Shown: positions 1 to 64,000 of the stretch, piece by piece
Position numbering within the stretch: position 1 is the stretch's first letter
Layout: the number at the start of each line of letters is the position of its first letter
Source: Cyanobacteria bacterium MAG CAR3_bin_5
GTDB taxonomy: Bacteria > Cyanobacteriota > Cyanobacteriia > PCC-6307 > Cyanobiaceae
DNA length: 64,000 nt
Reading direction: 5' to 3'
Assembly (NCBI GenBank): GCA_026709085.1
Contig: JAPOTR010000004.1
Location: 1-64,000, forward strand
Notes under the pieces: model-generated
Database searches by the model: none
What the model was told of the DNA's origin: nothing
What the model saw: only the letters and a program-made list of their open reading frames with translations
Program-made: the position numbers and the translations under genes

Positions 1-1
1 T

Positions 2-73
2 GCCACCCGCTACGACCGCTGTGCACATATCTTTCTCTCTGCCGTCCTCCTGGGCACCACTCTCATCTTCTGA
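2..73 (+). mobile_element. IS5-type transposase, C-terminal tip (cut by window edge)
   Basis: The frame starting at base 2 reads ATRYDRCAHIFLSAVLLGTT followed by LIF and a stop. This is the C-terminal signature of IS5-family DDE transposases, in which RxDRCAHIFxSAVLLAA precedes the end of the protein. A related frame, CAHIFYSAVLLAATLFWL, lies in the broken IS5 copy near 51.4-51.5 kb on the other strand. The stop is only about 40 bases before purH. The rest of the element lies left of the window, so whether it is intact is unknown. Confidence 0.7.
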
Positions 74-116
74 TTATGAGTCCTGTGCCTAGCATGGATC
101 CTGTCTTGAGGTGCCC

Positions 117-1652
117 ATGGCTCCCACTGCACTGCTCAGCGTTTCCGATAAAATCGGCTTGGCGCATCTGGCCACGACGTTACAGCAGCGCCATGGTTTC
201 CGGTTGATCTGCAGTGGGGGAACGGCCCAGCTCCTTCGGGAAGAGGGGGGCTTGACGGTCACCACCGTGGCGGATCACACCGGCGCTCCCGAGTTGCTGA
301 ACGGTCGCGTTAAAACGCTGCATCCACGCATCCACGGCGGCATCCTGGCGGATCGCCACAAGCCGGAGCACCTGGAGGATCTGCAACGCCAGGGGATTCC
401 CCCCATCGATCTGGTGGTGGTCAATCTCTACCCCTTTGAAGCCACGGTGGCCGGCGGCACGGCGACCTGGGACCAGGCCGTTGAGGTGATCGATATTGGC
501 GGCCCGACCATGCTCAGGGCCGCCGCCAAAAACCACGCCCACGTCAGTGTGCTGACAGCCCCCGATCAATATGGACCGTTCCTGGAGGCCCTGGCCGCTG
601 GCGGCGTGGACCTTCAGCAGCGGCGGCGTCTGGCCCTGGCGGCCTTCCGGCACTCTGCCCGCTATGAAGCCGCCGTCAGCCAGTGGTTTGGCGCTCAACT
701 GGAGGAGGATCCGGATCCGTTGCAGGTGACCCTGCCCCAACGGCAGCGCTTGCGCTACGGGGAAAATCCCCATCAGCCCGCTGTTTGGTATGGAGACTCC
801 CAGGCAGGTTGGGGCGCAGCGCGGCAACTCCAGGGCAAACAACTGAGCTTTAACAATCTGCTGGACCTGGACGCCGCTCTTGCCAGTGTGCAGCAGTTTC
901 CACCGGAGCAGGCGGCCGCTGTGGTAGTGAAGCACACCAATCCCTGTGGCGTGGCCACCGGCGCCGACCTGGCCACGGCCCTGCAGCGGGCCATGGCGGC
1001 GGATGAGGTGTCCGCCTTTGGCAGCGTTGTGGCGGTGAACCGGCCCCTGGATGCCGCCGCCGCGGCGCGGCTGGCCGCCATTTTTGTGGAGTGCGCGGTG
1101 GCCCCCGGGGTCACGGCGGAGGCGCTGGCGTGCCTGGCCCGGAAGCCCAATCTGCGTCTTCTCGCCATGGACCAGGCTGCCGTGGCTGGTGCATCCGGTC
1201 GGCAATTGCGCACCATCCTGGGGGGCGTTCTGGTGCAGCAGCGGGACCATGAGCCTGTGGATCGCTCCGGTTGGCAGGTGGTCACCACAGCGCAGCCTGA
1301 CGCCGTGGTCCTGGAGGAACTGGAGTTTGCCTGGCGGGTGGTGCGTCATGTGCGCTCCAATGCCATTGTGGTGTCCAGGGATCAGCAGACCCTGGGCATC
1401 GGTGCGGGGCAGATGAATCGCGTTGGCGCGGCGGAGTTGGCCCTGGCGGCGGCTGGAGAGCGATCCCATGGCGCCGTCCTGGCCAGTGACGGCTTCTTCC
1501 CCTTTGCCGACACGGTGAAGCTGGCGGCCGGTGCCGGCATCTGCGCCCTCATCCAGCCGGGCGGCAGCAAGCGGGACGAGGAGTCCATTGCAGCCTGCAA
1601 CGACCATGGTTTGGTGATGGTCTGCACGGGACGCCGCCACTTTCTCCATTAG
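117..1652 (+). CDS. purH: Bifunctional AICAR transformylase / IMP cyclohydrolase PurH
   Basis: Catalyses the last two steps of IMP synthesis: formylation of AICAR with 10-formyl-THF, then ring closure to IMP. The N-terminal cyclohydrolase domain shows SDKIGLAHLA near the start and KTLHPRIHGGILADR about residue 70. The transformylase domain carries KHTNPCGVA around residue 275. About 510 residues is the normal family length. A GTG at 111 and an ATG at 117 are both in frame; I use the ATG because family members begin just before the ALLSVSDK motif. It stands alone, shortly after the end of an IS5 transposase, and is followed by a 14-base palindrome. Confidence 0.97.
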   Translation: MAPTALLSVSDKIGLAHLATTLQQRHGFRLICSGGTAQLLREEGGLTVTTVADHTGAPELLNGRVKTLHPRIHGGILADRHKPEHLEDLQRQGIPPIDLVVVNLYPFEATVAGGTATWDQAVEVIDIGGPTMLRAAAKNHAHVSVLTAPDQYGPFLEALAAGGVDLQQRRRLALAAFRHSARYEAAVSQWFGAQLEEDPDPLQVTLPQRQRLRYGENPHQPAVWYGDSQAGWGAARQLQGKQLSFNNLLDLDAALASVQQFPPEQAAAVVVKHTNPCGVATGADLATALQRAMAADEVSAFGSVVAVNRPLDAAAAARLAAIFVECAVAPGVTAEALACLARKPNLRLLAMDQAAVAGASGRQLRTILGGVLVQQRDHEPVDRSGWQVVTTAQPDAVVLEELEFAWRVVRHVRSNAIVVSRDQQTLGIGAGQMNRVGAAELALAAAGERSHGAVLASDGFFPFADTVKLAAGAGICALIQPGGSKRDEESIAACNDHGLVMVCTGRRHFLH

Positions 1653-1656
1653 CAGC

Positions 1657-1670
1657 GTGCCTTAAGGCAC
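1657..1670. other. 14-base perfect palindrome after purH
   Basis: GTGCCTTAAGGCAC is self-complementary and begins four bases after the purH stop. A second short inverted repeat, AAGTT-CCT-AACTT, follows about 13 bases later. There is no T-run, so a classic intrinsic terminator is unlikely. It could be a weak terminator or a protein-binding site ahead of the next gene. Confidence 0.4.
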
Positions 1671-1724
1671 ACGTCAAGCGGTAAGTTCCTAACTTGAACC
1701 AGCAGACCATGCCCTGACGTCGCC

Positions 1725-2186
1725 ATGCCGGAGACCGTTGGCTTCAGCCTCAACTTCGTCCACCCCTTGCTGATGTGGGCGCTTCTGGCCTTGAGCGGTT
1801 ATGCCCTCTTCCTGGGCATCCGCAGCAAGAAGCTACGCACCACAAAGGATGCCGAATTGCGCAAACAACTGGCCAAGAGCAAGGTGAGCCAGCGTCATTT
1901 CTTCGCGGGCTCCCTTGTTCTGGCGTTCATGGTGCTGGGCGTCTTCCTCGGCATGGGGGTCACCTACCTCAATAACGGCAAGCTGTTTGTGGGTCCCCAT
2001 CTGCTGGCAGGGGCCGCCATGGCCTGCATGATTGCCCTGGCCGCGTCCCTCGTCCCCCTGATGCAGCGGGGCAACGTGGTGGCGAGAAAAGCCCATGTGG
2101 GGCTGAATATGGGCGTCATGACCCTCTTTCTCTGGCAGGCCCTGACGGGCATGGAGATCGTCAACAGGATTTGGGCGAACCGCTGA
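1725..2186 (+). CDS. DUF4079 family membrane protein
   Basis: A 153-residue protein with about four predicted membrane segments: near residues 8-28 (HPLLMWALLALSGYALFLG), 62-80, 93-112 and 128-145. This layout fits the DUF4079 family, found in cyanobacteria and plastid-bearing eukaryotes and of unknown function. A basic, polar stretch (SKKLRTTKDAELRKQLAKSK) separates the first two helices. The ATG start follows a 72-base gap after purH. No partner gene suggests a role. Confidence 0.75.
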   Translation: MPETVGFSLNFVHPLLMWALLALSGYALFLGIRSKKLRTTKDAELRKQLAKSKVSQRHFFAGSLVLAFMVLGVFLGMGVTYLNNGKLFVGPHLLAGAAMACMIALAASLVPLMQRGNVVARKAHVGLNMGVMTLFLWQALTGMEIVNRIWANR

Positions 2187-2189
2187 GGC

Positions 2190-2365
2190 TCAGAACCCCC
2201 TCGTTGGGGAATTGGCAGTCTCGAACAGGGCGCGGATGGTTTCCCCCACCACCCGGTCAGGGGTGGACGCACCCGAGGTGACCCCCACGGTGATCTCCCC
2301 TTCCGGCAGGAAGATGAAGATGGCGATTTCCTGCAGATGGGTGATGTTGGAAGAGTTGTAGCCGC
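2190..2365 (-). pseudogene. Truncated duplicate of the ispH 3' end
   Basis: Read on the minus strand, this segment gives [15 protein letters not shown], then [35 protein letters not shown] and a stop. This matches the C-terminus of the intact IspH encoded about 1.2 kb downstream. Roughly 37 codons between LQEIA and LLPEG are missing, with the frame preserved, and the last residues differ (ANSPTRGF instead of [10 protein letters not shown]). A stop codon lies two codons upstream of GYN, so no working enzyme can be made. The shared blocks are about 90 percent identical by eye, so the duplication is not ancient. Confidence 0.85.
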
Positions 2366-2409
2366 GTCACAAACCCTGTAAATTCAATCCACTCTCATTG
2401 GGGTTTTCC

Positions 2410-2880
2410 ATGGACGCAAAACGGGTACGCTCTCCCCTCCTTCTATCTGGTCTGGCCCTTCTCTTCATCTCTAATCTAGATTTAGAGGCACTCTCTAGAA
2501 TCAAATCATTGACAACATACGAGGAAAACAAAGTCTCAAGAATAAGAGTATACACATACTCTCCCGAAGGCAACTTCTCGGACACATTTACGCCATTACG
2601 AGACATGAAGAGAATTGCCGGCTCCAAGTCCAAAGCCAAGCGTAAGCCATGCAGTGTCGGGGTACAGGCTGAGATCCAGCAGAGCCTGCTGGAACTGTTG
2701 AACGATAGATCGTTTTACACAGGCTGGGATGATGTTGACACGTCAATTCGTGCGATGAGCGCTACTCGGAGGCCCGGAGATAGGCCCTTGTTGGACCTTG
2801 AGTCAATATGCCACACACACATTGACACTGAAACCTGGGACCACCTTTTGTCTAAGACCGACAGAGATCCCCTAGAATGA
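2410..2880 (+). CDS. Hypothetical secreted or membrane-anchored protein
   Basis: Unrecognised, about 156 residues. After a basic start (MDAKRVRS) comes a hydrophobic stretch, PLLLSGLALLFISNLDL, consistent with a signal peptide or membrane anchor. The C-terminal half is charged and contains EIQQSLLELLNDRSFYTGW. The first half of the gene is clearly more AT-rich than neighbouring genes, suggesting foreign origin. Its stop overlaps the next start as ATGA, arguing that both are genuinely translated. An in-frame TTG at 2398 would add four residues. It lies between the broken and intact ispH copies, on the opposite strand to both. Confidence 0.5.
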   Translation: MDAKRVRSPLLLSGLALLFISNLDLEALSRIKSLTTYEENKVSRIRVYTYSPEGNFSDTFTPLRDMKRIAGSKSKAKRKPCSVGVQAEIQQSLLELLNDRSFYTGWDDVDTSIRAMSATRRPGDRPLLDLESICHTHIDTETWDHLLSKTDRDPLE

Positions 2881-3134
2881 CGCTACCGGCACCCAAATCC
2901 CGCTACAGCACCGGAGATTCATGTCTGCACAGTGTTCGGCCCTATCCGAACACAGACGATGTCTGCCAAGTCATTGGCGAGAACGACATCACTGTGGAGT
3001 ATCTTGATGATGCCGCCTTGCTGATCGGGTGTCCCTACCATGAGACCGGCGCCATTGGTGACCGGTTGGCTGAGGGTGCGCAGCAGCTTGATCAAATCGG
3101 GTCATGGGTCTTGCTCAGTGTGCCTGAGCGCTAA
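2877..3134 (+). CDS. Hypothetical 85-residue protein, coupled to the upstream gene
   Basis: Unrecognised soluble acidic protein with no signal peptide. A notable segment is EYLDDAALLIGCPYHETGAI followed by GDRLAEGAQQL. Its ATG overlaps the TGA of the preceding gene (ATGA), the usual arrangement for translational coupling. The pair looks like one small inserted cassette. The one CxxH (GCPYHE) is not enough to propose metal binding. Confidence 0.5.
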   Translation: MTLPAPKSRYSTGDSCLHSVRPYPNTDDVCQVIGENDITVEYLDDAALLIGCPYHETGAIGDRLAEGAQQLDQIGSWVLLSVPER

Positions 3135-3176
3135 GGAACGCACCAAGCCCCCGCAAGCCATGGGCAAACGGGATGG

Positions 3177-3350
3177 TCAGTGGGGGGCTTTGCGCAGCGT
3201 CTCCATGATCTTCAAGGGCAGGTCATCCACCCGCTTGTCCTGCAGATTCACAATCAGACCTGCACATCCCAGGATCACCACTGGTTGGGTCAGCAGCGCA
3301 GCTATTCGCTCAGTCCAGGGGAGATAGCTGGCAGGGGGCCGGTGGCGCAA
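3177..3350 (-). CDS. Possible small membrane protein, non-ATG start
   Basis: The minus frame just after the ispH stop encodes about 57 residues: LRHRPPASYLPWTERIAALL, then a hydrophobic run TQPVVILGCAGLIVNLQ and a basic tail ending TLRKAPH. An in-frame TGA a few codons upstream limits the start to TTG at 3350 or a nearby CTG. The one-helix layout and coding-like composition make it plausible. It lies directly downstream of ispH and could be co-transcribed. I do not recognise a family. Confidence 0.35.
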   Translation of the reverse strand: MRHRPPASYLPWTERIAALLTQPVVILGCAGLIVNLQDKRVDDLPLKIMETLRKAPH

Positions 3351-3352
3351 CT

Positions 3353-4582
3353 TCAGAACTCCTCATCGGCAAAGCCGTGGTTGGCAATCTCGAACAGGGC
3401 GCGGATGGTTTCCCCCACCACCCGGTCAGGGGTTGATGCCCCTGATGTGACCCCCACGGTGATCTTCCCTTCCGGCAGCAAGGGGGACAGTCGCTCCAGG
3501 TTTTGGCCCAGCGGCTTGTGTTCGATGGCGTTGCCAGGGCCAATGCGCTCGGGAGCATCGATATGGAGAGAGAGGATGCCGCGCTCCATGGCGATTTCCT
3601 GAAGATGGGTGGTGTTGGAGGAGTTGTAGCCGCCAATCACAACCATCAGGTCCAGCTTTTCCTCCACCAGGGAAAACATGGCGTCTTGACGCTCCTGGGT
3701 GGCGTCACAGATGGTGTTAAAGGCCAGGAAGTGTTCCTTGAGGGAGGTGGGGCCGTAGCGACGCAACAGGGTCTGCTCGAAGAGCCGGCCGATGGCCTCC
3801 GTTTCCGTCTTCAGCATGGTGGTTTGATTGGCCACCCCCAGCCGAACCAGATCCCTGTCGGGATCGAATCCAGAGGAGCAGGCATTCTTGAAGCGCTCCA
3901 GAAAAGCCTGCCGATCCCCCCCCGAGAGGATGTAGTCGCACACCACTCGGGCCTCCTCCAGGTTCAGCACCACCAGATAGGCGCCGGCAAAAGAACTGGT
4001 GGCCAGGGTTTCTTCATGCTTCACCTTGCCATGGATGATGGAGGTGAAGTCCCGCTTCTTGTGGCGCTCCACCGTGCTCCACACCTTGGACACCCATGGA
4101 CAGGTGGTGTCCACAATGGTGCATTGGCGCTGATTCAGGAGTTGCATCTCGGCCACCGTGGCGCCAAAAGCAGGCAGGATGACCACGTCCCCCTGCTCCA
4201 CGGCGGAAAAGTCCTTGCGCCCCTCCATGATCGGGACAAACAACACCCCCATCTGGCGCAGATGGCGGTTGACCGAGGGATTATGGATAATCTCGTTGGT
4301 GATCCAGATGCGCTCTTCGGGGAAGTGGCGACGGGTCTCATAGGCCATGGCCACGGCCCGCTCCACGCCCCAGCAGAAACCGAAGGCCTCGGCCAGGTGG
4401 ATGGTGAGACGGCCCTGGGTGAGCTTGTTGTTGTTGGCGCGAATCTGCTGGATCAGATCACACTGGTAGGCATTCTCCAGGGTGCTGGCCACCTCTTTGG
4501 CTCGCCCGAAACCCCGCCGGTTGTAGTTGTCGGAGTGGTGGAGCGTGCGGCGGAACGCCTGGGTATCAATGGCTTCAGCCAC
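3353..4582 (-). CDS. ispH: 4-hydroxy-3-methylbut-2-enyl diphosphate reductase IspH
   Basis: The last enzyme of the MEP isoprenoid pathway, reducing HMBPP to IPP and DMAPP with a [4Fe-4S] cluster. The three cluster cysteines sit in [22 protein letters not shown] and [11 protein letters not shown]. The C-terminus has [20 protein letters not shown]. At about 409 residues it is of the longer cyanobacterial and plastid type, beginning near [21 protein letters not shown] chose GTG at 4582; the frame stays open upstream to 4717 but that part looks non-coding. A broken copy of its 3' end lies at 2190-2365. Confidence 0.95.
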
Positions 4583-4752
4583 AGGAGCACAACGGCATGG
4601 GTGAGCAGCGTAGGTGGGGCAATCGCGGATTAACAGCAAAGGCCCCAGACCAGGGTAGTCCAGAGCCTTTGAGATGGAAGTTGGATGGAAGGTTGGCAGG
4701 GGCGGCCGGGAAGCCAATCGATGCCGACCCGGCGCGCCAGGCTCGGAACCGC

Positions 4753-6255
4753 TCAGCCGTTGCTGGAGGCAAACTCCGGATAGGCCTCCATGCCGTGCTC
4801 GCCAATATCCAGACCCGTAAGCTCCTCTTCTTCGGTCACCCGAATGCCGCCGAAGATGGCGCCAATGATCTGCCAGGCGATGAAACAGGTCACCACGGTC
4901 CAGATGCCGTAGGCCAGCACGCCCACAAACTGATAGCCGAATTGCGCAAAGCCGCCGCCGTTGAACAGGCCAATTCCAGCGGCTCCGGCATCCATGCCTT
5001 CAACACCCCAGAGGCCGATCACCAGGGTGCCCCAGACGCCACAGGTGCCGTGAACCGAGAAGGCCCCGACGGGGTCGTCAATGCCCATGCTGTCCAGAAA
5101 GCCTACGGAAAGCACCACGATCAAGCCGCCAACGAAGCCGGCAACCCATGAGCCCACCAGGGTCATGTTGCCGCAACCGGCGGTAATGCTCACCAGCCCC
5201 GCCAGGATGCCGTTGATGATCATGGTCAGATCGGGCTTGCCGGAGGTGATCTTGGACAGCAGGGCTGCGCCGATGCCGCCGCCGGCAGCCGCCAGGGTGG
5301 TGGTCACCGCTACAAAGGGCACGTACTGGTCCATGGCCAGTTCGGAGCCCGGGTTGAAGCCGTACCAGCCAATCCAGAGCACCAGGCAGCCGAGGGTGGC
5401 AATGCCCATGTTGTGACCGGGCATGGCCTGGGCCTCGCCGTTGACGAACTTGCCGATCCTGGGACCGAGGAGAGCAGCGCCCACAACACCGGCCCAGGCT
5501 CCCACGGAGTGAACGATGGAGGAGCCGGCAAAATCAATGAAGCCCATCTCGTAGAGCCAGCCGCCGTTCCACTGCCAGCTTCCGGAGATGGGGTAGATGA
5601 TCCCGGTGAGCACCAGGGAAAAGATCACGAACTCGCCAAACTTGATCCGCTCCGCCACCAGCCCGGAAACGATGGTGGCGGCTGTGCCGGCGAAGGCGGA
5701 CTGGAAAAGGAAGTCCACCGTCGGCACCAGCCCTGCTTCGGCAATGGTCTCCGGCGAGACGTAGGGATCGAAGAAGAGTCCGTTAAAATAGAGCCAGCCA
5801 CCGGCGACGGAGTTTCCGTACATGATGGAGTAGCCGATCAGCCAGTAGGCGCTCACCGCCAAGGCGAACACGAAAAGGTTCTTCGAGAGGATGTTGACCG
5901 CGTTCTTCTGCCGGCACATCCCCGCCTCCACCATGGCGAAGCCCGCATTCATGAAGATGACCAGGATGGTGGCGATCAGCAGCCAGAGGTTGTTGGCCAG
6001 GAAGGCGGCGCTGATTTCCGGCTCAGCCCCCTCCATGGTTTCCTGAGCCTTGGCGGCAAGATTGAACAGGCCCAGGCCCATGAGGCCCAAGGGGATGCAG
6101 GCCAACCAGGCCAATCGGTTAAAAGAGCCCTTGGTGATGAACTCGGTCAATTGAGCGACACCGTTCAACAGGCTCTTCTGTGCCAACTGCTGGGCCGCGG
6201 TCACTCGCGGGCGGTGCATTGCAAGCGTCATACAAAAAGCACGTGCAAACAACAA
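4753..6255 (-). CDS. amt: Ammonium transporter Amt
   Basis: Ammonium channel of the Amt/Mep/Rh family in the cytoplasmic membrane. It shows [20 protein letters not shown] followed by [20 protein letters not shown], the conserved first-helix region. It also has [20 protein letters not shown] and [20 protein letters not shown] with conserved pore elements. About 500 residues with an N-terminal extension before the mature core is normal for cyanobacterial Amt1. Starts at 6255, 6231 and 6219 are all in frame. A strong NtcA-type site lies 65-80 bases upstream, so expression probably rises under nitrogen limitation. Confidence 0.96.
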
Positions 6256-6293
6256 GAAGAGACGTCGGCGAATGTCGCCAACTCTTGCAACAC

Positions 6294-6334
6294 ATTGCAG
6301 CCCCGGAGGCGGAAGTTTTGTAGCCGCTGTTACA
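6294..6334 (-). promoter_or_regulatory. NtcA-activated promoter of amt
   Basis: The sequence TGTA-GCCGCTGT-TACA at 6319-6334 matches the full NtcA consensus GTAN8TAC including its outer bases. Going downstream toward amt, 20 bases separate it from TGCAAT at 6299-6294, which can serve as the TAN3T -10 element of NtcA-activated promoters, where the expected spacing is 20-24 bases. The site is on the correct side and at a suitable distance from the amt start. Confidence 0.8.
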
Positions 6335-6385
6335 AGATTTCACCCCAGAGATCCAGCTTTAGCAGCGCAGCCCTATTTCCGTGGG

Positions 6386-7183
6386 CTAGGGGCAGGGGCT
6401 AGGGGCATCAGGCTGACGATCCAGAACCGTTGCCAGTCCACACCAGTCCACCCCGTCCGGCCTGTGGGCAAAGCGCGGTGCATACATCTCAACCCCGGCG
6501 GTGCGCGCCATCCGGAACAGTTCTCCATAGCGAGAGTCGGCCCGATCACCGGGGGCGAAGCTGTGGCAGTCGCTGCGGCTGACACACAGCAACAGCACGG
6601 CCCGGGCCGCGGGCAGCACGTCCACGAGATCCTGCAGGTGCTTCTGCCCCCGGGCGGTTACGGTGTCGGGGAATACGGCCACCGGCCCCTCGCTCCACGT
6701 GGTGTTCTTGATTTCCACGTAGACGGGCCGCTCGCCCCCCTCAAGCAGCAGGTCGATGCGGCTCTTCTTCTGGCGGCCGTAGGCCACCTCCCGGCGGATG
6801 GTTGCGTAGGCGCCAAGCTGGGGGTCCAGCCTCCCTTGACGGACGGCATGCTCCAGCAGACGGTTGGGCAGGGCGGTATTGATGCCCACCCACTCGGGCT
6901 GTCCCCCGTCACCGCGGACCTGAATCTGCTCCCAGGTCCAGGCCAGTTTGCGGCGGGGGCCGGGGTCATGGCGGATGCGCACCGGGGCTCCCACCTGACA
7001 GACGCCGGTCATGGGACCCGTGTTGGGGCAGTGGGCCGTCACCTCGGTCCCGTCCGCCAGTCGCACGTCCGCCAGGAAGCGCCGGTAGCGCCGCAACAGG
7101 ACCCCTTCAGCGAGGGGAGCAAAGGACAGCACCCGGCGGGATTGCCCCGTCTCCGTCCGACCCATTCCCGGCTCCCTTTCCAC
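6386..7183 (-). CDS. sfsA: SfsA family protein
   Basis: Homologue of the E. coli sugar fermentation stimulation protein A, a family with an N-terminal OB-like part and a C-terminal nuclease-like fold. Recognisable segments are RRYRRFLADVRLADG, HCPNTGPMTG, NRLLEHAV, and the PD-(D/E)xK-like core RIDLLLEG...VYVEIKNTTW followed by FPDTVTARGQKHL. About 250-265 residues is slightly longer than typical because the N-terminus before VLSFAPL may not all be translated; an ATG at 7165 is an alternative. It is divergent from murJ with a very short spacer. The cellular role is not well established. Confidence 0.92.
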   Translation of the reverse strand: MEREPGMGRTETGQSRRVLSFAPLAEGVLLRRYRRFLADVRLADGTEVTAHCPNTGPMTGVCQVGAPVRIRHDPGPRRKLAWTWEQIQVRGDGGQPEWVGINTALPNRLLEHAVRQGRLDPQLGAYATIRREVAYGRQKKSRIDLLLEGGERPVYVEIKNTTWSEGPVAVFPDTVTARGQKHLQDLVDVLPAARAVLLLCVSRSDCHSFAPGDRADSRYGELFRMARTAGVEMYAPRFAHRPDGVDWCGLATVLDRQPDAPSPCP

Positions 7184-7214
7184 ACCCGGCTATCCTGCAC
7201 CATTGGCAGCCCCC

Positions 7215-8885
7215 ATGGTCCATTCCCCGCCTGCGCGTTCCCTCGGCCGGATCGGGCTGATTGTCGGCGTTGCCACCGGTTTGAGCAAACTGGGGGGCCT
7301 GGTGCGCCAGTTGGCCCTGGCGGCAGCCTTCGGCATTGGCCCGGCCTATGACGCCTACAACTACGCCTACGTGGTCCCCGGATTCCTGTTGATCCTGCTG
7401 GGGGGGATCAACGGCCCCTTCCATAGCGCCATGGTCTCGGTGCTGGCCAAGCGAGACCGTCACCAGGCCCGGCTGCTGCTGGAGAACGTCAACACCATGG
7501 TGGGCGCGGCGCTGGCGCTGGCGACCCTGGCGCTGGTCCTGGGGGCCGAGGTGATCATTGACGTCACAGCGCCCGGTCTGGCCCTGGCGGGGAAGGAGAC
7601 CATCCGCCAGTTGGCCGTGCTTCAGGTGCGGCTCATGGCGCCCCTGGCGCTGGTGGCCGGGTTGGTGGGTCTGGGCTTTGGCGCCCTCAATGCGGCGGAT
7701 GCGTTCTGGCTGCCCTCCCTGAGCCCATTGTTGTCCAGTGGGGCGGTGCTGGCGGGTCTGGGCTGGCTTTGGTGGCAACTGGGAGCAGACATCGGCGCCC
7801 CTGAACAAGCCCTGCTGGGGGGCATCGTTCTGGGCATTTCCACCACCGCCGGCGGGATCCTGCAGTGGCTGGCGCAGTTGCCGGCCATGGGTCGCCTGGG
7901 CCTGGGCTGGCCACGGCTGCGCTGGCGCTGGCGGGATGCGGGGGTATGGGAGGTGCTGCGGGTGATGGGTCCCGCTACCCTGTCCTCGGGAATGCTCTAC
8001 ATCGCCGTCTTTACGGACCTGTTCTTTGCGTCCCTCCTGCCCCGGGCGGGGGTGGCCGCCGGGCTGACCTACGCCAATCTCCTGGCGCAGACCCCACTGG
8101 GCATTGTCTCCAGCATGGTGCTGGTGCCGTTGCTGCCGGCCCTGTCCCGCCTGGTGCGGGCCGGCGACGGGGAGGGTTTCCGCCGGCAACTGCGCTGGGG
8201 CCTCATGGTGAGCATTGCCGCCATGTTGCCCATGGGAGCAATGCTCATGGTGCTGGCGGAACCCCTGATCCGCACCATCTATGGCCACGGCGCCTTTGAC
8301 GCCCGGGCGGCGGAACTGGTAGGAACCCTGCTGGTGGCCTATGGGCTGGGGATGCCCGCCTACCTGGCCAGGGACGTGTTGGTGCGGGCCTTCTATGCCC
8401 TGGAAGATGCCGTCACCCCCTTCCGTATTGCGGCGGTGAGCATCGGTCTCAACGTTGTGCTGGATTGGGGTCTCACCGGGGGACCGACCCCCGCCGGGCC
8501 GCTGCTGCCCTTTAATTTCGGGGCGGCGGGGCTGGTGCTGGCCACCATGGGGGTGAACGTGATTGCATCCCTGGCCCTGATGATCGGCCTGAAGCGCCAC
8601 GGGCAATCCTTGCCATGGGGGCCGTTGCTGCGGGACGGTCTGGCCCTGCTGCTGGCCACAGCCGCGGCGGCGCTGGCGGCCGCGCTGGCCAGCCACCTGG
8701 TGGACTGGTCCCGGGAATTTGTGGGCGGTGTGCTGGAACTCCTGATTTCCGCCGGTCTGGGCTTGGTGAGCTATGGCCTTCTGGCCCAGCGCCTGGATGT
8801 GGCGGAAGCGGCGGCGCTGTGGCAACTGTTGCGCCGCCGCCTCAGGAGTGGCGGCAAGTCCGCCCCCAGGCCGGAGGCGGACTGA
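7215..8885 (+). CDS. murJ: Lipid II flippase MurJ (MviN)
   Basis: Polytopic MOP-superfamily protein that flips lipid II across the cytoplasmic membrane for peptidoglycan synthesis. It has about 14 hydrophobic segments. The N-terminal GLIVGVATGLSKLGGLVRQ and the central PATLSSGMLYIAVFTDLFFA fit MurJ. The conserved late segment YLARDVLVRAFYALEDAVTP matches the family motif around the R-x-FYAL region. The length of about 556 residues is normal. An in-frame TTG at 7203 is an alternative start. It converges on a small gene with a 26-base gap. Confidence 0.95.
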   Translation: MVHSPPARSLGRIGLIVGVATGLSKLGGLVRQLALAAAFGIGPAYDAYNYAYVVPGFLLILLGGINGPFHSAMVSVLAKRDRHQARLLLENVNTMVGAALALATLALVLGAEVIIDVTAPGLALAGKETIRQLAVLQVRLMAPLALVAGLVGLGFGALNAADAFWLPSLSPLLSSGAVLAGLGWLWWQLGADIGAPEQALLGGIVLGISTTAGGILQWLAQLPAMGRLGLGWPRLRWRWRDAGVWEVLRVMGPATLSSGMLYIAVFTDLFFASLLPRAGVAAGLTYANLLAQTPLGIVSSMVLVPLLPALSRLVRAGDGEGFRRQLRWGLMVSIAAMLPMGAMLMVLAEPLIRTIYGHGAFDARAAELVGTLLVAYGLGMPAYLARDVLVRAFYALEDAVTPFRIAAVSIGLNVVLDWGLTGGPTPAGPLLPFNFGAAGLVLATMGVNVIASLALMIGLKRHGQSLPWGPLLRDGLALLLATAAAALAAALASHLVDWSREFVGGVLELLISAGLGLVSYGLLAQRLDVAEAAALWQLLRRRLRSGGKSAPRPEAD

Positions 8886-8911
8886 CCGTTGGCGCCGCCG
8901 CTGGCCGGCCC

Positions 8912-9199
8912 TCAGGGGATCACCTGCCGTCGCTCCCGGAACTTGAGGGGAACCTCCAGGCGATTTCCAATGATCTCCATGCCCTCCACGGACAGGATAT
9001 TGGCTTCGATGCCAAAGGACTTAAAGGCTTTTTCCAGTTCTTCAATCACGACTTTCTCCACTTGCGCCTCATGGTCAAGGACGGAACCCACGAGACGGTC
9101 CCCCACCGGCCCAAGGTGCTTGCGCAACACCTCGCGGGTGTTGATGATCTCAACGATCAGCATGACGACCATGTGGTTGCTGACCAATTCTATCGGCAA
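8912..9199 (-). CDS. Conserved small cytosolic protein, unknown function
   Basis: About 95 residues, beginning LPIELVSNHMVVMLIVEIIN and continuing TREVLRKHLGPVGDRLVGSV. The highly regular alternation of hydrophobic and charged residues and the absence of low-complexity sequence indicate a real, conserved protein. I believe close relatives occur across cyanobacteria but cannot name a family. TTG at 9199 is preferred over the internal ATG at 9172 because the preceding residues look conserved. It follows the 2TM gene on the same strand with a 25-base gap and is probably co-transcribed. Confidence 0.65.
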   Translation of the reverse strand: MPIELVSNHMVVMLIVEIINTREVLRKHLGPVGDRLVGSVLDHEAQVEKVVIEELEKAFKSFGIEANILSVEGMEIIGNRLEVPLKFRERRQVIP

Positions 9200-9224
9200 C
9201 CCCGGCCCACGGCTTCCGGCCCGG

Positions 9225-9482
9225 TCAACCGGGCTTGCCGTCAGGGGCGCGGCGGCGGATCCGCCGTTGCGCCACGACAGCCAGATGAACCAGCAGCGCC
9301 AGGAGCCACACCAGGCTGAACCAGCCCGGATGGGACCAGGGATGGCGCAACAACTGGATGAACCAGAGACCGGAATTGAGGGCAGCGTAGAGGGCGCCGT
9401 GCAGGGCAAGATTGACCCGCCGTTCCAGATCCTGATAGCGGGGATCCGCGGGGTCCGGTTCACCGATCCAGCGTAGGGGCAT
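9225..9482 (-). CDS. 2TM-domain small membrane protein
   Basis: About 85 residues. A polar N-terminus, RWIGEPDPADPRYQDLERRV, is followed by two membrane helices, about ALHGALYAALNSGLWFI and WFSLVWLLALLVHLAVVA, with a short loop containing HPWSHPG. It ends in a basic tail. The R-V-N-x-x-x-H start of the first helix and the W/H-rich loop are typical of the 2TM domain (PF13239). The frame extends upstream but the ATG at 9482 fits the conserved start. Confidence 0.7.
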   Translation of the reverse strand: MPLRWIGEPDPADPRYQDLERRVNLALHGALYAALNSGLWFIQLLRHPWSHPGWFSLVWLLALLVHLAVVAQRRIRRRAPDGKPG

Positions 9483-9624
9483 GGCGGGGGCAACAGCAGC
9501 GCCCGTCCATTCTCTCCGGCGACGCCCTCCGGCACGAGCCAACCCCATGGACTTGACGCCCGGAGTTGCCCGGGTGCATAATCGATTACCATCAGGTTGC
9601 CGTTGGCGCCTGGGGGCGTCTGAT

Positions 9625-9698
9625 GGGCTTGTAGCTCAGTGGATTAGAGCACCTGACTACGGATCAGGGTGTCGGGAGTTCGAATCTCTCCAGGCCCG
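9625..9698 (+). tRNA. tRNA-Arg (anticodon ACG)
   Basis: A complete cloverleaf. The acceptor arm GGGCTTG pairs with CAGGCCC with one G-U pair. The D arm contains AGCTCAGTGGATTAGAGC. The anticodon arm is CCTGA-CTACGGA-TCAGG with anticodon ACG, and the T arm contains the canonical TTCGAAT. The discriminator is G. CCA is not encoded: GTT follows. ACG is normally deaminated to ICG, reading CGU, CGC and CGA. Confidence 0.97.
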
Positions 9699-9824
9699 TT
9701 CAGCCCCCTGCCAGCCGCCCCTCATGGGCGGCTTCGGTGTACCTGGGCGTCCGTAACGGTTCAGGCAAGAATGCCGCGGTTTTCCCGTCGGATTTACCAT
9801 TCAAGGGAGCACCCGTGACCACCC

Positions 9825-11084
9825 TTGAGCCTGACCACCAGCGCCGCCCGCAACCACTCCCTGCCGGAGAGTGATCCCCAATTGGCCACCCTGATCAGGC
9901 AGGAGGAGCAACGCCAGCAGGAGCACATTGAACTGATCGCCAGCGAGAACTTTGCCTCCAGGGCCGTGATGGAGGCCCAGGGAACGGTTCTCACCAACAA
10001 GTACGCGGAGGGGTTGCCCGGGAAGCGCTACTATGGCGGTTGTGAGCATATCGACGCGGTGGAATCCCTGGCCATCAGCCGGGCCAGGCGCCTCTTCCGG
10101 GCGGAGTGGGCCAACGTGCAGCCCCACAGCGGCGCCCAGGCGAATTTCGCGGTGTTTCTGGCGCTGCTGAATCCCGGGGACACCATCCTGGCCATGGACC
10201 TGTCCCACGGCGGCCACCTGACCCACGGTTCACCGGTGAGCGTCTCCGGCAAATGGTTCCGGGCGGTGCATTACGGCGTGAATCCGGAGACGGAGCGCCT
10301 GGACTTTGCCGACGTTCGCCGCCTGGCCATGGCGTGCAAACCCCGGCTCATCATCTGCGGCTTCTCGGCCTATCCCCGCATCATCGACTTTGCCGCCTTT
10401 CGGGCCGTTGCCGACGAGGTGGGGGCCTATCTGCTGGCGGATATGGCCCATATTGCCGGACTGGTGGCGGCGGAGGTTCACCCCAGCCCTCTGCCCCACT
10501 GCCATGTGGTGACCACCACCACCCACAAGACCCTGCGGGGTCCCAGGGGAGGTCTGATTCTGTGCAACGACACCGACCGGGGCAGACTCCTGGACAAAGC
10601 CGTGTTTCCCGGTTGTCAGGGGGGACCGTTGGAGCACGTGATCGCCGCCAAGGCCGCAGCCCTGGGGGAAGCCCTTGACCCCGATTTCCGCCGCTACAGC
10701 CGGCAGGTTGTGACCAATGCCCAAGCTATGGCCGGGCGTCTGCAGGAGCGTGGCCTGCGGCTGGTGTCCGGGGGAACGGACAACCATCTGGTGCTGGTGG
10801 ACGTGCGCTCTCTGGGTATGACCGGCAAACGGGCTGACGCCCTGCTCGGTGACATCAAGCTGGCCGTCAACAAGAACACCATTCCCTTTGATCCCGAGTC
10901 CCCCTTCGTCACCAGCGGGATCCGCCTGGGCACTGCCGCCATGACCACCCGGGGATTTGACGGGGAAGCCTTTCAACAGGTGGCCGACGTGATTGCGGAT
11001 CGCCTCCGGAACCCGGACAGTGAAGAGGCGCTCCACCATTGCCGCCAGCGGGTGGATGAACTGTGTCGTCGTTTTCCGCTGTAA
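9825..11084 (+). CDS. glyA: Serine hydroxymethyltransferase GlyA
   Basis: PLP enzyme interconverting serine and glycine with transfer of a one-carbon unit to tetrahydrofolate. Signature segments are [39 protein letters not shown] and the PLP-lysine region [16 protein letters not shown], with the lysine at about residue 235. The start is TTG at 9825, since it gives the expected N-terminus and no in-frame ATG or GTG lies nearby. A GTG at 9815 is out of frame and closes after about 19 codons. AAGGGAG at 9803-9809 could act as a ribosome binding site. Length is 419 residues, normal. Confidence 0.96.
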
Positions 11085-11141
11085 TTCCCGTGCCCATGGT
11101 CACCCAATCCCGTCTGCCCCATTCTTCAGGCTCCACTCGCC

Positions 11142-12338
11142 ATGGCCGCTGAGACGGCGGACATCCTCGCCAGTGTTGCCAGCCCTTGGAGCTTCAGCCT
11201 GTTTGTGTTTGGTCTTTCCGCGCTGATCACAACCTTGCTGGTCCCACTGGTGCGGGGGGTGGGGCTGAGGTTGGGCCTCACGGACCGACCCGATACCCGT
11301 AAGCAGCACAAGACACCGATGGTGCGGATTGGGGGAATTGCCATGGTGCTGGGGTTCAGCCTGGCTTTGGCCGTGATCTGGGCCTGCGGAGGCTTTGGCG
11401 TTCTGCCCAGGAATCAGGAGATGCTGATCTGGACGGCCATCGGGGGATCACTGGCGTTTTTCTGCATCGGCCTGGTGGATGATCTCTTCTCACTGCCGCC
11501 ACTGCCCCGTCTCTGCGTGCAGCTTCTGGTTGCAACCATGGCGTGGGAGGCGGGCGTCCGCATCAGCGCCGTTGACCTCTATCCGGGGGGGCAGGTACTG
11601 CAATTCTCCACGGGCTTCAGTTTGCTGGTGACGATGCTGTGGCTGGTGGGCATCACCAACGCCATCAACTGGATTGACGGGCTTGACGGGTTGGCGGCGG
11701 GGGTTGGCGGCATCGCGGCGGTGGGCCTTACGGTTGTCACCTTCTACGTGAACGACCAGGTTGCGCTGGCCCCCACACTGCTGGCTGCGGCGGTGGCGGG
11801 AACCTGCCTGGGATTCTTGCGCTACAACCTGAACCCGGCGCAGATCTTCATGGGAGACGGGGGCTCCCACTTTCTCGGTTTTGCCTTGGCCTCCATCAGT
11901 ATTATCGGTCCGGCAAAGGAGTTTGCCGGCGTCAGTCTTCTGTTGCCCCTGGTGATTCTCTTCCTGCCCCTGGCGGACATGTCCGCCGTGGTGATGGGTC
12001 GGCTGCGTTCAGGTCGATCCCCTTTCTACCCGGATCGACGTCATCTGCATCACCGGTTGCTGCGGGCAGGTTTCAGCCATCGGCATACCGTCTTTCTGAT
12101 CTATGCCGTTGCCCAGTGGCTGGCCTGTCTGGCCCTGGTGGTGACCAACGTGGGCAATCGTTTCCTCTGGTTCAGCCTGGCGACGGCCTTGCTCATCTGG
12201 TTGCTCCTGCGCAGTGGTCGGGAGCGGGTGGCGCCCCTGAGCCCGGCGACAACCAATCGCCCTTCAACCCAACAACCCCCTCAGACCGAACCGGCCGAGA
12301 TCGTGTTATCCCATGGCAACGACACCCATGGATCCTGA
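11142..12338 (+). CDS. Glycosyltransferase family 4 (WecA/TagO-like) phosphosugar transferase
   Basis: Membrane enzyme transferring a UDP-linked HexNAc-1-phosphate to undecaprenyl phosphate to initiate cell-surface glycan synthesis. It has about ten hydrophobic segments. Catalytic landmarks are [40 protein letters not shown] and [19 protein letters not shown], the last resembling the HIHH motif of WecA rather than MraY. Conserved [13 protein letters not shown] also fits. The 3' end overlaps the cinA start by 26 bases. The sugar substrate is not determinable from sequence. Confidence 0.9.
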
Positions 12339-13623
12339 CCAGGGTCACCCAAGGGAAGGGGCAGAGGTGCTTTGCATCGGCAGCGAGTTGCTGCTGGGCA
12401 ACATCCTTAACGGCAACGCCCGCTGGCTGGCGGAGGCATTGGCGGCCTTGGGCATTCCCCATTTCCGTCAGACGGTGGTGGGGGACAACAGTCAACGGCT
12501 GCAGGAAGCGTTGCGGGAAGCAAGCGGTCGCTGTCGGCTTCTCGTTACCACCGGTGGTCTGGGTCCCACCGCCGATGATCTCACCACCCAGGCCATGGCC
12601 AGCTTCTTCGGCCAACCCCTGGAACTGCGGGAGGAGGTGTTGGCCACCATCACCGCCCGCTACAGAACCAGGGGGCAACCGATGCCGGCCGGCAATCGCA
12701 AACAGGCCCTGCTGCCCAGGGGCGCCACCGTCATTCCCAACCCCGCCGGCACCGCTCCGGGCATGATCTGGGAGCCCCAACCGGACTTCGTCATTCTCAC
12801 CTTTCCCGGCGTGCCATCTGAACTACACGCCATGTGGCGGCAAACCGCCGTGCCCTGGCTTCGGCAGCAGTCCTATGGCCGTGGCGTAGTGACGAGCCGT
12901 ATCCTGCGGTTCTGGGGGGTGAGTGAATCCCGGCTGGCGGAGGCCGCAGCCACCGAACTGGCCCAAACCAATCCCACCGTTGCCCCCTATGCCGGCACGG
13001 GCGAGGTGAAGCTCAGGATTACAGCCTGTGCCGAGACCAGCCAAGGGGCCGAGGCCCTGATCGCCCCCACCCAGGGGCGGCTGATGAAACTGGGGGGCAG
13101 CAGCTTCTATGGGTGGGATGACGACAGCCTGGCCAGTGTGGTGCTGAACCTATTGATGGAGCGCCGGCAAACCGTGGCCGTTGCCGAGTCCTGCACCGGT
13201 GGCGGCGTGACCGCGGCCCTCACCGCGGTGCCCGGCAGTTCAGCGGTTGTGCCGGGAGGCATCGTGGCCTATGGCAACGCCGTCAAGCACAAGCTGCTTG
13301 GCGTTGCCGCCACTGATCTGGAACGCCATGGGGCCGTGAGTACGCCGGTTGCCAAGGCCATGGCCGTCGGGGTGCGCCATCGCCTTGGGGCGGACTGGGG
13401 TGTGGCGGTCACCGGCATCGCCGGACCAGGCGGGGGGAGTGCCGACAAACCGGTGGGACTGGTGGTGTTTGCCGTGGCCGGTGAGCAGGGCGCCGTCACG
13501 GTCGCCAAGCGGTTCGGTTCCGGTCGTGGCCGCCACTGGATCCAGTCCGTCAGCGTGGGCGCCAGCCTGGATCTGCTGCGGCGCCAGCTTTTGGGTCTCG
13601 AACTGGAAAATGCCTGGAGTTAG
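12313..13623 (+). CDS. cinA: CinA family protein (MoCF-like domain plus nicotinamide-nucleotide amidase domain)
   Basis: Two-domain CinA. The N-terminal molybdopterin-binding-like domain begins near [20 protein letters not shown] and contains [20 protein letters not shown]. The C-terminal domain, associated with NMN deamidase activity, has [20 protein letters not shown] and [20 protein letters not shown]. Total 436 residues, close to the usual 410-430. It overlaps the upstream transferase gene by 26 bases, so the two are probably co-transcribed. The role in cyanobacteria is not well defined, either NAD salvage or competence-associated. Confidence 0.94.
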
Positions 13624-13864
13624 AGCCGGCTTCCTATGGCCGTGGTTGGCGGAGGCCCCGCTGCGCCAGCCGTTGGGCATCAAAGAGGCGGGACTGGTAA
13701 CGGCTGCCGGAACACAGCCCCTCGGGCCAGAACAGGAGGCTTCCCTGTCTGCCACCCGTCACGCATCACCCCGGAGGGGGCAGGGGCGCTCAACGGGGCT
13801 CCCCTTCTCCATGGGAGGGGGAGGGTGAAGGAGCCGTAGCTACCGGCGGGCGTTCTCCTCGGGG

Positions 13865-14023
13865 CTACCTGACCGCCATGGCGGCCTCGGTCAGGCGATC
13901 CAGCTTCTCGTTGATCACTCTGTTGTCCGCCTTGATTTCAGCGAGTTCGCCCCGGATCTCCTTCATTTCCTCGCGGAACTCCTTCATCTCCTGTCCAGAA
14001 CTCGGGTAAACTAGCCAATTCAT
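13865..14023 (-). CDS. Possible small coiled-coil protein
   Basis: About 52 residues. After MNWLVYPSSG comes a heptad-rich helix, QEMKEFREEMKEIRGELAEI then KADNRVINEKLDRLTEAAMA. Such short coiled coils occur both as real proteins and as tails of larger degraded genes. The reading frame stays open upstream into the divergent TPR gene, but that part looks non-coding. It starts 15 bases from the divergent gene. The 240 bases between it and the cinA stop hold nothing I can identify. Confidence 0.4.
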   Translation of the reverse strand: MNWLVYPSSGQEMKEFREEMKEIRGELAEIKADNRVINEKLDRLTEAAMAVR

Positions 14024-14038
14024 TACCGTTGCTTCATC

Positions 14039-15046
14039 GTGGGCGCCCACGGAACTGGTCCCGTCCTGTTTCCACAGGGATTCAGGCTGTCTGTCCTGGC
14101 AACAGGTTTGGCAACAGCCTGGGGATGCTTCCTTGCCGCCCCGGCTGCGGCACTGGTGCCCTACGTCTACATTCCCCAAGGCGAGGAACTGGAGGCTTCG
14201 GCCCTGAGCATTGCCCAGACCGCGGCCCAGGTGTTACAGACCGGTCAACTGGAAGAAGCCGCCAGCCTGGCTGACTTGTCCGTCCGTCTGCTGCCCTCGA
14301 ATCCCCGAAGCTGGCTGCTGTTGGCGGAAGCCCGGCTGCGCAACAGGGATTCTGCAGCAGCCAAGGAGGCTCTGGCCCAGGCCAAACTTCTGGATCCCGA
14401 CAATGCCGGGGTCTGGTTTGCCGAGGCCTCCCTCGCCATGGCCGACGATGACTTTGCCCACGCGGAAACCCTGATCCGCAAGGGCCTTGACCTGGATCCG
14501 GACAACGCCAACGCCTATTTCGATTTGGGCAACGCTTTGTTCCTGCAGGGGGACGGGGAAGAAGCCCTGGCCGCCTTTCAGGAGGCGGCCGACAAACAGG
14601 ACGACTTCTGGGCAGCCATCAACAACCAGGGCCTGGTGCTCTACGAAGCCGACCAACCCGAAGCAGCCATGGAGCGCTGGCGCCAGGCCATTGCCATCAA
14701 CAACCGGGTGGCGGAGCCGGAACTGGCCCTGGCCGCTGCTCTCTACAACCAGGGGGATCGGGATGAATCCACCATCGGCATGGCCGTCCGCGCCCTGGAT
14801 CGGGATCCGGATTACGTGGAGGAGGATTTTCAGGAAAGCCAGTTATGGGGAGAGAAGTTGCGGGCGGTGACCCGGGATCTCTTCATGGATTCCCGCTTGC
14901 AGAATACGGTGGAACAGGCCCGCGCCATTGCCAAATTGCGGCGCCTGGAGCGGGACAGCAGGCCACCGTTGCCCGAAGAAGCACCTGAAGAACCCGAAGA
15001 AGAAGACGCCCCCTCCCCTGAAGGGAAGCGCCCAGCCTTTCCTTAG
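14039..15046 (+). CDS. TPR-repeat protein, probably exported
   Basis: About 335 residues. The hydrophobic stretch LSVLATGLATAWGCFLAAPA near residues 18-37 looks like a signal peptide ending at AAALVPY. Several tetratricopeptide repeats follow, for example SWLLLAEARLRNRDSAAAKE, NAYFDLGNALFLQGDGEEAL and INNQGLVLYEADQPEAAMER. The C-terminus is a highly acidic, proline-rich tail, LPEEAPEEPEEEDAPSPEGK. The start is GTG. The gene lies 27 bases before the ParC-like gene and may be transcribed with it. The role is probably protein-protein interaction. Confidence 0.8.
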   Translation: MGAHGTGPVLFPQGFRLSVLATGLATAWGCFLAAPAAALVPYVYIPQGEELEASALSIAQTAAQVLQTGQLEEAASLADLSVRLLPSNPRSWLLLAEARLRNRDSAAAKEALAQAKLLDPDNAGVWFAEASLAMADDDFAHAETLIRKGLDLDPDNANAYFDLGNALFLQGDGEEALAAFQEAADKQDDFWAAINNQGLVLYEADQPEAAMERWRQAIAINNRVAEPELALAAALYNQGDRDESTIGMAVRALDRDPDYVEEDFQESQLWGEKLRAVTRDLFMDSRLQNTVEQARAIAKLRRLERDSRPPLPEEAPEEPEEEDAPSPEGKRPAFP

Positions 15047-15073
15047 GCTGGGCCGAACCCGTGATCAAGCGGC

Positions 15074-17611
15074 ATGGTCAGTGATCGCATTGTCCCCACC
15101 TCGTTACGGGAGGAGATGGAGCGCTCGTACCTGGAATACGCCATGAGCGTGATCGTGGGCCGGGCCCTGCCCGACGTGCGCGATGGCCTGAAGCCCGTGC
15201 AGCGGCGCATTCTCTATGCCATGCATGAACTGGGCCTGACGCCGGAGCGTCCCTTCCGCAAGTGTGCCCGGGTGGTGGGAGACGTGTTGGGGAAATACCA
15301 TCCCCACGGGGAAACCGCGGTTTATGACGCCCTGGTGCGTCAGGCGCAAACCTTCACCAGCCGCCACCCGCTGCTGCAGGGCCACGGCAATTTCGGTTCG
15401 GTGGACGACGATCCGCCGGCGGCAATGCGTTATACGGAAACCCGCTTGGCGCCCCTGGCCCATGGGGTGCTGCTGGGGGAACTGGGGGAGGACACGGTGG
15501 ACTTCACCCCCAATTTTGACGGGTCTCAACAGGAACCGGCTGTTCTGCCTGCCCAGCTTCCCATGCTGCTGCTGAACGGCTGCGCCGGCATTGCCGTGGG
15601 CATGGCCACCAACATCCCTCCCCACAACCTGGGGGAGATTGTGGATGGCCTGGTGGCGCTTCTGCGCAACCCCCGGCTGAGTGATGAAGACCTGTTGCAA
15701 CTGATCCCCGGCCCCGACTTCCCTACAGGAGGGGAAATCCCTGTAGGCAGTGGCCTGCGGGAGGCCTATCTGCAGGGGCGGGGCAGCATCCGGGTGCGGG
15801 GTGTGGCCCATGTGGAAGCCATCCGGCCCGCCAAGGGGCGCCGTCGTCGCCATGCTGTCGTGGTGACGGAACTGCCCTACCAGCTCAGTAAGGCCCACTG
15901 GATTGAAAAGCTGGCGGAGCAGGTGAATGACGACCGCCTCAGCGGCATTGCCGACATCCGCGACGAGAGCGACCGGGAAGGGATGCGGGTGGTGATTGAA
16001 CTGCGCCGGGACGGCCGGCCGGAGCGGGTTCTGCAGGAGTTGTTCCGCCGCACCGCCTTGCAGAGCAACTTCGGCGCCATCCTTCTGGCTCTGGTGGATG
16101 GCCAGCCGGCCCAACTGAGCCTGCGGCGGGTTCTGGAGATTTTTCTGGAATTCCGGGAGCAAACCGCTCTGCGCCGCTACCGCTTTGCTCTGGACAAGAT
16201 CAGCCGGCGGCTGGAGGTGGTCCAAGGGTTGCTGGCAGCCCAGGCCCAACTGCAACAGGTGATTCTGCTGGTCAGCCGGGCGCCGGAGGCGGCCCGGGCG
16301 GAGGCGGCGCTCCAGGCGCAGCTTGCTCTCAGCCCGGTCCAGGCGGCAGCGGTGCTGGCCATGCCCCTGCGCCGCCTCACCGGCATGGAGCGGCAGGGCC
16401 TGGACACGGAACGGCAAGAACTGGAGGCCGCCCAGGCCCAACTCCGTCTGCTGCTGGACAACCGGGACAGGAGAGTTGAAGCGCTGATCCGCCAGTTGCT
16501 GCAACTGCGCCAGCGCCACGCCACGCCACGCCGCACCCGCCTTCTGGGGCGGATGGCCACCGGTGGGCCGTCCACCGCTGCCGAACCAATCGGCTCGGAA
16601 CAGCACCCACAGGCCCGGGTGGCCATCCCGGAGGATGGGCAACTGCTGGTGCAGGCTGATGGGCAGTTGAGGCTGACGTCTCCCCTTGCCGTGTCCCGTC
16701 TCCGGCTTGAGCAGCCGGCGCCCCTTTCCGGCCAGCCTCAACCGCCCCGTTCCATTGTTCCCGTCCATTCCGAACCCCGGATCGTGGTGTTCAGCGCCAT
16801 GGGACGAATCGCTACCCTTCGCTGGGAGCGAACAACACCGCAACCCCAGGCCTTGGCCCGTTTTCTGCCCGAGAAGCTGGGGGGGCAGGCGGACCACCCT
16901 GTCCAGTTGACATTGCTGGGTGGTTCCGCCGCCACCGCAGGATTGGCCCTGCTGAGCAATGATGGTCATTGCCGCCGGCTCAAGGCTGCGGACCTTCTGG
17001 AACTGGCGGCCCGGTCCCGCAACTCCGGTCGGACTGTCACCGTATTCAAGTTGCGGCCGGGGCGGACCCTCTGCCGGGTGGCGCCCTGCCCGGCAGACAT
17101 GGCGGTTCTGGTGGTGGCCACCAGTTGCGGCCGCCTGCTGCGCCTGGATGTGACCCCCCACCTGCTGCAAGAACTGGACAGCCCTGCCGGCGCACCGCTT
17201 TTGCAGTTGATCCCCCGTGAAACCATCGTGGGCGCCGCCTGTTGCGGGGGCGCCAGCCAGTTGCTTCTGGCCACCCGCCATGGCCGGCTCAAACGGCTGC
17301 CCGTTGCCCAACTGGCGCCGAACCGCCCCGGTGATCTGGGCCGGATCGGCCTGCGCTTTCTGGAGCGCAGCGACAGCCTCCTGGGCCTGTGGCCCGTGGG
17401 GGATCACCCCTGCTTCATCCTGTTGACAACCGATCACCGCAGTTGCCGCTGCCCCTGGGAGCAGGCGCCCGTACAGGAATGCGGCGGCGTGGGAGAGTCT
17501 CTGCTGCCAGTAGGGGTGGAGTTGGCCGATGTGATCGTTCCAGGGGAGGTTGCCCAACTCCCCCCGCCCCGGAAACCTGGCCGGAATCCTCGGAAGGAGG
17601 AGAAAGGGTGA
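15074..17611 (+). CDS. Type IIA topoisomerase subunit A, ParC-like paralogue
   Basis: DNA cleavage-religation subunit of a type IIA topoisomerase, 845 residues. The N-terminus has [20 protein letters not shown] and [15 protein letters not shown]. The catalytic tyrosine is Y120 in [10 protein letters not shown]. The coiled-coil gate and a C-terminal beta-pinwheel follow. I see no GyrA box (QRRGGKG) in the C-terminal domain, which suggests a decatenase-like or relaxing role rather than supercoiling. A second, more canonical gyrA lies at 26257-28845. Two such genes are known in picocyanobacteria. No B subunit is in this window. Confidence 0.9.
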
Positions 17612-17770
17612 ACCGGGCAGGGACTCTCCTCAAAGTCCAGTGCTCCAGCCTCGGAACCCATAACCGGAAAAAGGTTAAATAGCGATTCCCGCTTTACTCC
17701 CGGGGACGGCGCCGGATATGGTCTGCGCCCCGCCTCCGCACCACCCGCATCGGAACATCGAAGGAGAATC

Positions 17771-18826
17771 CTATCCCAACCAATCCTGCAGCGCCAAGGT
17801 CTGGGCCATGAGCCGTTGCTGAGACATGGGGAGTTGTAGCCGTTGCGCCACCGCCAGAGGGTCGGCGGCGCCCATCAGCAGGGCCGGCAGCAGGGGCAGG
17901 TTCCAGCGGGCGGCCCAGTGCAGACGCCGCCGCCATGTGGCGTCCTGCTGCAAGGCTCCCGACCAGTCCACCAGGTCCAGGGCGCCCCAGCATTGCAGGA
18001 GGGTGACGGCCTGCCCCCATGGCTCCTGATTCAGCAACAACGCCAACTCCATACCCAGGCGGCTCCCCAGGGCAGGGGGGCAGGGGGGCTCACGTCGCCA
18101 TGGCCAGCGGGCCATGGCGTCCCGAAGCTGGTGGCGCGCTTCCGGGGCCAGGTTCATGTGCAGGCGGGCTCCGTAACGGGCGGCGCGAATCACCCGGGTG
18201 GGGTCGTCCCGGAGGCTGGCGGTGTGGAGAAAGCGCAGCAGGCCCCGCTCCAGATCCCGCTGGCCGCCGTGGGGATCCACCAGTGGGCCAGTGGGCCATG
18301 GCAGGGCCATGGCATTGATGGACACATCCCGGCGGCGCAGGTCCGCCAGGGCTGCATCGGGCGCCGTCGTGAGGCGCACCCGGGGATTCTCCCCAGGTGC
18401 GGGGTAGCGCTCGGTGCGGGCCATGGCCACGTCAATGGCCAGCAAGGGCTGATCCGTGGGGTGGGAGGGCTGGAGCGCCAACCGGGCCGTGCCGAATTCG
18501 CCATGGACCTGGGCCTTGAAGGAGCATCCCGCCGCTGCCAAAGCCGCCTCCCAGTGGGGCGCCAGTTGGGGCAAGGCGAGTTCGGGCGCCTGGGGATCCG
18601 GCGCCAGCAGCAGGTCCACGTCCATGGGTTGAATGACCCGGCCCTGGCCTACCCCGTTGCGGTGACGGCGGAGCCACTGATCCCGCACCACCCCACCCAC
18701 CAGCCATACCCTCAGGGGTTGGCCGCTGAGGCTGGCCAGCAGTGTGGTCAAGGCCCGGCTGCTGTGCCGGCCCAACAGGTGTTGGAGTTCAGTGGCCAGG
18801 TTCGGGGCCACAGGGGCATCTGCCAC
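17771..18826 (-). CDS. tRNA nucleotidyltransferase / poly(A) polymerase family
   Basis: Class II nucleotidyltransferase, likely adding CCA or the A part of CCA to tRNA. The tRNA-Arg gene in this window lacks encoded CCA, so such activity is needed. The active-site head has VWLVGGVVRDQWL and, later, DVDLLLAPD. RRRDVSINAMALPW and RDDPTRVIRAARYGARL are family motifs. The 351-residue length is short compared with bacterial enzymes, and no HD domain is visible. It lies 3 bases downstream of the helicase gene. An insertion (RNGVGQGRVIQP) sits between the GG motif and DVD. Confidence 0.85.
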   Translation of the reverse strand: MADAPVAPNLATELQHLLGRHSSRALTTLLASLSGQPLRVWLVGGVVRDQWLRRHRNGVGQGRVIQPMDVDLLLAPDPQAPELALPQLAPHWEAALAAAGCSFKAQVHGEFGTARLALQPSHPTDQPLLAIDVAMARTERYPAPGENPRVRLTTAPDAALADLRRRDVSINAMALPWPTGPLVDPHGGQRDLERGLLRFLHTASLRDDPTRVIRAARYGARLHMNLAPEARHQLRDAMARWPWRREPPCPPALGSRLGMELALLLNQEPWGQAVTLLQCWGALDLVDWSGALQQDATWRRRLHWAARWNLPLLPALLMGAADPLAVAQRLQLPMSQQRLMAQTLALQDWLG

Positions 18827-18829
18827 ACC

Positions 18830-21214
18830 TCAGTCAGGGGCGCCGACCCGGCGGATGGGGGCAAGGCGGGGATCCAGCACCTTGGCGGGAGACTGTTTGT
18901 CGAATTTCACGGCCAGAAACACCTTGCTGCCTCCACCGAAGCAATGGGTCACCTGTCCCTGTCCAAACTGCTCATGCTCCAGCACGTCCCCGGGACGCCA
19001 GGCAATCCGGGTGGCCCCCCTGTCAGGGAGGGCCGCCGGCTTGTCCTCCGGGCGGGCGCTGCGCAGCAGCGTGTCCCGATGGAACTGACGGCGCAGAAAC
19101 ACGCCACTGCTGCGGGGAAGCCGAATCTCCACCACCTGCTCCGGCAGTTCCTCCAGGAAGCAGGAGGGCAGGGCGGTTTGCCGTGCCCCACCCCAGAGCC
19201 GGCGCGCCCGGGCATGGAAGAGGTGGAGTTCGTCCTTGGCCCGGGTGAGCCCCACGTAGCAGAGGCGCCGTTCCTCCTCCATGGCGGCCGGATCCTCCAT
19301 GGCCCGGTGGTTGGGGAACAACCCCTGCTCAAGACCCACCAGGGCCACCAAGGGAAACTCCAGCCCCTTGCTGGCATGAAAGGTCATCAGCACCACCCGG
19401 TCCGCCTTGAGATCTCTTTTTTCCTTGTCCGTGTCCTCGCTGGCGAGGGCGGCGGAGGTGAGGAAATCCCGGAGTTCGGGTGCATCGGTTTCTGCCTGGT
19501 ATTGCAGCGCCGCATTGACCAGTTCCCCCAGATTGCGGAGCCGCTCCTCCGCCTCATCGGTACCCTCCGCCTTCAGTTGGGCCATGAGGCCACTGTCTTC
19601 AATCACCTGTTGCGCCACCTCCGCTGGAGACCCGTGCCGGGCCTGCTGCTGCAAGGCCCGGATCAGTTCCACAAACTGCAACACGGAGCGGGCGCTGCGT
19701 CCCGCCAGGGTTTGCACCGACTCCTGATCGGAAACGATCTCCCATAGGGGCACGCCCAACTGGGTGGCGGCATCCGTCAGGCGTTGGAGGGTGGTTTTGC
19801 CGATGCCGCGGCGGGGCACGTTGATGACCCGCAACAGACTGACGTTATCCGCTGGATTGAGCACAAGGCGCAGATAGGCCAGGACGTCCTTGATTTCCCG
19901 ACGGTCATAAAAGCGCAAGCCGCCCACAATGGTGTAGGGCACCGAGGCGCGCACCAGGGCCTCCTCCAGCACCCGGGACTGGGCATTGACCCGATAGAGA
20001 ACCGCCATGTCTCCCCACCGCAGGCCGGGATCCTGTCTGGCCGCCAGAACGGTTTGCACCAGGGCGTCCGCCTCGGCCAACTCGTCGTCACAACGACTGA
20101 GTTGAATGGGGCGGCCCTGGTTCCGGGTGGGATGGAGCACCTTCTCGATGCGCTCACGGTTATGGGCAATCAGCCCGTTGGCGGCTGCCAGGATGGTGGC
20201 GGTGGAACGGTAATTCTGCTCCAGCTTGATCAGGGTGCGGGTGTCCCCATCCTTCTGCCCATCCCCGAAATCCCTCTGGAAATCCATCAGGATGGTGAAG
20301 TCGGCCGCCCGGAAGCTGTAAATGCTTTGATCCGCGTCCCCCACGACAAAGAGGGAGCGGTCCTGCCACGGCTGATGGGCGCCTGGTTCGGCGCTGTTGG
20401 TGGCGAGCAATCGCAGCAGGTCGTATTGGGTGCGGTTGGTATCTTGATATTCATCCACCAGCAGATGTTGAAACCGCTGGTGCCAGTGCTGCCGCACCTG
20501 GGCGTTGTCCCGCAGCAACTGCACAGGGATCAGCAACAGGTCGTCGAAATCCAGGGCGTTGTTGGCGGCCAGGGCGCGGCGATAGCGGCGGTAGGCCTCG
20601 GCAATCTTGTGGCCCCGGTGACCCCGGTGGATCGTGGCATAGGCATCGGGCAGGAAACCCTGGTTCTTGGCCCTGCTGATGGCCCAACGCACCTGTTTGG
20701 GCTCGAAGGAACGGGGGTCCAGGTTCATCTCCTGGGTGACGATCTCCTTGAGCAGACTGCGCACGTCCTGCTCGTCGTAGATGGTGAACTGGCGGGTCCA
20801 GGTGAATCCCTCCGGATCCCGGTAGTGATCCATTTCCATGCGCAGGAGCCGGGCGAAGAGGGCATGGAAGGTGCCAATCCAGAGGCGTTTGATCACCTGG
20901 TGGTAGATCCGGCTGCGCAGTTGCCGTTGCTGCGGCTCCGTCAGGGTGTCCCAGGGCTGACCATGGCTGTCCATGGCCTGCTGCCGGGCCAACAGCAGTT
21001 CCAGCCGCTCCTTCATCTCCCGGGCCGCCTTGTTGGTGAAGGTGACTGCCAGGATCGCCTCCGGCTCCACCCCGTGGCGTCCCAGCAGGTGGGCAATGCG
21101 ATGGGTGAGCACCCGTGTCTTGCCGCTGCCGGCGCCCGCCACCACCAGCAGAGGACCGCAGTGGTGGGCCGTGGCCTGCTGTTGGCTGCTGTTGAGATGA
21201 TCCAGGATGGTCAT
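18830..21214 (-). CDS. pcrA: UvrD/PcrA-type DNA helicase
   Basis: Superfamily 1A 3'-5' helicase of repair and replication-restart. All motifs are present: Walker A VVAGAGSGKTRVL, Ia VTFTNKAAREMKERL, Walker B DEYQDTNRTQYDLL, motif III VGDADQSIYSFRAAD, motif IV NYRST, motif V LMTFHASKGLEFPLVAL and motif VI CYVGLTRAKDELHLF. Starting at ATG 21214 (MTILDHLNSSQQQA) gives 794 residues, the usual size; the frame runs further upstream without conserved sequence. The C-terminus carries the short basic domain typical of PcrA. Confidence 0.95.
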   Translation of the reverse strand: MTILDHLNSSQQQATAHHCGPLLVVAGAGSGKTRVLTHRIAHLLGRHGVEPEAILAVTFTNKAAREMKERLELLLARQQAMDSHGQPWDTLTEPQQRQLRSRIYHQVIKRLWIGTFHALFARLLRMEMDHYRDPEGFTWTRQFTIYDEQDVRSLLKEIVTQEMNLDPRSFEPKQVRWAISRAKNQGFLPDAYATIHRGHRGHKIAEAYRRYRRALAANNALDFDDLLLIPVQLLRDNAQVRQHWHQRFQHLLVDEYQDTNRTQYDLLRLLATNSAEPGAHQPWQDRSLFVVGDADQSIYSFRAADFTILMDFQRDFGDGQKDGDTRTLIKLEQNYRSTATILAAANGLIAHNRERIEKVLHPTRNQGRPIQLSRCDDELAEADALVQTVLAARQDPGLRWGDMAVLYRVNAQSRVLEEALVRASVPYTIVGGLRFYDRREIKDVLAYLRLVLNPADNVSLLRVINVPRRGIGKTTLQRLTDAATQLGVPLWEIVSDQESVQTLAGRSARSVLQFVELIRALQQQARHGSPAEVAQQVIEDSGLMAQLKAEGTDEAEERLRNLGELVNAALQYQAETDAPELRDFLTSAALASEDTDKEKRDLKADRVVLMTFHASKGLEFPLVALVGLEQGLFPNHRAMEDPAAMEEERRLCYVGLTRAKDELHLFHARARRLWGGARQTALPSCFLEELPEQVVEIRLPRSSGVFLRRQFHRDTLLRSARPEDKPAALPDRGATRIAWRPGDVLEHEQFGQGQVTHCFGGGSKVFLAVKFDKQSPAKVLDPRLAPIRRVGAPD

Positions 21215-21251
21215 CCTGTTCCCGGTGATGTTGACAGTATGGCCCCGGCGC

Positions 21252-22280
21252 TCAGCGCCAGCGCCGCAGCCAGCGTTTGCAGCGGACGGCCAGGGGCCAT
21301 GGGTCGGGGGTGGACCGCAGGGGCTGCTCTCCGGCGGCGAGGCGATCCCAATGGGCATTCACCTCTTGCAGCACCTGTTCAAGCTGGCGGGGGTGGTGGT
21401 TGCCCTGGGGCGCCGAGGATGGAGAAGCGGCGGCGTGGGGTAGGGACGTCCCCATGCGGCAGACGGACCAGATGCGCTCCACGTCCGTCGCCAGTGTGCC
21501 CGCACCGATCTGGAAGCAGTTGACCCCAGGGGTGAGATGATCCGCCAGGGCGTGATTCAAGCTGGAGAACACCACGCAGCCACAGGCCAGCGCCTCCAGG
21601 GGGGGCAGACCGAAGCCCTCGCTCACCCCGGCCCGGTTCCAGTGGTCCGCAGAGTCGTAGAGATAGACCTTGCTGCGGTTGAACAGGTCCTCCAGGCGCT
21701 CCACCCGGCCCTCCTGCACGTGGACCCGCAAGCCTCGCCGCCGCAGGGCCGGCGCCAGGGTGTGGAGCACGTAGACGCCGGTCTTGCGGCGCTGCGCCAG
21801 CACGTCCAGATCCCGGGCGCCGCCACGGTTGTGGAAGGCTGGCGCCACGGCATTGGGGAGCAGGAACAGGGGATTGCGGGGCGCCTGGGCCCCCCAGTAG
21901 GCCATGGTGTTGCGGCTCACCGCCAGCACGGGGACGCCGGAGGGCAGGGGGAAGCCGTAGCCGCTGCTGTGGGCATGGTAGGCAACGGCCCGCCCCCGCA
22001 GCCGCCGCAGCAAGCGGGGCACGTGAAAGCCCCAACTCACCAGCCACAGAGACGTCTGACGCTGAATGCTTGCCGGTTCCTGTCCCAGCAGGTCCTCCAG
22101 GAAGGGGGCATCCGGCTGCCGCTGCCCGTAGGTGACCACCTGGGTGGCTACCAGCGTCCGGGCGGTGGCCGCCAACTGCAACTCCACTGCCAGGCCGCCA
22201 CACTGAAACCGTGGCCCTGTGCCGGGAACAAGCACCTTGAGGGGGCGTAGGGGCGCGTCCCGCAAGGTGCGGATCCTCAA
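21252..22280 (-). CDS. Glycosyltransferase (GT4-like)
   Basis: 342 residues. KVLVPGTGPRFQCGGLAVEL resembles the N-terminal glycine-rich start of GT-B enzymes. The C-terminal half has NRAGVSEGFGLPPLEALACG followed by CVVF, the donor-binding E-x7-E region of GT4. It lacks a signal peptide and ends in a basic tail (RCKRWLRRWR). Its start overlaps the heme oxygenase stop by four bases, so it is probably translationally coupled to it. Donor and acceptor are unknown, and the pairing with ho1 may be purely positional. Confidence 0.8.
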   Translation of the reverse strand: MRIRTLRDAPLRPLKVLVPGTGPRFQCGGLAVELQLAATARTLVATQVVTYGQRQPDAPFLEDLLGQEPASIQRQTSLWLVSWGFHVPRLLRRLRGRAVAYHAHSSGYGFPLPSGVPVLAVSRNTMAYWGAQAPRNPLFLLPNAVAPAFHNRGGARDLDVLAQRRKTGVYVLHTLAPALRRRGLRVHVQEGRVERLEDLFNRSKVYLYDSADHWNRAGVSEGFGLPPLEALACGCVVFSSLNHALADHLTPGVNCFQIGAGTLATDVERIWSVCRMGTSLPHAAASPSSAPQGNHHPRQLEQVLQEVNAHWDRLAAGEQPLRSTPDPWPLAVRCKRWLRRWR

Positions 22281-23002
22281 GCCGCCGTGGCGGTGGCTCC
22301 TCCTTCCGTGCTGCCGGCCCGCTGACGGCGGGTGAGGAAGCCGAAGAGGGTCTTGCCGATGGCCAGAACCAAATTGCCCTCCAACTCCTTGAACACGTGC
22401 ATATTGAGGCCGAAGGCATGGTTGGCTTCTTCCACAATTCGCTCTGCAGCGGCCTGGTCGATGGGCAGGCCATTCATTCTGGCGCGATACATGGCCTTGA
22501 AGGCCTTCTCGTCGGCGATGGCGTCGAAGTTGTAGAAGTTGACCCCGTCCCGGTCCCCCAGATTCAGAGCCTTCTGGGCAATGGTCTTGAGGATCTGCCC
22601 ACCGGAGAGATCCCCCATGTAGCGGGTGTAGGCATGGGCCACCAGCAATTCCGGCTCCCGGGAAGCCACCTGATGGATGCGGGCCATGTAGGTCCTGGCG
22701 GATTCCGACGGCTGAACCTGGCTGTCCCAGTTCTCGCCGTAGTAGTAGGTCAGATCCTGGGCCAGGCTTTGTTTGCGATTCAGTTCGTCAAACACGATGG
22801 GACCCACCACCGGGTGGCCCTTGAGCTTGGCCATCTCCTCCTCCATGGCCCCATAGACGAAGTAGAGGTCACTCACCAGCTTGCGGTAGCTGGCTTTTTC
22901 CACCACCCCCTTGAGGAAGCAGCTTACAAAGCCGGTGTTCTCGGCCATGGTGTGGGACTTCTTGGTTCCCTCCTTGAGCAGGGCGGCCAGGGCAATAGCC
23001 AT
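22277..23002 (-). CDS. ho1: Heme oxygenase (biliverdin-producing)
   Basis: Cleaves heme to biliverdin, carbon monoxide and iron, supplying precursor for phycobilins. The N-terminus MAIALAALLKEGTKKSHTMA contains the proximal heme histidine at about residue 17. FVYGAMEEEMAKLK and the distal helix region YTRYMGDLSGGQILKTIAQK are characteristic. The length of 241 residues matches cyanobacterial Ho1. It is immediately followed by a glycosyltransferase overlapping by four bases. The presence of a heme oxygenase fits a phycobilisome-bearing organism. Confidence 0.96.
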   Translation of the reverse strand: MAIALAALLKEGTKKSHTMAENTGFVSCFLKGVVEKASYRKLVSDLYFVYGAMEEEMAKLKGHPVVGPIVFDELNRKQSLAQDLTYYYGENWDSQVQPSESARTYMARIHQVASREPELLVAHAYTRYMGDLSGGQILKTIAQKALNLGDRDGVNFYNFDAIADEKAFKAMYRARMNGLPIDQAAAERIVEEANHAFGLNMHVFKELEGNLVLAIGKTLFGFLTRRQRAGSTEGGATATAA

Positions 23003-23325
23003 GGGGCGGAAAGATTGACAATGGTGCCTGACGCTACAGGGACAGTCTTGAGGCCTGGCGTTGCCCGTTATGAAGCTTCACCTGACGCACAGATGAAACC
23101 CGTGGTGGAATCAGATCGGACCAGCAACCGGTCAAAATGGTCTGGCCCGGCGCTCCCTCTAGGGCAACGTCAGGGTCAAGGCAGGGACCGCACCCGCGCC
23201 AGTGGAGCCTATGGCGTTGGGACCATCTTGGCAAGGAATCCTAATCCCCAGCCCCACCCTTTCAACTGCACGGCAACAACACCCAGGGAGCCGGGGGACA
23301 GACGCTGGGGTGCAGGGATGAGGGG
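23003..23325. other. Intergenic region between ho1 and acsF, no gene recognised
   Basis: 323 bases upstream of ho1 and downstream of acsF, both on the minus strand. Short open frames here lack coding character and recognisable motifs. It should hold the ho1 promoter, but I cannot assign boxes with confidence. No RNA gene is evident. Confidence 0.5.
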
Positions 23326-24411
23326 CTAGCGAATGGCGGGTTGCAGGGCTTCGGAGGCAATGGGCTTGAGGAAAAACAGCCGGGCCATTTCCCAGGTGTT
23401 GGCCATCCAGAAGGGCAGTTTGCGCAACACCTTCACCGGCATGGGAGATGGGCCGGCATCGGCATCGGCGAGCCGGTTGTTGTTGCCCACAATTCGCTCC
23501 AGACGGGTATAGAAGTCCGGATGGTTCACGTTCAGCACCACCGGGAAGACCCGGGCGGAGGTTTCGTTGGTTTTTTCAATGACGTGTTTATCGTAATCAC
23601 GGGCATCCAGGCCCAGGGCCTCATAAAACTCCTTGCGGGCCACGTCTCGGACATACATGGTGGCAAAGACGGTCAGGAGAAAGAAACGGCACCAGAGACG
23701 GGCCACGGGACCGCGCACCGTATCCGGCTGAGACTTCATCAAGGCGTCGAAGAAGTCTCCATGTCGGTTTTCATCCTGACACCATCTTTCAAAGAAATTG
23801 AAGATGGGGAAGATTTTGCTCTCCGGATGCTTTTCAAGATGACGGAAGATGGTGATGTACCGCCAGTAGCCGATTTTCTCCGAGAGATAGGTGGCATAGA
23901 AAATAAACTTTGGTTGGAAGAAGGTGTAATCCTTGTTGGCGGTGAGGAAGCCCAGGTCAAGCTGAAGGCCGAAGTCCGCCATGGACTTGTTCAGGAATCC
24001 GGCATGGCGCGCCTCGTCCCGGGACATGTACTGGAAGCATTCCGCCAGCAGGGGATTTTTCTGTTTGATGCGGCGACTTAGCTCCTTATAGAGAAGAAAA
24101 CCGGAAAACTCCGACGTGCAGCTCTGCTCCAGAAACTCCACAAACACCCGCCGGGTCTCGGGATCCAGCTTGTCCGCGGCCCCCTCGAACTCCTGATCGC
24201 GGACGAAATGGTGGCGGTTGTAATCCTTACGAAACTCCTCGCAGACCGCTTCCAACTCCGCCTCGTTGGGCCGCAGATCCATGGCGGCCATGGCGTCGAA
24301 ATCCGTGGTGTAGAACCGGGGGGTCAGGATGGTGTCCTTGACCGGCGCCTTCACCCCGGGGCGAATCTCTGCAAAGCCGGAGGTGGTGGGCGCTGGGGCA
24401 GTGCTGACCAT
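23326..24411 (-). CDS. acsF: Mg-protoporphyrin IX monomethyl ester (oxidative) cyclase AcsF
   Basis: Oxygen-dependent diiron enzyme forming the isocyclic ring of chlorophyll (Mg-protoporphyrin ester to divinyl protochlorophyllide). Diiron ligand segments are [35 protein letters not shown] and [35 protein letters not shown] near the N-terminus is typical. Starting at ATG 24411 ([11 protein letters not shown]) gives 361 residues, matching cyanobacterial AcsF; the longer frame to 24459 is not expected. It is downstream of a DUF2996 gene on the same strand. Confidence 0.97.
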
Positions 24412-24565
24412 GGGAAGAGCAGGGGGACGAAAGGCTGGTAATGAAAGGCGCTCCGACAAGGGACGCCTTTTGCAGCCCAGTCTACTGACGTGGCGTCAAG
24501 GGGCTCGACTCTGTTACAGATACAGGGTCGGTCGCCGCCCATGAGGCCGCATGCCCAGTTGGGGC

Positions 24566-25042
24566 TCAGTTGGGGCCGAGCCACTTCTGGCCGTTGAGAC
24601 GCTGCACCAGGCGCGCCACCAGCAGGGCCAGGGAGATGCGCTTCTCGTCAATGAGAAAAGGCTCCAGCAGAGAAGGCTCCTGCCCGGACTCCGCCAGGGC
24701 AAAGGTTTTGCGGCTGTTGATGTCCGGTTTCTCGAAGCAGAGCCAGAACCGGCGCGGTCCCGGCAGTTCCCCCTGGATCTGCCAGCACTGACCACCCACC
24801 ACAGGCATGGCGGTCTCCTGCAGTTGGAGCGTTGGGGCGGAGCCCCCATGGGTGGCGCAGGCCTGGGCCATGGCCGGGATCAGCAGACCGGGGACAAACT
24901 CGCCAAAGGGTTGGTCCTCCGGTTGCGGCTTTTTCCTGGCGGCCGGCTTGCCCACCGGCTTGGCGGGTGGCCTGGCTGCTGCATCGGCCTTGGCCGGCGC
25001 AGGTCCACGAGGCGCTGGCGAGGCTGTTGCGTCCCTGGTCAC
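24566..25042 (-). CDS. DUF2996 family protein
   Basis: 158 residues. The first third is a low-complexity Ala/Pro/Lys segment (PAPAKADAAARPPAKPVGKP). The conserved part has PFGEFVPGLLIPAM, CWQIQGELPGPRRFWLCFEK and LLEPFLIDEKRISLALLVAR. This layout matches DUF2996, a family essentially limited to cyanobacteria and plants. I recall a plant member being linked to photosystem or chloroplast biogenesis but do not rely on it. It lies in a minus-strand run gyrA-ubiX-lapA-like-DUF2996-acsF. Confidence 0.75.
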   Translation of the reverse strand: MTRDATASPAPRGPAPAKADAAARPPAKPVGKPAARKKPQPEDQPFGEFVPGLLIPAMAQACATHGGSAPTLQLQETAMPVVGGQCWQIQGELPGPRRFWLCFEKPDINSRKTFALAESGQEPSLLEPFLIDEKRISLALLVARLVQRLNGQKWLGPN

Positions 25043-25112
25043 GGCCCTATGGTCATGGAGTTACCCATGGTAGCGCTGAGGTGGCGCTGAATATGCCCCG
25101 CCCCCGCCCTGT

Positions 25113-25622
25113 TCACCAGCCCTCGGACCGTGATGATTGCCAATCGTCGTCGTCCCTGCTGGCGGCAGGAGCACTGGTGGGAGGAGCACTGGTGGGAGGA
25201 GACGGGGAAGGGTCGGGGGTCCGCCGCGCCGCCCGCACCACCCGGAACGGCACATCCATGATGGGGGGCGGCTCCCCCGGGCTGGATTCGGCGCCGCCCC
25301 AGTACCGCGGCCCGGGGTCGTCGGGTTCTTCTCCTGTCACCCCATCGTCCGCCTCGTCCCCATAGGGGGGATCCTCCGGGCCGGCCTGCCGCCAGCGGCG
25401 GCGCGGCAAGGGTTCCGTCCGCAGCAACACGCCAACGGTAGCGGCCCCCAGGGTCGCGCCAAGACTGGAACTCAGCAGCAGCCAGCCCCCAATGGGGAGG
25501 GGGGGGGTGGTCCCGGTGAGCAGTTGCAGATGGCGGGGCGGCTGACGCAAGTTGTGGAACCCCACCCACACCGCCAGCAGCCATGGGCTTAACAGCACGG
25601 GGACCAGCAGAGCCCGCTTCAT
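25113..25622 (-). CDS. LapA-like (DUF1049) membrane protein
   Basis: 169 residues with two N-terminal membrane helices (about residues 4-22 and 41-66), a pattern of the LapA/DUF1049 family. A long, hydrophilic, acidic tail follows, with PPIMDVPFRVVRAARR and a run of aspartates (SRDDDDWQSS). The DVPFRVV motif is conserved in cyanobacterial members. A 15-base tandem repeat gives PPTSAPPTSAP. Its ATG overlaps the ubiX stop by four bases. Function unknown, perhaps membrane-associated assembly. Confidence 0.65.
   Translation of the reverse strand: MKRALLVPVLLSPWLLAVWVGFHNLRQPPRHLQLLTGTTPPLPIGGWLLLSSSLGATLGAATVGVLLRTEPLPRRRWRQAGPEDPPYGDEADDGVTGEEPDDPGPRYWGGAESSPGEPPPIMDVPFRVVRAARRTPDPSPSPPTSAPPTSAPAASRDDDDWQSSRSEGW
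25171..25200. repeat. 15-base tandem repeat, two perfect copies
   Basis: The unit GCACTGGTGGGAGGA occurs twice in succession inside the LapA-like gene, preceded by a partial copy. Its length is a multiple of three, so copy number changes keep the frame and add or remove PPTSA. Confidence 0.85.
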
Positions 25623-26260
25623 GCCCCAGGCCTCACGGGAAGAGATACAGGCCCCTGCCAGCGCCGCAGTTGCTGCCCCAGGTCATAGCCCAGGCTGTCC
25701 AGGATGCGGATCACCAGAAAATCCACCATGTCGTTGAGAGACTCGGGGCGCTGATACCAGGCAGGAATGGGGGGAGCAATGTGGGCGCCGGCCTCCGCCA
25801 GCCGCGTGAGATTGCGCAGGTGGATGAGTGTCCAGGGCATTTCCCGGGGAGCGATGACCAGGGGGCGACGCTCCTTGAGTTGCACGTCCGCGGCCCGCTC
25901 CAGCAACTCCAGAGACACCCCTGCCGCCAGGCGTGCGACGGTGCCCATGGTGCAGGGCAGAATCACCATGCCCCGTACCGGATAACTGCCACTGGCGATG
26001 GCGGCCCCAAGGGCGTTCCAGGGGTGACAGCGCAGTTGCCCCCCTTGGCGGCCACACTGGCGGCGCCAAAACGCCTCCTGGGCATCGGGGCAACGGGGCA
26101 GAGCCAGCCCCTGCTCATCCCGCCACACCTGAGCGCAACCCCGACTGGCCACCAACTCCACCTGCTCGCCGGCATCCAGCAGCAGTTGCAGGGCGCGCAC
26201 GGCCAACTGTTGAGCCGATGCGCCGGTCACCCCCATCACCAGCGGCCCCGGGGCGCTCAA
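25619..26260 (-). CDS. ubiX: Flavin prenyltransferase UbiX
   Basis: Makes prenylated FMN, the cofactor of UbiD decarboxylases used in quinone synthesis. Conserved landmarks are [20 protein letters not shown] at the N-terminus, [19 protein letters not shown] and [20 protein letters not shown]. The length of 213 residues is normal. The start overlaps the gyrA stop by four bases and the stop overlaps the LapA-like start by four, so it sits within a tight operon. No ubiD is in this window. Confidence 0.93.
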
Positions 26261-28845
26261 GGCTCCACCTGGGGTTCGGCCGTCAGGATCGGCGGCTCCA
26301 CCGCCGCGGCGTCCTGGCTGCCGTTGTCGTTCCCCTCCTCGTCCCCGGAGGCCGGTGGCACCAGCACCACCTCCACCAGATGATCTTCCGCCCCCAGTCT
26401 CTGCAACCTGACGCCGGTTGCCGCCCGGGACTGCTGGGAGATCTGATCGGCCTGAAGGCGCACAATGACCCCTTGCTCACTCACCAGCAACACCTCCTCC
26501 GCCTCCCCCAGGATGCGGAGGCTGATGAGGGCGTCGCCGGAGTCGCGGAACTTGAGGGCGCGGCGCCCCATACCGGCACGGGCCTGCACGGGAAACTCTT
26601 CCATGGCTACCCGTTTGCCGCGGCCATGGGCGGAAGCCACCAGGACCCAGGGGGCAGGTTCAGCCTGGGGGCCTCCCACCAGAACGTCCATCCCGATCAC
26701 CTGATCCTCCTGCCGCAGGGCCATGGCCCGGACACCCCGGGCTGTGCGTCCCATGGAACGCAACTGGTTGTCGTTGATGGACACGTGAATGGCCATCCCC
26801 GACCGGGAGCCGATCAGCACGCTGTCCCCCACCCGCGCCAAGCGCACCCAGCGCAGGGCATCGCCGGGTTCCAGGTGGATGGCAATCAACCCGCTGACGC
26901 GAATGTTGGCGAAGGCGCTGAGGGCTGTGCGCTTGATGAAGCCCGCCCGGGTGAGCATGAGCAGATGCTGATCCTCGCTGAAGTCGGGCAGGGCCAGCAG
27001 GGAGGTGATTTCCTCTTCCCGGGAAACGGGGAGGAGTTGAACGATGGGAGAGCCCTTGGCGGTGCGGCTGGCAATGGGCACCTTGTAGGCGGGCAAGGCA
27101 TAGACAATGCCCCGGTCACTGAACAGCAGCAGGGTGTCGTGGTCGTTGCAACTGATGAACAGGCGCACCTGCTCCGTGCTTTCACTGCGGGTTCCGGCTT
27201 TGCCCCGGGTCCCCAGGTTGGTGGCGGCAAACTCCCGCACGGGCATGCGCTTCAGGTAGCCGCCACTGGTGAGCAACACCACGGAGCGCTCGTTGGCAAT
27301 GAGGTCAATGTCTTCCAGGTCCCCGTCACCGTCAAGGATCATGGTTCGCCGTTCCGTGGCAAAGCGGGAGCGCAGTTGATCCAGTTCCGTGCGAATGATG
27401 CCGCTGACCCGCTCACGGCGGGCCAGGATGTCCCGGTAGTCGGTGATTTTCCTCAGCAGATCCTCGTGCTCCAGACGGATCTTGTCCGCCTCCAGAGCCG
27501 TGAGCCGCCGCAGTTGCATCTGCAGAATCGCCTCGGATTGCCGGGGACCGAGACCCAGCCTCTCCTCCAACCGGCTGCGGGCCGTGGGGGTATCGGCGGC
27601 AGCGCGAATCAGGCGGATCACCTCGTCCAGGTCCCTCAGGGCCATGAGGAAGCCCTGGAGCACGTGGTCCCGCTCCTCCGCCTTGCTGAGCAAATAGCGG
27701 GTGCGCCGCTCAACGGTCTCGATGCGAAAAACCAGGAACGTATCCAGAAGCTGGCGCAGGTTGAGAAGCAGCGGCTCACCCTTCACCAGCGCCACCATGT
27801 TGGTGCTGAAGTTGGCCTGCAGAGGGGTGAGCTTGAACAGGTTGTTGAGCACCACCTGGCCATAGGCATCCCGACGGAGTTCGATGACGACCCGCATTCC
27901 CTCCCGGTCGCTCTCATCGCGAATATCGGCAATTCCCTCCAGCTTTTTCTCGTTCACCAGCTCGGCAATGCGCTCGATCAGGGCCGCTTTGTTCACCTGG
28001 TAGGGAAGCTCGGTAATGATCACCGCATCCCGATCAGGACGACCTTTGATGTGCAGGGTTTCCACGGTGGCCACACCGCGCACGGGGATGGAGCCCCGCC
28101 CGCTGCGATAGGTCTCCTTGATGCCGCTGCGCCCCAGGATCTGACCACCGGTGGGGAAATCGGGACCGGGAATCAGTTGGCGCAACTGCTGGTCACTCAA
28201 CTGGGGATCACTGATGAGGGCATCCAGACCGGCAATCAGTTCCGACAGGTTGTGGGGGGGGATGTTGGTGGCCATGCCCACGGCAATGCCGGCCGAACCG
28301 TTGAGCAGAAGCTGGGGAATGCGGGCGGGCAGCACCGTGGGCTCCTGCTGGGAGCCGTCAAACGTGGGCAGAAAGTCGACGGTTTCGCTTTCAATGTCCT
28401 CCAGGAGGGCGCTGGTGCTGAGCGCCTGGAGACGTGACTCCGTATACCGCATGGCGGCAGGGGGGTCGTTGTCCACGGAGCCGAAGTTGCCATGGCCGTC
28501 AATGAGCGGCGCCCGCATGGAGAAGCTCTGGGCCATACGCACCAGAGCGTCGTACACCGCGCTCTCCCCGTGGGGATGATATTTACCCAGCACTTCCCCC
28601 ACCACCCGGGCACACTTGCGAAAGGGCCGCTCGGCCGTAAGACCCAGTTCATACATGGCGTAGAGGATGCGCCGATGCACAGGCTTGAGGCCGTCGCGGG
28701 CATCGGGCAAGGCCCGACCCACGATGACGCTCATGGCGTACTCCAGATAGGAGCGGGACATCTCGCTCCGCAAATCCGTAGGCACAATGCGGCCTTCGCT
28801 GGTCGGGTCCCTCCCCGGAGCAGAAAATTCGATGGGTTCAGGCAT
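26257..28845 (-). CDS. gyrA: DNA gyrase subunit A
   Basis: Breakage-reunion subunit of DNA gyrase, 862 residues. It has [40 protein letters not shown] and the catalytic tyrosine Y134 in [10 protein letters not shown]. The long coiled-coil region is followed by a C-terminal pinwheel with repeated blades such as [20 protein letters not shown] degenerate GyrA-box-like [11 protein letters not shown] follows this blade. The C-terminal tail is acidic ([15 protein letters not shown]). It is the first gene of a tightly packed run with ubiX and divergent from the DUF39 gene. Confidence 0.94.
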
Positions 28846-28939
28846 GCCGCAGAAGCTGGAGCAGATGATTCACCGGCAGCAGATCAGCAGGACAGCAGCC
28901 ACCATGGAATGAGCCTAGCGAAGTGCTCCCGCCGGTCCT

Positions 28940-30091
28940 GTGTCCCCATCGCCCCGCCGCACCATGGAGCAGTTGCAACACCGTCAGGCCGCTGGTGATC
29001 TGCGGGTGCGCACCAGCGCGCAGTTCCGTGCGGACGTGGCCACGGTGGGCCTGCAGAAGGCGTTTGCCAGGACGGATGTTCTGGCTGCAGGCGGCTGCAG
29101 CGTCAGCACCCAGGCCAGTCTCGCCATCGGGCTGGGTCCCTGCGATCCCCCGATCCGCATCCAACGGGCTGAACTGGCCGGGGTTCATCTGCAATGCCAC
29201 GGCAGCAACAACAGCCTGACCCTGCCCCTGAGCGGGGGAGACCGCCCGGAACGCAGCGGCGCGGCCGTGTTGGATGCCTTGCTCAAGGGGGCTGCCGTAT
29301 CTTTTGTCGCGTCCGGGGAGAAACAGCCTCAGTTTCCACGGCAGGAACTGGTGACCCAGTTGGATCTGGCCGGCCTGGGCATGACCCGTCTGTTGTTGCC
29401 GCGGGCCATCAGTGAAAACGGCATTGTGGCGGTCAACAGCGGCGAGATGCGCATCTGGTCCTTCCACGGACCTCTGCTGGAGCGACTGGGCAACGGGGTG
29501 TTCACGGCGCCCGGCGGCCGCAGCATTGGCTTGAGCAGCCCTGGTCTGCACTGCCTGGGCGTGGGTTCCCCCGTCTTTGTGGCCGGCGCCGTCGGGGTGG
29601 TTGTGGGGGCGGGCATTGGCCATCAGCCCCACTGCAACCGCCTGCCCAGCGGCCATGCCCTGGCGCCGGGAGCCACGGCGGCGGTCAGCGCCGATGCCGG
29701 ACACATCCAGCCGGCCTGGCTGCGCCCCTGCTGGTTCGGGGAGTTGGGAGCAGGGGTGATGGTGGCCCTGGCCGCCCCTGTCCCTCTGCTGACCATCAGG
29801 GCAGCGGCGGCGGCAGGGGTGGGGGACCATCAACTCCAGGCCCCTGTGCTGGATTTTTCCATTCCCCGCCGGGTCCGTCCCGGGTTTGGTTGTGTTTCCT
29901 ACAAAGACCTTCTCAGTGGGCGGATCACCATCGGGGGACATGCCGTCTCCACGGCATCCGCCACCAGCCTGCGGCTCACCGACCACATCACGGCCGCTCT
30001 GGCGGAAAAGCTGCAGGAGGGGTCCTTCCCTCTGGTTGCCCCCTTCCAGCCCCTTTCCGGGGAGGCGACCTTGACACCCGTCAACAGCTAG
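28940..30091 (+). CDS. DUF39 / homocysteine-biosynthesis family protein
   Basis: 383 residues from GTG at 28940, or 375 from ATG at 28964. Landmarks are RTMEQLQHRQAAGDLRVRTS, DVLAAGGCSVSTQAS, LQCHGSNNSL and, most clearly, GVGSPVFVAGAVGVVVGAGI, matching the GVGSPIFLGGGIGYV signature of DUF39. In methanogens and sulfate reducers members convert aspartate semialdehyde with sulfide to homocysteine. Those enzymes often carry CBS or ferredoxin domains; here no such tail is present. Whether the cyanobacterial protein has the same activity is inference. It is divergent from gyrA. Confidence 0.8.
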   Translation: MSPSPRRTMEQLQHRQAAGDLRVRTSAQFRADVATVGLQKAFARTDVLAAGGCSVSTQASLAIGLGPCDPPIRIQRAELAGVHLQCHGSNNSLTLPLSGGDRPERSGAAVLDALLKGAAVSFVASGEKQPQFPRQELVTQLDLAGLGMTRLLLPRAISENGIVAVNSGEMRIWSFHGPLLERLGNGVFTAPGGRSIGLSSPGLHCLGVGSPVFVAGAVGVVVGAGIGHQPHCNRLPSGHALAPGATAAVSADAGHIQPAWLRPCWFGELGAGVMVALAAPVPLLTIRAAAAAGVGDHQLQAPVLDFSIPRRVRPGFGCVSYKDLLSGRITIGGHAVSTASATSLRLTDHITAALAEKLQEGSFPLVAPFQPLSGEATLTPVNS

Positions 30092-30123
30092 TCTGAATTG
30101 ACGTGCAACGCCCACCAACAGCG

Positions 30124-30543
30124 ATGCAGGACACGAAGGATATGCCTGATCCATCCCGAGCCAGCCGTCAGACGTTTGACGCTCCGTCAGCAGCCCCGGC
30201 GCCCGCCTCCGAGCAGGACGAGGGCAAGGGTGAAGGTGGGGAATTCCAGGCTCTGCTTGATCTCTTGCAAGGCTGGATCGATCAGCAGGGCTGGAGTCTG
30301 TCCTTGAAAAGCCTTGGACGACCCATCCGCAACCTGTTCCTGTTGATCGCTGCTCTGGTGGTGTTTCAACTGGTCAGCGGTGTCGCCGAGGCGTTGAACA
30401 GCATTCCCCTCCTGGGGAACGCCTTGATGCTGGTGGGCCTGGTGCAGATCGCTGTTTTTACCCGTCACAACCTGCTGCGCCAATCGGATCGACAGAACCT
30501 GCGCCAGCGCATTAACACACTGCTGGACGATACGTTTGGCTGA
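30124..30543 (+). CDS. CAAD-domain membrane protein
   Basis: About 139 residues. A disordered N-terminus rich in Ser, Ala and Pro precedes two membrane helices: NLFLLIAALVVFQLVSGVAE and IPLLGNALMLVGLVQIAVFT. A basic, amphipathic end follows, HNLLRQSDRQNLRQRINTLL. This is the layout of CAAD, the thylakoid-anchoring domain found alone or appended to some cyanobacterial aminoacyl-tRNA synthetases; the stand-alone plant relative is CURT1, which curves thylakoids. ATG at 30124 is preferred over GTG at 30103. It is followed 40 bases later by a YggT gene. Confidence 0.7.
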   Translation: MQDTKDMPDPSRASRQTFDAPSAAPAPASEQDEGKGEGGEFQALLDLLQGWIDQQGWSLSLKSLGRPIRNLFLLIAALVVFQLVSGVAEALNSIPLLGNALMLVGLVQIAVFTRHNLLRQSDRQNLRQRINTLLDDTFG

Positions 30544-30583
30544 GACGGCCGGCTCCCGGCGCCGCCTCCCTTTGCATCCGTCC

Positions 30584-30853
30584 ATGTCTCTCGTATTTCT
30601 TGTGATCCAGAGCGTCAACCGGCTGGTTGATCTCTATCAGTTTCTCTTGATTCTCTACATTCTCAGCGGCTGGATTCCCCAACTCAGGCAATCGACAGTG
30701 GGGCACATTCTGGCCCAGTTGAGTGAGCCCTATCTGAGATTGTTCCGAGGAATCTTTCCCCCTTTGGGCGGCATTGACTTCTCTCCCATCCTGGCGTTTA
30801 TTGTGCTGCGCCTGGTTCAAGGAATCTTGAACCGGGCGCTGTGGGCCTTGTAG
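30584..30853 (+). CDS. YggT family membrane protein
   Basis: 89 residues, two membrane helices. The conserved segment is LVDLYQFLLILYILSGWIPQ, followed by ILAQLSEPYLRLFRGIFPPL and GGIDFSPILAFIVLRLVQGI. The P-Y-L-R-x-F-R and G-x-x-D-x-S-P motifs define YggT (Ycf19-like in plastids). The family has been tied to thylakoid or division-related membrane organisation. It probably shares a transcript with the upstream CAAD gene. Confidence 0.9.
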   Translation: MSLVFLVIQSVNRLVDLYQFLLILYILSGWIPQLRQSTVGHILAQLSEPYLRLFRGIFPPLGGIDFSPILAFIVLRLVQGILNRALWAL

Positions 30854-30872
30854 GGGCTGGCCAGTCCAGCCC
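30854..30872. terminator. Hairpin between convergent genes
   Basis: GGGCTGG-CCAGT-CCAGCCC forms a perfect 7-pair, GC-rich stem directly after the yggT stop and 25 bases before the end of the convergent hli gene. It could end transcription in both directions, although no T-run follows on either strand. Confidence 0.5.
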
Positions 30873-30897
30873 GGTGGGGCCGAGAGGAGCAACGGTC

Positions 30898-31098
30898 TCA
30901 ACCGAAGTGCAGTTGACCAAGAATGCTGTAACCGCTGATGGCCTCGGTGAGAACAGCCAGGAGGAAACCCAGCATGGCCACCCGTCCGTTGAGCTTCTCG
31001 GCTTTGGCCAGGCGCTCCCGGCGGATCTGGGCGGCGGCGGTCTCCTGGAACCACTGATGGTTGGAGTTGGCTGGAAGAGAGAAGGAAGTTGAGGTCAT
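30898..31098 (-). CDS. hli: High-light-inducible protein (chlorophyll a/b-binding-like)
   Basis: 66-residue single-helix protein of the light-harvesting-like family, inserted in thylakoids and protecting during chlorophyll and photosystem assembly. The signature is ERLAKAEKLNGRVAMLGF, with the E-x-x-N-x-R chlorophyll-binding motif, followed by LLAVLTEAISGYSILGQL. It is on the opposite strand to its neighbours and reads away from the RRM gene. It is probably light- or stress-regulated, but I see no certain element. Confidence 0.95.
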   Translation of the reverse strand: MTSTSFSLPANSNHQWFQETAAAQIRRERLAKAEKLNGRVAMLGFLLAVLTEAISGYSILGQLHFG

Positions 31099-31289
31099 GG
31101 GATGTCCATGTGTGCAACAAAACTTTACACTGTGATGAAGAGGGTGTCGGGTTCGGGTGACCCTACCCCCGGGATCCGTGTTTGTGCTGCCGGGAAGCGC
31201 TTGGCGGCCCCCATGGTCTTAAGGTGGGAATGGCTGTTGCTCATTTGGGGCGCCAGCCTTCTCTTCTGCGGTTTCAGCCCGCCCGTTTC

Positions 31290-31625
31290 ATGAGCATTTA
31301 CGTCGGCAACGTTCCCTTCACGGCCGAGAAGGAGGACATCCAGGAGCTCTTTGCCTACTACGGCGCTGTGGCCCGTGTGAGCCTTCCCCTCGACCGGGAA
31401 ACAGGCCGAAAGCGCGGGTTCGCCTTTGTAGACATGGTCAACGAGGTTGACGAGCAGTCAGCCATTGACGACCTTCAGGATGTGGAGTGGATGGGGCGCG
31501 CCATTCGTGTCCGCAAGGCGGAGCCTCGCGGCGGTTCCTCGGACCGCCCCCGTCGCAGCGAGCGTCCTACTCCGACGGTGGAACGCCGTACCCCCGATGA
31601 TCCGGGGAACGACGGCCGGAACTGA
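31290..31625 (+). CDS. RNA-binding protein, RRM type
   Basis: 111 residues: one RRM domain (residues 1-80) and a short basic, proline-containing tail. RNP2 is SIYVGNVPF and RNP1 is KRGFAFVDM, with the central aromatic residues present. This is the cyanobacterial Rbp family, often cold-induced. The leader of about 190 bases since the hli start carries no gene I trust. The tail RGGSSDRPRRSERPTP may aid RNA binding. Its 3' end overlaps a possible convergent gene. Confidence 0.93.
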   Translation: MSIYVGNVPFTAEKEDIQELFAYYGAVARVSLPLDRETGRKRGFAFVDMVNEVDEQSAIDDLQDVEWMGRAIRVRKAEPRGGSSDRPRRSERPTPTVERRTPDDPGNDGRN

Positions 31626-31875
31626 TGCCCCAGCCGTCCCAATGGGGATGATCGGGTTGGGGTGGTGGTTCGCCGTTGCCCTTGATGCACCAGGGCTGGG
31701 AAGCACGAATCAACTCCACCTGATTTTCAGGTTGAGATTCCGCTTCCAGAAGGCGTTGAACCATTTGGCAGCGGGCAGCAGCGGCAAGTTCCCCTTCTTC
31801 TGTCCACTCCAGAGCAGCCAACTCTGGCGCGAAGGAATGGAAAGGGGTGGCGGATCGTGGCGTTGTTTTCATCAT
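31567..31875 (-). CDS. Possible small conserved hypothetical protein
   Basis: 102 residues. PFHSFAPELAALEWTEEGEL and AAAARCQMVQRLLEAES look coding-like, and SQPWCIKG is a plausible conserved core. The last 59 bases run antisense to the end of the RRM gene, and that part of the protein is low-complexity. AGGTG lies upstream of the ATG. I think similar short proteins occur in marine Synechococcus, but the family is not named and I cannot check it. Confidence 0.45.
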   Translation of the reverse strand: MMKTTPRSATPFHSFAPELAALEWTEEGELAAAARCQMVQRLLEAESQPENQVELIRASQPWCIKGNGEPPPQPDHPHWDGWGISSGRRSPDHRGYGVPPSE

Positions 31876-31937
31876 GTCTACACCTGGGTCAGGGTTTCCT
31901 AACTGTCCTGCCGTCTTCCCTTTTCCTTAAGGAACTT

Positions 31938-31976
31938 AAGATTTTCTTTTCTTTGTCGGAAAGAAAAGAAAATCTT
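31938..31976. terminator. Perfect 17-base inverted repeat, polypyrimidine/polypurine hairpin
   Basis: Left arm AAGATTTTCTTTTCTTT, loop GTCGG, right arm AAAGAAAAGAAAATCTT, with no mismatch. Just upstream are TTCCTTAAGGAA (31923-31934) and CTTAAG (31935-31940), both self-complementary. It lies between a possible minus-strand gene and the NTRC gene, 25 bases before the NTRC start. The arms are AT-rich rather than GC-rich, which is unusual for an intrinsic terminator in this genome. It may end transcription, control NTRC expression, or be a protein-binding site. Confidence 0.55.
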
Positions 31977-32001
31977 TTCCCTTGTCTGGATTTGTTGATC
32001 C

Positions 32002-33405
32002 ATGGTCTCCCCCTCCCCTTACCCATCCGCAACGGAAAACCTGGTTGTTATCGGCTCAGGTCCGGCAGGATATACGGCTGCCCTCTATGCCGCTCGCGCC
32101 AACCTGGCGCCTCTGCTCATCACCGGCTTCCAGGAGGGGGGCATCCCTGGCGGGCAACTGATGACCACCACCCACGTGGAGAACTTTCCCGGTTTTCCCC
32201 AAGGGATTCTGGGTCCTGAACTCATGGACCGCATGAAGGCCCAGGCTGTGCGCTGGGGAGCCCGTTTGCTGGAGGCGGATGCCGATGGGCTGGACCTGAG
32301 CCGGCGACCGTTCACCATCCAGGCCCAGGGACAGCCTCTGCAGGCCCACGCCGTGATCCTGGCCACGGGGGCCCGCGCCAACCGCCTTCACCTGCCCCAG
32401 GAAGAGCGGTTCTGGAGTCACGGCATCAGCGCTTGTGCCGTATGTGACGGGGCCACTCCCCAATTCCGGGACGAGCCCCTGGCGGTGATTGGGGGTGGGG
32501 GCTCCGCCTGTGAAGAAGCCCATGCCCTGACCAAATACGGTTCCCACGTTCATCTGATTGTGCGCAGCAACCGGTTGCGAGCCTCCAGGGCCATGGCGGA
32601 CCGGGTGATGGCCAACGATCACGTCACCATCCATTGGGACCACGAGGTGGTGGCCCTGCAGGGGGATGATTGGCTCGCGGCCGTCGAACTGCGTCACCGC
32701 CTTGACGGCGCCATAAAGACCCTGCCTGTGCGGGGGCTTTTCTATGCCATCGGCCATACTCCCAATACAGGATTGGTCCAGGGGCAGCTTCCCCTGGATG
32801 GAGACGGCTATCTGCTGCCTCGACAGCCGGGACAACCGGATACGGTCGTCCCCGGCGTCTTCTGGGCCGGGGACGTGGCGGATCGCCGCTGGCGACAGGC
32901 CGTTACGGCGGCGGCCACGGGCTGTCAAGCGGCGCTCGCCGCCGAAGGATGGCTGACGGAGGAGAACTTGGCGGTCCCGGTATCCCGCAACACGCCGGAG
33001 CCGGAACCGGTCCCAACGCCCCAACCGGTAAGCCCCGCCACAGAGGAAACCTATTCCCCCACAGCCCTCTGGCAGCAAGGCAGCTATGCTCTGCGCCGCC
33101 TCTACCATGACAGCCCTGCCCCCCTGGTGGTGATCTACACTGCTCCAGGGTGCGGCCCCTGCCATGTGCTCAAGCCTCAGTTGAAGCGCGTGGTGGCGGA
33201 ACTGTCAGGTCAGGTCCATGCCGTCGAGATCAACATTGAGGCGGAGCCCAACATTGCCCAGCAGGCGGGTGTTTCCGGGACCCCCACCACCCAGGTGTTC
33301 TACAGAAAGGAACTCCGTCACCAGTGGCGCGGCGTCAAGCAACGGCGCGTGATCCGTGCTGAACTGGCGAAGGTGCTGTCTCCCGACGCCAACAGCCGTG
33401 ATTAA
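32002..33405 (+). CDS. ntrC-like (trxB): NADPH-dependent thioredoxin reductase with fused thioredoxin domain (NTRC)
   Basis: 467 residues combining an FAD/NADPH thioredoxin reductase and a C-terminal thioredoxin domain. The FAD site has VVIGSGPAGYTAALYAARAN, the redox pair is CAVC at residues 145-148, and the NADPH site is AVIGGGGSACEEA. After a proline-rich linker, the thioredoxin domain has the active site CGPC (about residues 384-387) in YTAPGCGPCHVLKPQ. NTRC links NADPH to peroxiredoxin reduction and photosynthetic redox control in cyanobacteria and plastids. It overlaps the end of convergent infA by a few bases. Confidence 0.94.
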   Translation: MVSPSPYPSATENLVVIGSGPAGYTAALYAARANLAPLLITGFQEGGIPGGQLMTTTHVENFPGFPQGILGPELMDRMKAQAVRWGARLLEADADGLDLSRRPFTIQAQGQPLQAHAVILATGARANRLHLPQEERFWSHGISACAVCDGATPQFRDEPLAVIGGGGSACEEAHALTKYGSHVHLIVRSNRLRASRAMADRVMANDHVTIHWDHEVVALQGDDWLAAVELRHRLDGAIKTLPVRGLFYAIGHTPNTGLVQGQLPLDGDGYLLPRQPGQPDTVVPGVFWAGDVADRRWRQAVTAAATGCQAALAAEGWLTEENLAVPVSRNTPEPEPVPTPQPVSPATEETYSPTALWQQGSYALRRLYHDSPAPLVVIYTAPGCGPCHVLKPQLKRVVAELSGQVHAVEINIEAEPNIAQQAGVSGTPTTQVFYRKELRHQWRGVKQRRVIRAELAKVLSPDANSRD

Positions 33406-33662
33406 CGGCGACGTCCACCCGGCCGGTGGCCGCCGGAGCGGGGCGCACCCATGTTGCGCTCCCGATAGGTAATGCGGCCACGGGTCAGGTCGTAGGGGCT
33501 GATCTCTACGGTCACCTTGTCCCCCGCCAGCAGCTTGATACGGAATTTGGTGAGCTTTCCGGCAGCACGGCACAGGCATTGGTGTCCTTCTGGCTTGTCA
33601 AGGGTGACCCTGTAAAAGCCATTGCCTTGTTCCCGTTCAATCACGCCAGAGGTTTCAATCAT
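33402..33662 (-). CDS. infA: Translation initiation factor IF-1
   Basis: 86-residue OB-fold factor that binds the 30S A site during initiation. Typical segments are MIETSGVIEREQGNGFYRVT, HQCLCRAAGKLTKFRIKLLA and VEISPYDLTRGRITYRERNM. A basic tail (RSGGHRPGGRRR) is longer than in E. coli IF-1. The ATG at 33662 is preferred over the one five codons upstream. It is not in the spc/alpha operon, where infA often lies between adk and rpmJ; here it overlaps the convergent NTRC gene by four bases. Confidence 0.95.
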   Translation of the reverse strand: MIETSGVIEREQGNGFYRVTLDKPEGHQCLCRAAGKLTKFRIKLLAGDKVTVEISPYDLTRGRITYRERNMGAPRSGGHRPGGRRR

Positions 33663-33701
33663 GGTTGAGCCATGCAAGGCCAGGTTCGGAGAATCAGCTT
33701 A

Positions 33702-36700
33702 TCAGGCTCCCACAGGGGCATCGGCAGGGACTGCGTCACCCTGAACAGGAGTTGAAGACAACCCCAGTCCCTCCTCCTCGGCGGGGGGAACCAGGGCGAC
33801 AAAACGGGATTGCTGCTCCTCCCACTGGGCCAGAATCTCTCCCGCCCTGGGGCTGCCTGTGGCCACCAGATGGTCCTCCAGAAGCGCCTTGAGATGGTTC
33901 GCCAGCACCGTGGATTCCGCCAAGCTGCGCAGTTTAACGGTGTCCCTGTTAATGCGCACAGCCGTGTCCCCCTGTTGAAGCAGGTAGGCCACCCCGCCGG
34001 TCATTCCGGCGGCCACGTTGCGGCCCGTGGGACCCAGCACCACAATCACCCCACCGGTCATGTACTCGCAGCAGTGATCCCCAGCGCCTTCCACCACGGC
34101 CCGGGCGCCGCTGTTGCGCACCCCGAAACGCTCGCCGGCCCGGCCATGGGCAAAGAGCTGTCCCCCCGTGGCTCCGTACAGGCAGGTGTTGCCCAGGATC
34201 ACGTGATTGCCCGCTTGCAGACTGGAGGTTCTGGGAGGCACGATCACCAGGCGTCCGCCGTTCATGCCCTTGCCCACGTAGTCGTTGGCTTCGCCATGGA
34301 GAACCATATCCAGGCCCTGGATGCAGAAGGCGCCAAAGCTCTGCCCCCCACAGCCGCGGAAGCGCAACAGGAGTTGACCGCCAAAGCCCCGGTTGCCGTG
34401 CTGGGCCGCAATCAACCCGGCCAGGCGAGCCCCCACGCTGCGGTCCGTGTTGGCAATCTCCAGATCCACGGTCATGGAGCCATGGTGGGTCACGGCCTGC
34501 TGCAGGGCGGGGTCCGTCAACAAGTCATCCAACAGGACGGGACCGTTGCCATGGGCCTCGGCATCATGGTTAAGCCAACTTCGGTCATCGGCATGGGACA
34601 TGGGCTTCAGCAGGCTGCCCATGTCCACGCCACGGGTTTTGTGCAGGGTGACGTTGCGAGCGGCCAGCAGGTCCACGCGGCCGATCAGATCGTCCATGGA
34701 CCGCAGGCCCAGGCGGCTGATGACTTGGCGCACCTCTTCCGCCACGTAAAGGAAGAAGTTGACCACATGCTCCGGCAGCCCCACGAACCGGCGGCGCAGG
34801 GCTTCCTTCTGGGTGGCCACGCCAACGGGGCACTTGTTGGTATGGCACACCCGGGCCATGATGCATCCCTCGGCGATCATGGCCACCGAACCAAATCCAA
34901 ACTCCTCAGCCCCCAGCAGGGCGGCAATCACCACGTCCCAACCGGTTTTCAGGCCGCCGTCAGCCCGCAGGATCACCCGCTGGCGCAAACCGTTGTCCAG
35001 CAGGCAGCGATGCACTTCCGCCAGGCCCAGTTCCCAGGGAACACCCGCATGCTTGATGGAACTGAGGGGCGAGGCGCCGGTGCCGCCGTCATGGCCGGAA
35101 ATCTGAATCACGTCGGCGTTTGCCTTGGCCACCCCGGCCGCAATGGTGCCAATGCCAATTTCCGCCACCAGCTTCACCGACACCTTCGCGGCGGGATGAA
35201 CCTGGTGCAGGTCATGGATGAGTTGGGCCAGATCCTCGATGGAATAGATGTCGTGGTGGGGCGGCGGCGAGATGAGGGGCACTCCGGCCTTGCTGTTGCG
35301 CAGCCCGGCAATGTAGGTATCCACCTTGGTTCCGGGAAGCTGACCCCCTTCCCCGGGTTTTGCCCCTTGGGCCACCTTGATTTCCAGTTGTCGGCCGGAG
35401 CGCAGATAAGCGGGAGTGACGCCAAAGCGCCCGGAAGCCACCTGTTTGATGGCGGAGCAGGCCGTATCGCCGGGGCGCAGACCCCGCAGGTGGGGCAGGG
35501 TGGGAGAGTGCCCCGCCTCATCCACGTCGGTGAGCGCCCCGTAGCGCACCGGATCTTCCCCGCCTTCGCCACTGTTGCTCTTGCCGCCAATGCGGTTGAG
35601 GGCAACGGCCAGGGTTTCATGGGCCTCCCGGGAGAGGGCCCCCAGGCTCATGCCCCCGGTGCAGAAGCGCCGGCAGATGTGGTCAACGCTTTCCACCTCC
35701 TCCAGGGGGGTGGGGGATTGGGCCACACGGAACTCCAGAAGATCCCGCAGGGTGGTGGGGGGGCGCCGCTCCAGCAGTTGCTGGTAGGTGGTGAAGTGGT
35801 CGTAGCCCGGTCCCTGGGCAAGGGCCTTGTGGAGCGCCTTGGCCATCTCCGGGCTGTTGAGGTGATATTCGCCCCCTGTGCGGTACTGCACAAAGCCCAT
35901 GAACTCCAACTTGCTGCGGCTCAATTCCGGGAAAGCCTTGCTGTGGAAAGCCAGAGTCTCACTGGCCAGTTCGGCGAAGCTGAGGCCCGCCACACGGCTG
36001 GTGGTGCCACGGAAGGCTGTGGCAATCAAATCGGCCCCGATGCCCACGGCTTCAAAAATCTGGGCGCCGTGATAACTGGATAGCAGGGAGATGCCGATTT
36101 TCGAGAGGATTTTCCGCAGACCCGCCTCCAGGGCGTAGCGCACGTTGGCCTGGGCCTGGGCGGCATCCATGGCGGGCAGCGTGCCCCGCTCGATCATCTT
36201 GACGGTGCGGGGATGGTTGCGCCAGTGGCGGGTAATCTCCCAGGTGAGCCATGGGCAGACGGCGCTGGCGCCATAGCCGATGAGACAGGCCAGGTGATGG
36301 GTGGTCCAGCATTGGGCCGTCTCCACCACCAGGGAAACCCGCAGTCGCAAGCCGGCGCGAATCAGATGGTGATGGACGGCGCCCGTGGCCAGCAACGGCG
36401 GAATGATGCTGTGCATGGGGCCAAGGCCACCGTCCTGACGGTCCGAGAAGACGAGAATCTCCGCGCCGCGCCGCACCGCTTGCTCCGCTTGACGGCAGAG
36501 TTGCTCCACGGCCTTTTGCAGGCCATCCGGGCCGGTGGCCACAGGAAACAGGGTGCTGAGGTGCTGGAGCCTCCAGCCGGATGTGCTCAACCGGCTCAAC
36601 TCGGCCTCGTTGAGCAACGGGGAAGGGAGGTCCAGGCGGCGCGCCCCCTCGGCGGATGGCTGCAGCGCCGATCCACGGGCCCCCAGGTGAACGGCAAGGC

Positions 36701-38348
36701 TCATCACCAGCTCTTCCCGCAGAGGGTCAATGGGGGGATTGGTGACCTGGGCAAACCGCTGCTTGAAGTAGTCGTACAGCAGGTGAGGCTTGTTGGAGAG
36801 AACAGCCAGGGGGATGTCGTCCCCCATGCAGAAGGTGGGCTCCTTCCGTTTGCCGGCCATGTCCTCGATGATGAGGTCCAGATCTTCGGCGGTGAAGCCG
36901 ACGGCGGTCTGCAATTGCAGCAGTTCCAGGTTGCTGAACAGGGGCTCCCCGTACCACGCCTGGGGCGCAAGCTGTTGCCGCAGTTGCAGCCATTGGCCGT
37001 AGGGATAGCGGCTGGCCGCTTCTTCCTTCACCTCCCAGTTGCGCAGCAGGCGGCCCTTCTCCAGGTCCACGGCCAACATCTGACCCGGACCCAGGCGCCC
37101 TTTCTCCACAATGGCGGCCTCGTCCAGTTCCACCACACCGGTCTCCGTCCCCATGACCACCAGCCCGTCCCGGGTGACGCAGTAGCGGGCCGGACGCAGA
37201 CCGTTGCGATCCAGACAGGCGCCGATCCAGCGCCCGTCGGTGAAGGCCAGCAGGGCGGGTCCGTCCCAGGCTTCCTGGATGCCGGCCCAGTAGGCATAAA
37301 AGTCTTGCAGTTGCCGGCGCCCCTCCAATTCCGGTTGCTGCTGAAACGCCTCCGGAACCAGGGTCATCAGGCTTTCAATGACGGGGCGACCGCTGCGCAC
37401 CATCAACTCCAGCATCCCGTCCAGGTTGGCGGAATCGCTGAAGGCGGGATTCACCACGGGATGCAGGTCCGACGCGGCGTCTTTCCAGACTTGCTTGAGG
37501 CCGTCCTGGGCTGCCAGGGCCCAGTTGATGTTCCCCAGCAGGGTATTGATTTCACCGTTATGGCCCAACAGGCGCATGGGCTGGGCCAGGGGCCAGCGGG
37601 GCAGGGTGTTGGTGCTGAACCGCCGATGGTAGACCGCGTAGGGAACGGCAAAGCGCTCGTCTTGCAGATCCCTGTAGAAAACCGGCAGCACTTCGGAGCG
37701 CACCATGCCCTTGTAAACCACCGTGCGGGTGCTCAGGGAGGCAAAGGAGACATGGCGACTCGCCTCCGTCCCCAATACGTCACCAAGGCGGGCGCCAATG
37801 CGGCGGCGGCAACGAAACAGCAGGCGCTCCAACGCTTCCTGGTCCCCATGGCCCTCATCGATGGAGAGGAGCCACTGCTCAATCACCGGACAACTGGCGG
37901 CGGCCATGGGACCCAGCACATCCCGGTCAACGGGCACCACCCGCCAGCCATGGCTGCGGAGGCCCAACCGGGCCGCCTGCTCCTCGCAAAGACGGCGGGT
38001 GGTGGAGCGGGCCTCCTCGTCCCTGGGCAGAAACACCATGCCCAAGGCGGGAATGTTCCCATCCGGCAGCGCCGCTACGGCAGGCCAGAGGGTCGACAGC
38101 AGGGGCCAGGGAATGGCGCAAAGCACACCGGCCCCGTCTCCGGAGTCCCGGTCACCGCCACAGCCGCCCCGGTGTTCCATGCAGGCAAGGCCCCCCAGGG
38201 CTTGCCGCAGGAGCCAGTGGCTGGCCCGGCCGTCCAGCCGGGCCAGAAACCCGACGCCACAGCCGTCCCGCTCTCCTTCCAGCCAATCGGGCCCGGAAGA
38301 GTCCTGGTAAGGCCAGTTGGAACAGGGGGATGGTGTGGACATTAACAA
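33702..38348 (-). CDS. glsF: Ferredoxin-dependent glutamate synthase (large subunit)
   Basis: Converts glutamine and 2-oxoglutarate to two glutamates. The 1548-residue single chain carries a glutamine amidotransferase domain beginning with the catalytic cysteine in [10 protein letters not shown] (residue 30, after propeptide removal). A central domain, an FMN-binding synthase domain ([20 protein letters not shown]) and a 3Fe-4S cluster region with the cysteines of [19 protein letters not shown] follow. The beta-helix domain ([20 protein letters not shown]) is C-terminal. No small NADPH subunit is adjacent, in line with ferredoxin as electron donor. It works with Amt in nitrogen assimilation and is divergent from the next gene. 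Confidence 0.96.
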   Translation of the reverse strand: [1548 protein letters not shown]

Positions 38349-38418
38349 CAGCCGGACTAAATTTTCAGGTTAGCCGCGAAGACGAAAATGACAGCGCCTT
38401 CCCTGGTTGTTCTGGCCA

Positions 38419-40296
38419 ATGGGTAATGCCGTTGGCCGGTTTGCAGCGCTGAGCGTTTCAAGTTCTTTGCTTTTCGGCCTGTTTGCCCCGGTTCGTGGGC
38501 AAAACTCGGCGCCCCCTGTTGCTCCACCGCCACGTCCCTCTCCGTCGACGGAGCAATTTCAGGCCGAGCCGCCAACCACACTGCCGCCACCCCCGCAGCC
38601 GCTTCAGGAGACGCAGAAGCCGGAATCCGGCCTGATCACCGGGGACACCATTGCAGTGAACGGCGCCGAACTCCACCTTCCATGGCGCCTTGAAGGAGAG
38701 TCGGGCTCCGGGCAGCGCCTTGTTGTACCGATTGACATCCTGACCCATCGGTTGGGGGCCAGGGTCAATCGTGGGGCGGATGGCCTGCAGTTGGCCTGGT
38801 TCGGCCATGTTGTCCCCTTGCAACAGGCCGATCCTCCCTTGGGGAGTGGGCCGTCGGCCGTGGACATTGCCCCCTTGGCGGAGCGCTTCCGCTGGCGGTT
38901 CACGGCGGCGGGTTCACGGCTGAATCTCAGGATTCCCCCACCACGACTGGTCAACGTGCGGCTGGGACAGTCCGCTGAACGGGTGCGGATCGTGCTGGAC
39001 TTCCTGGGTCCCGCTCCTTTCCGTGTTGAGGACAGGGCGTTGCTGGTGGAGATGCGCTCCCGGGATGTGCATCTGCGGGAGATGGAGACCCTCGGCATTC
39101 CCCACCAGTGGACACCGGGTCTGCTGAACCTGCACACAACAATCCTCAGCTCCGACAGCCGCGTTCTCACTCTCGGCAGCCCGGAGCGTCTTGTTCTGGA
39201 TCTGTCCTATGAGGACTTTCTCGCCCTTCGGATCCTGGGGCCGACAGGGGGGCAAGCCGTTCTCCCACCCCTCAAGCAGTTCCGACTCAATGCCAGGGTC
39301 CTGACCCTGGGCCAGAGGAGATTTCGCGTCCACAGCGTGGCCCTGGACCTGACCAACCCATCGGTCACCATGCTGCCCCTGACCGGAGCCCACGGCATGG
39401 GCGGGCTCGATTCTCTCCAGGCGCTGGCCAAGACATGGCAAGCGGATCTGGCCATCAACGGCGGCTATTTCAACCGCATTCGCAAACTGCCGTTGGGGGC
39501 CATCAAGCGGCAGGGTTATTGGCTTTCCGGGCCGATTCTCGGCCGCGGAGCGATTGGCTGGGGATCGGGGAAGCGTCCGGTGTTCGGGCGGTTGACAATG
39601 AAAGAGACGGTGACGGGACCCAGGGGCTCCATCACCGTCAGTCACCTGAATAGTGGCTACGTCCAGAAAGGGGTGGCGCGCTATACCCACCACTGGGGCA
39701 GCCATTATCATCCCCTCACCCAGGGGGAGACCGGTTTCCTGGTGCGAGGCAACCGGGTGGTGCGCCACTTTGCCGCTTTTCAACTCAAGGGCGGCGTTGC
39801 TCTTGCCCCTGAAAGCTGGTTGCTGGTGGCCCGCAGCGGCGCCAGCCTGCCGCTGCGGCTTGGTGATTCGGTTGTCCTTGATCAACGGCTGACCCCCGGA
39901 GTCTTTGGCCAGCAGCCCCATGTTCTGGGGGCCGGTCCTCTCCTGTTGCAGGGCGGTCGGCCGGTGCTGAATGCGGGTCTGGAGCGCTTTAGTCCCCAGT
40001 TTCAGAGGGAGCAGGCGCCCCGTAGCGTGGTGGCCTGGGGTCAGGATCAGCTATGGCTCCTCACGGTCCAGGGTCTGGGCAATTCCGGACCCACCCTCAA
40101 GGAAGCTGGCCGCCTGGCCCGGCAGTTGGGCATGGAGGACGCCCTCAATCTCGATGGCGGCAGTTCCACCACGTTGGTGTTCCGGGGGGTCACCACCGTG
40201 CGGGGGCGGGGCGTGGATTCCCGGGTCCATAACGGTTTGGGTGTGGTGGTTCGCGAGCCGCCGGGCGAGAATGGTTCGCAACGCAGCCGCAACTGA
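38419..40296 (+). CDS. Phosphodiester glycosidase family protein with AMIN-like N-terminal region
   Basis: About 625 residues. A likely signal peptide, FAALSVSSSLLFGLFAPVRG, is followed by a proline-rich linker. The middle has an AMIN-like domain around VRIVLDFLGPAPFRVEDRAL, a type that binds cell-envelope components. The C-terminus is a NAGPA/DUF2233 domain, DLAINGGYFNRIRKLPLGAI and, near the end, DALNLDGGSSTTLVF. NAGPA-family enzymes remove N-acetylglucosamine caps from phosphodiesters; the substrate here is unknown. ATG at 38419 is preferred over TTG at 38407. It is divergent from glsF. Confidence 0.8.
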   Translation: MGNAVGRFAALSVSSSLLFGLFAPVRGQNSAPPVAPPPRPSPSTEQFQAEPPTTLPPPPQPLQETQKPESGLITGDTIAVNGAELHLPWRLEGESGSGQRLVVPIDILTHRLGARVNRGADGLQLAWFGHVVPLQQADPPLGSGPSAVDIAPLAERFRWRFTAAGSRLNLRIPPPRLVNVRLGQSAERVRIVLDFLGPAPFRVEDRALLVEMRSRDVHLREMETLGIPHQWTPGLLNLHTTILSSDSRVLTLGSPERLVLDLSYEDFLALRILGPTGGQAVLPPLKQFRLNARVLTLGQRRFRVHSVALDLTNPSVTMLPLTGAHGMGGLDSLQALAKTWQADLAINGGYFNRIRKLPLGAIKRQGYWLSGPILGRGAIGWGSGKRPVFGRLTMKETVTGPRGSITVSHLNSGYVQKGVARYTHHWGSHYHPLTQGETGFLVRGNRVVRHFAAFQLKGGVALAPESWLLVARSGASLPLRLGDSVVLDQRLTPGVFGQQPHVLGAGPLLLQGGRPVLNAGLERFSPQFQREQAPRSVVAWGQDQLWLLTVQGLGNSGPTLKEAGRLARQLGMEDALNLDGGSSTTLVFRGVTTVRGRGVDSRVHNGLGVVVREPPGENGSQRSRN

Positions 40297-40305
40297 GGAA
40301 CCACC

Positions 40306-40677
40306 ATGACCAGACACACCCCGTTCCAGATCACCCCCCAGGCCGCTGCGGAACTGAGCCGCCAGGCTGCCCTCACGTCCCGCCCGGGGGTTGCCAGCCT
40401 GGAGTTGCAACCCGGTGGATGCCAGAGCTGGGTCTTGATCATCCGCGCCGGTATCGTGGTAGGCGAGCCCATGGCCCGCACGGACGGCATGACCCTTTGG
40501 GCAAACCAGAACACCGTCAACCAACTGGAATCCATGCATCTGGACCACCACCACGACCTTCGCGGCGGCGGTTTCATCCTTCGCGGCCCCAAGGACGTGC
40601 AGTTTTGCACCTGTGGCATCGGCTTCAGCCGCCCAGCCAAGGGGCCGATCCAAGGCAGTGATGCGGTAAAGTTGTAG
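40306..40677 (+). CDS. IscA/HesB-like A-type carrier family protein
   Basis: 123 residues. The fold is recognisable as HesB/IscA, with [16 protein letters not shown] at the start. Of the three cluster cysteines, one is in GGCQSW and two are in [10 protein letters not shown]. The family's usual GCSG and NxCGCG forms are altered, so cluster handling might differ. It is nine bases after the glycosidase stop and 38 bases before rpsL. Possibly an Fe-S assembly accessory. Confidence 0.75.
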
Positions 40678-40715
40678 ATTGTGCGACCACGCCGCGGTTT
40701 ATTACCAGGCCTCGA

Positions 40716-41090
40716 ATGCCCACGATCCAGCAACTCATCCGTACCGAGCGCTCTCGGCTGAGAGACAAGACCAAATCCCCCGCCCTGCGGTCTTGCCCCG
40801 GGCGGCGGGGCGTGTGTACCCGGGTGTACACATCAACTCCCAAAAAGCCCAACTCCGCGCTGCGGAAGGTGGCCCGGGTGCGGCTCACCTCGGGCTTCGA
40901 GGTGACCGCCTACATCGGTGGGGAGGGCCATAACCTGCAAGAACACTCCGTGGTGCTGATTCGCGGAGGGCGGGTCAAGGATCTTCCGGGTGTGCGCTAT
41001 CACATCATTCGCGGCACCCTGGATACGGCAGGGGTCAAGGACCGTCGCCAATCCCGCTCCAAATACGGGGCAAAGCAACCCAAGGAGTGA
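40716..41090 (+). CDS. rpsL: 30S ribosomal protein S12
   Basis: 124 residues, full length. It shows the conserved [40 protein letters not shown] and a basic C-terminus, [14 protein letters not shown]. It opens the str operon (rpsL-rpsG-fusA-tuf-rpsJ). The lysine in [10 protein letters not shown] and the KDLPGVRY segment are those altered in streptomycin-resistant mutants of other bacteria; both appear wild type here. Confidence 0.98.
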
Positions 41091-41153
41091 CCCGCGCAAG
41101 GCCTGCTCCGCCATCGTTCAATTTCCCACTGACTTTTCCACTGTCTCCACCCC

Positions 41154-41624
41154 ATGTCCCGCCGCAATACCGCCGAGAAGCGTCCGGTTACGCCCGATCC
41201 ACGTTTCAATAACCGTCTGGCCGCCATGCTGGTGGCCAGACTCATGAAAAGCGGCAAGAAGTCCACGGCGCAGAGGATTCTGTATGAAGCCCTCGATCTG
41301 GTGGGGGAGCGCACAGGCGGCGACCCCGTCACCCTGTTCGAGACTGCCATTTGCAACATCACCCCCCTTGTGGAAGTGCGGGCTCGGCGCGTCGGTGGCG
41401 CCACCTACCAAGTCCCCATGGAGGTGCGCCCGGAGCGGGGCACAGCCATGGCCCTGCGTTGGTTGGTGAACTACTCCCGGGCCCGCTCCGGGCGCTCCAT
41501 GGCCCAGAAGCTGGCGGGGGAGTTGATGGATGCCGCCAATGAAACCGGCAGTGCCGTCCGCAAACGGGAAGAAACCCACAAGATGGCGGAAGCCAACAAA
41601 GCCTTCGCCCACTACCGCTACTGA
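41154..41624 (+). CDS. rpsG: 30S ribosomal protein S7
   Basis: 156 residues, the normal length. [20 protein letters not shown] starts the protein and [20 protein letters not shown] is the conserved core. The C-terminal [17 protein letters not shown] is complete. In many bacteria S7 represses translation of the str mRNA. The hairpin 12 bases after its stop may be of that kind, though no S7 target can be claimed. Confidence 0.98.
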
Positions 41625-41635
41625 CCGTCCTTCCC

Positions 41636-41677
41636 CTGACGTTGTACCCCAGGTTCCATGGGCGGGTCCAACGTCAG
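41636..41677 (+). promoter_or_regulatory. Hairpin between rpsG and fusA
   Basis: CTGACGTTG (41636-41644) pairs perfectly with CAACGTCAG (41669-41677). Inside, after one mismatch, ACCC can pair with GGGT, extending the stem by four pairs. It lies in the 118-base gap between rpsG and fusA, about 65 bases before the fusA GTG start. No T-run follows, so it looks like an mRNA-stability or translational control element rather than a full terminator. Confidence 0.5.
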
Positions 41678-41742
41678 AGGAACGGGTTTGTCTGTAGAAT
41701 TGCACCGCCCTCGGTCAGAAGCACACACTTCGGAGGTTTTCC

Positions 41743-43818
<2,076 letters not shown>

Positions 43819-43865
43819 TTTCCATCCCTCACCTGACCTGAAAACCTCCCCGATTCTTTCCATCA

Positions 43866-45095
43866 ATGGCACGCGAGAAGTTCGAGCGGAACAAGCCCCA
43901 CGTCAACATCGGCACCGTCGGCCATGTTGACCACGGCAAAACCACCCTGACCGCTGCAATCACCAACGTCCTGGCGGCCCGCGGCAGCGCCCTGGCCCAG
44001 GCCTACGACGACATTGACGGCGCTCCTGAAGAAAAGGAGCGTGGCATCACTATTAACACGGCCCACGTGGAGTACGAGACGGAGAGCCGTCACTACGCCC
44101 ACGTGGACTGCCCCGGTCATGCGGACTACGTGAAAAACATGATCACGGGGGCCGCCCAGATGGATGGCGCCATCCTGGTGGTGGCCGGTACGGACGGCCC
44201 CATGGCCCAGACCCGGGAGCACATTCTCCTAGCCAAGCAGGTGGGTGTTCCCGCATTGGTGGTCTTTGTCAACAAGAGAGACATGGTTGACGACGAGGAG
44301 TTGCTGGAACTGGTGGAACTGGAAATCCGGGAACTCCTCAGCAAATACGAGTTTCCGGGAGATGACATCCCGGTGGTCATGGGTTCCGGCTTGAAAGCCC
44401 TGGAGGCCGTCCAAGAGGGCGCCACCGGTGAGCGGGGAAAGGATCCGTGGATTGACGGCATCCTGGATCTCATGGATGCCGTGGATGAAAGCATCCCCGA
44501 ACCGGAGCGGGAAGTAGACAAGCCTTTCCTGATGGCTGTTGAAGACGTGTTCTCCATCACGGGCCGCGGCACCGTGGCCACCGGCCGGATTGAGCGCGGC
44601 GTGGTCAAGGTCAACGAAGAAGTGGAGATCGTTGGCTTGAAGGACACCCGCAAGACCACGGTCACCGGCGTGGAAATGTTCCGCAAGCTGTTGGACGAGG
44701 GCATGGCCGGCGATAACGTTGGTCTGCTCCTGCGGGGCATTCAGAAGAATGACGTGGAGCGCGGCATGGTTCTGGTGAAGCCCGGCTCCATCACGCCCCA
44801 CACCAAGTTCGAAGGGGAGGTGTATGTGCTGACCAAGGAAGAAGGCGGCCGCCACACCCCCTTCTTCGCTGGTTATCGTCCCCAGTTCTACATCCGCACC
44901 ACGGACGTGACGGGCCAGATCACCGAATTCACGGCTGACGACGGCTCCAAGGCGGAGATGGTGATGCCTGGCGACCGCATCAAGATGACCGGCGAGTTGA
45001 TTGTGCCGGTGGCCATTGAGAAGGGCATGCGCTTTGCCATTCGCGAAGGTGGTCGCACCATTGGCGCCGGCGTGGTCTCCAAGATCATTGCCTGA
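43866..45095 (+). CDS. tuf: Elongation factor Tu
   Basis: GTPase delivering aminoacyl-tRNA to the ribosome. P-loop [14 protein letters not shown], switch [22 protein letters not shown] and [20 protein letters not shown] are present; the usual NKxD motif is NKRD here. At 409 residues it is of the slightly longer cyanobacterial/plastid form, and [20 protein letters not shown] marks the extra segment. It is 47 bases after fusA. This is the only tuf copy in the window. Confidence 0.98.
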
Positions 45096-45112
45096 GACGA
45101 TTTACGGAGGAC

Positions 45113-45132
45113 GGGCCTTCCCTTGAAGGCCC
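45113..45132 (+). terminator. Hairpin between tuf and rpsJ
   Basis: GGGCCTT-CCCTTG-AAGGCCC is a perfect 7-pair stem 18 bases after the tuf stop, followed by TGAAAACCC rather than a T-run. It may cause partial termination or processing before rpsJ. Confidence 0.45.
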
Positions 45133-45226
45133 TGAAAACCCTCGCTGCGACTGGTTGCCCGCTCCCGCCCCGCACCTTGACAACTCCCCCCTCCATGGCC
45201 ACCACCACCACCTCTGAGCCCTTGCA

Positions 45227-45547
45227 ATGACCAGAACCCTCGCACAGCAGAAGATTCGTATTCGCCTCAAAGCCTTTGACCGAAGGATGCTGGACATCTC
45301 CTGCGAGAAGATCATCGATACCGCAGACCGCACGGCAGCCACGGCCATTGGACCCATTTCTCTGCCCACCAAGCGGAAGATCTACTGTGTGTTGCGTTCT
45401 CCCCACGTGGACAAGGATTCGCGAGAGCACTTTGAAACCCGCACCCATCGGCGGCTAATTGATATCTACAACCCTTCCTCAAAGACAATCGACGCCCTCA
45501 TGAAGTTGAACCTGCCCAGTGGGGTGGACATCGAGGTCAAGCTCTAG
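45227..45547 (+). CDS. rpsJ: 30S ribosomal protein S10
   Basis: 106 residues. [40 protein letters not shown] and [20 protein letters not shown] are classical S10 segments. In cyanobacteria rpsJ closes the str operon rather than opening the S10 operon, as here. S10 also acts as NusE in antitermination. Confidence 0.98.
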
Positions 45548-45597
45548 CCACCACGCCTCAAGCCCCATCTGTCTAAGGTCGAACAACTTGCTGCCCT

Positions 45598-46251
45598 ATG
45601 GCCATGACCAAGCCACTGGCGGTCAGAGAGCTTCCCCTGTTTCTGTTGTCCGGGGTGGTGCTGTTTCCCCGTGAAGTGCTTCCCCTGCACATTTTCGAGT
45701 ACCGCTACCGGATCATGCTGAAGACGGTTCTGGAGGCTGATCAGCGCTTTGGGGTGATCAACTGTGATCCTGAGACGGGTGAACCCAGTACCGTGGGCTG
45801 CTGCACGGAAATCCTCCAGCACCATCCTATGGAGCGTGATCGCAGCGCCATTGTCACCAGGGGCCAGCAACGTTTCCGCGTCTTGAACCGGGTCCGGGAC
45901 ACACCCTTCTGCATTGGTCTTGTCAGTTGGCTGGAAGACGGTCCCCCCACAGCGGATCTCACAGGCCTTGTCCGGAACGTCCATAGCGCCCTTGGCGATG
46001 TTGTCAAGCTTTCCGCCAAGCTCTCCGGCAAGAGTTTTCGCCTGCCCGAAGATATACCCTTAGACCCTGAGGAGATGTCGTTCTGGCTGGCTTCCCGTCT
46101 GGATAATGCAACGGCAGCCCAGCAGCGTCTCCTGGAGATCACGGATACAGCGGACCGCTTGCAGCAGGAATATGCCCTGCTGGACCAAGCCCGCCGACAG
46201 TTGGCCGCACGCACAGTGCTCAAAGACCTGGAACAGGGAACCAAAAACTAG
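45598..46251 (+). CDS. Lon N-terminal (substrate-binding) domain protein
   Basis: 217 residues. Only the Lon N domain is present: LPLFLLSGVVLFPREVLPLH followed by IFEYRYRIMLKTVLEADQRF and, later, GCCTEILQHHPMERDRSAIV. No AAA or protease domain follows. The C-terminus has a coiled-coil-like stretch, RLQQEYALLDQARRQLAART. Stand-alone Lon-N proteins are widespread in cyanobacteria and plants; their role is unclear. It is 50 bases downstream of rpsJ. Confidence 0.9.
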   Translation: MAMTKPLAVRELPLFLLSGVVLFPREVLPLHIFEYRYRIMLKTVLEADQRFGVINCDPETGEPSTVGCCTEILQHHPMERDRSAIVTRGQQRFRVLNRVRDTPFCIGLVSWLEDGPPTADLTGLVRNVHSALGDVVKLSAKLSGKSFRLPEDIPLDPEEMSFWLASRLDNATAAQQRLLEITDTADRLQQEYALLDQARRQLAARTVLKDLEQGTKN

Positions 46252-46262
46252 AGGCCCCGTTC

Positions 46263-47237
46263 ATGACCTGGCTTCTGCCCCTGATCGGCGGCGCTCTGGC
46301 GCTGGTGCTTTGCGCCTATCTGGCCGCAAGGCGTCCCTATCGATCTCCGCAAAGTGTGGCCGCCAATTACGACCACTGGACCCGTGACGGCCTCTTGGAA
46401 AGGCTTTGGGGGGACCACATCCATCTCGGCTACTACGGTGATCCTCCCCAGCCCCAGGATTTCCGGGCCAGCAAAGCAAGACTGGTCCATGAAATGGTTC
46501 AGTGGGCCGGTCTTCACCGGCTACCTCCGGGCAGTCGCCTCCTGGACGTGGGTTGCGGCATTGGGGGCAGCGCCCGGATTCTGGCCCGGGATTACGGCTT
46601 TGACGTTCTGGGCATCAGCATCAGCAGTCAACAGATCGACCGGGCCCGGGCATTGACGCCGGCACACCTGCCCTGCCGTTTTGCCGTGATGGACGCCTTG
46701 GCCATGCCCATGGCGGACGGGTGGTTCGATGCGGTCTGGACCGTGGAAGCGGCGCCCCACATTGCCAACAAGCAAGGCTTTGCCAATGAACTGCTGCGCC
46801 TCCTGCGACCAGGTGGTCAGTTGGTGATGGCGGATTGGAATCAGCGAGATCCCCGCCGCCAGCCGCCGAGCCGTCTGGAGCGGATGGTTCTGAACGTTCT
46901 GCTGACCCAGTGGGGGCATGCCGCCTTTGCCAGCATGGAGGCGGTCCGGGAGCACCTGCAGACCGGCCCCTATGGCTGTGTCAACCTGCACAGCGCGGAT
47001 TGGAGCCGGGCCACGTTGCCGGCATGGCCGGAGGCCATCCGGGAAGGCTTCAGACGACCATGGGCCGTGCTCTCCCTGGGACCAGGGGCGGTGGCGCAGG
47101 GTCTTCGGGAGGCGCCCACCATCCTGCTCATGGCCTGGGCTTGGCGCCGTGGGCTGATGCGTTTCGGGGTGTTTCGCGCAGAGCGCGCAGGATCCGCTGG
47201 CGATGATAAATCCATTGCCCACAGGCCGTCACGGTGA
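46263..47237 (+). CDS. MPBQ/MSBQ-type methyltransferase (plastoquinone/tocopherol pathway)
   Basis: 324 residues. An N-terminal membrane anchor (LPLIGGALALVLCAYLAARR) precedes a class I SAM methyltransferase domain with LDVGCGIGGSARILARDYGF (motif I), FDAVWTVEAAPHI and LLRLLRPGGQLVMADWNQRD. The segments DHWTRDGLLERLWGDHIHLG and YYGDPP closely resemble Synechocystis Sll0418, which methylates 2-methyl-6-phytyl/solanesyl-benzoquinol. The C-terminus (EAPTILLMAWAWRRGLMRFG) also matches. It overlaps the convergent DUF3188 gene by 110 bases. Confidence 0.85.
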   Translation: MTWLLPLIGGALALVLCAYLAARRPYRSPQSVAANYDHWTRDGLLERLWGDHIHLGYYGDPPQPQDFRASKARLVHEMVQWAGLHRLPPGSRLLDVGCGIGGSARILARDYGFDVLGISISSQQIDRARALTPAHLPCRFAVMDALAMPMADGWFDAVWTVEAAPHIANKQGFANELLRLLRPGGQLVMADWNQRDPRRQPPSRLERMVLNVLLTQWGHAAFASMEAVREHLQTGPYGCVNLHSADWSRATLPAWPEAIREGFRRPWAVLSLGPGAVAQGLREAPTILLMAWAWRRGLMRFGVFRAERAGSAGDDKSIAHRPSR

Positions 47238-47379
47238 GTCCGGCGCCAATCACCATCATGGGGATGGTTTGCAGCTTTTCGCTGTCGGTGCGTTGCAGAC
47301 CGGCCAGCAAACCCAGGCACACCATGGCGGGAGCAGCCATGGCCACCAGCCGGGAGAAGGGATGGGGCGGTGTATTCAC
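47128..47379 (-). CDS. DUF3188 family small membrane protein
   Basis: 83 residues with two helices (RLVAMAAPAMVCLGLLAGLQ and IPMMVIGAGLTVTACGQWIY) separated by a short loop containing RTDSEKLQT. This pattern is typical of DUF3188, a cyanobacteria-restricted family of unknown function. Its last 110 bases run antisense to the end of the methyltransferase gene. It starts immediately after the stop of the upstream M20 gene on the same strand, so it is probably co-transcribed. Confidence 0.7.
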   Translation of the reverse strand: MNTPPHPFSRLVAMAAPAMVCLGLLAGLQRTDSEKLQTIPMMVIGAGLTVTACGQWIYHRQRILRALRETPRNASAHGAKPRP

Positions 47380-47381
47380 AA

Positions 47382-48590
47382 TCAGGGTGAGACGGGATCC
47401 ACGGGCAGGTCAAACCGCTGCAGCAAGGCGGCGGTAAGCACCTCCACCCCTGTTGAGATGGCCCTCTCATCAGGATTAAAGCAGCCGTGATGGAGGGGAT
47501 AGCAGCCCTCGGGCCCAGCTACCCCAAGGCGGAACATGCAGCCGGGCACGTGCTTGAGCATCTCGGCAAAGTCTTCCGCTCCCAGGGAGGGTTGATCAAG
47601 GTATTCCACGTTGTCGTCCCCCAGAACGGTGCGGGCCGCTTTTTCCAGACAGCGGGTCTGGCCGGGGTCGTTGAATACGGACGGGGTGATGGCGCGGAGG
47701 CTCACATGGGACCGGGCGCCGTGGATTCCCGCAATGCCCCGAATTACCCCCTCAATCCAACCGGATAGCTGCCGGTGGGTGTCCGGATGCAGACAGCGCA
47801 CCGTGCCCTTCAGCAGGACACGATCAGCAATGACGTTGAAGGCGCAACCCCCTTGAACCTGGCCGAAGCTGATCACCACCGGGTGCAGAGGGTCCATGCG
47901 GCGACTGACAGCCTCCTGGAGACCGGTGACCACCTGGCTGGCAATCCAGATGGCGTCCAGGGCTTCATGGGGGCGGGCCCCATGGCCGCTTTCCCCCAGA
48001 ATTTCAACAATCAACTCATCCGCTGTGGCGGTGAACGCGCCTGAGCGCACCCCCACCTTGCCGACCGCCAGTGGCGGGTGTACATGAACACCGAACAGGG
48101 CATCCAGACCCTCCAGCGCCCCCGCCTTGACCATCCAGCTTGCCCCCTGGGCAATCTCCTCGGCCGGCTGGAACAGCAGACGCAGCGTCCCCGGCAAGCG
48201 GCGGGCGAGGGGGGACATCACGTGGGCCACCCCGATTCCCACCGTGGTGTGGATGTCGTGGCCACAGGCGTGCATAAGGCCCTGTTGACGGGACGCAAAA
48301 GGCAGTCCGGTGCGCTCTTCAATGGGCAAGGCATCCATATCCACCCGCAAGCCGATACTGGGGCCAGCGCCTCCCCCCAGTTCAGCCACCACCCCGGCGC
48401 CGCCAATCCCTTCCCGCACATCGAAGCCCAATTGATACAAGGAGCCGGCCACGAAGGCGGCGGTCTGTTGTTCCTGGCCACTCAACTCCGGATGGGCATG
48501 GAGGTGGCGGCGAATTTTCACCAGATCCGGTTGCAGATCCCGCACCTGTTGGCGCAACTCCGTGAGGGCAAGCAAGCTGGCCATGCCCAT
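47382..48590 (-). CDS. M20 family amidohydrolase (N-acyl amino acid hydrolase-like)
   Basis: About 402 residues. The metal-binding part has MHACGHDIHTTVGIGVAHVM with the catalytic-site H-D and LPIEERTGLPFAS. GFDVREGIGGAGVVAELGGG and GAEDFAEMLKHVPGCMF are also typical of the hippurate/IAA-amino acid hydrolase group. The substrate cannot be told from sequence. The best start is ATG at 48590, which shares a base with the stop of the upstream TPR gene (TGATG) and indicates coupling. Confidence 0.9.
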   Translation of the reverse strand: MGMASLLALTELRQQVRDLQPDLVKIRRHLHAHPELSGQEQQTAAFVAGSLYQLGFDVREGIGGAGVVAELGGGAGPSIGLRVDMDALPIEERTGLPFASRQQGLMHACGHDIHTTVGIGVAHVMSPLARRLPGTLRLLFQPAEEIAQGASWMVKAGALEGLDALFGVHVHPPLAVGKVGVRSGAFTATADELIVEILGESGHGARPHEALDAIWIASQVVTGLQEAVSRRMDPLHPVVISFGQVQGGCAFNVIADRVLLKGTVRCLHPDTHRQLSGWIEGVIRGIAGIHGARSHVSLRAITPSVFNDPGQTRCLEKAARTVLGDDNVEYLDQPSLGAEDFAEMLKHVPGCMFRLGVAGPEGCYPLHHGCFNPDERAISTGVEVLTAALLQRFDLPVDPVSP

Positions 48591-49117
48591 CAGGACTGCT
48601 CCGACGACAGGAATTGCTGCAGATCCCGCACCGGGCCCGGGGGCCATTGGCGCGTTGCCAACAGCCATTGGGCATCAGCATAGCGATCATCCAGGCCGAC
48701 ACTGGCGGCCCAGTGGCTCTCCGCCTCTCCCCGCAGACCACGGCGCCAGAGCAGGGCCGTGAGGGCAGCGCGAGCATCGGCAAAGAGGGGATAACGGCGA
48801 ATCAGTTGGCGGAACGTCTCCTCCGCAATGGGCAGATCACCCAATTCCATGGCGGCCAGCGCCTGGCTGGATCGGGCCAGAATCAAGTCGGGCTGAATTC
48901 GGGCAGCGGCGCCGTAGCTACAGCGCGCCCCCTGCCAATTGCCCCGCGCCCCTTGCATGACCCCCAGATTGTAAAGGGCGTCAGCCTCCGCCTTTACGGG
49001 CGTCGCTGCCAGCGCATCACCCATAGCCAGGCTGGGGGACCAGCAACTGAAGAACAGGATCAAGGCCATGACACTCAGCCATGGCGCCAAGCGGCCCGTC
49101 AAGGGAGTGGTGTGCAT
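48590..49117 (-). CDS. TPR-type exported protein
   Basis: 175 residues. The signal peptide is about residues 10-36 (APWLSVMALILFFSCWSPSL then AMGDALAA). Two to three TPR-like repeats follow: ALYNLGVMQGARGNWQGARC, ARSSQALAAMELGDLPIAEE and LTALLWRRGLRGEAESHWAA. It ends at the start of the M20 gene with a one-base overlap (TGATG). It may be an interaction module. Upstream begins the autotransporter-remnant zone. Confidence 0.75.
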   Translation of the reverse strand: MHTTPLTGRLAPWLSVMALILFFSCWSPSLAMGDALAATPVKAEADALYNLGVMQGARGNWQGARCSYGAAARIQPDLILARSSQALAAMELGDLPIAEETFRQLIRRYPLFADARAALTALLWRRGLRGEAESHWAASVGLDDRYADAQWLLATRQWPPGPVRDLQQFLSSEQS

Positions 49118-49129
49118 AGCGCCAGTGTA

Positions 49130-49383
49130 AGTGACTTCTCATCCACGTGGCCCAGCAAGGTGCGGCCCTGCACCTCACCGGTGATGCCACGCTCCGGATC
49201 CATGCCAGTGGGTGACGGTCCCCAACTCCTGGCGATTAAGGGCAGGCAGGGAGAAATGGAAGCTCCCCGACCTCCGGGGTCAGGCCGCGATGGAGGCCGA
49301 TGCGCAGCCGTAGCCCGATGGCCTCCATCAGCTCCAGCAGACATAGCAGGCATCGGGCCGGCTGGCCACTGAAAACACGCCAA
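49130..49383 (-). pseudogene. Autotransporter beta-barrel fragment A
   Basis: On the minus strand, MDPERGITGEVQGRTLLGHV followed by DEKSLTLALCTPLP resembles one barrel strand pair of bacterial autotransporter C-terminal domains (W-x-D-P-x-x-G-I-x-x-E-x-x-G-R-x-L-x-x-H). Upstream frames give GLRLRIGLHRGLTPEVGELP in a different phase. It has no start and is broken by stops. It shares the pattern with fragments B and C. Confidence 0.5.
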
Positions 49384-49391
49384 AGGGTGGG

Positions 49392-49736
49392 TTAATTCTT
49401 TGCCCTTCCCCCTCCCCTCCCTGTGGGCAACGGGTTGGAGTAGGGCGTCATGCCCCCTGCTGCACTGATGCCCATGGTGTGTGTAGGGAGAGGGAGGGTT
49501 CCCGCTTGGTTGGGTTGGGGGGTGACGGAGCGGGTCATGCCCTGCTGCCGGAAAGCTTCCTCCTCGTGAGTCATCAGGGAGCGACCCTGTAGTTCACCCT
49601 TGCTGCCCTGCTGCGGGTCATGCCAGGCGACGGCGGACCGATGTCCATACCGCAGCCGGTCTCTGCATCGCCACTGTCTTGACCGTCTCCCCCGTCTGGA
49701 AGACCAACAGGCTGGCGTGATGGGAGAAGCCCGCAC
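49392..49736 (-). pseudogene. Autotransporter beta-barrel fragment B, frameshifted
   Basis: Minus strand. Upstream in one frame is DGGDGQDSGDAETGCGMDIG. Then, in another frame, AVAWHDPQQGSKGELQGRSL and MTHEEEAFRQQGM follow. The pattern matches fragment C (DGGDAETGFGLDIGAALAWD), so one frameshift separates the two halves. Downstream is a proline-rich run, LPLPTHTMGISAAGGMTPYS. The gene is not functional. Confidence 0.7.
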
Positions 49737-49889
49737 CTCCGGCCGATACCGGTCTGCTCTCTACAATCACGTACACGTAATCATCGTAATCTTAGGGGCT
49801 CTACATATGTGGTTGGATAATTGAAGGAGTATGGCCACCCTGAGTCTAGCGACAAGGCAACCATGAAAGACCACATGAGCATTCCCGAC

Positions 49890-50366
49890 AGAGGAAGCCT
49901 GTGCAGAGTTCATTGTTCAAGAACGTTGCCGTGACAAGCCACAGTGTCCCCACTGTAAATCGGGGAGATCTACAAGGTTACTGGAGCCATGGCCTTCAAA
50001 TGTGGTGGGCGCCTCAAGCATTTCGGTGTACGCACTGGCACGGTGACGGCAGGCTCCACACTGCCTCTTCAAACCTGGTTGCTGGCCTTCTACATGGTGG
50101 CCAGGGCCAGAAAGGTATCAGTAGCGTCCAGCTCGCCAAGGAATTGGGAGTTACACAGAAAACTGCTGGATTCCTTCAGCAGCACATCAGGGAGGCTTGA
50201 TAATAATGGTCAGGATCTTCTGACTGGCGAAGTGGAAGTGGATGAGGCCTATCTCGGCGGCAAGGAAGACAGCAAACACCATGACAAGAACCATGGTGGT
50301 GGCCGTGGTGCTGTAGGCAAACAGCCTGCGCCGGGACTCCTGACCTACGCAGCGCTTACTGCTTGA
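49890..50366 (+). pseudogene. IS1595-family transposase, several frameshifts
   Basis: Three plus-strand frames together rebuild an IS1595 (ISXO2-like) transposase. The zinc-ribbon start is EEACAEFIVQERCRDKPQCP followed by HCKSGRS. Then, in a new frame, YKVTGAMAFKCGGRLKHFGV and RTGTVTAGSTLPLQTWLLAF follow. A further shift gives GISSVQLAKELGVTQKTAGF, and a last shift gives LLTGEVEVDEAYLGGKED, carrying the first catalytic acidic residues, then GGGRGAVGKQPAPGLLTY. At least three frameshifts make it inactive. The catalytic C-terminal half is missing. The left end may begin near 49795. Confidence 0.85.
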
Positions 50367-50370
50367 GGGC

Positions 50371-50679
50371 CGGGGGTTGGGCAGGAATTGTCCAGGTCAC
50401 AACCATCCTTCATATGGGATCTCATATTGGCAACGCCTTCTTCCCCGTGGATTTTACATTCATCCATGGGACTCCTGCCTTGCCATCAACTGTTGGACAA
50501 CGATTCTTCCCTCTCAACAGCGAGAAACCACCCCATCAACACTGGCTTGTGCCTACGTATGTAATTCCCTCTCCTTAAAGGGGGAACCACGAAAAACCAG
50601 ACTACCTTCCCTTCCCCCAGCCCACCCAGATGCTCCTGTGACATGCAGCCTGCTGGCCGGCAATTGATCCTGACGGGAT
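50371..50679. other. Spacer between the IS1595 remnant and recR
   Basis: About 300 bases with no recognisable gene. It could contain further IS remnant, because the IS1595 transposase lacks its C-terminus, but no homologous residues or clear inverted repeats were seen. A short AT-richer stretch lies around 50400-50470. Confidence 0.45.
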
Positions 50680-51279
50680 TCAGCCCATCCTCTGGCGACC
50701 TTCCAAAGCCCGGGCCAAGGTCACCGCATCGGCAAACTCCAGTTCACCCCCCATGGGCAGGCCGTAGGCGATGCGGCTGACGGGGCAGAAGGGTTGAATA
50801 AGTCCAGCCAGGTAGAGGCTGGTGGTGTCCCCCTCCACGCTGGGGGTGAGGGCCAGGATCACTTCCTCAATCGGGTTCCGGCTGATGCGCTGGATGAGGG
50901 CCTGCACGGTGAGCATGTCCGGCGTCACGCCGTCCATGGGGGAAATCAGACCCCCCAACACGTGATAGACCCCGTGAAACTCCCCGCTGCGCTCCAGGGC
51001 CAGCAGATCCCTGGACTCCGCCACCACGCAAATCTGGTTGTGGCGGCGGCGTGGATCGCTGCAGATGTCACAGAGTGTGGCCGTTGCCAGGTGGAAGCAC
51101 TGCTCACACTGACCCACACAGCGCTTGGCTGTCAGCAGGGCTGCAGCAAAGGCCTCAAGCTGCTCCTGGGGCTGGCGCAGAAGGTACAACGAGAGGCGTT
51201 GGGCGGTGCGGGGGCCAATCCCCGGCAGGCGCTCAAAGTGTTCGATCAAGCGAGCCAGGGGTTTGGTGAGGGGGCTCAC
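50680..51279 (-). CDS. recR: Recombination protein RecR
   Basis: 199 residues. HhH region [20 protein letters not shown], the C4 zinc finger [20 protein letters not shown], and the Toprim domain [20 protein letters not shown] followed by [16 protein letters not shown]. RecR works with RecF and RecO to load RecA at gapped DNA. It is intact although enclosed on both sides by broken transposons. Confidence 0.97.
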
Positions 51280-51349
51280 GGCAGACGCCAGGGGAACAGA
51301 CCGACGCTAAGGGGCAGGCAACGTCTTGGGGCAGCCCCCTCAAGCCAGA

Positions 51350-52158
51350 GAGCCTGCCGTGGTCTGTTGTTGAGGCTTGTCAGCCTTTGCGGTGGGGCCA
51401 GCACCCTGGCGCCAAAGCATCTTGTCTTCCCGATCACGATCTAGGCTCAGGACTGATAACCAGAAGAGTGTGGCCGCCAGGAGGACGGCAGAGTAGAAAA
51501 TATGAGCACAGGGTCGTAGTGGCAATAGGTCGCCAGTCCTTCAGCTTGGCAAGCCGGTTCTCAACCTTATGGCGCATCTTGTACAGCCCCTTGCTGTAAG
51601 GGAGCCTCTTGTTGCGGTTCCGTCCGGGCGGAATGCAGGGAGTGATGCCTTGCTCCGTCAGCAGGGCGCGGATCTTGTTGCCGTCATACCCCTTTCCAAT
51701 CAAGGCGGTTGCACCGGTGAAGTCGCTGCATTGCCCTGCGCTGAGGTGAAGCGGACAGGTCGTCCTTGCCGTCGCAGACCACGTGCAGCTTGCTGGTCAG
51801 TCCCCCTTTTGAGGCTGGAGCCGTGCGATGGGCTGTGACGTAGGTGGCATCGATCATCAGCCCCGCTTCCGGCTGGCGCTGTCGCATCGGGACAACTCGG
51901 AGAAGAGCAACTGAGACTCCCTTCTCCGACCAGCGGCGAAGTGGTTGTAGAGCGTTTTGCAGGGTCATAGGCGGCTGGGGCCATCCACCGCAGGCCGTGA
52001 CGCTGCACGTAGATGATGCCGCTCAACACCTTGCGGGCATCCACACGGCTCACCCCGCGAGACTTGGGGAAGAAGGGCTTGATCCTCTCAAGCTGTTCCT
52101 CACTCAGCCAGAACAAACCCCTCCTGAAGACTGAAGATCTCTTGGGGTTCGCCCTCAC
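51350..52158 (-). pseudogene. IS5-family transposase, multiply frameshifted
   Basis: Minus strand, in order: FRRGLFWLSEEQLERIKPFF and PKSRGVSRVDARKVLSGIIY, the N-terminus. After a frame change, RRWSEKGVSVALLRVVPM then LMIDATYVTAHRTAPASKGG, with the first catalytic aspartate, follow. Then come GRPVRF in one frame and MIGKGYDGNKIRALLTEQGI with PCIPPGRNRNKRLPYSKGLY in another. After a last shift, CAHIFYSAVLLAATLFWL, the C-terminus, appears. Several frameshifts and missing segments show it is dead. The C-terminal residues closely match the fragment at the start of the window. Confidence 0.85.
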
Positions 52159-53250
52159 CCGAGGGGGCTCTCTTCCCAGCTTATCGGTCCTGAACCTAGG
52201 GGATGGATCTCCGCTTCATGGGGATGATGAAGGAGGCGGGGCAAGGGTGAGCCACCGCCCCCTACCTCTACTCCTTTCTCCTTCCAGAGAGACTGCCACG
52301 GTTGGATGTGACCCTGCTGGGGTGAGTAAGGCGCCAGGGACCAGAGGAGGGTGGTGGTGTTGGTAGTGGGGGAGAGCGCCAGTGCTGGCGTCATGGTGAG
52401 TTGGTCATTGGCGGTGGGGAGCCATAGGCCGGTTGGGCTTCAAAGCGGTTGCCGTTACTGCTGGAGCCATTCAACTGTTCCATGACGGCAGGCGGCAGCA
52501 GGGCATCCATACCCCCTGCTGGGGCGCTGCCCACGGCATGGTGTAGGGAGAGGGAGGGTCCCCGATTGGTTGGGGAGGGCGCCAGGCGAAGGAGAGACCA
52601 TGCCCTGTTGGCGGAAGCTTCCGCCACGTGAGTCACCAGGGAGCGGCCCCTGAGTTCGGCGCTGATGCCGTGATGGGGATCATCCCAGGCAAGTGCGGCG
52701 CCGATGTCCAGGCCGAAGCCGGTTTCCGCATCCCCGCCGTCGTTCCTGATACCCGCTTCCACCGAGGGGAGGAGGGATGGGGCATTGGGGAAGGGGAAGG
52801 GGCGGACGGCCTCCAGCCCCAACCGGCGGCGGGAGGCGCTGCCCTCGGAACCTGCCACCCCCTCCACGTCCTGGGTGGTGGTCATTGTCAATAGATCGGT
52901 GGGGGTGGCGAGGCTCACCCCCGCATCACCCCCATCGATGAGCAGGCCATCGATCCCACGGCGCCCATCACCATGGCGGTGTGGGGCTCATGGTTCCTCT
53001 GCTCACAGTGGGTGTGAGGGAGAGGTGTCCCCAGCCATAACCTGCTGTGGCCCAGATAGCCAGCCGTGGGGTGAGGGCGTAGCGGCCATAGGGGAAGATG
53101 GCGGTGGTGCTGATGGCGCCGGCCCCACCGCCATCCCCCTCGTCTGTGCCTCTTCTGTGTAGGAGCCGTTGCCCCGGGAGCGGGCCAGGGTGGTGTGCTT
53201 ACCAGGGGGAAGGGCACGGTGCTCCCATGGGCTTGATGATGGATCACCGT
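52159..53250 (-). pseudogene. Autotransporter beta-barrel domain, frameshifted (fragment C)
   Basis: Minus strand, about 1.1 kb. From the 5' side (53.1 kb) one frame gives FPYGRYALTPRLAIWATAGY GWG, barrel-strand residues. Further on, SLATPTDLLTMTTTQDVEGV, LLPSVEAGIRNDGGDAETGF, GLDIGAALAWDDPHHGISAE and LRGRSLVTHVAEA follow in the longest frame (52391-52918). Near the end SLAPYSPQQGHIQPWQSLWK corresponds to the usual last strands. Frame changes and lack of a start show a pseudogene. It matches the C-terminal domain of type V secreted proteins. Confidence 0.75.
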
Positions 53251-53304
53251 GGATGATTCAGCCTAGCGCTATGAGATAAGAGGCGGCTTCTTCCTGTCCA
53301 CTAT

Positions 53305-54177
53305 TCAGATGGCAAGATCAAAAGGCAGATCACTGATGTCCCGTAGTCGGTCTCCGTCAATCATGGTGGATAGCATCTCCGCCTGATCTTCGCAACTTGG
53401 CAGTGCCTCGCAGACTGTCTTCAACTCATCCAAGGCAATATGGTAAACGCAATCTAAATCTCCAGTACCCAGCGCCAGAGAGGCAATGCGCATCGGTAAA
53501 GGTTCAGCAGTCACAGCAACGATGTGGGGCAGTCGGCCTTTTCTATTGCGGATCAGATTGAGGGCCTCCGTTCGGGTATTCTGTGAGCGGTCACTCCGAA
53601 TTGTCCATTTACAAGAGATACTGGCGTGTAAAAAAGGCAGAGCAGAACGGTTTGATTCCAGGAATGATGTCAGGGTTGCCAGGTCTTGACGATTCAGAAC
53701 CACCGCCTGCCCATTGACGTCGTCACGAGATACGGTGCTGCGGGCGACAATAATGTCTGGTGTCACAAGATAATCATATCCGAGGGCTGTTGACAAGTCT
53801 CTATTGTCTCGTACGAGATCATCAAGTACTTTGAGGTGACGGTACTGTGCAAATCCGGAAATCTGCGTCTGCGACGTCAAATACTTCCATTTTCCTGGCC
53901 TCATGTGGCTTATCGCTGTGAACGCATGTTCAATAAATTTACAGGTGAGTTTCTCAAACAGAGCACCCGCTCTCTGCCCTGGAATTGATCCCGACTTCTG
54001 TCGGGGAATCCGTAGCGCTTCGACAATACCGTTGGCAATGAGAACACTGGAGCGACTGCCGCAATCTGCAAAATTCGGGTACGTCATGTCTTCTCTATCC
54101 GCTCCAGCAGAAAAACGGATCACCTGTTGCCCCAGCTTGGCATGATAATCACTGCGCATCTCTCCGAGGGTAGCCAT
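53305..54177 (-). CDS. Type II restriction endonuclease, NgoMIV-like (predicted GCCGGC)
   Basis: 290 residues, similar in length to NgoMIV (about 286). The match is close by memory: LHASISCKWTIRSDRSQNTR, ALNLIRNRKGRLPHIVAVTA, SLALGTGDLDCVYHIALDEL and the C-terminal DISDLPFDLAI. Active-site residues correspond: E75, D141 (in TPDIIV), the S-C-K at 188-190 and E204 (in TRTEAL). The NgoMIV site is GCC^GGC (G^CCGGC by convention), so this enzyme should cut there. It lies just downstream of the methyltransferase on the same strand with a 6-base gap. More AT-rich than neighbours, fitting transfer. Confidence 0.85.
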   Translation of the reverse strand: MATLGEMRSDYHAKLGQQVIRFSAGADREDMTYPNFADCGSRSSVLIANGIVEALRIPRQKSGSIPGQRAGALFEKLTCKFIEHAFTAISHMRPGKWKYLTSQTQISGFAQYRHLKVLDDLVRDNRDLSTALGYDYLVTPDIIVARSTVSRDDVNGQAVVLNRQDLATLTSFLESNRSALPFLHASISCKWTIRSDRSQNTRTEALNLIRNRKGRLPHIVAVTAEPLPMRIASLALGTGDLDCVYHIALDELKTVCEALPSCEDQAEMLSTMIDGDRLRDISDLPFDLAI

Positions 54178-54183
54178 AGTTCG

Positions 54184-55125
54184 CTACGGAATCATTGTCA
54201 GTTGAAGATCCTGATTGATCCTCGTCTGCGACTGCTGGGCGTAGACCGGATTCAATTCAACGAGAATTGCCCTGCGGTTCGACTGGGCCGCCACAACTCC
54301 GGTGGTCCCGGATCCGGAAAACGGATCAAGGATAACGTCACCCGGCTGACTCCCCAGCAGGATGCACCGTCTGGCCAATTCTCTGGGGAAGACTGCCGGA
54401 TGGGGCACTCCACTGGAATCGGGACCCAGGATCCAGTAGTTTCTGAGATTGGCTCCGCTCTCCTCTCGCATGGCTTGATTGTTGTAGTAATAGCTCGGAT
54501 TCTTTGCGAACAAAAACAGTTCTTCGGTGGCGTTGGAGGGTCGATTTCTGACACTTTCCGGCATGGGAGCCTTCTTGATCCAGGTGATCTTCGACCTCAG
54601 CAGCCAGCCGTCCTCTTGCAGGGCAAACACAACCCGCCATGGCAGACCCATCAGGTCCCGATCCTTCAGACCCCAGCAGTTGGGCACCTTGCAGTTGCGC
54701 TGCTGAATCAACTTCTTCGTATTCCCCACCAAGGCATTGGGGCCACTGCGTCCTGTCCCACCGTTACGGGCATAGCCGTCACCGACGTTCAGCCACAGGG
54801 TCCCGTTGTCCCGTAGCACACGACGAACCCCCTGGAAGACCGCCATCAGATTCGACACGTATTCCTCGGGAGACAACTCGGCGCCAATCTGGTTCCCATG
54901 GTCGTAGTCCCGCAGTCCCCAGTACGGTGGCGAGGTGACGCAACACTGAACGGTCACCGGCTCAAGCTGTCCCAGCACCTGACGGCTGTCACCCACCAGG
55001 ATCCGCACGGCATCGCCGGCCAGCGTGTTCTGGGTGGGATTGCCAATGGTCAATGAACACCCCCGGGAACCGTTCACGTCTTGCTTGGCCCTATTATGCT
55101 GCTCAACATCAGCCATGGTCCGCAT
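54184..55125 (-). CDS. DNA methyltransferase, beta-class, TSPPYW type
   Basis: Up to 313 residues. Motif IV TSPPYWGLRDY (residues 64-74 of the longest form) precedes motif I DPFSGSGTTGVVA (267-279), the beta-class order. TSPPYW is typical of N4-cytosine and some N6-adenine enzymes. Because the partner's probable site (GCCGGC) lacks adenine, N4-cytosine is the likelier product if the pair is cognate. The start is uncertain: ATG at 55125 or 55116 overlaps or abuts the divergent HNH gene; TTG at 55053 or GTG at 55008 would fit the usual N-terminus better. Confidence 0.9.
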   Translation of the reverse strand: MRTMADVEQHNRAKQDVNGSRGCSLTIGNPTQNTLAGDAVRILVGDSRQVLGQLEPVTVQCCVTSPPYWGLRDYDHGNQIGAELSPEEYVSNLMAVFQGVRRVLRDNGTLWLNVGDGYARNGGTGRSGPNALVGNTKKLIQQRNCKVPNCWGLKDRDLMGLPWRVVFALQEDGWLLRSKITWIKKAPMPESVRNRPSNATEELFLFAKNPSYYYNNQAMREESGANLRNYWILGPDSSGVPHPAVFPRELARRCILLGSQPGDVILDPFSGSGTTGVVAAQSNRRAILVELNPVYAQQSQTRINQDLQLTMIP

Positions 55126-55621
55126 GGGGCAGGTTCTTGTCCTGAATGCCTCCTATGAGCCCCTCAACATCACAAGCTGGAAGCGGGCTGTGGTCATGAT
55201 GCTCAAGGGCAAGGCGGAAAGTCTGGAGCAGGACACGGTTGTTGCCCACAGGAACCTGCTGGTTCCCACCGTAATCCGTCTGCGCCAGTACGTCTGCATT
55301 CCGTTCAAGGAGATCCCCCTCACCCGCCGCAACGTGCTCCAGCGGGATCTACACACCTGCCAGTATTGCGGCTACAAGGGAGAGCGACTTTCCGTCGATC
55401 ATGTGCGCCCCCGCAGCCGGGGCGGCCAGCACGCCTGGGACAACGTGGTGACGGCCTGTATCCGCTGCAATGTGTATAAGGGGAGTCGCACACCTCGGGA
55501 AGCCGGCATGACCATCGCCTGCAGGCCGCGCCGCCCCGTCAGTTCGCTTTACTTTGAAGCCTCACGGCAGATTCGCAACGGCCGGCGCCAGGAATGGCAG
55601 AAATACGTCATCGGGGTTTGA
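55124..55621 (+). CDS. HNH endonuclease family protein
   Basis: About 165 residues from ATG 55124. The start MGQVLVLNASYEPLNITSWK and RAVVMMLKGKAESLEQDTVV are typical of a cyanobacterial HNH family. The nuclease core has CQYCGYKGERLSVDHVRPRS followed by RGGQHAWDNVVTACIRCNVY KGS; the four cysteines bind zinc, and D-H, N and the later residues form the HNH motif. It is divergent from the methyltransferase with the start codons overlapping or nearly touching. Not obviously a defence gene, since members are widespread in cyanobacteria. Confidence 0.85.
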   Translation: MGQVLVLNASYEPLNITSWKRAVVMMLKGKAESLEQDTVVAHRNLLVPTVIRLRQYVCIPFKEIPLTRRNVLQRDLHTCQYCGYKGERLSVDHVRPRSRGGQHAWDNVVTACIRCNVYKGSRTPREAGMTIACRPRRPVSSLYFEASRQIRNGRRQEWQKYVIGV

Positions 55622-55671
55622 AGGCTAAGGCAGCCACGGGCACGGAAGCAGGAGAGCAATTCTCTGTTCTC

Positions 55672-56775
55672 TCAACCGGCAACCGTTGTTTCTGCCAACT
55701 GCTCCAGTTGTTGGCGCTGATCCCGGTTGAGGGATTCCTGCACCAGGGCTTCCAGGTCACCTGCCAGCACGGCCTCCAGGGCAAAGTTCCGGGCCAGGCG
55801 GTGATCGGTGGCCCGCTTGTCCTTGTAGTTGTAGGTGCGGATTTTCTCGCTGCGGTCGCCGCTACCCACCTGGGAGCGCCGCTGGGCCCCTTGTTGGCTG
55901 ACGGCCTCATTGAGGGCAAGCTGATAGAGCTTGGCCCTGAGAATGTCCATGGCCCGCTCCCGGTTCTGCAACTGGGAGCGCTCCTGGGTGCAGAACACGC
56001 GGATTCCTGTGGGCTTATGGAGGAGATCCACAGCGGTTTCCACCTTGTTGACGTTCTGTCCGCCGGCGCCGCCGGAACGGGCGGTGCTGATTTCCAGTTC
56101 GCCGGGTTCAATGGAAACTTCCACGGGATCCGCCTCCGGCATGACGGCCACGGTGGCGGTAGAGGTATGTACCCTGCCCTGGGATTCAGTGGCTGGCACC
56201 CGCTGGACGCGATGCACACCGGCTTCGTACTTCAGCCGGCTGAACACCCTCTCCCCCCGGATGGACAGGATCAACTCCTTGAAGCCCCCCAACTCCGCCA
56301 CCGAGGCGCTCACCGGCTCCACTCGCCAACCCTGGCGCAGGGCATAGCGCTCATACATGCGCGCCAGATCTCCGGACCAGATGGCCGCTTCGTCCCCTCC
56401 GGCGCCAGCGCGGATCTCCAACATGACGCTGCGTTCATCCCGGGGATCCTGGGGCAGCAGGGCTAGGCAAAGCTCTTGCTCACTGGTCTCCAGAGCTTCC
56501 TGCAGGGTCTTGAGTTCCTCAGTGGCCAACTGGCGCCAATCCGGGTCAAGGTCTTTCTGCTGGAGCAACTCCATGGCCTGGTCATACTCCCGCTGCAATT
56601 GCCGGTGATGGGCAAAGCCGGTCACCACAGGCTCCAGCCGCGCCCGTTCCTGGGCCAAACGCCTGAGGGCGTCAGGATCAGTGGCCAGGCCAGGGTCCGC
56701 CAGTTGGTGTTCCAACTGCTGGAAAGTCTGGCATGCCATCTGCAGCTTCTCGGTGAGATAGCAGGGTGCTGCCAT
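55672..56775 (-). CDS. prfA: Peptide chain release factor 1
   Basis: About 367 residues. The GGQ peptidyl hydrolysis motif is in [18 protein letters not shown], and the codon-recognition domain precedes it, with [20 protein letters not shown] (the PAT tripeptide reads UAA/UAG). [20 protein letters not shown] near the C-terminus is conserved. ATG at 56775 is preferred over 56790. It is the last gene of the long minus-strand translation cluster. Confidence 0.97.
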
Positions 56776-56834
56776 CGGCAGGGCCTTCAATCAATAACAG
56801 GAGCCACAGTGGGCCGCCAATCGACGTCGCGGCT

Positions 56835-57068
56835 TCAGTTCTTCTTCCCCTCCACCCGGTTGGAGCGGATGCCGTACTTCTTCATGAAACGATCCACACG
56901 ACCTTCCGTGTCCAGGATCTTCTGGGTCCCGGTAAAGAAGGGATGGTTGCCACTCCACACTTCCACACTGATCTCGGGTTGAGTGGAGCCAACGGTCATG
57001 ATCACCTGACCGTTGCAGACCACCTTGGCATCCGGATACCAGGTGGGGTGAATGTCCTGTTTGGGCAT
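56835..57068 (-). CDS. rpmE: 50S ribosomal protein L31 (zinc-free type)
   Basis: 77 residues. MPKQDIHPTWYPDAKVVCNG and GNHPFFTGTQKILDTEGRVD RFMKKYG are standard. Only one cysteine is present, so the C4 zinc site of the longer type is lost (C-minus form). It is 9 bases after rpsI. Confidence 0.96.
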   Translation of the reverse strand: MPKQDIHPTWYPDAKVVCNGQVIMTVGSTQPEISVEVWSGNHPFFTGTQKILDTEGRVDRFMKKYGIRSNRVEGKKN

Positions 57069-57076
57069 GGCGTAAC

Positions 57077-57505
57077 TCAGCGCTTGGAGAATTGGGGAGC
57101 CTTGCGGGCTTTTTTGAGGCCGTACTTGCGGCGCTCCTTGGCGCGGGGGTCACGGCTGAGGTGGCCTTCCGCCTTGAGGGGCTTGCGGTTGTCGGGGGAG
57201 AGCTTGCACAGGGCCCGGGCAACACCCTGCTTGACGGCATCCGCCTGACCACCTAGGCCACCCCCCTTGGAGTTCACCAGCAGGTCGTACTCCTTTTCCA
57301 GCCCCAGGGTCTCCAACGCAGCGGTAACCGCGGACAGGAAGGCCAGGTTGTGGTTGAGGTAGTCCATGGCGGCGCGGCCGTTAATGGTGACCTTGCCGTT
57401 GCCAGGCACAAGACGCACCCGGGCAATGGCCGTCTTGCGGCGGCCGGTTCCCCAGTAGGAGACGGTATCGGCGGCGGTGATGCTTGCAGTGCTTACCATC
57501 ATCAA
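57077..57505 (-). CDS. rpsI: 30S ribosomal protein S9
   Basis: Up to 142 residues. The core starts [20 protein letters not shown] and includes [20 protein letters not shown]; the C-terminus [20 protein letters not shown] contacts the P-site tRNA. The first codons are ATG ATG ATG GTG, so the precise start is uncertain by up to three codons. Its start overlaps the rplM stop by four bases. Confidence 0.97.
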
Positions 57506-57945
57506 CTGGCGGTGGAGAAGGAGAGCGTGGTTGGACGCTGGGCCCCATGGGGGTGAACAGGACCGCGATACACCTTGAGCTTGCGGAACAACTGGCGGCC
57601 CAGGGCATTGCGGGGCAACATCCCCCGCACAGCGGTCTCGATAATCCGCTCCGGCAGGCGTGCTTGCAGATGGCTGAAGGTTTCTACCTTCATGCCCCCG
57701 GGGCGGCCGGAGTGGCGACGGTAAAGCTTCTGATGAGCTTTCCTGCCCCCCACGGTCACCTTCTCCGCATTGACCACCACGATAAAGTCCCCCACGTCCA
57801 TGTGGGGCGTGAAGGTGGGCTTATGCTTGCCCCGCAGCACCTTGGCGATCTCACTGGCCAGGCGTCCCAGGGTCTGACCGGCAGCATCCACCACGTACCA
57901 GTCCCGCTGCAAGGCGTCTACTGAGGGAACGACGGTTTTGTTCAT
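57502..57945 (-). CDS. rplM: 50S ribosomal protein L13
   Basis: 147 residues. [40 protein letters not shown] and [20 protein letters not shown] are the family hallmarks. It is 32 bases after truA and overlaps rpsI by four bases, the usual L13-S9 pair. Confidence 0.98.
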
Positions 57946-57977
57946 CGCACCGTAAGGAAGTCCACAAACGATTTATG

Positions 57978-58859
57978 CTACCCCAAGACAGCCCCCGGCC
58001 AGGGGACAGGACCAGGAAACAGGGTGGATTCATAACCAACGCCCATGAAGCAGAGGCCCTGGGGCGGCGCCGCCTCCTGCACCTCCTCCCGCTTGCCCAG
58101 CCGCCAGCGCTGTTCAAACACATCCGCGGGAAGACGACCTTCCCCCACCGCCACCAACTGGCCCACCAGTAGTCTCATCATGCCGTAGAGGAAACCACTG
58201 CACTGCACATCAACGGCCACCACGTCACCCCGGCGCTGCACCTCCACAGCTTGAACCGTGGTGCGAGCATGGGGACGGGAACTGCCCGCCCGCTGAAAGG
58301 CGCGAAGATCGTGGCGGCCCAGCAGGGGCTGCAGGGCTGTTGCCATCCGCTCCGTATTCAGCGTGGCGTTGTAGCGGTGCCAGGTGGTGGTCCGCAGGAA
58401 AAGGTTGGGGACCGGGTTGTTGTACAGAAGGTAGCGGTAACGGCGCCAGCGGGCACTGAAACAGGCATGCCACCGGCTGGAGACGGCACGGGCGGCCAGA
58501 ACACGGATATCCGCTGGCAGGCAGCCGTTCAGCGCTTTGGGCCAGCGGTGATCGGGAATGGGGCTGGTCACGTCCACGTGCGCCACCTGGCCGGCTGCAT
58601 GAACGCCGGCGTCCGTGCGCCCGGCCGCGATTGCCGCCCCTTGGAAGCCAGGCTGCAACTTGCCCACTGCCGCCTCCAGCATGGCCTGGATGGTGGGTCC
58701 ATGACGCTGACGCTGCCAGCCGTGGTAGGTGGTGCCCTCATACTGAAGCAGCAGGGCCAGACGGCGGGTCCGAACGTCTTCAGACCAACTCGATGATGGC
58801 CATTTCCGCGTTGTCGCCACGGCGCCGCACGGTGCGGGTGATGCGGGTGTAGCCACCAT
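57978..58859 (-). CDS. truA: tRNA pseudouridine(38-40) synthase TruA
   Basis: The catalytic region has [20 protein letters not shown] with the conserved aspartate, and the start of the fold is [20 protein letters not shown]. The C-terminal [20 protein letters not shown] is conserved. The normal protein should begin near RTRRLALLL, but there is no ATG, GTG or TTG there. The first usable ATG is at 58859, inside rplQ, overlapping it by 80 bases and adding an unlike N-terminus. A non-standard start near 58790 is possible. Confidence 0.92.
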
Positions 58860-59130
58860 TGCGGTCACCGTATCGCTCAGCCGCCTTCTCAAAGAGCTTG
58901 TGGACAAGATCCTTGTCGTACATGTAGCCCAGAGCTTGGCGCCGTGCGGCCAGACAACCGTCCTTGGCCAAGGTGATCATGCGATCAGCTTCCTGGCGCA
59001 GGGCTTTGGCCCGCGCCTTGGTTGTGGTGATGCGCCCGCTGCGGAGCAACTCCGTGGTCAGGCTGCGCAGGAGGGCCTTGCGCTGATCAGCGGGCCGGCC
59101 AAGCTGGGGAATGCGGCATTGGTGTCGCAT
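58780..59130 (-). CDS. rplQ: 50S ribosomal protein L17
   Basis: 116 residues from ATG 59130: [40 protein letters not shown] and a C-terminal [20 protein letters not shown]. The upstream open frame to 59175 is not expected to be translated. It follows rpoA directly. Confidence 0.97.
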
Positions 59131-59174
59131 GGTGGGTATGGTTGGTTGGGGGGAACGGCAGGGGCGCCACACCA

Positions 59175-60119
59175 TCAGGCCTTGGCGCGGCTTTTGGGGA
59201 GGGAGACGCCAATGCGCTCCAGGGCTTCAATCACCTCGTCGGCAGACTTGGCCCCGAAGTTCTTGATCTCCAGAAGGTCTTCATAGCTGAAGGTCATCAG
59301 ATCCGATACCGTATTGACCTGAGCCCGCTTCAGACAATTGTAGGCCCGCACGGAAAGGTTGATCTCCTCAAGGGGAACCTGGCTTTCCGCTGAGGTTTCA
59401 GGCTCCGGCGTCTCCGGTTCGGGAAGACCCAGGTTGGCCAGGGGCTGAAACAGGAGAATCAACTGATTGGCCGCCTGGGCGATGGCTTCGTCAGGGCTGA
59501 TGGAGCCGTTTGTGGTGATCTCCAGGCGCAGCTTCTCGCTGGCGGAGCCCCCTTCCCCAACAGCGCTCTCGTCCACCGAGTAGACCACCCGGCGCACGGG
59601 CATGAAGACCGCGTCAATTTGAAGGGTATCGATGGATTCAACGCCTTCGTTCAGCCGATCCGCTGGGCGATAGCCCACGCCACGCTCCACATGAAGCTCC
59701 ATTTCCAGGCTGTGACCTTCGGCCACAGTGGCGATGTGCTGGTCAGGATTTACCACGGTCACCTGGGGGGAGAAGTGGATCTGGCCTGCGGTCACCTCTG
59801 CCGGACCTGTCATCAGCACCCGACCGATTTCCACAGCCTCGGGGCTACGGCTGCTGACCACCAACTCCTTGGCGTTGAGGAGGATGTCAAGAACATCCTC
59901 GCGAACACCGGGAATGATGGCGTATTCATGGGCGGCGCCTGCAATCCGCACCGTTGTGACGGCGCTGCCTTCCAGACTTCCCAGAAGGGTCCTTCGCAGA
60001 GCATTGCCCAGGGTGGTGCCCTGGCCCCGCTCAAGGGGGCCGATCAAAAATTCCTGGGTTTGGGACTTATCGTCCCCAATGGCGATGTCAGGGGCCGGTT
60101 CAATTTGGAATTGGAGCAC
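59175..60119 (-). CDS. rpoA: RNA polymerase alpha subunit
   Basis: 314 residues from GTG 60119 ([17 protein letters not shown]). The N-terminal dimerisation domain shows [20 protein letters not shown]; the C-terminal domain has [20 protein letters not shown] and [20 protein letters not shown]. The longer frame to 60182 has no conserved sequence. Confidence 0.98.
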
Positions 60120-60151
60120 GGTCCGTGTCGGGATGGAGGAGAGGGACAAAA

Positions 60152-60544
60152 TCAGACGCGGCGGCGCTTGGAGCGACGGCAACCGTTGTGGGGCAGGGGG
60201 GTCACATCCTTGATCAGGGTGATTTCCAACCCCACTGTGCTCAAGGCGCGGATGGCGGTCTCGCGGCCCGATCCCGGTCCGCGGACTTGCACTTCAATTT
60301 GCCGCATGCCTTGATCGACTGCGCGGCGGGCAGCGGCTTCTGCTGCAGTCTGGGCCGCGAAAGGCGTGCCTTTGCGGGCCCCCTTGAAACCGCTGGCGCC
60401 CGCAGAGGACCAGGCAATGACCGCACCGGACGTGTCGGTGATGGAGACAATGGTGTTGTTGAAGGTGCTCTGGATGTGGGCCACACCGTTGGGCACGTTC
60501 CGCTTGACTTTCTTACCACCGCTTTTCTTGACAGGCTTTGCCAT
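60152..60544 (-). CDS. rpsK: 30S ribosomal protein S11
   Basis: 130 residues. [40 protein letters not shown] and the C-terminal [15 protein letters not shown] are conserved. It is encoded between rpsM and rpoA, the usual alpha-operon order. Confidence 0.98.
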
Positions 60545-60607
60545 GGCTAGGAGGCTGCTGGGACTACAGGGACGTTGGGTCTAGGCGTGAGATACATCAG
60601 GCATTGG

Positions 60608-60973
60608 CTACTTTTTCTTGCCGGCCACGGTTTTGCGGGCGCCCCGCCGTGTCCGGGCATTGGTGCGGGTGCGCTGCCCCCTGACGGGCAGATTCATGCG
60701 GTGGCGGCGCCCCCGGAGACAGCCAATGTCTTGAAGACGCTTCAGGGCAATGCCCTCCTGCCGTCGCAGGTCCCCCTCAACCGTGTAGCCCTCCACCGCG
60801 GTGCGCAGCTTCTGGACGTCATCGTCCGTCAGGTCCTTCGCCCGGATGTCAGGGCTGATCCCGGTGCCGGCCAGGATCTGCTGGGACCGAACAAGGCCGA
60901 TGCCGTAGATGTAGGTCAGGGCGACTTCGACCCGCTTGTCCCGGGGAATGTCAACGCCAGAAATCCTTGCCAA
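60608..60973 (-). CDS. rpsM: 30S ribosomal protein S13
   Basis: 121 residues. [34 protein letters not shown] and [20 protein letters not shown] are hallmark segments. It contacts the P-site tRNA and 23S RNA through bridge B1. Confidence 0.98.
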
Positions 60974-61052
60974 GACGAAGTTCTCCTCAGAAAGAACGTG
61001 GTTGATGGAACAGAGACAACAAAGCCGTGGTGCGGGGCGGGCATGGGGTCCA

Positions 61053-61166
61053 TCAGCCTTGTCGTTGCTTGTGTTTGGGATTGACGCAAATCACCATGAC
61101 CCGCCCATGGCGGCGGATGACCCGACACCTGTCGCACATCTTCTTGACAGAAGAGCGAACCTTCAT
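61053..61166 (-). CDS. rpmJ: 50S ribosomal protein L36
   Basis: 37 residues: [20 protein letters not shown] then [17 protein letters not shown]. The zinc ligands are C11, C14, C27 and H32. Located between adk and rpsM, as in many bacteria. infA, often found between adk and rpmJ, is missing here and lies at 33.4 kb. Confidence 0.97.
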
Positions 61167-61204
61167 GGATTGCCCTCAAACGTGACCAAGGCCAAACAAT
61201 GATT

Positions 61205-61783
61205 TTAGCACATTGTCTCCTCGCTGGGGGCGCACTCGTCCAGGCTGTTGCAGATGCGGGTGGCCACCTCTTCCACACTGCCCAGCCCATCCACACACTG
61301 CAGCAGCCCTCGCCCCTGGTAATGGGCGTTGATGGGTTCCGTTTGCCGGACATAGATCTGCAGCCGCTTGCGCACCACAGCCTCATTGTCGTCGGAGCGC
61401 CCACGGCTCAGCAGCCTGGCCACCAGCTCTTCTTCGGGAACCTGCAGTTGCAGGGCAACCTGCAGCGGCTGCTTCAGGTCGGCCAGAAGATCATCCAGCA
61501 TGGCGGCCTGGGTGGAGTTGCGGGGAAACCCGTCCAGCAACCAGCCTCCCTGATGCAGGCTGAGGCGGTGGCGCACGATGGCCAGCACCAGATCATCACT
61601 GACCAGGTCTCCCCGGTCCAGCACCGCCTTCACCTGCTGACCCAAGCTGCTTCCAGCGGCCACCTCGGCCCGCAACAGATCCCCGGTGGAGAGGTGCAGC
61701 AGACCCCTGGCGGCGGCCAGCAGCATGCATTGGGTGCCTTTCCCAGCGCCGGGAGGGCCAAGAACAACGACTCTCTTGCTCAT
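61205..61783 (-). CDS. adk: Adenylate kinase
   Basis: 192 residues. P-loop VVVLGPPGAGKGTQCMLLA, the AMP-binding HLSTGDLLRAEVAAGSSLG and GWLLDGFPRNSTQAAML are typical. The short LID form is used (no zinc domain). Its start overlaps the secY stop by four bases. Confidence 0.97.
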   Translation of the reverse strand: MSKRVVVLGPPGAGKGTQCMLLAAARGLLHLSTGDLLRAEVAAGSSLGQQVKAVLDRGDLVSDDLVLAIVRHRLSLHQGGWLLDGFPRNSTQAAMLDDLLADLKQPLQVALQLQVPEEELVARLLSRGRSDDNEAVVRKRLQIYVRQTEPINAHYQGRGLLQCVDGLGSVEEVATRICNSLDECAPSEETMC

Positions 61784-63108
61784 TGCCGCACCATCCCCTC
61801 GTAACGCTGAGAGATCACGTTGGTCTGCAACTGTTTGGCCGTTTCAATGGCCACACCCACCAGAATCAGCAGGGATGTGGCTCCCAGACCCTGCAGCACG
61901 CCAGTCCCTGTAAGGGAGTAGACCAAGTTGGGAATTATGGCGATCAGGCCCAGGAAGGAGCCGCCAATCAGGGTGAGTCGATTGATTACGCCGGAGAGGT
62001 ACTCCGCCGTTGCAGAGCCGGGCCGAATGCCGGGAATGGCCACCCCTTGCCGCTTCAGATTCAGGGCCATATCCGTGGGATTCACCACCAGGGAGGCGTA
62101 GAAAAAGGAAAACCCGAAGATCAGGAAGAAGTAGGTGAGCCCATAGCCCCAGCCCGTTGTCCAGCCAAGCCCTGGACCCGGAACGGTGTAGGTGGGGCTT
62201 AACCAGTTGGCCAGGCTCACCAGCGCCGGATTGTTTGTGAAGTTGGCCAAGGTGGCCGGCAGGAACAACATGGCGGAAGCGAAGATGATAGGCATCACAC
62301 CGCCGGAGATGAGCTTGAGGGGCAAGTAGCTTTGCCGTTCCGGCAGGGCAGCCATAAAGCCAATCTGGCGGCGGGCCGAGACAATGGGGATGCGTCGGCT
62401 GCCCTCTTGCACAGCCACAATGGCCACCACCATGGAGAGCGCCACCGCCACCGTCACCACGATGGGGAAGATCTTCCCGGCCTGGGCCTCACGGATGATG
62501 TTCTGCAGGGTGTTGGGGAGGGAGGCGGTGATGTTGATGAAGATCACCAGAGACGCCCCGTTGCCGATGCCCTTCTCCGTAATGATCTCGCTGATCCACA
62601 TGACCACCATGGCCCCCGTGGTCAGGGCCAGACTGGTGGAGACGACAAACAGGGCCCCCTCCAGATCTCCATTGGCGAAGCCCCGCAGGTAAAGGGAGAA
62701 GATCACCGCCTGGAGGCTGCCCCACCCCAGGGCCACGTAGCGGGTGATCTGCGCCAACTTGCGGCGGCCCGCTTCCCCTTCGTCCTTTTGCAGGGTTTCC
62801 AGGGTGGGGAGGGCTGCCGTCAGCAACTGCATGATGATGGAGGCGTTGATGAAGGGCAGAATCCCCAAGGAGAACACCCCACCGGGCGCTCCGCCGGTGA
62901 AGATGCTGAGCAGACCGATCAACTGACCACCCGACAGTTGATTCTGCAGTTGGGAGACATCAAGACCAGGGATCCAGATGTAGGCCCCCACGCGAATCAG
63001 CAGCAACAGGCCCAGGGTGATCAGGACGCGCCTCCGCAAATCGGGAGCCGTCACAATCTGGGTGAGTGTTTCTCCGGTGGTTGGGGCTCTGCCCTGGCTA
63101 AGGGTCAT
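61780..63108 (-). CDS. secY: Protein translocase subunit SecY
   Basis: 442 residues with ten membrane helices. PGLDVSQLQNQLSGGQLIGL, LGILPFINASIIMQLLTAAL and the cytoplasmic GWGYGLTYFFLIFGFSFFYA region fit SecY. It forms the channel with SecE and SecG in cytoplasmic and thylakoid membranes. It overlaps adk by four bases and is 59 bases after rplO. Confidence 0.98.
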   Translation of the reverse strand: MTLSQGRAPTTGETLTQIVTAPDLRRRVLITLGLLLLIRVGAYIWIPGLDVSQLQNQLSGGQLIGLLSIFTGGAPGGVFSLGILPFINASIIMQLLTAALPTLETLQKDEGEAGRRKLAQITRYVALGWGSLQAVIFSLYLRGFANGDLEGALFVVSTSLALTTGAMVVMWISEIITEKGIGNGASLVIFINITASLPNTLQNIIREAQAGKIFPIVVTVAVALSMVVAIVAVQEGSRRIPIVSARRQIGFMAALPERQSYLPLKLISGGVMPIIFASAMLFLPATLANFTNNPALVSLANWLSPTYTVPGPGLGWTTGWGYGLTYFFLIFGFSFFYASLVVNPTDMALNLKRQGVAIPGIRPGSATAEYLSGVINRLTLIGGSFLGLIAIIPNLVYSLTGTGVLQGLGATSLLILVGVAIETAKQLQTNVISQRYEGMVRQ

Positions 63109-63167
63109 CCGCTGGGAGGAGGGGTGGAATAGATGGGTCTGCGCGCCAGAGAGGCAGGGAGTCTGCC

Positions 63168-63668
63168 TCAGGGCTGTTTCCTAGACGGCTTGTCAGGGCG
63201 GACCCACTTGTTGCGACCCGGCAGAAGGTGGCAGGTGCCGCCAGCAGCCAGGATCTTTTCACGGGCGGTCTTGCTGAAGCCATGGGCTTTGCAATGAAGC
63301 TTGACCTTGACTTCCCCGTCCCCAAGCACTTTCAGCGGTGCGGAGTTTTTGCCCACGATCCCCGCTTCCCTCAGGGATGCGAGGGTCACCTCACTCCCGT
63401 CGGGCAAGGGGGACAAATCCCCCACGTTCACCACCGTAAACACCTTGGGGTTCACCACGGTGAAGTGCTTCAGCTTGGGAATCCGCCGGTAGAGGGGCAT
63501 TTGCCCACCTTCAAAACCGGGGCGGGTGGGGCGCCCCGAGCGTGATTTCTGGCCCCGCATGCCAAAGCCGCAGCTAGCCCCTTGACCAGCGGCAATACCA
63601 CGTCCTTTACGATTGCGGGGTCGGCGGGATCCGGGTTGGGGCCGAAGGGTATGGAGATGAGCGGTCAT
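63168..63668 (-). CDS. rplO: 50S ribosomal protein L15
   Basis: 166 residues. [20 protein letters not shown] with the glycine-rich [20 protein letters not shown] start and [13 protein letters not shown]. The C-terminal extension ([14 protein letters not shown]) is slightly longer than in E. coli. It is 14 bases after rpsE. Confidence 0.97.
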
Positions 63669-63682
63669 GGCCGGAATGGGGA

Positions 63683-64000
63683 TCAGGAATACATTTGCTG
63701 AAGAGGGATGCCACGTTCCTTGGCGGCTGCCTTATGGGTGCGCAGGGCGCTGAGGGCCAGCATGGCGGCACGGGCATTGTTGAGGGGGGTCTTGGAGCCA
63801 AGCCGCTTGGCCAGCACGTTCTTGACACCCGCCAGTTCCAGAACGGTGCGGATGGAACCGCCGGCAATCACGCCCGTACCGGGGGCGGCAGGGCGCATCA
63901 GCACACTGGCGGCTCCGTCACGCCCCTGGGCCACCGTGGGAATGGAGCTGCTGGCGGTGAGGGGCACCTTCACCAGGTGCTTCTTGCCATCGGCCACCCC
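63683..64000 (-). CDS. rpsE: 30S ribosomal protein S5 (C-terminal part, cut by window edge)
   Basis: The visible frame has [40 protein letters not shown] and [20 protein letters not shown], the C-terminal domain of S5. The N-terminal RNA-binding domain lies beyond the window. It is the first spc-operon gene seen here; the cluster continues to the right. Confidence 0.97.

Follow-up and report, generated by a model that had tools for sequence, protein, structure and literature searches.

A probable NgoMIV-type restriction–modification system with a beta-order amino-methyltransferase in a cyanobacterial genome

A restriction enzyme and the methyltransferase that protects the host from it must agree on the site they read, or the cell dies. 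In the NgoMIV system of Neisseria gonorrhoeae, the site is GCCGGC and the protecting mark is 5-methylcytosine (m5C), which is reported for NgoMIV (PMC12114051) and, at GCCGGC, for NgoAIV (PMC6789123). One published N4-methylcytosine (m4C) call at GCCGGC, in Sinorhizobium meliloti, is weak, with an average frequency of 0.06 (PMC11711589), and the remaining published GCCGGC entries found are m5C. Among the matches listed from the literature on NgoMIV, GCCGGC and m4C, and in their excerpts, none describes an N4 enzyme as the partner of an NgoMIV-type nuclease. Within the nuclease, Q63 contacts the outer G:C pair of the site (PMC4652773), while core reading is assigned to an R-(D/E)R motif; in the related literature on PfoI, the motif holding the acid that bridges both cytosine N4 atoms coincides with the R-(D/E)R motif of NgoMIV (PMC6344858).

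The second group of described enzymes that bears on the present locus consists of m4C methyltransferases for CCCGGG, a site that has the CCGG core in common with GCCGGC. Some of these enzymes are paired with XcyI-type nucleases, the site of XcyI being CCCGGG. The enzyme of phage AH14a protected DNA against SmaI, and its target is inferred to be the outer C, the first base, of CCCGGG; its homologue M.Pac25I makes m4C at the same site (PMC4936722). Thioflexothrix psekupsii is reported to have M.TpsD3III, a beta-class m4C methylase with CCGG as its site (PMC5578853); this enzyme may be a relative, with a shorter core site, of the methyltransferase described here.

The window, which is the whole stretch of DNA that was analysed (positions 1-64000), contains a nuclease gene (R) and a methyltransferase gene (M) that lie head to tail on the minus strand, with M upstream of R. 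The features of the locus are as follows.

53305..54177, minus strand: R, NgoMIV-type restriction endonuclease gene, 290 aa (evidence from PF09015, 1fiu, residues and dN/dS; predicted to cut G/CCGGC)
54178..54183, minus strand: six-base gap from the M stop to the R start; the same gap in 7 further intact genus loci
54184..55125, minus strand: M, beta-order TSPPYW amino-methyltransferase gene, 313 aa as called (PF01555; predicted m4C at GCCGGC)
55124..55621, plus strand: divergent HNH gene, a syntenic neighbour (PF01844, E=2.5e-14)
49989-50366 and 51700-52158: transposase remnants of IS1595 type and IS4/5 type, left of R, flanking recR

Among the seven further loci, the six-base gap in L016 holds if the aligned start at 1471 is right. 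Both genes of the window are unbroken open reading frames, as the initial annotation had stated. That annotation had also called R an NgoMIV-like nuclease with the NgoMIV catalytic set, and the profile and structure comparisons agree. R matches PF09015 (NgoMIV_restric) with E=1.5e-98 and 329.9 bits against a cut-off of 23.2, covers positions 1-275 of the 275 in the profile, and is thus a full-length family member; it matches the NgoMIV structure 1fiu with E=9.4e-72. In the alignment, residues E75, D141, S188-K190 and E204 of R (the SCK at 188-190 included) fall on E70, D140, S185-K187 and E201 of NgoMIV, and Q68 and R194-S195-D196-R197 fall on the base-reading Q63 and R-S-D-R 191-194. The likeness to NgoMIV therefore extends over family, full length, and both catalytic and base-reading residues, and the order of methylase then nuclease is that of the C5-paired plasmid loci of NgoMIV type (L002-L008). 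R is only 45-51% identical to eight relatives from outside the genus, in an alignment of those eight. Among the best 80 of 495 loci in cellular genome contigs, its closest relatives belong to Candidatus Synechococcus spongiarum and related MAGs.

Unlike the NgoMIV system, in which the methylase is a C5 enzyme, R does not adjoin a PF00145 gene; its neighbour M matches PF01555 (N6_N4_Mtase) with E=5.1e-47, and its predicted product is m4C rather than m5C. TSPPY (motif IV) stands at residue 64 of M, near the N-terminus, and FSGSGT (motif I) at residue 269, near the C-terminus, which gives beta order. The description of the neighbour as a TSPPYW beta-class enzyme of non-C5 type is borne out by this order and by the family match. 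The start of M is uncertain by about 24 residues: some homologues in the genus start about 24 residues later, and a TTG at codon 25, about position 55053, may be the true start.

When 60 genomes were searched, R was found in 9 of the 10 genus genomes (the window's own included) and in none of the 50 outside the genus; the genus genome with no nuclease match is G007. In seven further intact genus loci M lies directly upstream of R, with identities to the window of 76-92% for R and 80-91% for M. Over seven genus comparisons for each gene, dN/dS against the window ranges from 0.08 to 0.15 in R and from 0.08 to 0.17 in M (two comparisons with Chloroflexota were saturated), and both genes are under purifying selection. 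The same neighbourhood recurs in six Chloroflexota and two Planctomycetota loci, plus L263, L264 and L271; the methylases of L263 and L264 are identical to those of L044 and L048. Because the pair is kept in seven further genus genomes and in both of these phyla, under purifying selection, M and R are very probably cognate, so that the pairing on which the initial annotation made its proposal depend is now supported on sequence grounds.

The system is dispensable, since both genes are broken in G006, one of two copies of the pair is broken in G003, and G007 has no match. The broken pair of G003 (L022) adjoins the HNH gene; the intact pair (L014) lies elsewhere and is close to the version in L040. 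This arrangement suggests re-acquisition or movement of the pair. Outside the genus, the nearest pairs belong to Chloroflexota MAGs, and some of these MAGs come from series that also include genus members (jk18 and SB06xx). The series come from sponges, and transfer of the pair between symbionts of one host is plausible.

The initial annotation placed the two genes in an otherwise decaying island, a description that fits the left flank, with its transposase remnants (the IS1595-type remnant scores just below its Pfam cut-off), but not the right. From the HNH gene through RF-1 and on to about 59 kb, the right side is syntenic in five of the six genus contigs compared, and the shared block spans 53.3 to about 59 kb of the window. 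Three of these contigs (L039, L041 and L042) run 5 kb past R and have no match to the window there, which puts the insertion sequence remnants outside the shared block; two others (L037 and L038) stop shortly beyond R. For L040, the alignment covers the pair but not its flanks, matches elsewhere to the window's left flank being limited to two short segments (68-71% identity); the pair therefore has a different location in that contig. The HNH gene at 55124-55621 adjoins the pair in five of the seven further intact genus loci. It was considered as a component of the system and rejected: it is divergent, and L013 and L014 keep M and R together with no such neighbour found beside them.

The source draft genome, that of a cyanobacterium living in sponges, measures 2.37 Mb, in an assembly that is 95.5% complete, and holds 23 PF01555 matches at E<=0.001, of which 20 are over the cut-off, together with two PF00145 matches. 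Twenty-three PF01555 matches are many for a genome of this size. Three of them fall within 4 kb on another contig (11335-15045; L029, L030), and one of this cluster is 38% identical to M.

The initial annotation predicted GCCGGC as the site of R, and residue conservation in 120 aligned nucleases with various partners supports that prediction. D141, K190, R197, E204 and R230, the last being the counterpart of NgoMIV R227, are invariant. Q68, R194, S195 and D196 deviate in one or two rows each and are kept in all 16 beta-paired rows, and the position of NgoMIV E70 deviates in 10 of the 120 rows, none of them beta-paired. Since the residues for base reading and catalysis hardly vary, whichever type of partner the nuclease has, GCCGGC can be predicted for R on sound grounds. 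There are 2446 such sites in the genome; the window has 83 against 73.4 expected (ratio 1.13, a slight over-representation), and the site is abundant in all 10 genus genomes, G007 included. Avoidance of GCCGGC, sought in the window and in these 10 genomes as a sign of activity, was not seen, which means that R, if active, needs a protector; the counts say only this. A separate site, GGGCCC, is strongly under-represented in the window (18 found, 47.9 expected), and its rarity may point to a past or present restriction system of GGGCCC type.

The nearest characterised relatives of M that were found are the CCCGGG m4C enzymes (XcyI-paired, Pac25I and AH14a), which share with it PF01555, the beta order with TSPPYW, and 41-48% identity. 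In particular, four plasmid methylases that have XcyI-type nucleases as partners share 41-42% identity with M, and the phage methylase AH14a_p05 has 48.5% identity over 84% of M. Since characterised relatives make m4C at CCCGGG (PMC4936722), m4C is likely for M as well, in line with what the initial annotation predicted. GCCGGC has a G at the position proposed for the AH14a enzyme, and the choice of base therefore cannot be transferred as it stands. The preferred prediction, on the analogy of Cfr9I-type enzymes, is the first C of the CCGG core.

M differs from the XcyI-paired methylases in several respects. In a methylase tree that took in L177 and 11 other viral loci hand-picked from 80, M falls within a separate clade of 29 rows, apart from those enzymes, with 100/100 support; in the alignment its segment between motifs IV and I is different; and the members of its clade are paired with NgoMIV-type or HNH nucleases. 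Six of the 339 plasmid records with relatives of M were opened, and in four of the six the methylase gene directly precedes an XcyI-family nuclease gene, while in two it does not. A virus contig (L177, 2-808) carries a methylase of the M clade with 74% identity to M over 243 residues. This contig begins within the methylase gene and has no nuclease downstream of it; the enzyme is possibly a phage shield against GCCGGC restriction.

A C5 methyltransferase was named in the initial annotation as the classical partner of NgoMIV-type nucleases, which holds for plasmids and viruses but not for cellular genomes. Of 17 matches in plasmid and phage records, 11 were opened; in nine the nuclease adjoins a C5 gene, and in two it is solitary. 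The latter two are conjugative plasmids (L011, 2920-3765, and L012, 3025-3834), with no methylase annotated beside the NgoMIV-type nuclease and with transfer or resistance genes upstream. Among 53 viral loci, many of which are near-identical, the partner is a C5 enzyme in 49, a long TSPPY methylase in two and none in one; the last (L164) was dropped for a short nuclease although a C5 gene is near. The best 80 of the 495 cellular loci, a selection that leans towards the window's protein, comprise 50 with a long TSPPY methylase, 14 with a short beta enzyme (six of these from the window's own genus), eight with a C5 enzyme, seven with no callable partner and one dropped. Several of the seven partnerless loci show, by eye, pieces of the long type.

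Draws of genomes gave a similar range of partners. The nuclease was found in 20 of 400 Chloroflexota genomes, with 11 long alpha-order, four beta and four C5 partners and one without a partner, counts that include split genes. This draw had G060 as its centre and included G064, known beforehand; without both, beta partners number two of 18. In a draw of 386 cyanobacterial genomes, made up without the other genus members known to carry the nuclease, it was found in the window's genome and in one other, the latter with a C5 partner. An amino-type TSPPY methylase thus adjoins the nuclease in 64 of the best 80 of 495 cellular loci and in 15 of the 20 Chloroflexota genomes. A swap peculiar to this locus is therefore not supported; routine pairing with N4-type enzymes, which the initial annotation had named as grounds for refutation, is seen in genomic terms, provided that those enzymes make m4C as predicted. 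Beta pairing in itself is widespread and not unique to the window's locus.

In the cellular genomes examined, NgoMIV-type nucleases are paired most often with the long TSPPY methylase (for example, L052, 3593-5008). In Chloroflexota and others, these loci resemble that of the window in having the same nuclease family beside an amino-type methylase. Unlike M, the long enzymes have 391-537 aa and place motif I before motif IV (alpha order) in 51 of the 52 examined, and they match M only locally, over 52-109 aa. Alpha-class m4C enzymes are known (PMC3425538; PMC5578853), and we infer that the long and short amino-type partners alike make m4C.

For the nuclease tree, 143 loci were reduced to 119 rows plus the window by collapsing sequences that were identical or had the same last 240 residues, whereby the solitary nuclease of L012 became part of the C5 row L004. 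The tree excludes L080 and L164, in neither of which a nuclease ORF of 200 aa was found. On the 120-row tree, the three partner classes need at least four changes, and on a hand-picked 50-row tree (49 of the 120 rows plus L271) they need three. Holding the beta-paired nucleases together on the 50-row tree is rejected (AU p=2.8e-7), and with it a single origin of beta pairing; the beta partner has thus joined NgoMIV-type nucleases at least twice. On the same tree, the beta-paired nucleases of L110 (Planctomycetota) and L271 (from the Planctomycetota draw) nest among C5-paired nucleases, and the window's group sits among those paired with long TSPPY methylases.

Members of the M clade were found in 7 genomes of a 400-genome Chloroflexota draw, likewise centred on G060 and with G064 known beforehand, and in 9 of 392 Planctomycetota genomes. 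The partner is an NgoMIV-type nuclease in four of the former and two of the latter, and an HNH-type nuclease ORF (about 140-250 aa) that overlaps the methylase gene in one Chloroflexota and seven Planctomycetota genomes, one of the seven (L272) recognised by eye only. The methylase of L266 lies at a contig end, and that of L267 is split in two and has no recognised partner. The methylase gene precedes and overlaps the HNH ORF at L265, L268-L270 and L272-L275, mostly from the Planctomycetota draw; all three of the HNH ORFs examined match Pfam HNH, and the one that was searched gave weak McrA matches. Because the clade also pairs with HNH nucleases, GCCGGC is not proven for the clade as a whole. 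Partners seem to have been exchanged on both the nuclease and the methylase sides.

The pair is read as a Type II restriction–modification variant with modular partners. With a probability of about three in four, judged from sequence comparison, M and R would form a working system in which R cuts unmodified GCCGGC and the adjacent M protects it by N4-methylcytosine. R would cut at G/CCGGC, by homology to NgoMIV, as a tetramer holding two sites. M, adjacent and probably translationally coupled, would protect the host sites by N4 methylation of a cytosine, with the leading C of the CCGG core as the most probable target. In R, the N4 amino groups of the core cytosines are expected to be read by the acid of the R-(D/E)R motif, and core N4 methylation should for that reason block cutting directly. 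On its relationship to the CCCGGG m4C enzymes, M would belong to a separate clade that took on GCCGGC, a direction of site change that we infer.

It is unlikely that M is not cognate, that is, a CCCGGG-type or other methylase beside a nuclease that is silent or protected by another enzyme: M and R are adjacent across three phyla and in two separate nuclease lineages, R is under purifying selection, and M stands in its own well-supported clade (100/100) with its own segment between motifs IV and I, even though its relatives outside the clade are CCCGGG enzymes (PMC4936722) and its clade member on the virus contig L177 has no nuclease downstream. The same reading draws on the 23 PF01555 and two PF00145 matches of the genome. 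Both C5 methylases lie on other contigs and are 29% identical near full length, and at most 33% in partial matches, to the plasmid partners of NgoMIV-type nucleases, whereas 59 of 61 C5 genes beside such nucleases match the plasmid set at 38-90%; the case for a C5 enzyme as the true protector is thereby weakened. The C5 partners of two viral loci (L117 and L118) are equally remote, at 27%, so low identity alone falls short of a full exclusion, and an assembly that is 95.5% complete could be missing a further protector. M is the best candidate protector in the genome.

That the two genes are cognate yet both read another site, such as CCCGGG or a degenerate form, is equally improbable. The kinship of M with CCCGGG enzymes (PMC4936722) and the 45-51% identity of R to the eight aligned relatives from outside the genus are consistent with such a shift; however, the equivalents of NgoMIV Q63, R191, S192, D193 and R194 are kept in 16 of 16 beta-paired rows, and a second nuclease lineage, nested among C5-paired enzymes, has acquired a partner from this M clade. 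Least likely is that the operon is a relic in which M acts as a general regulator or methylates adenine at a site with no more than an overlap with GCCGGC. Models of CcrM and other m6A enzymes do match M, far below their cut-offs, and the left flank is decayed, but GCCGGC has no adenine, the characterised relatives of M make m4C (PMC4936722), and dN/dS is well below 1 for both genes.

Beyond the locus, a somewhat better than even case can be made for a wider history of the Type II system favoured here. The NgoMIV-type nuclease would have kept GCCGGC while its protector was swapped repeatedly among C5, beta and long alpha enzymes, and the beta clade would have moved between CCCGGG and GCCGGC and found partners in at least two nuclease families unrelated to each other (NgoMIV-type and HNH); the window's version would be common to sponge symbionts of different phyla, suggesting transfer within the host. 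As enzyme and protector must agree on the site, swapping partners without a change of site is an evolutionary puzzle. With one nuclease family, three protectors, apparently one site and repeated swaps supported by trees, the viable intermediate of such swaps becomes testable. Likely m4C methylases for GCCGGC would also be useful reagents, and they may help to read the methylomes of uncultured Chloroflexota, Planctomycetota and sponge symbionts.
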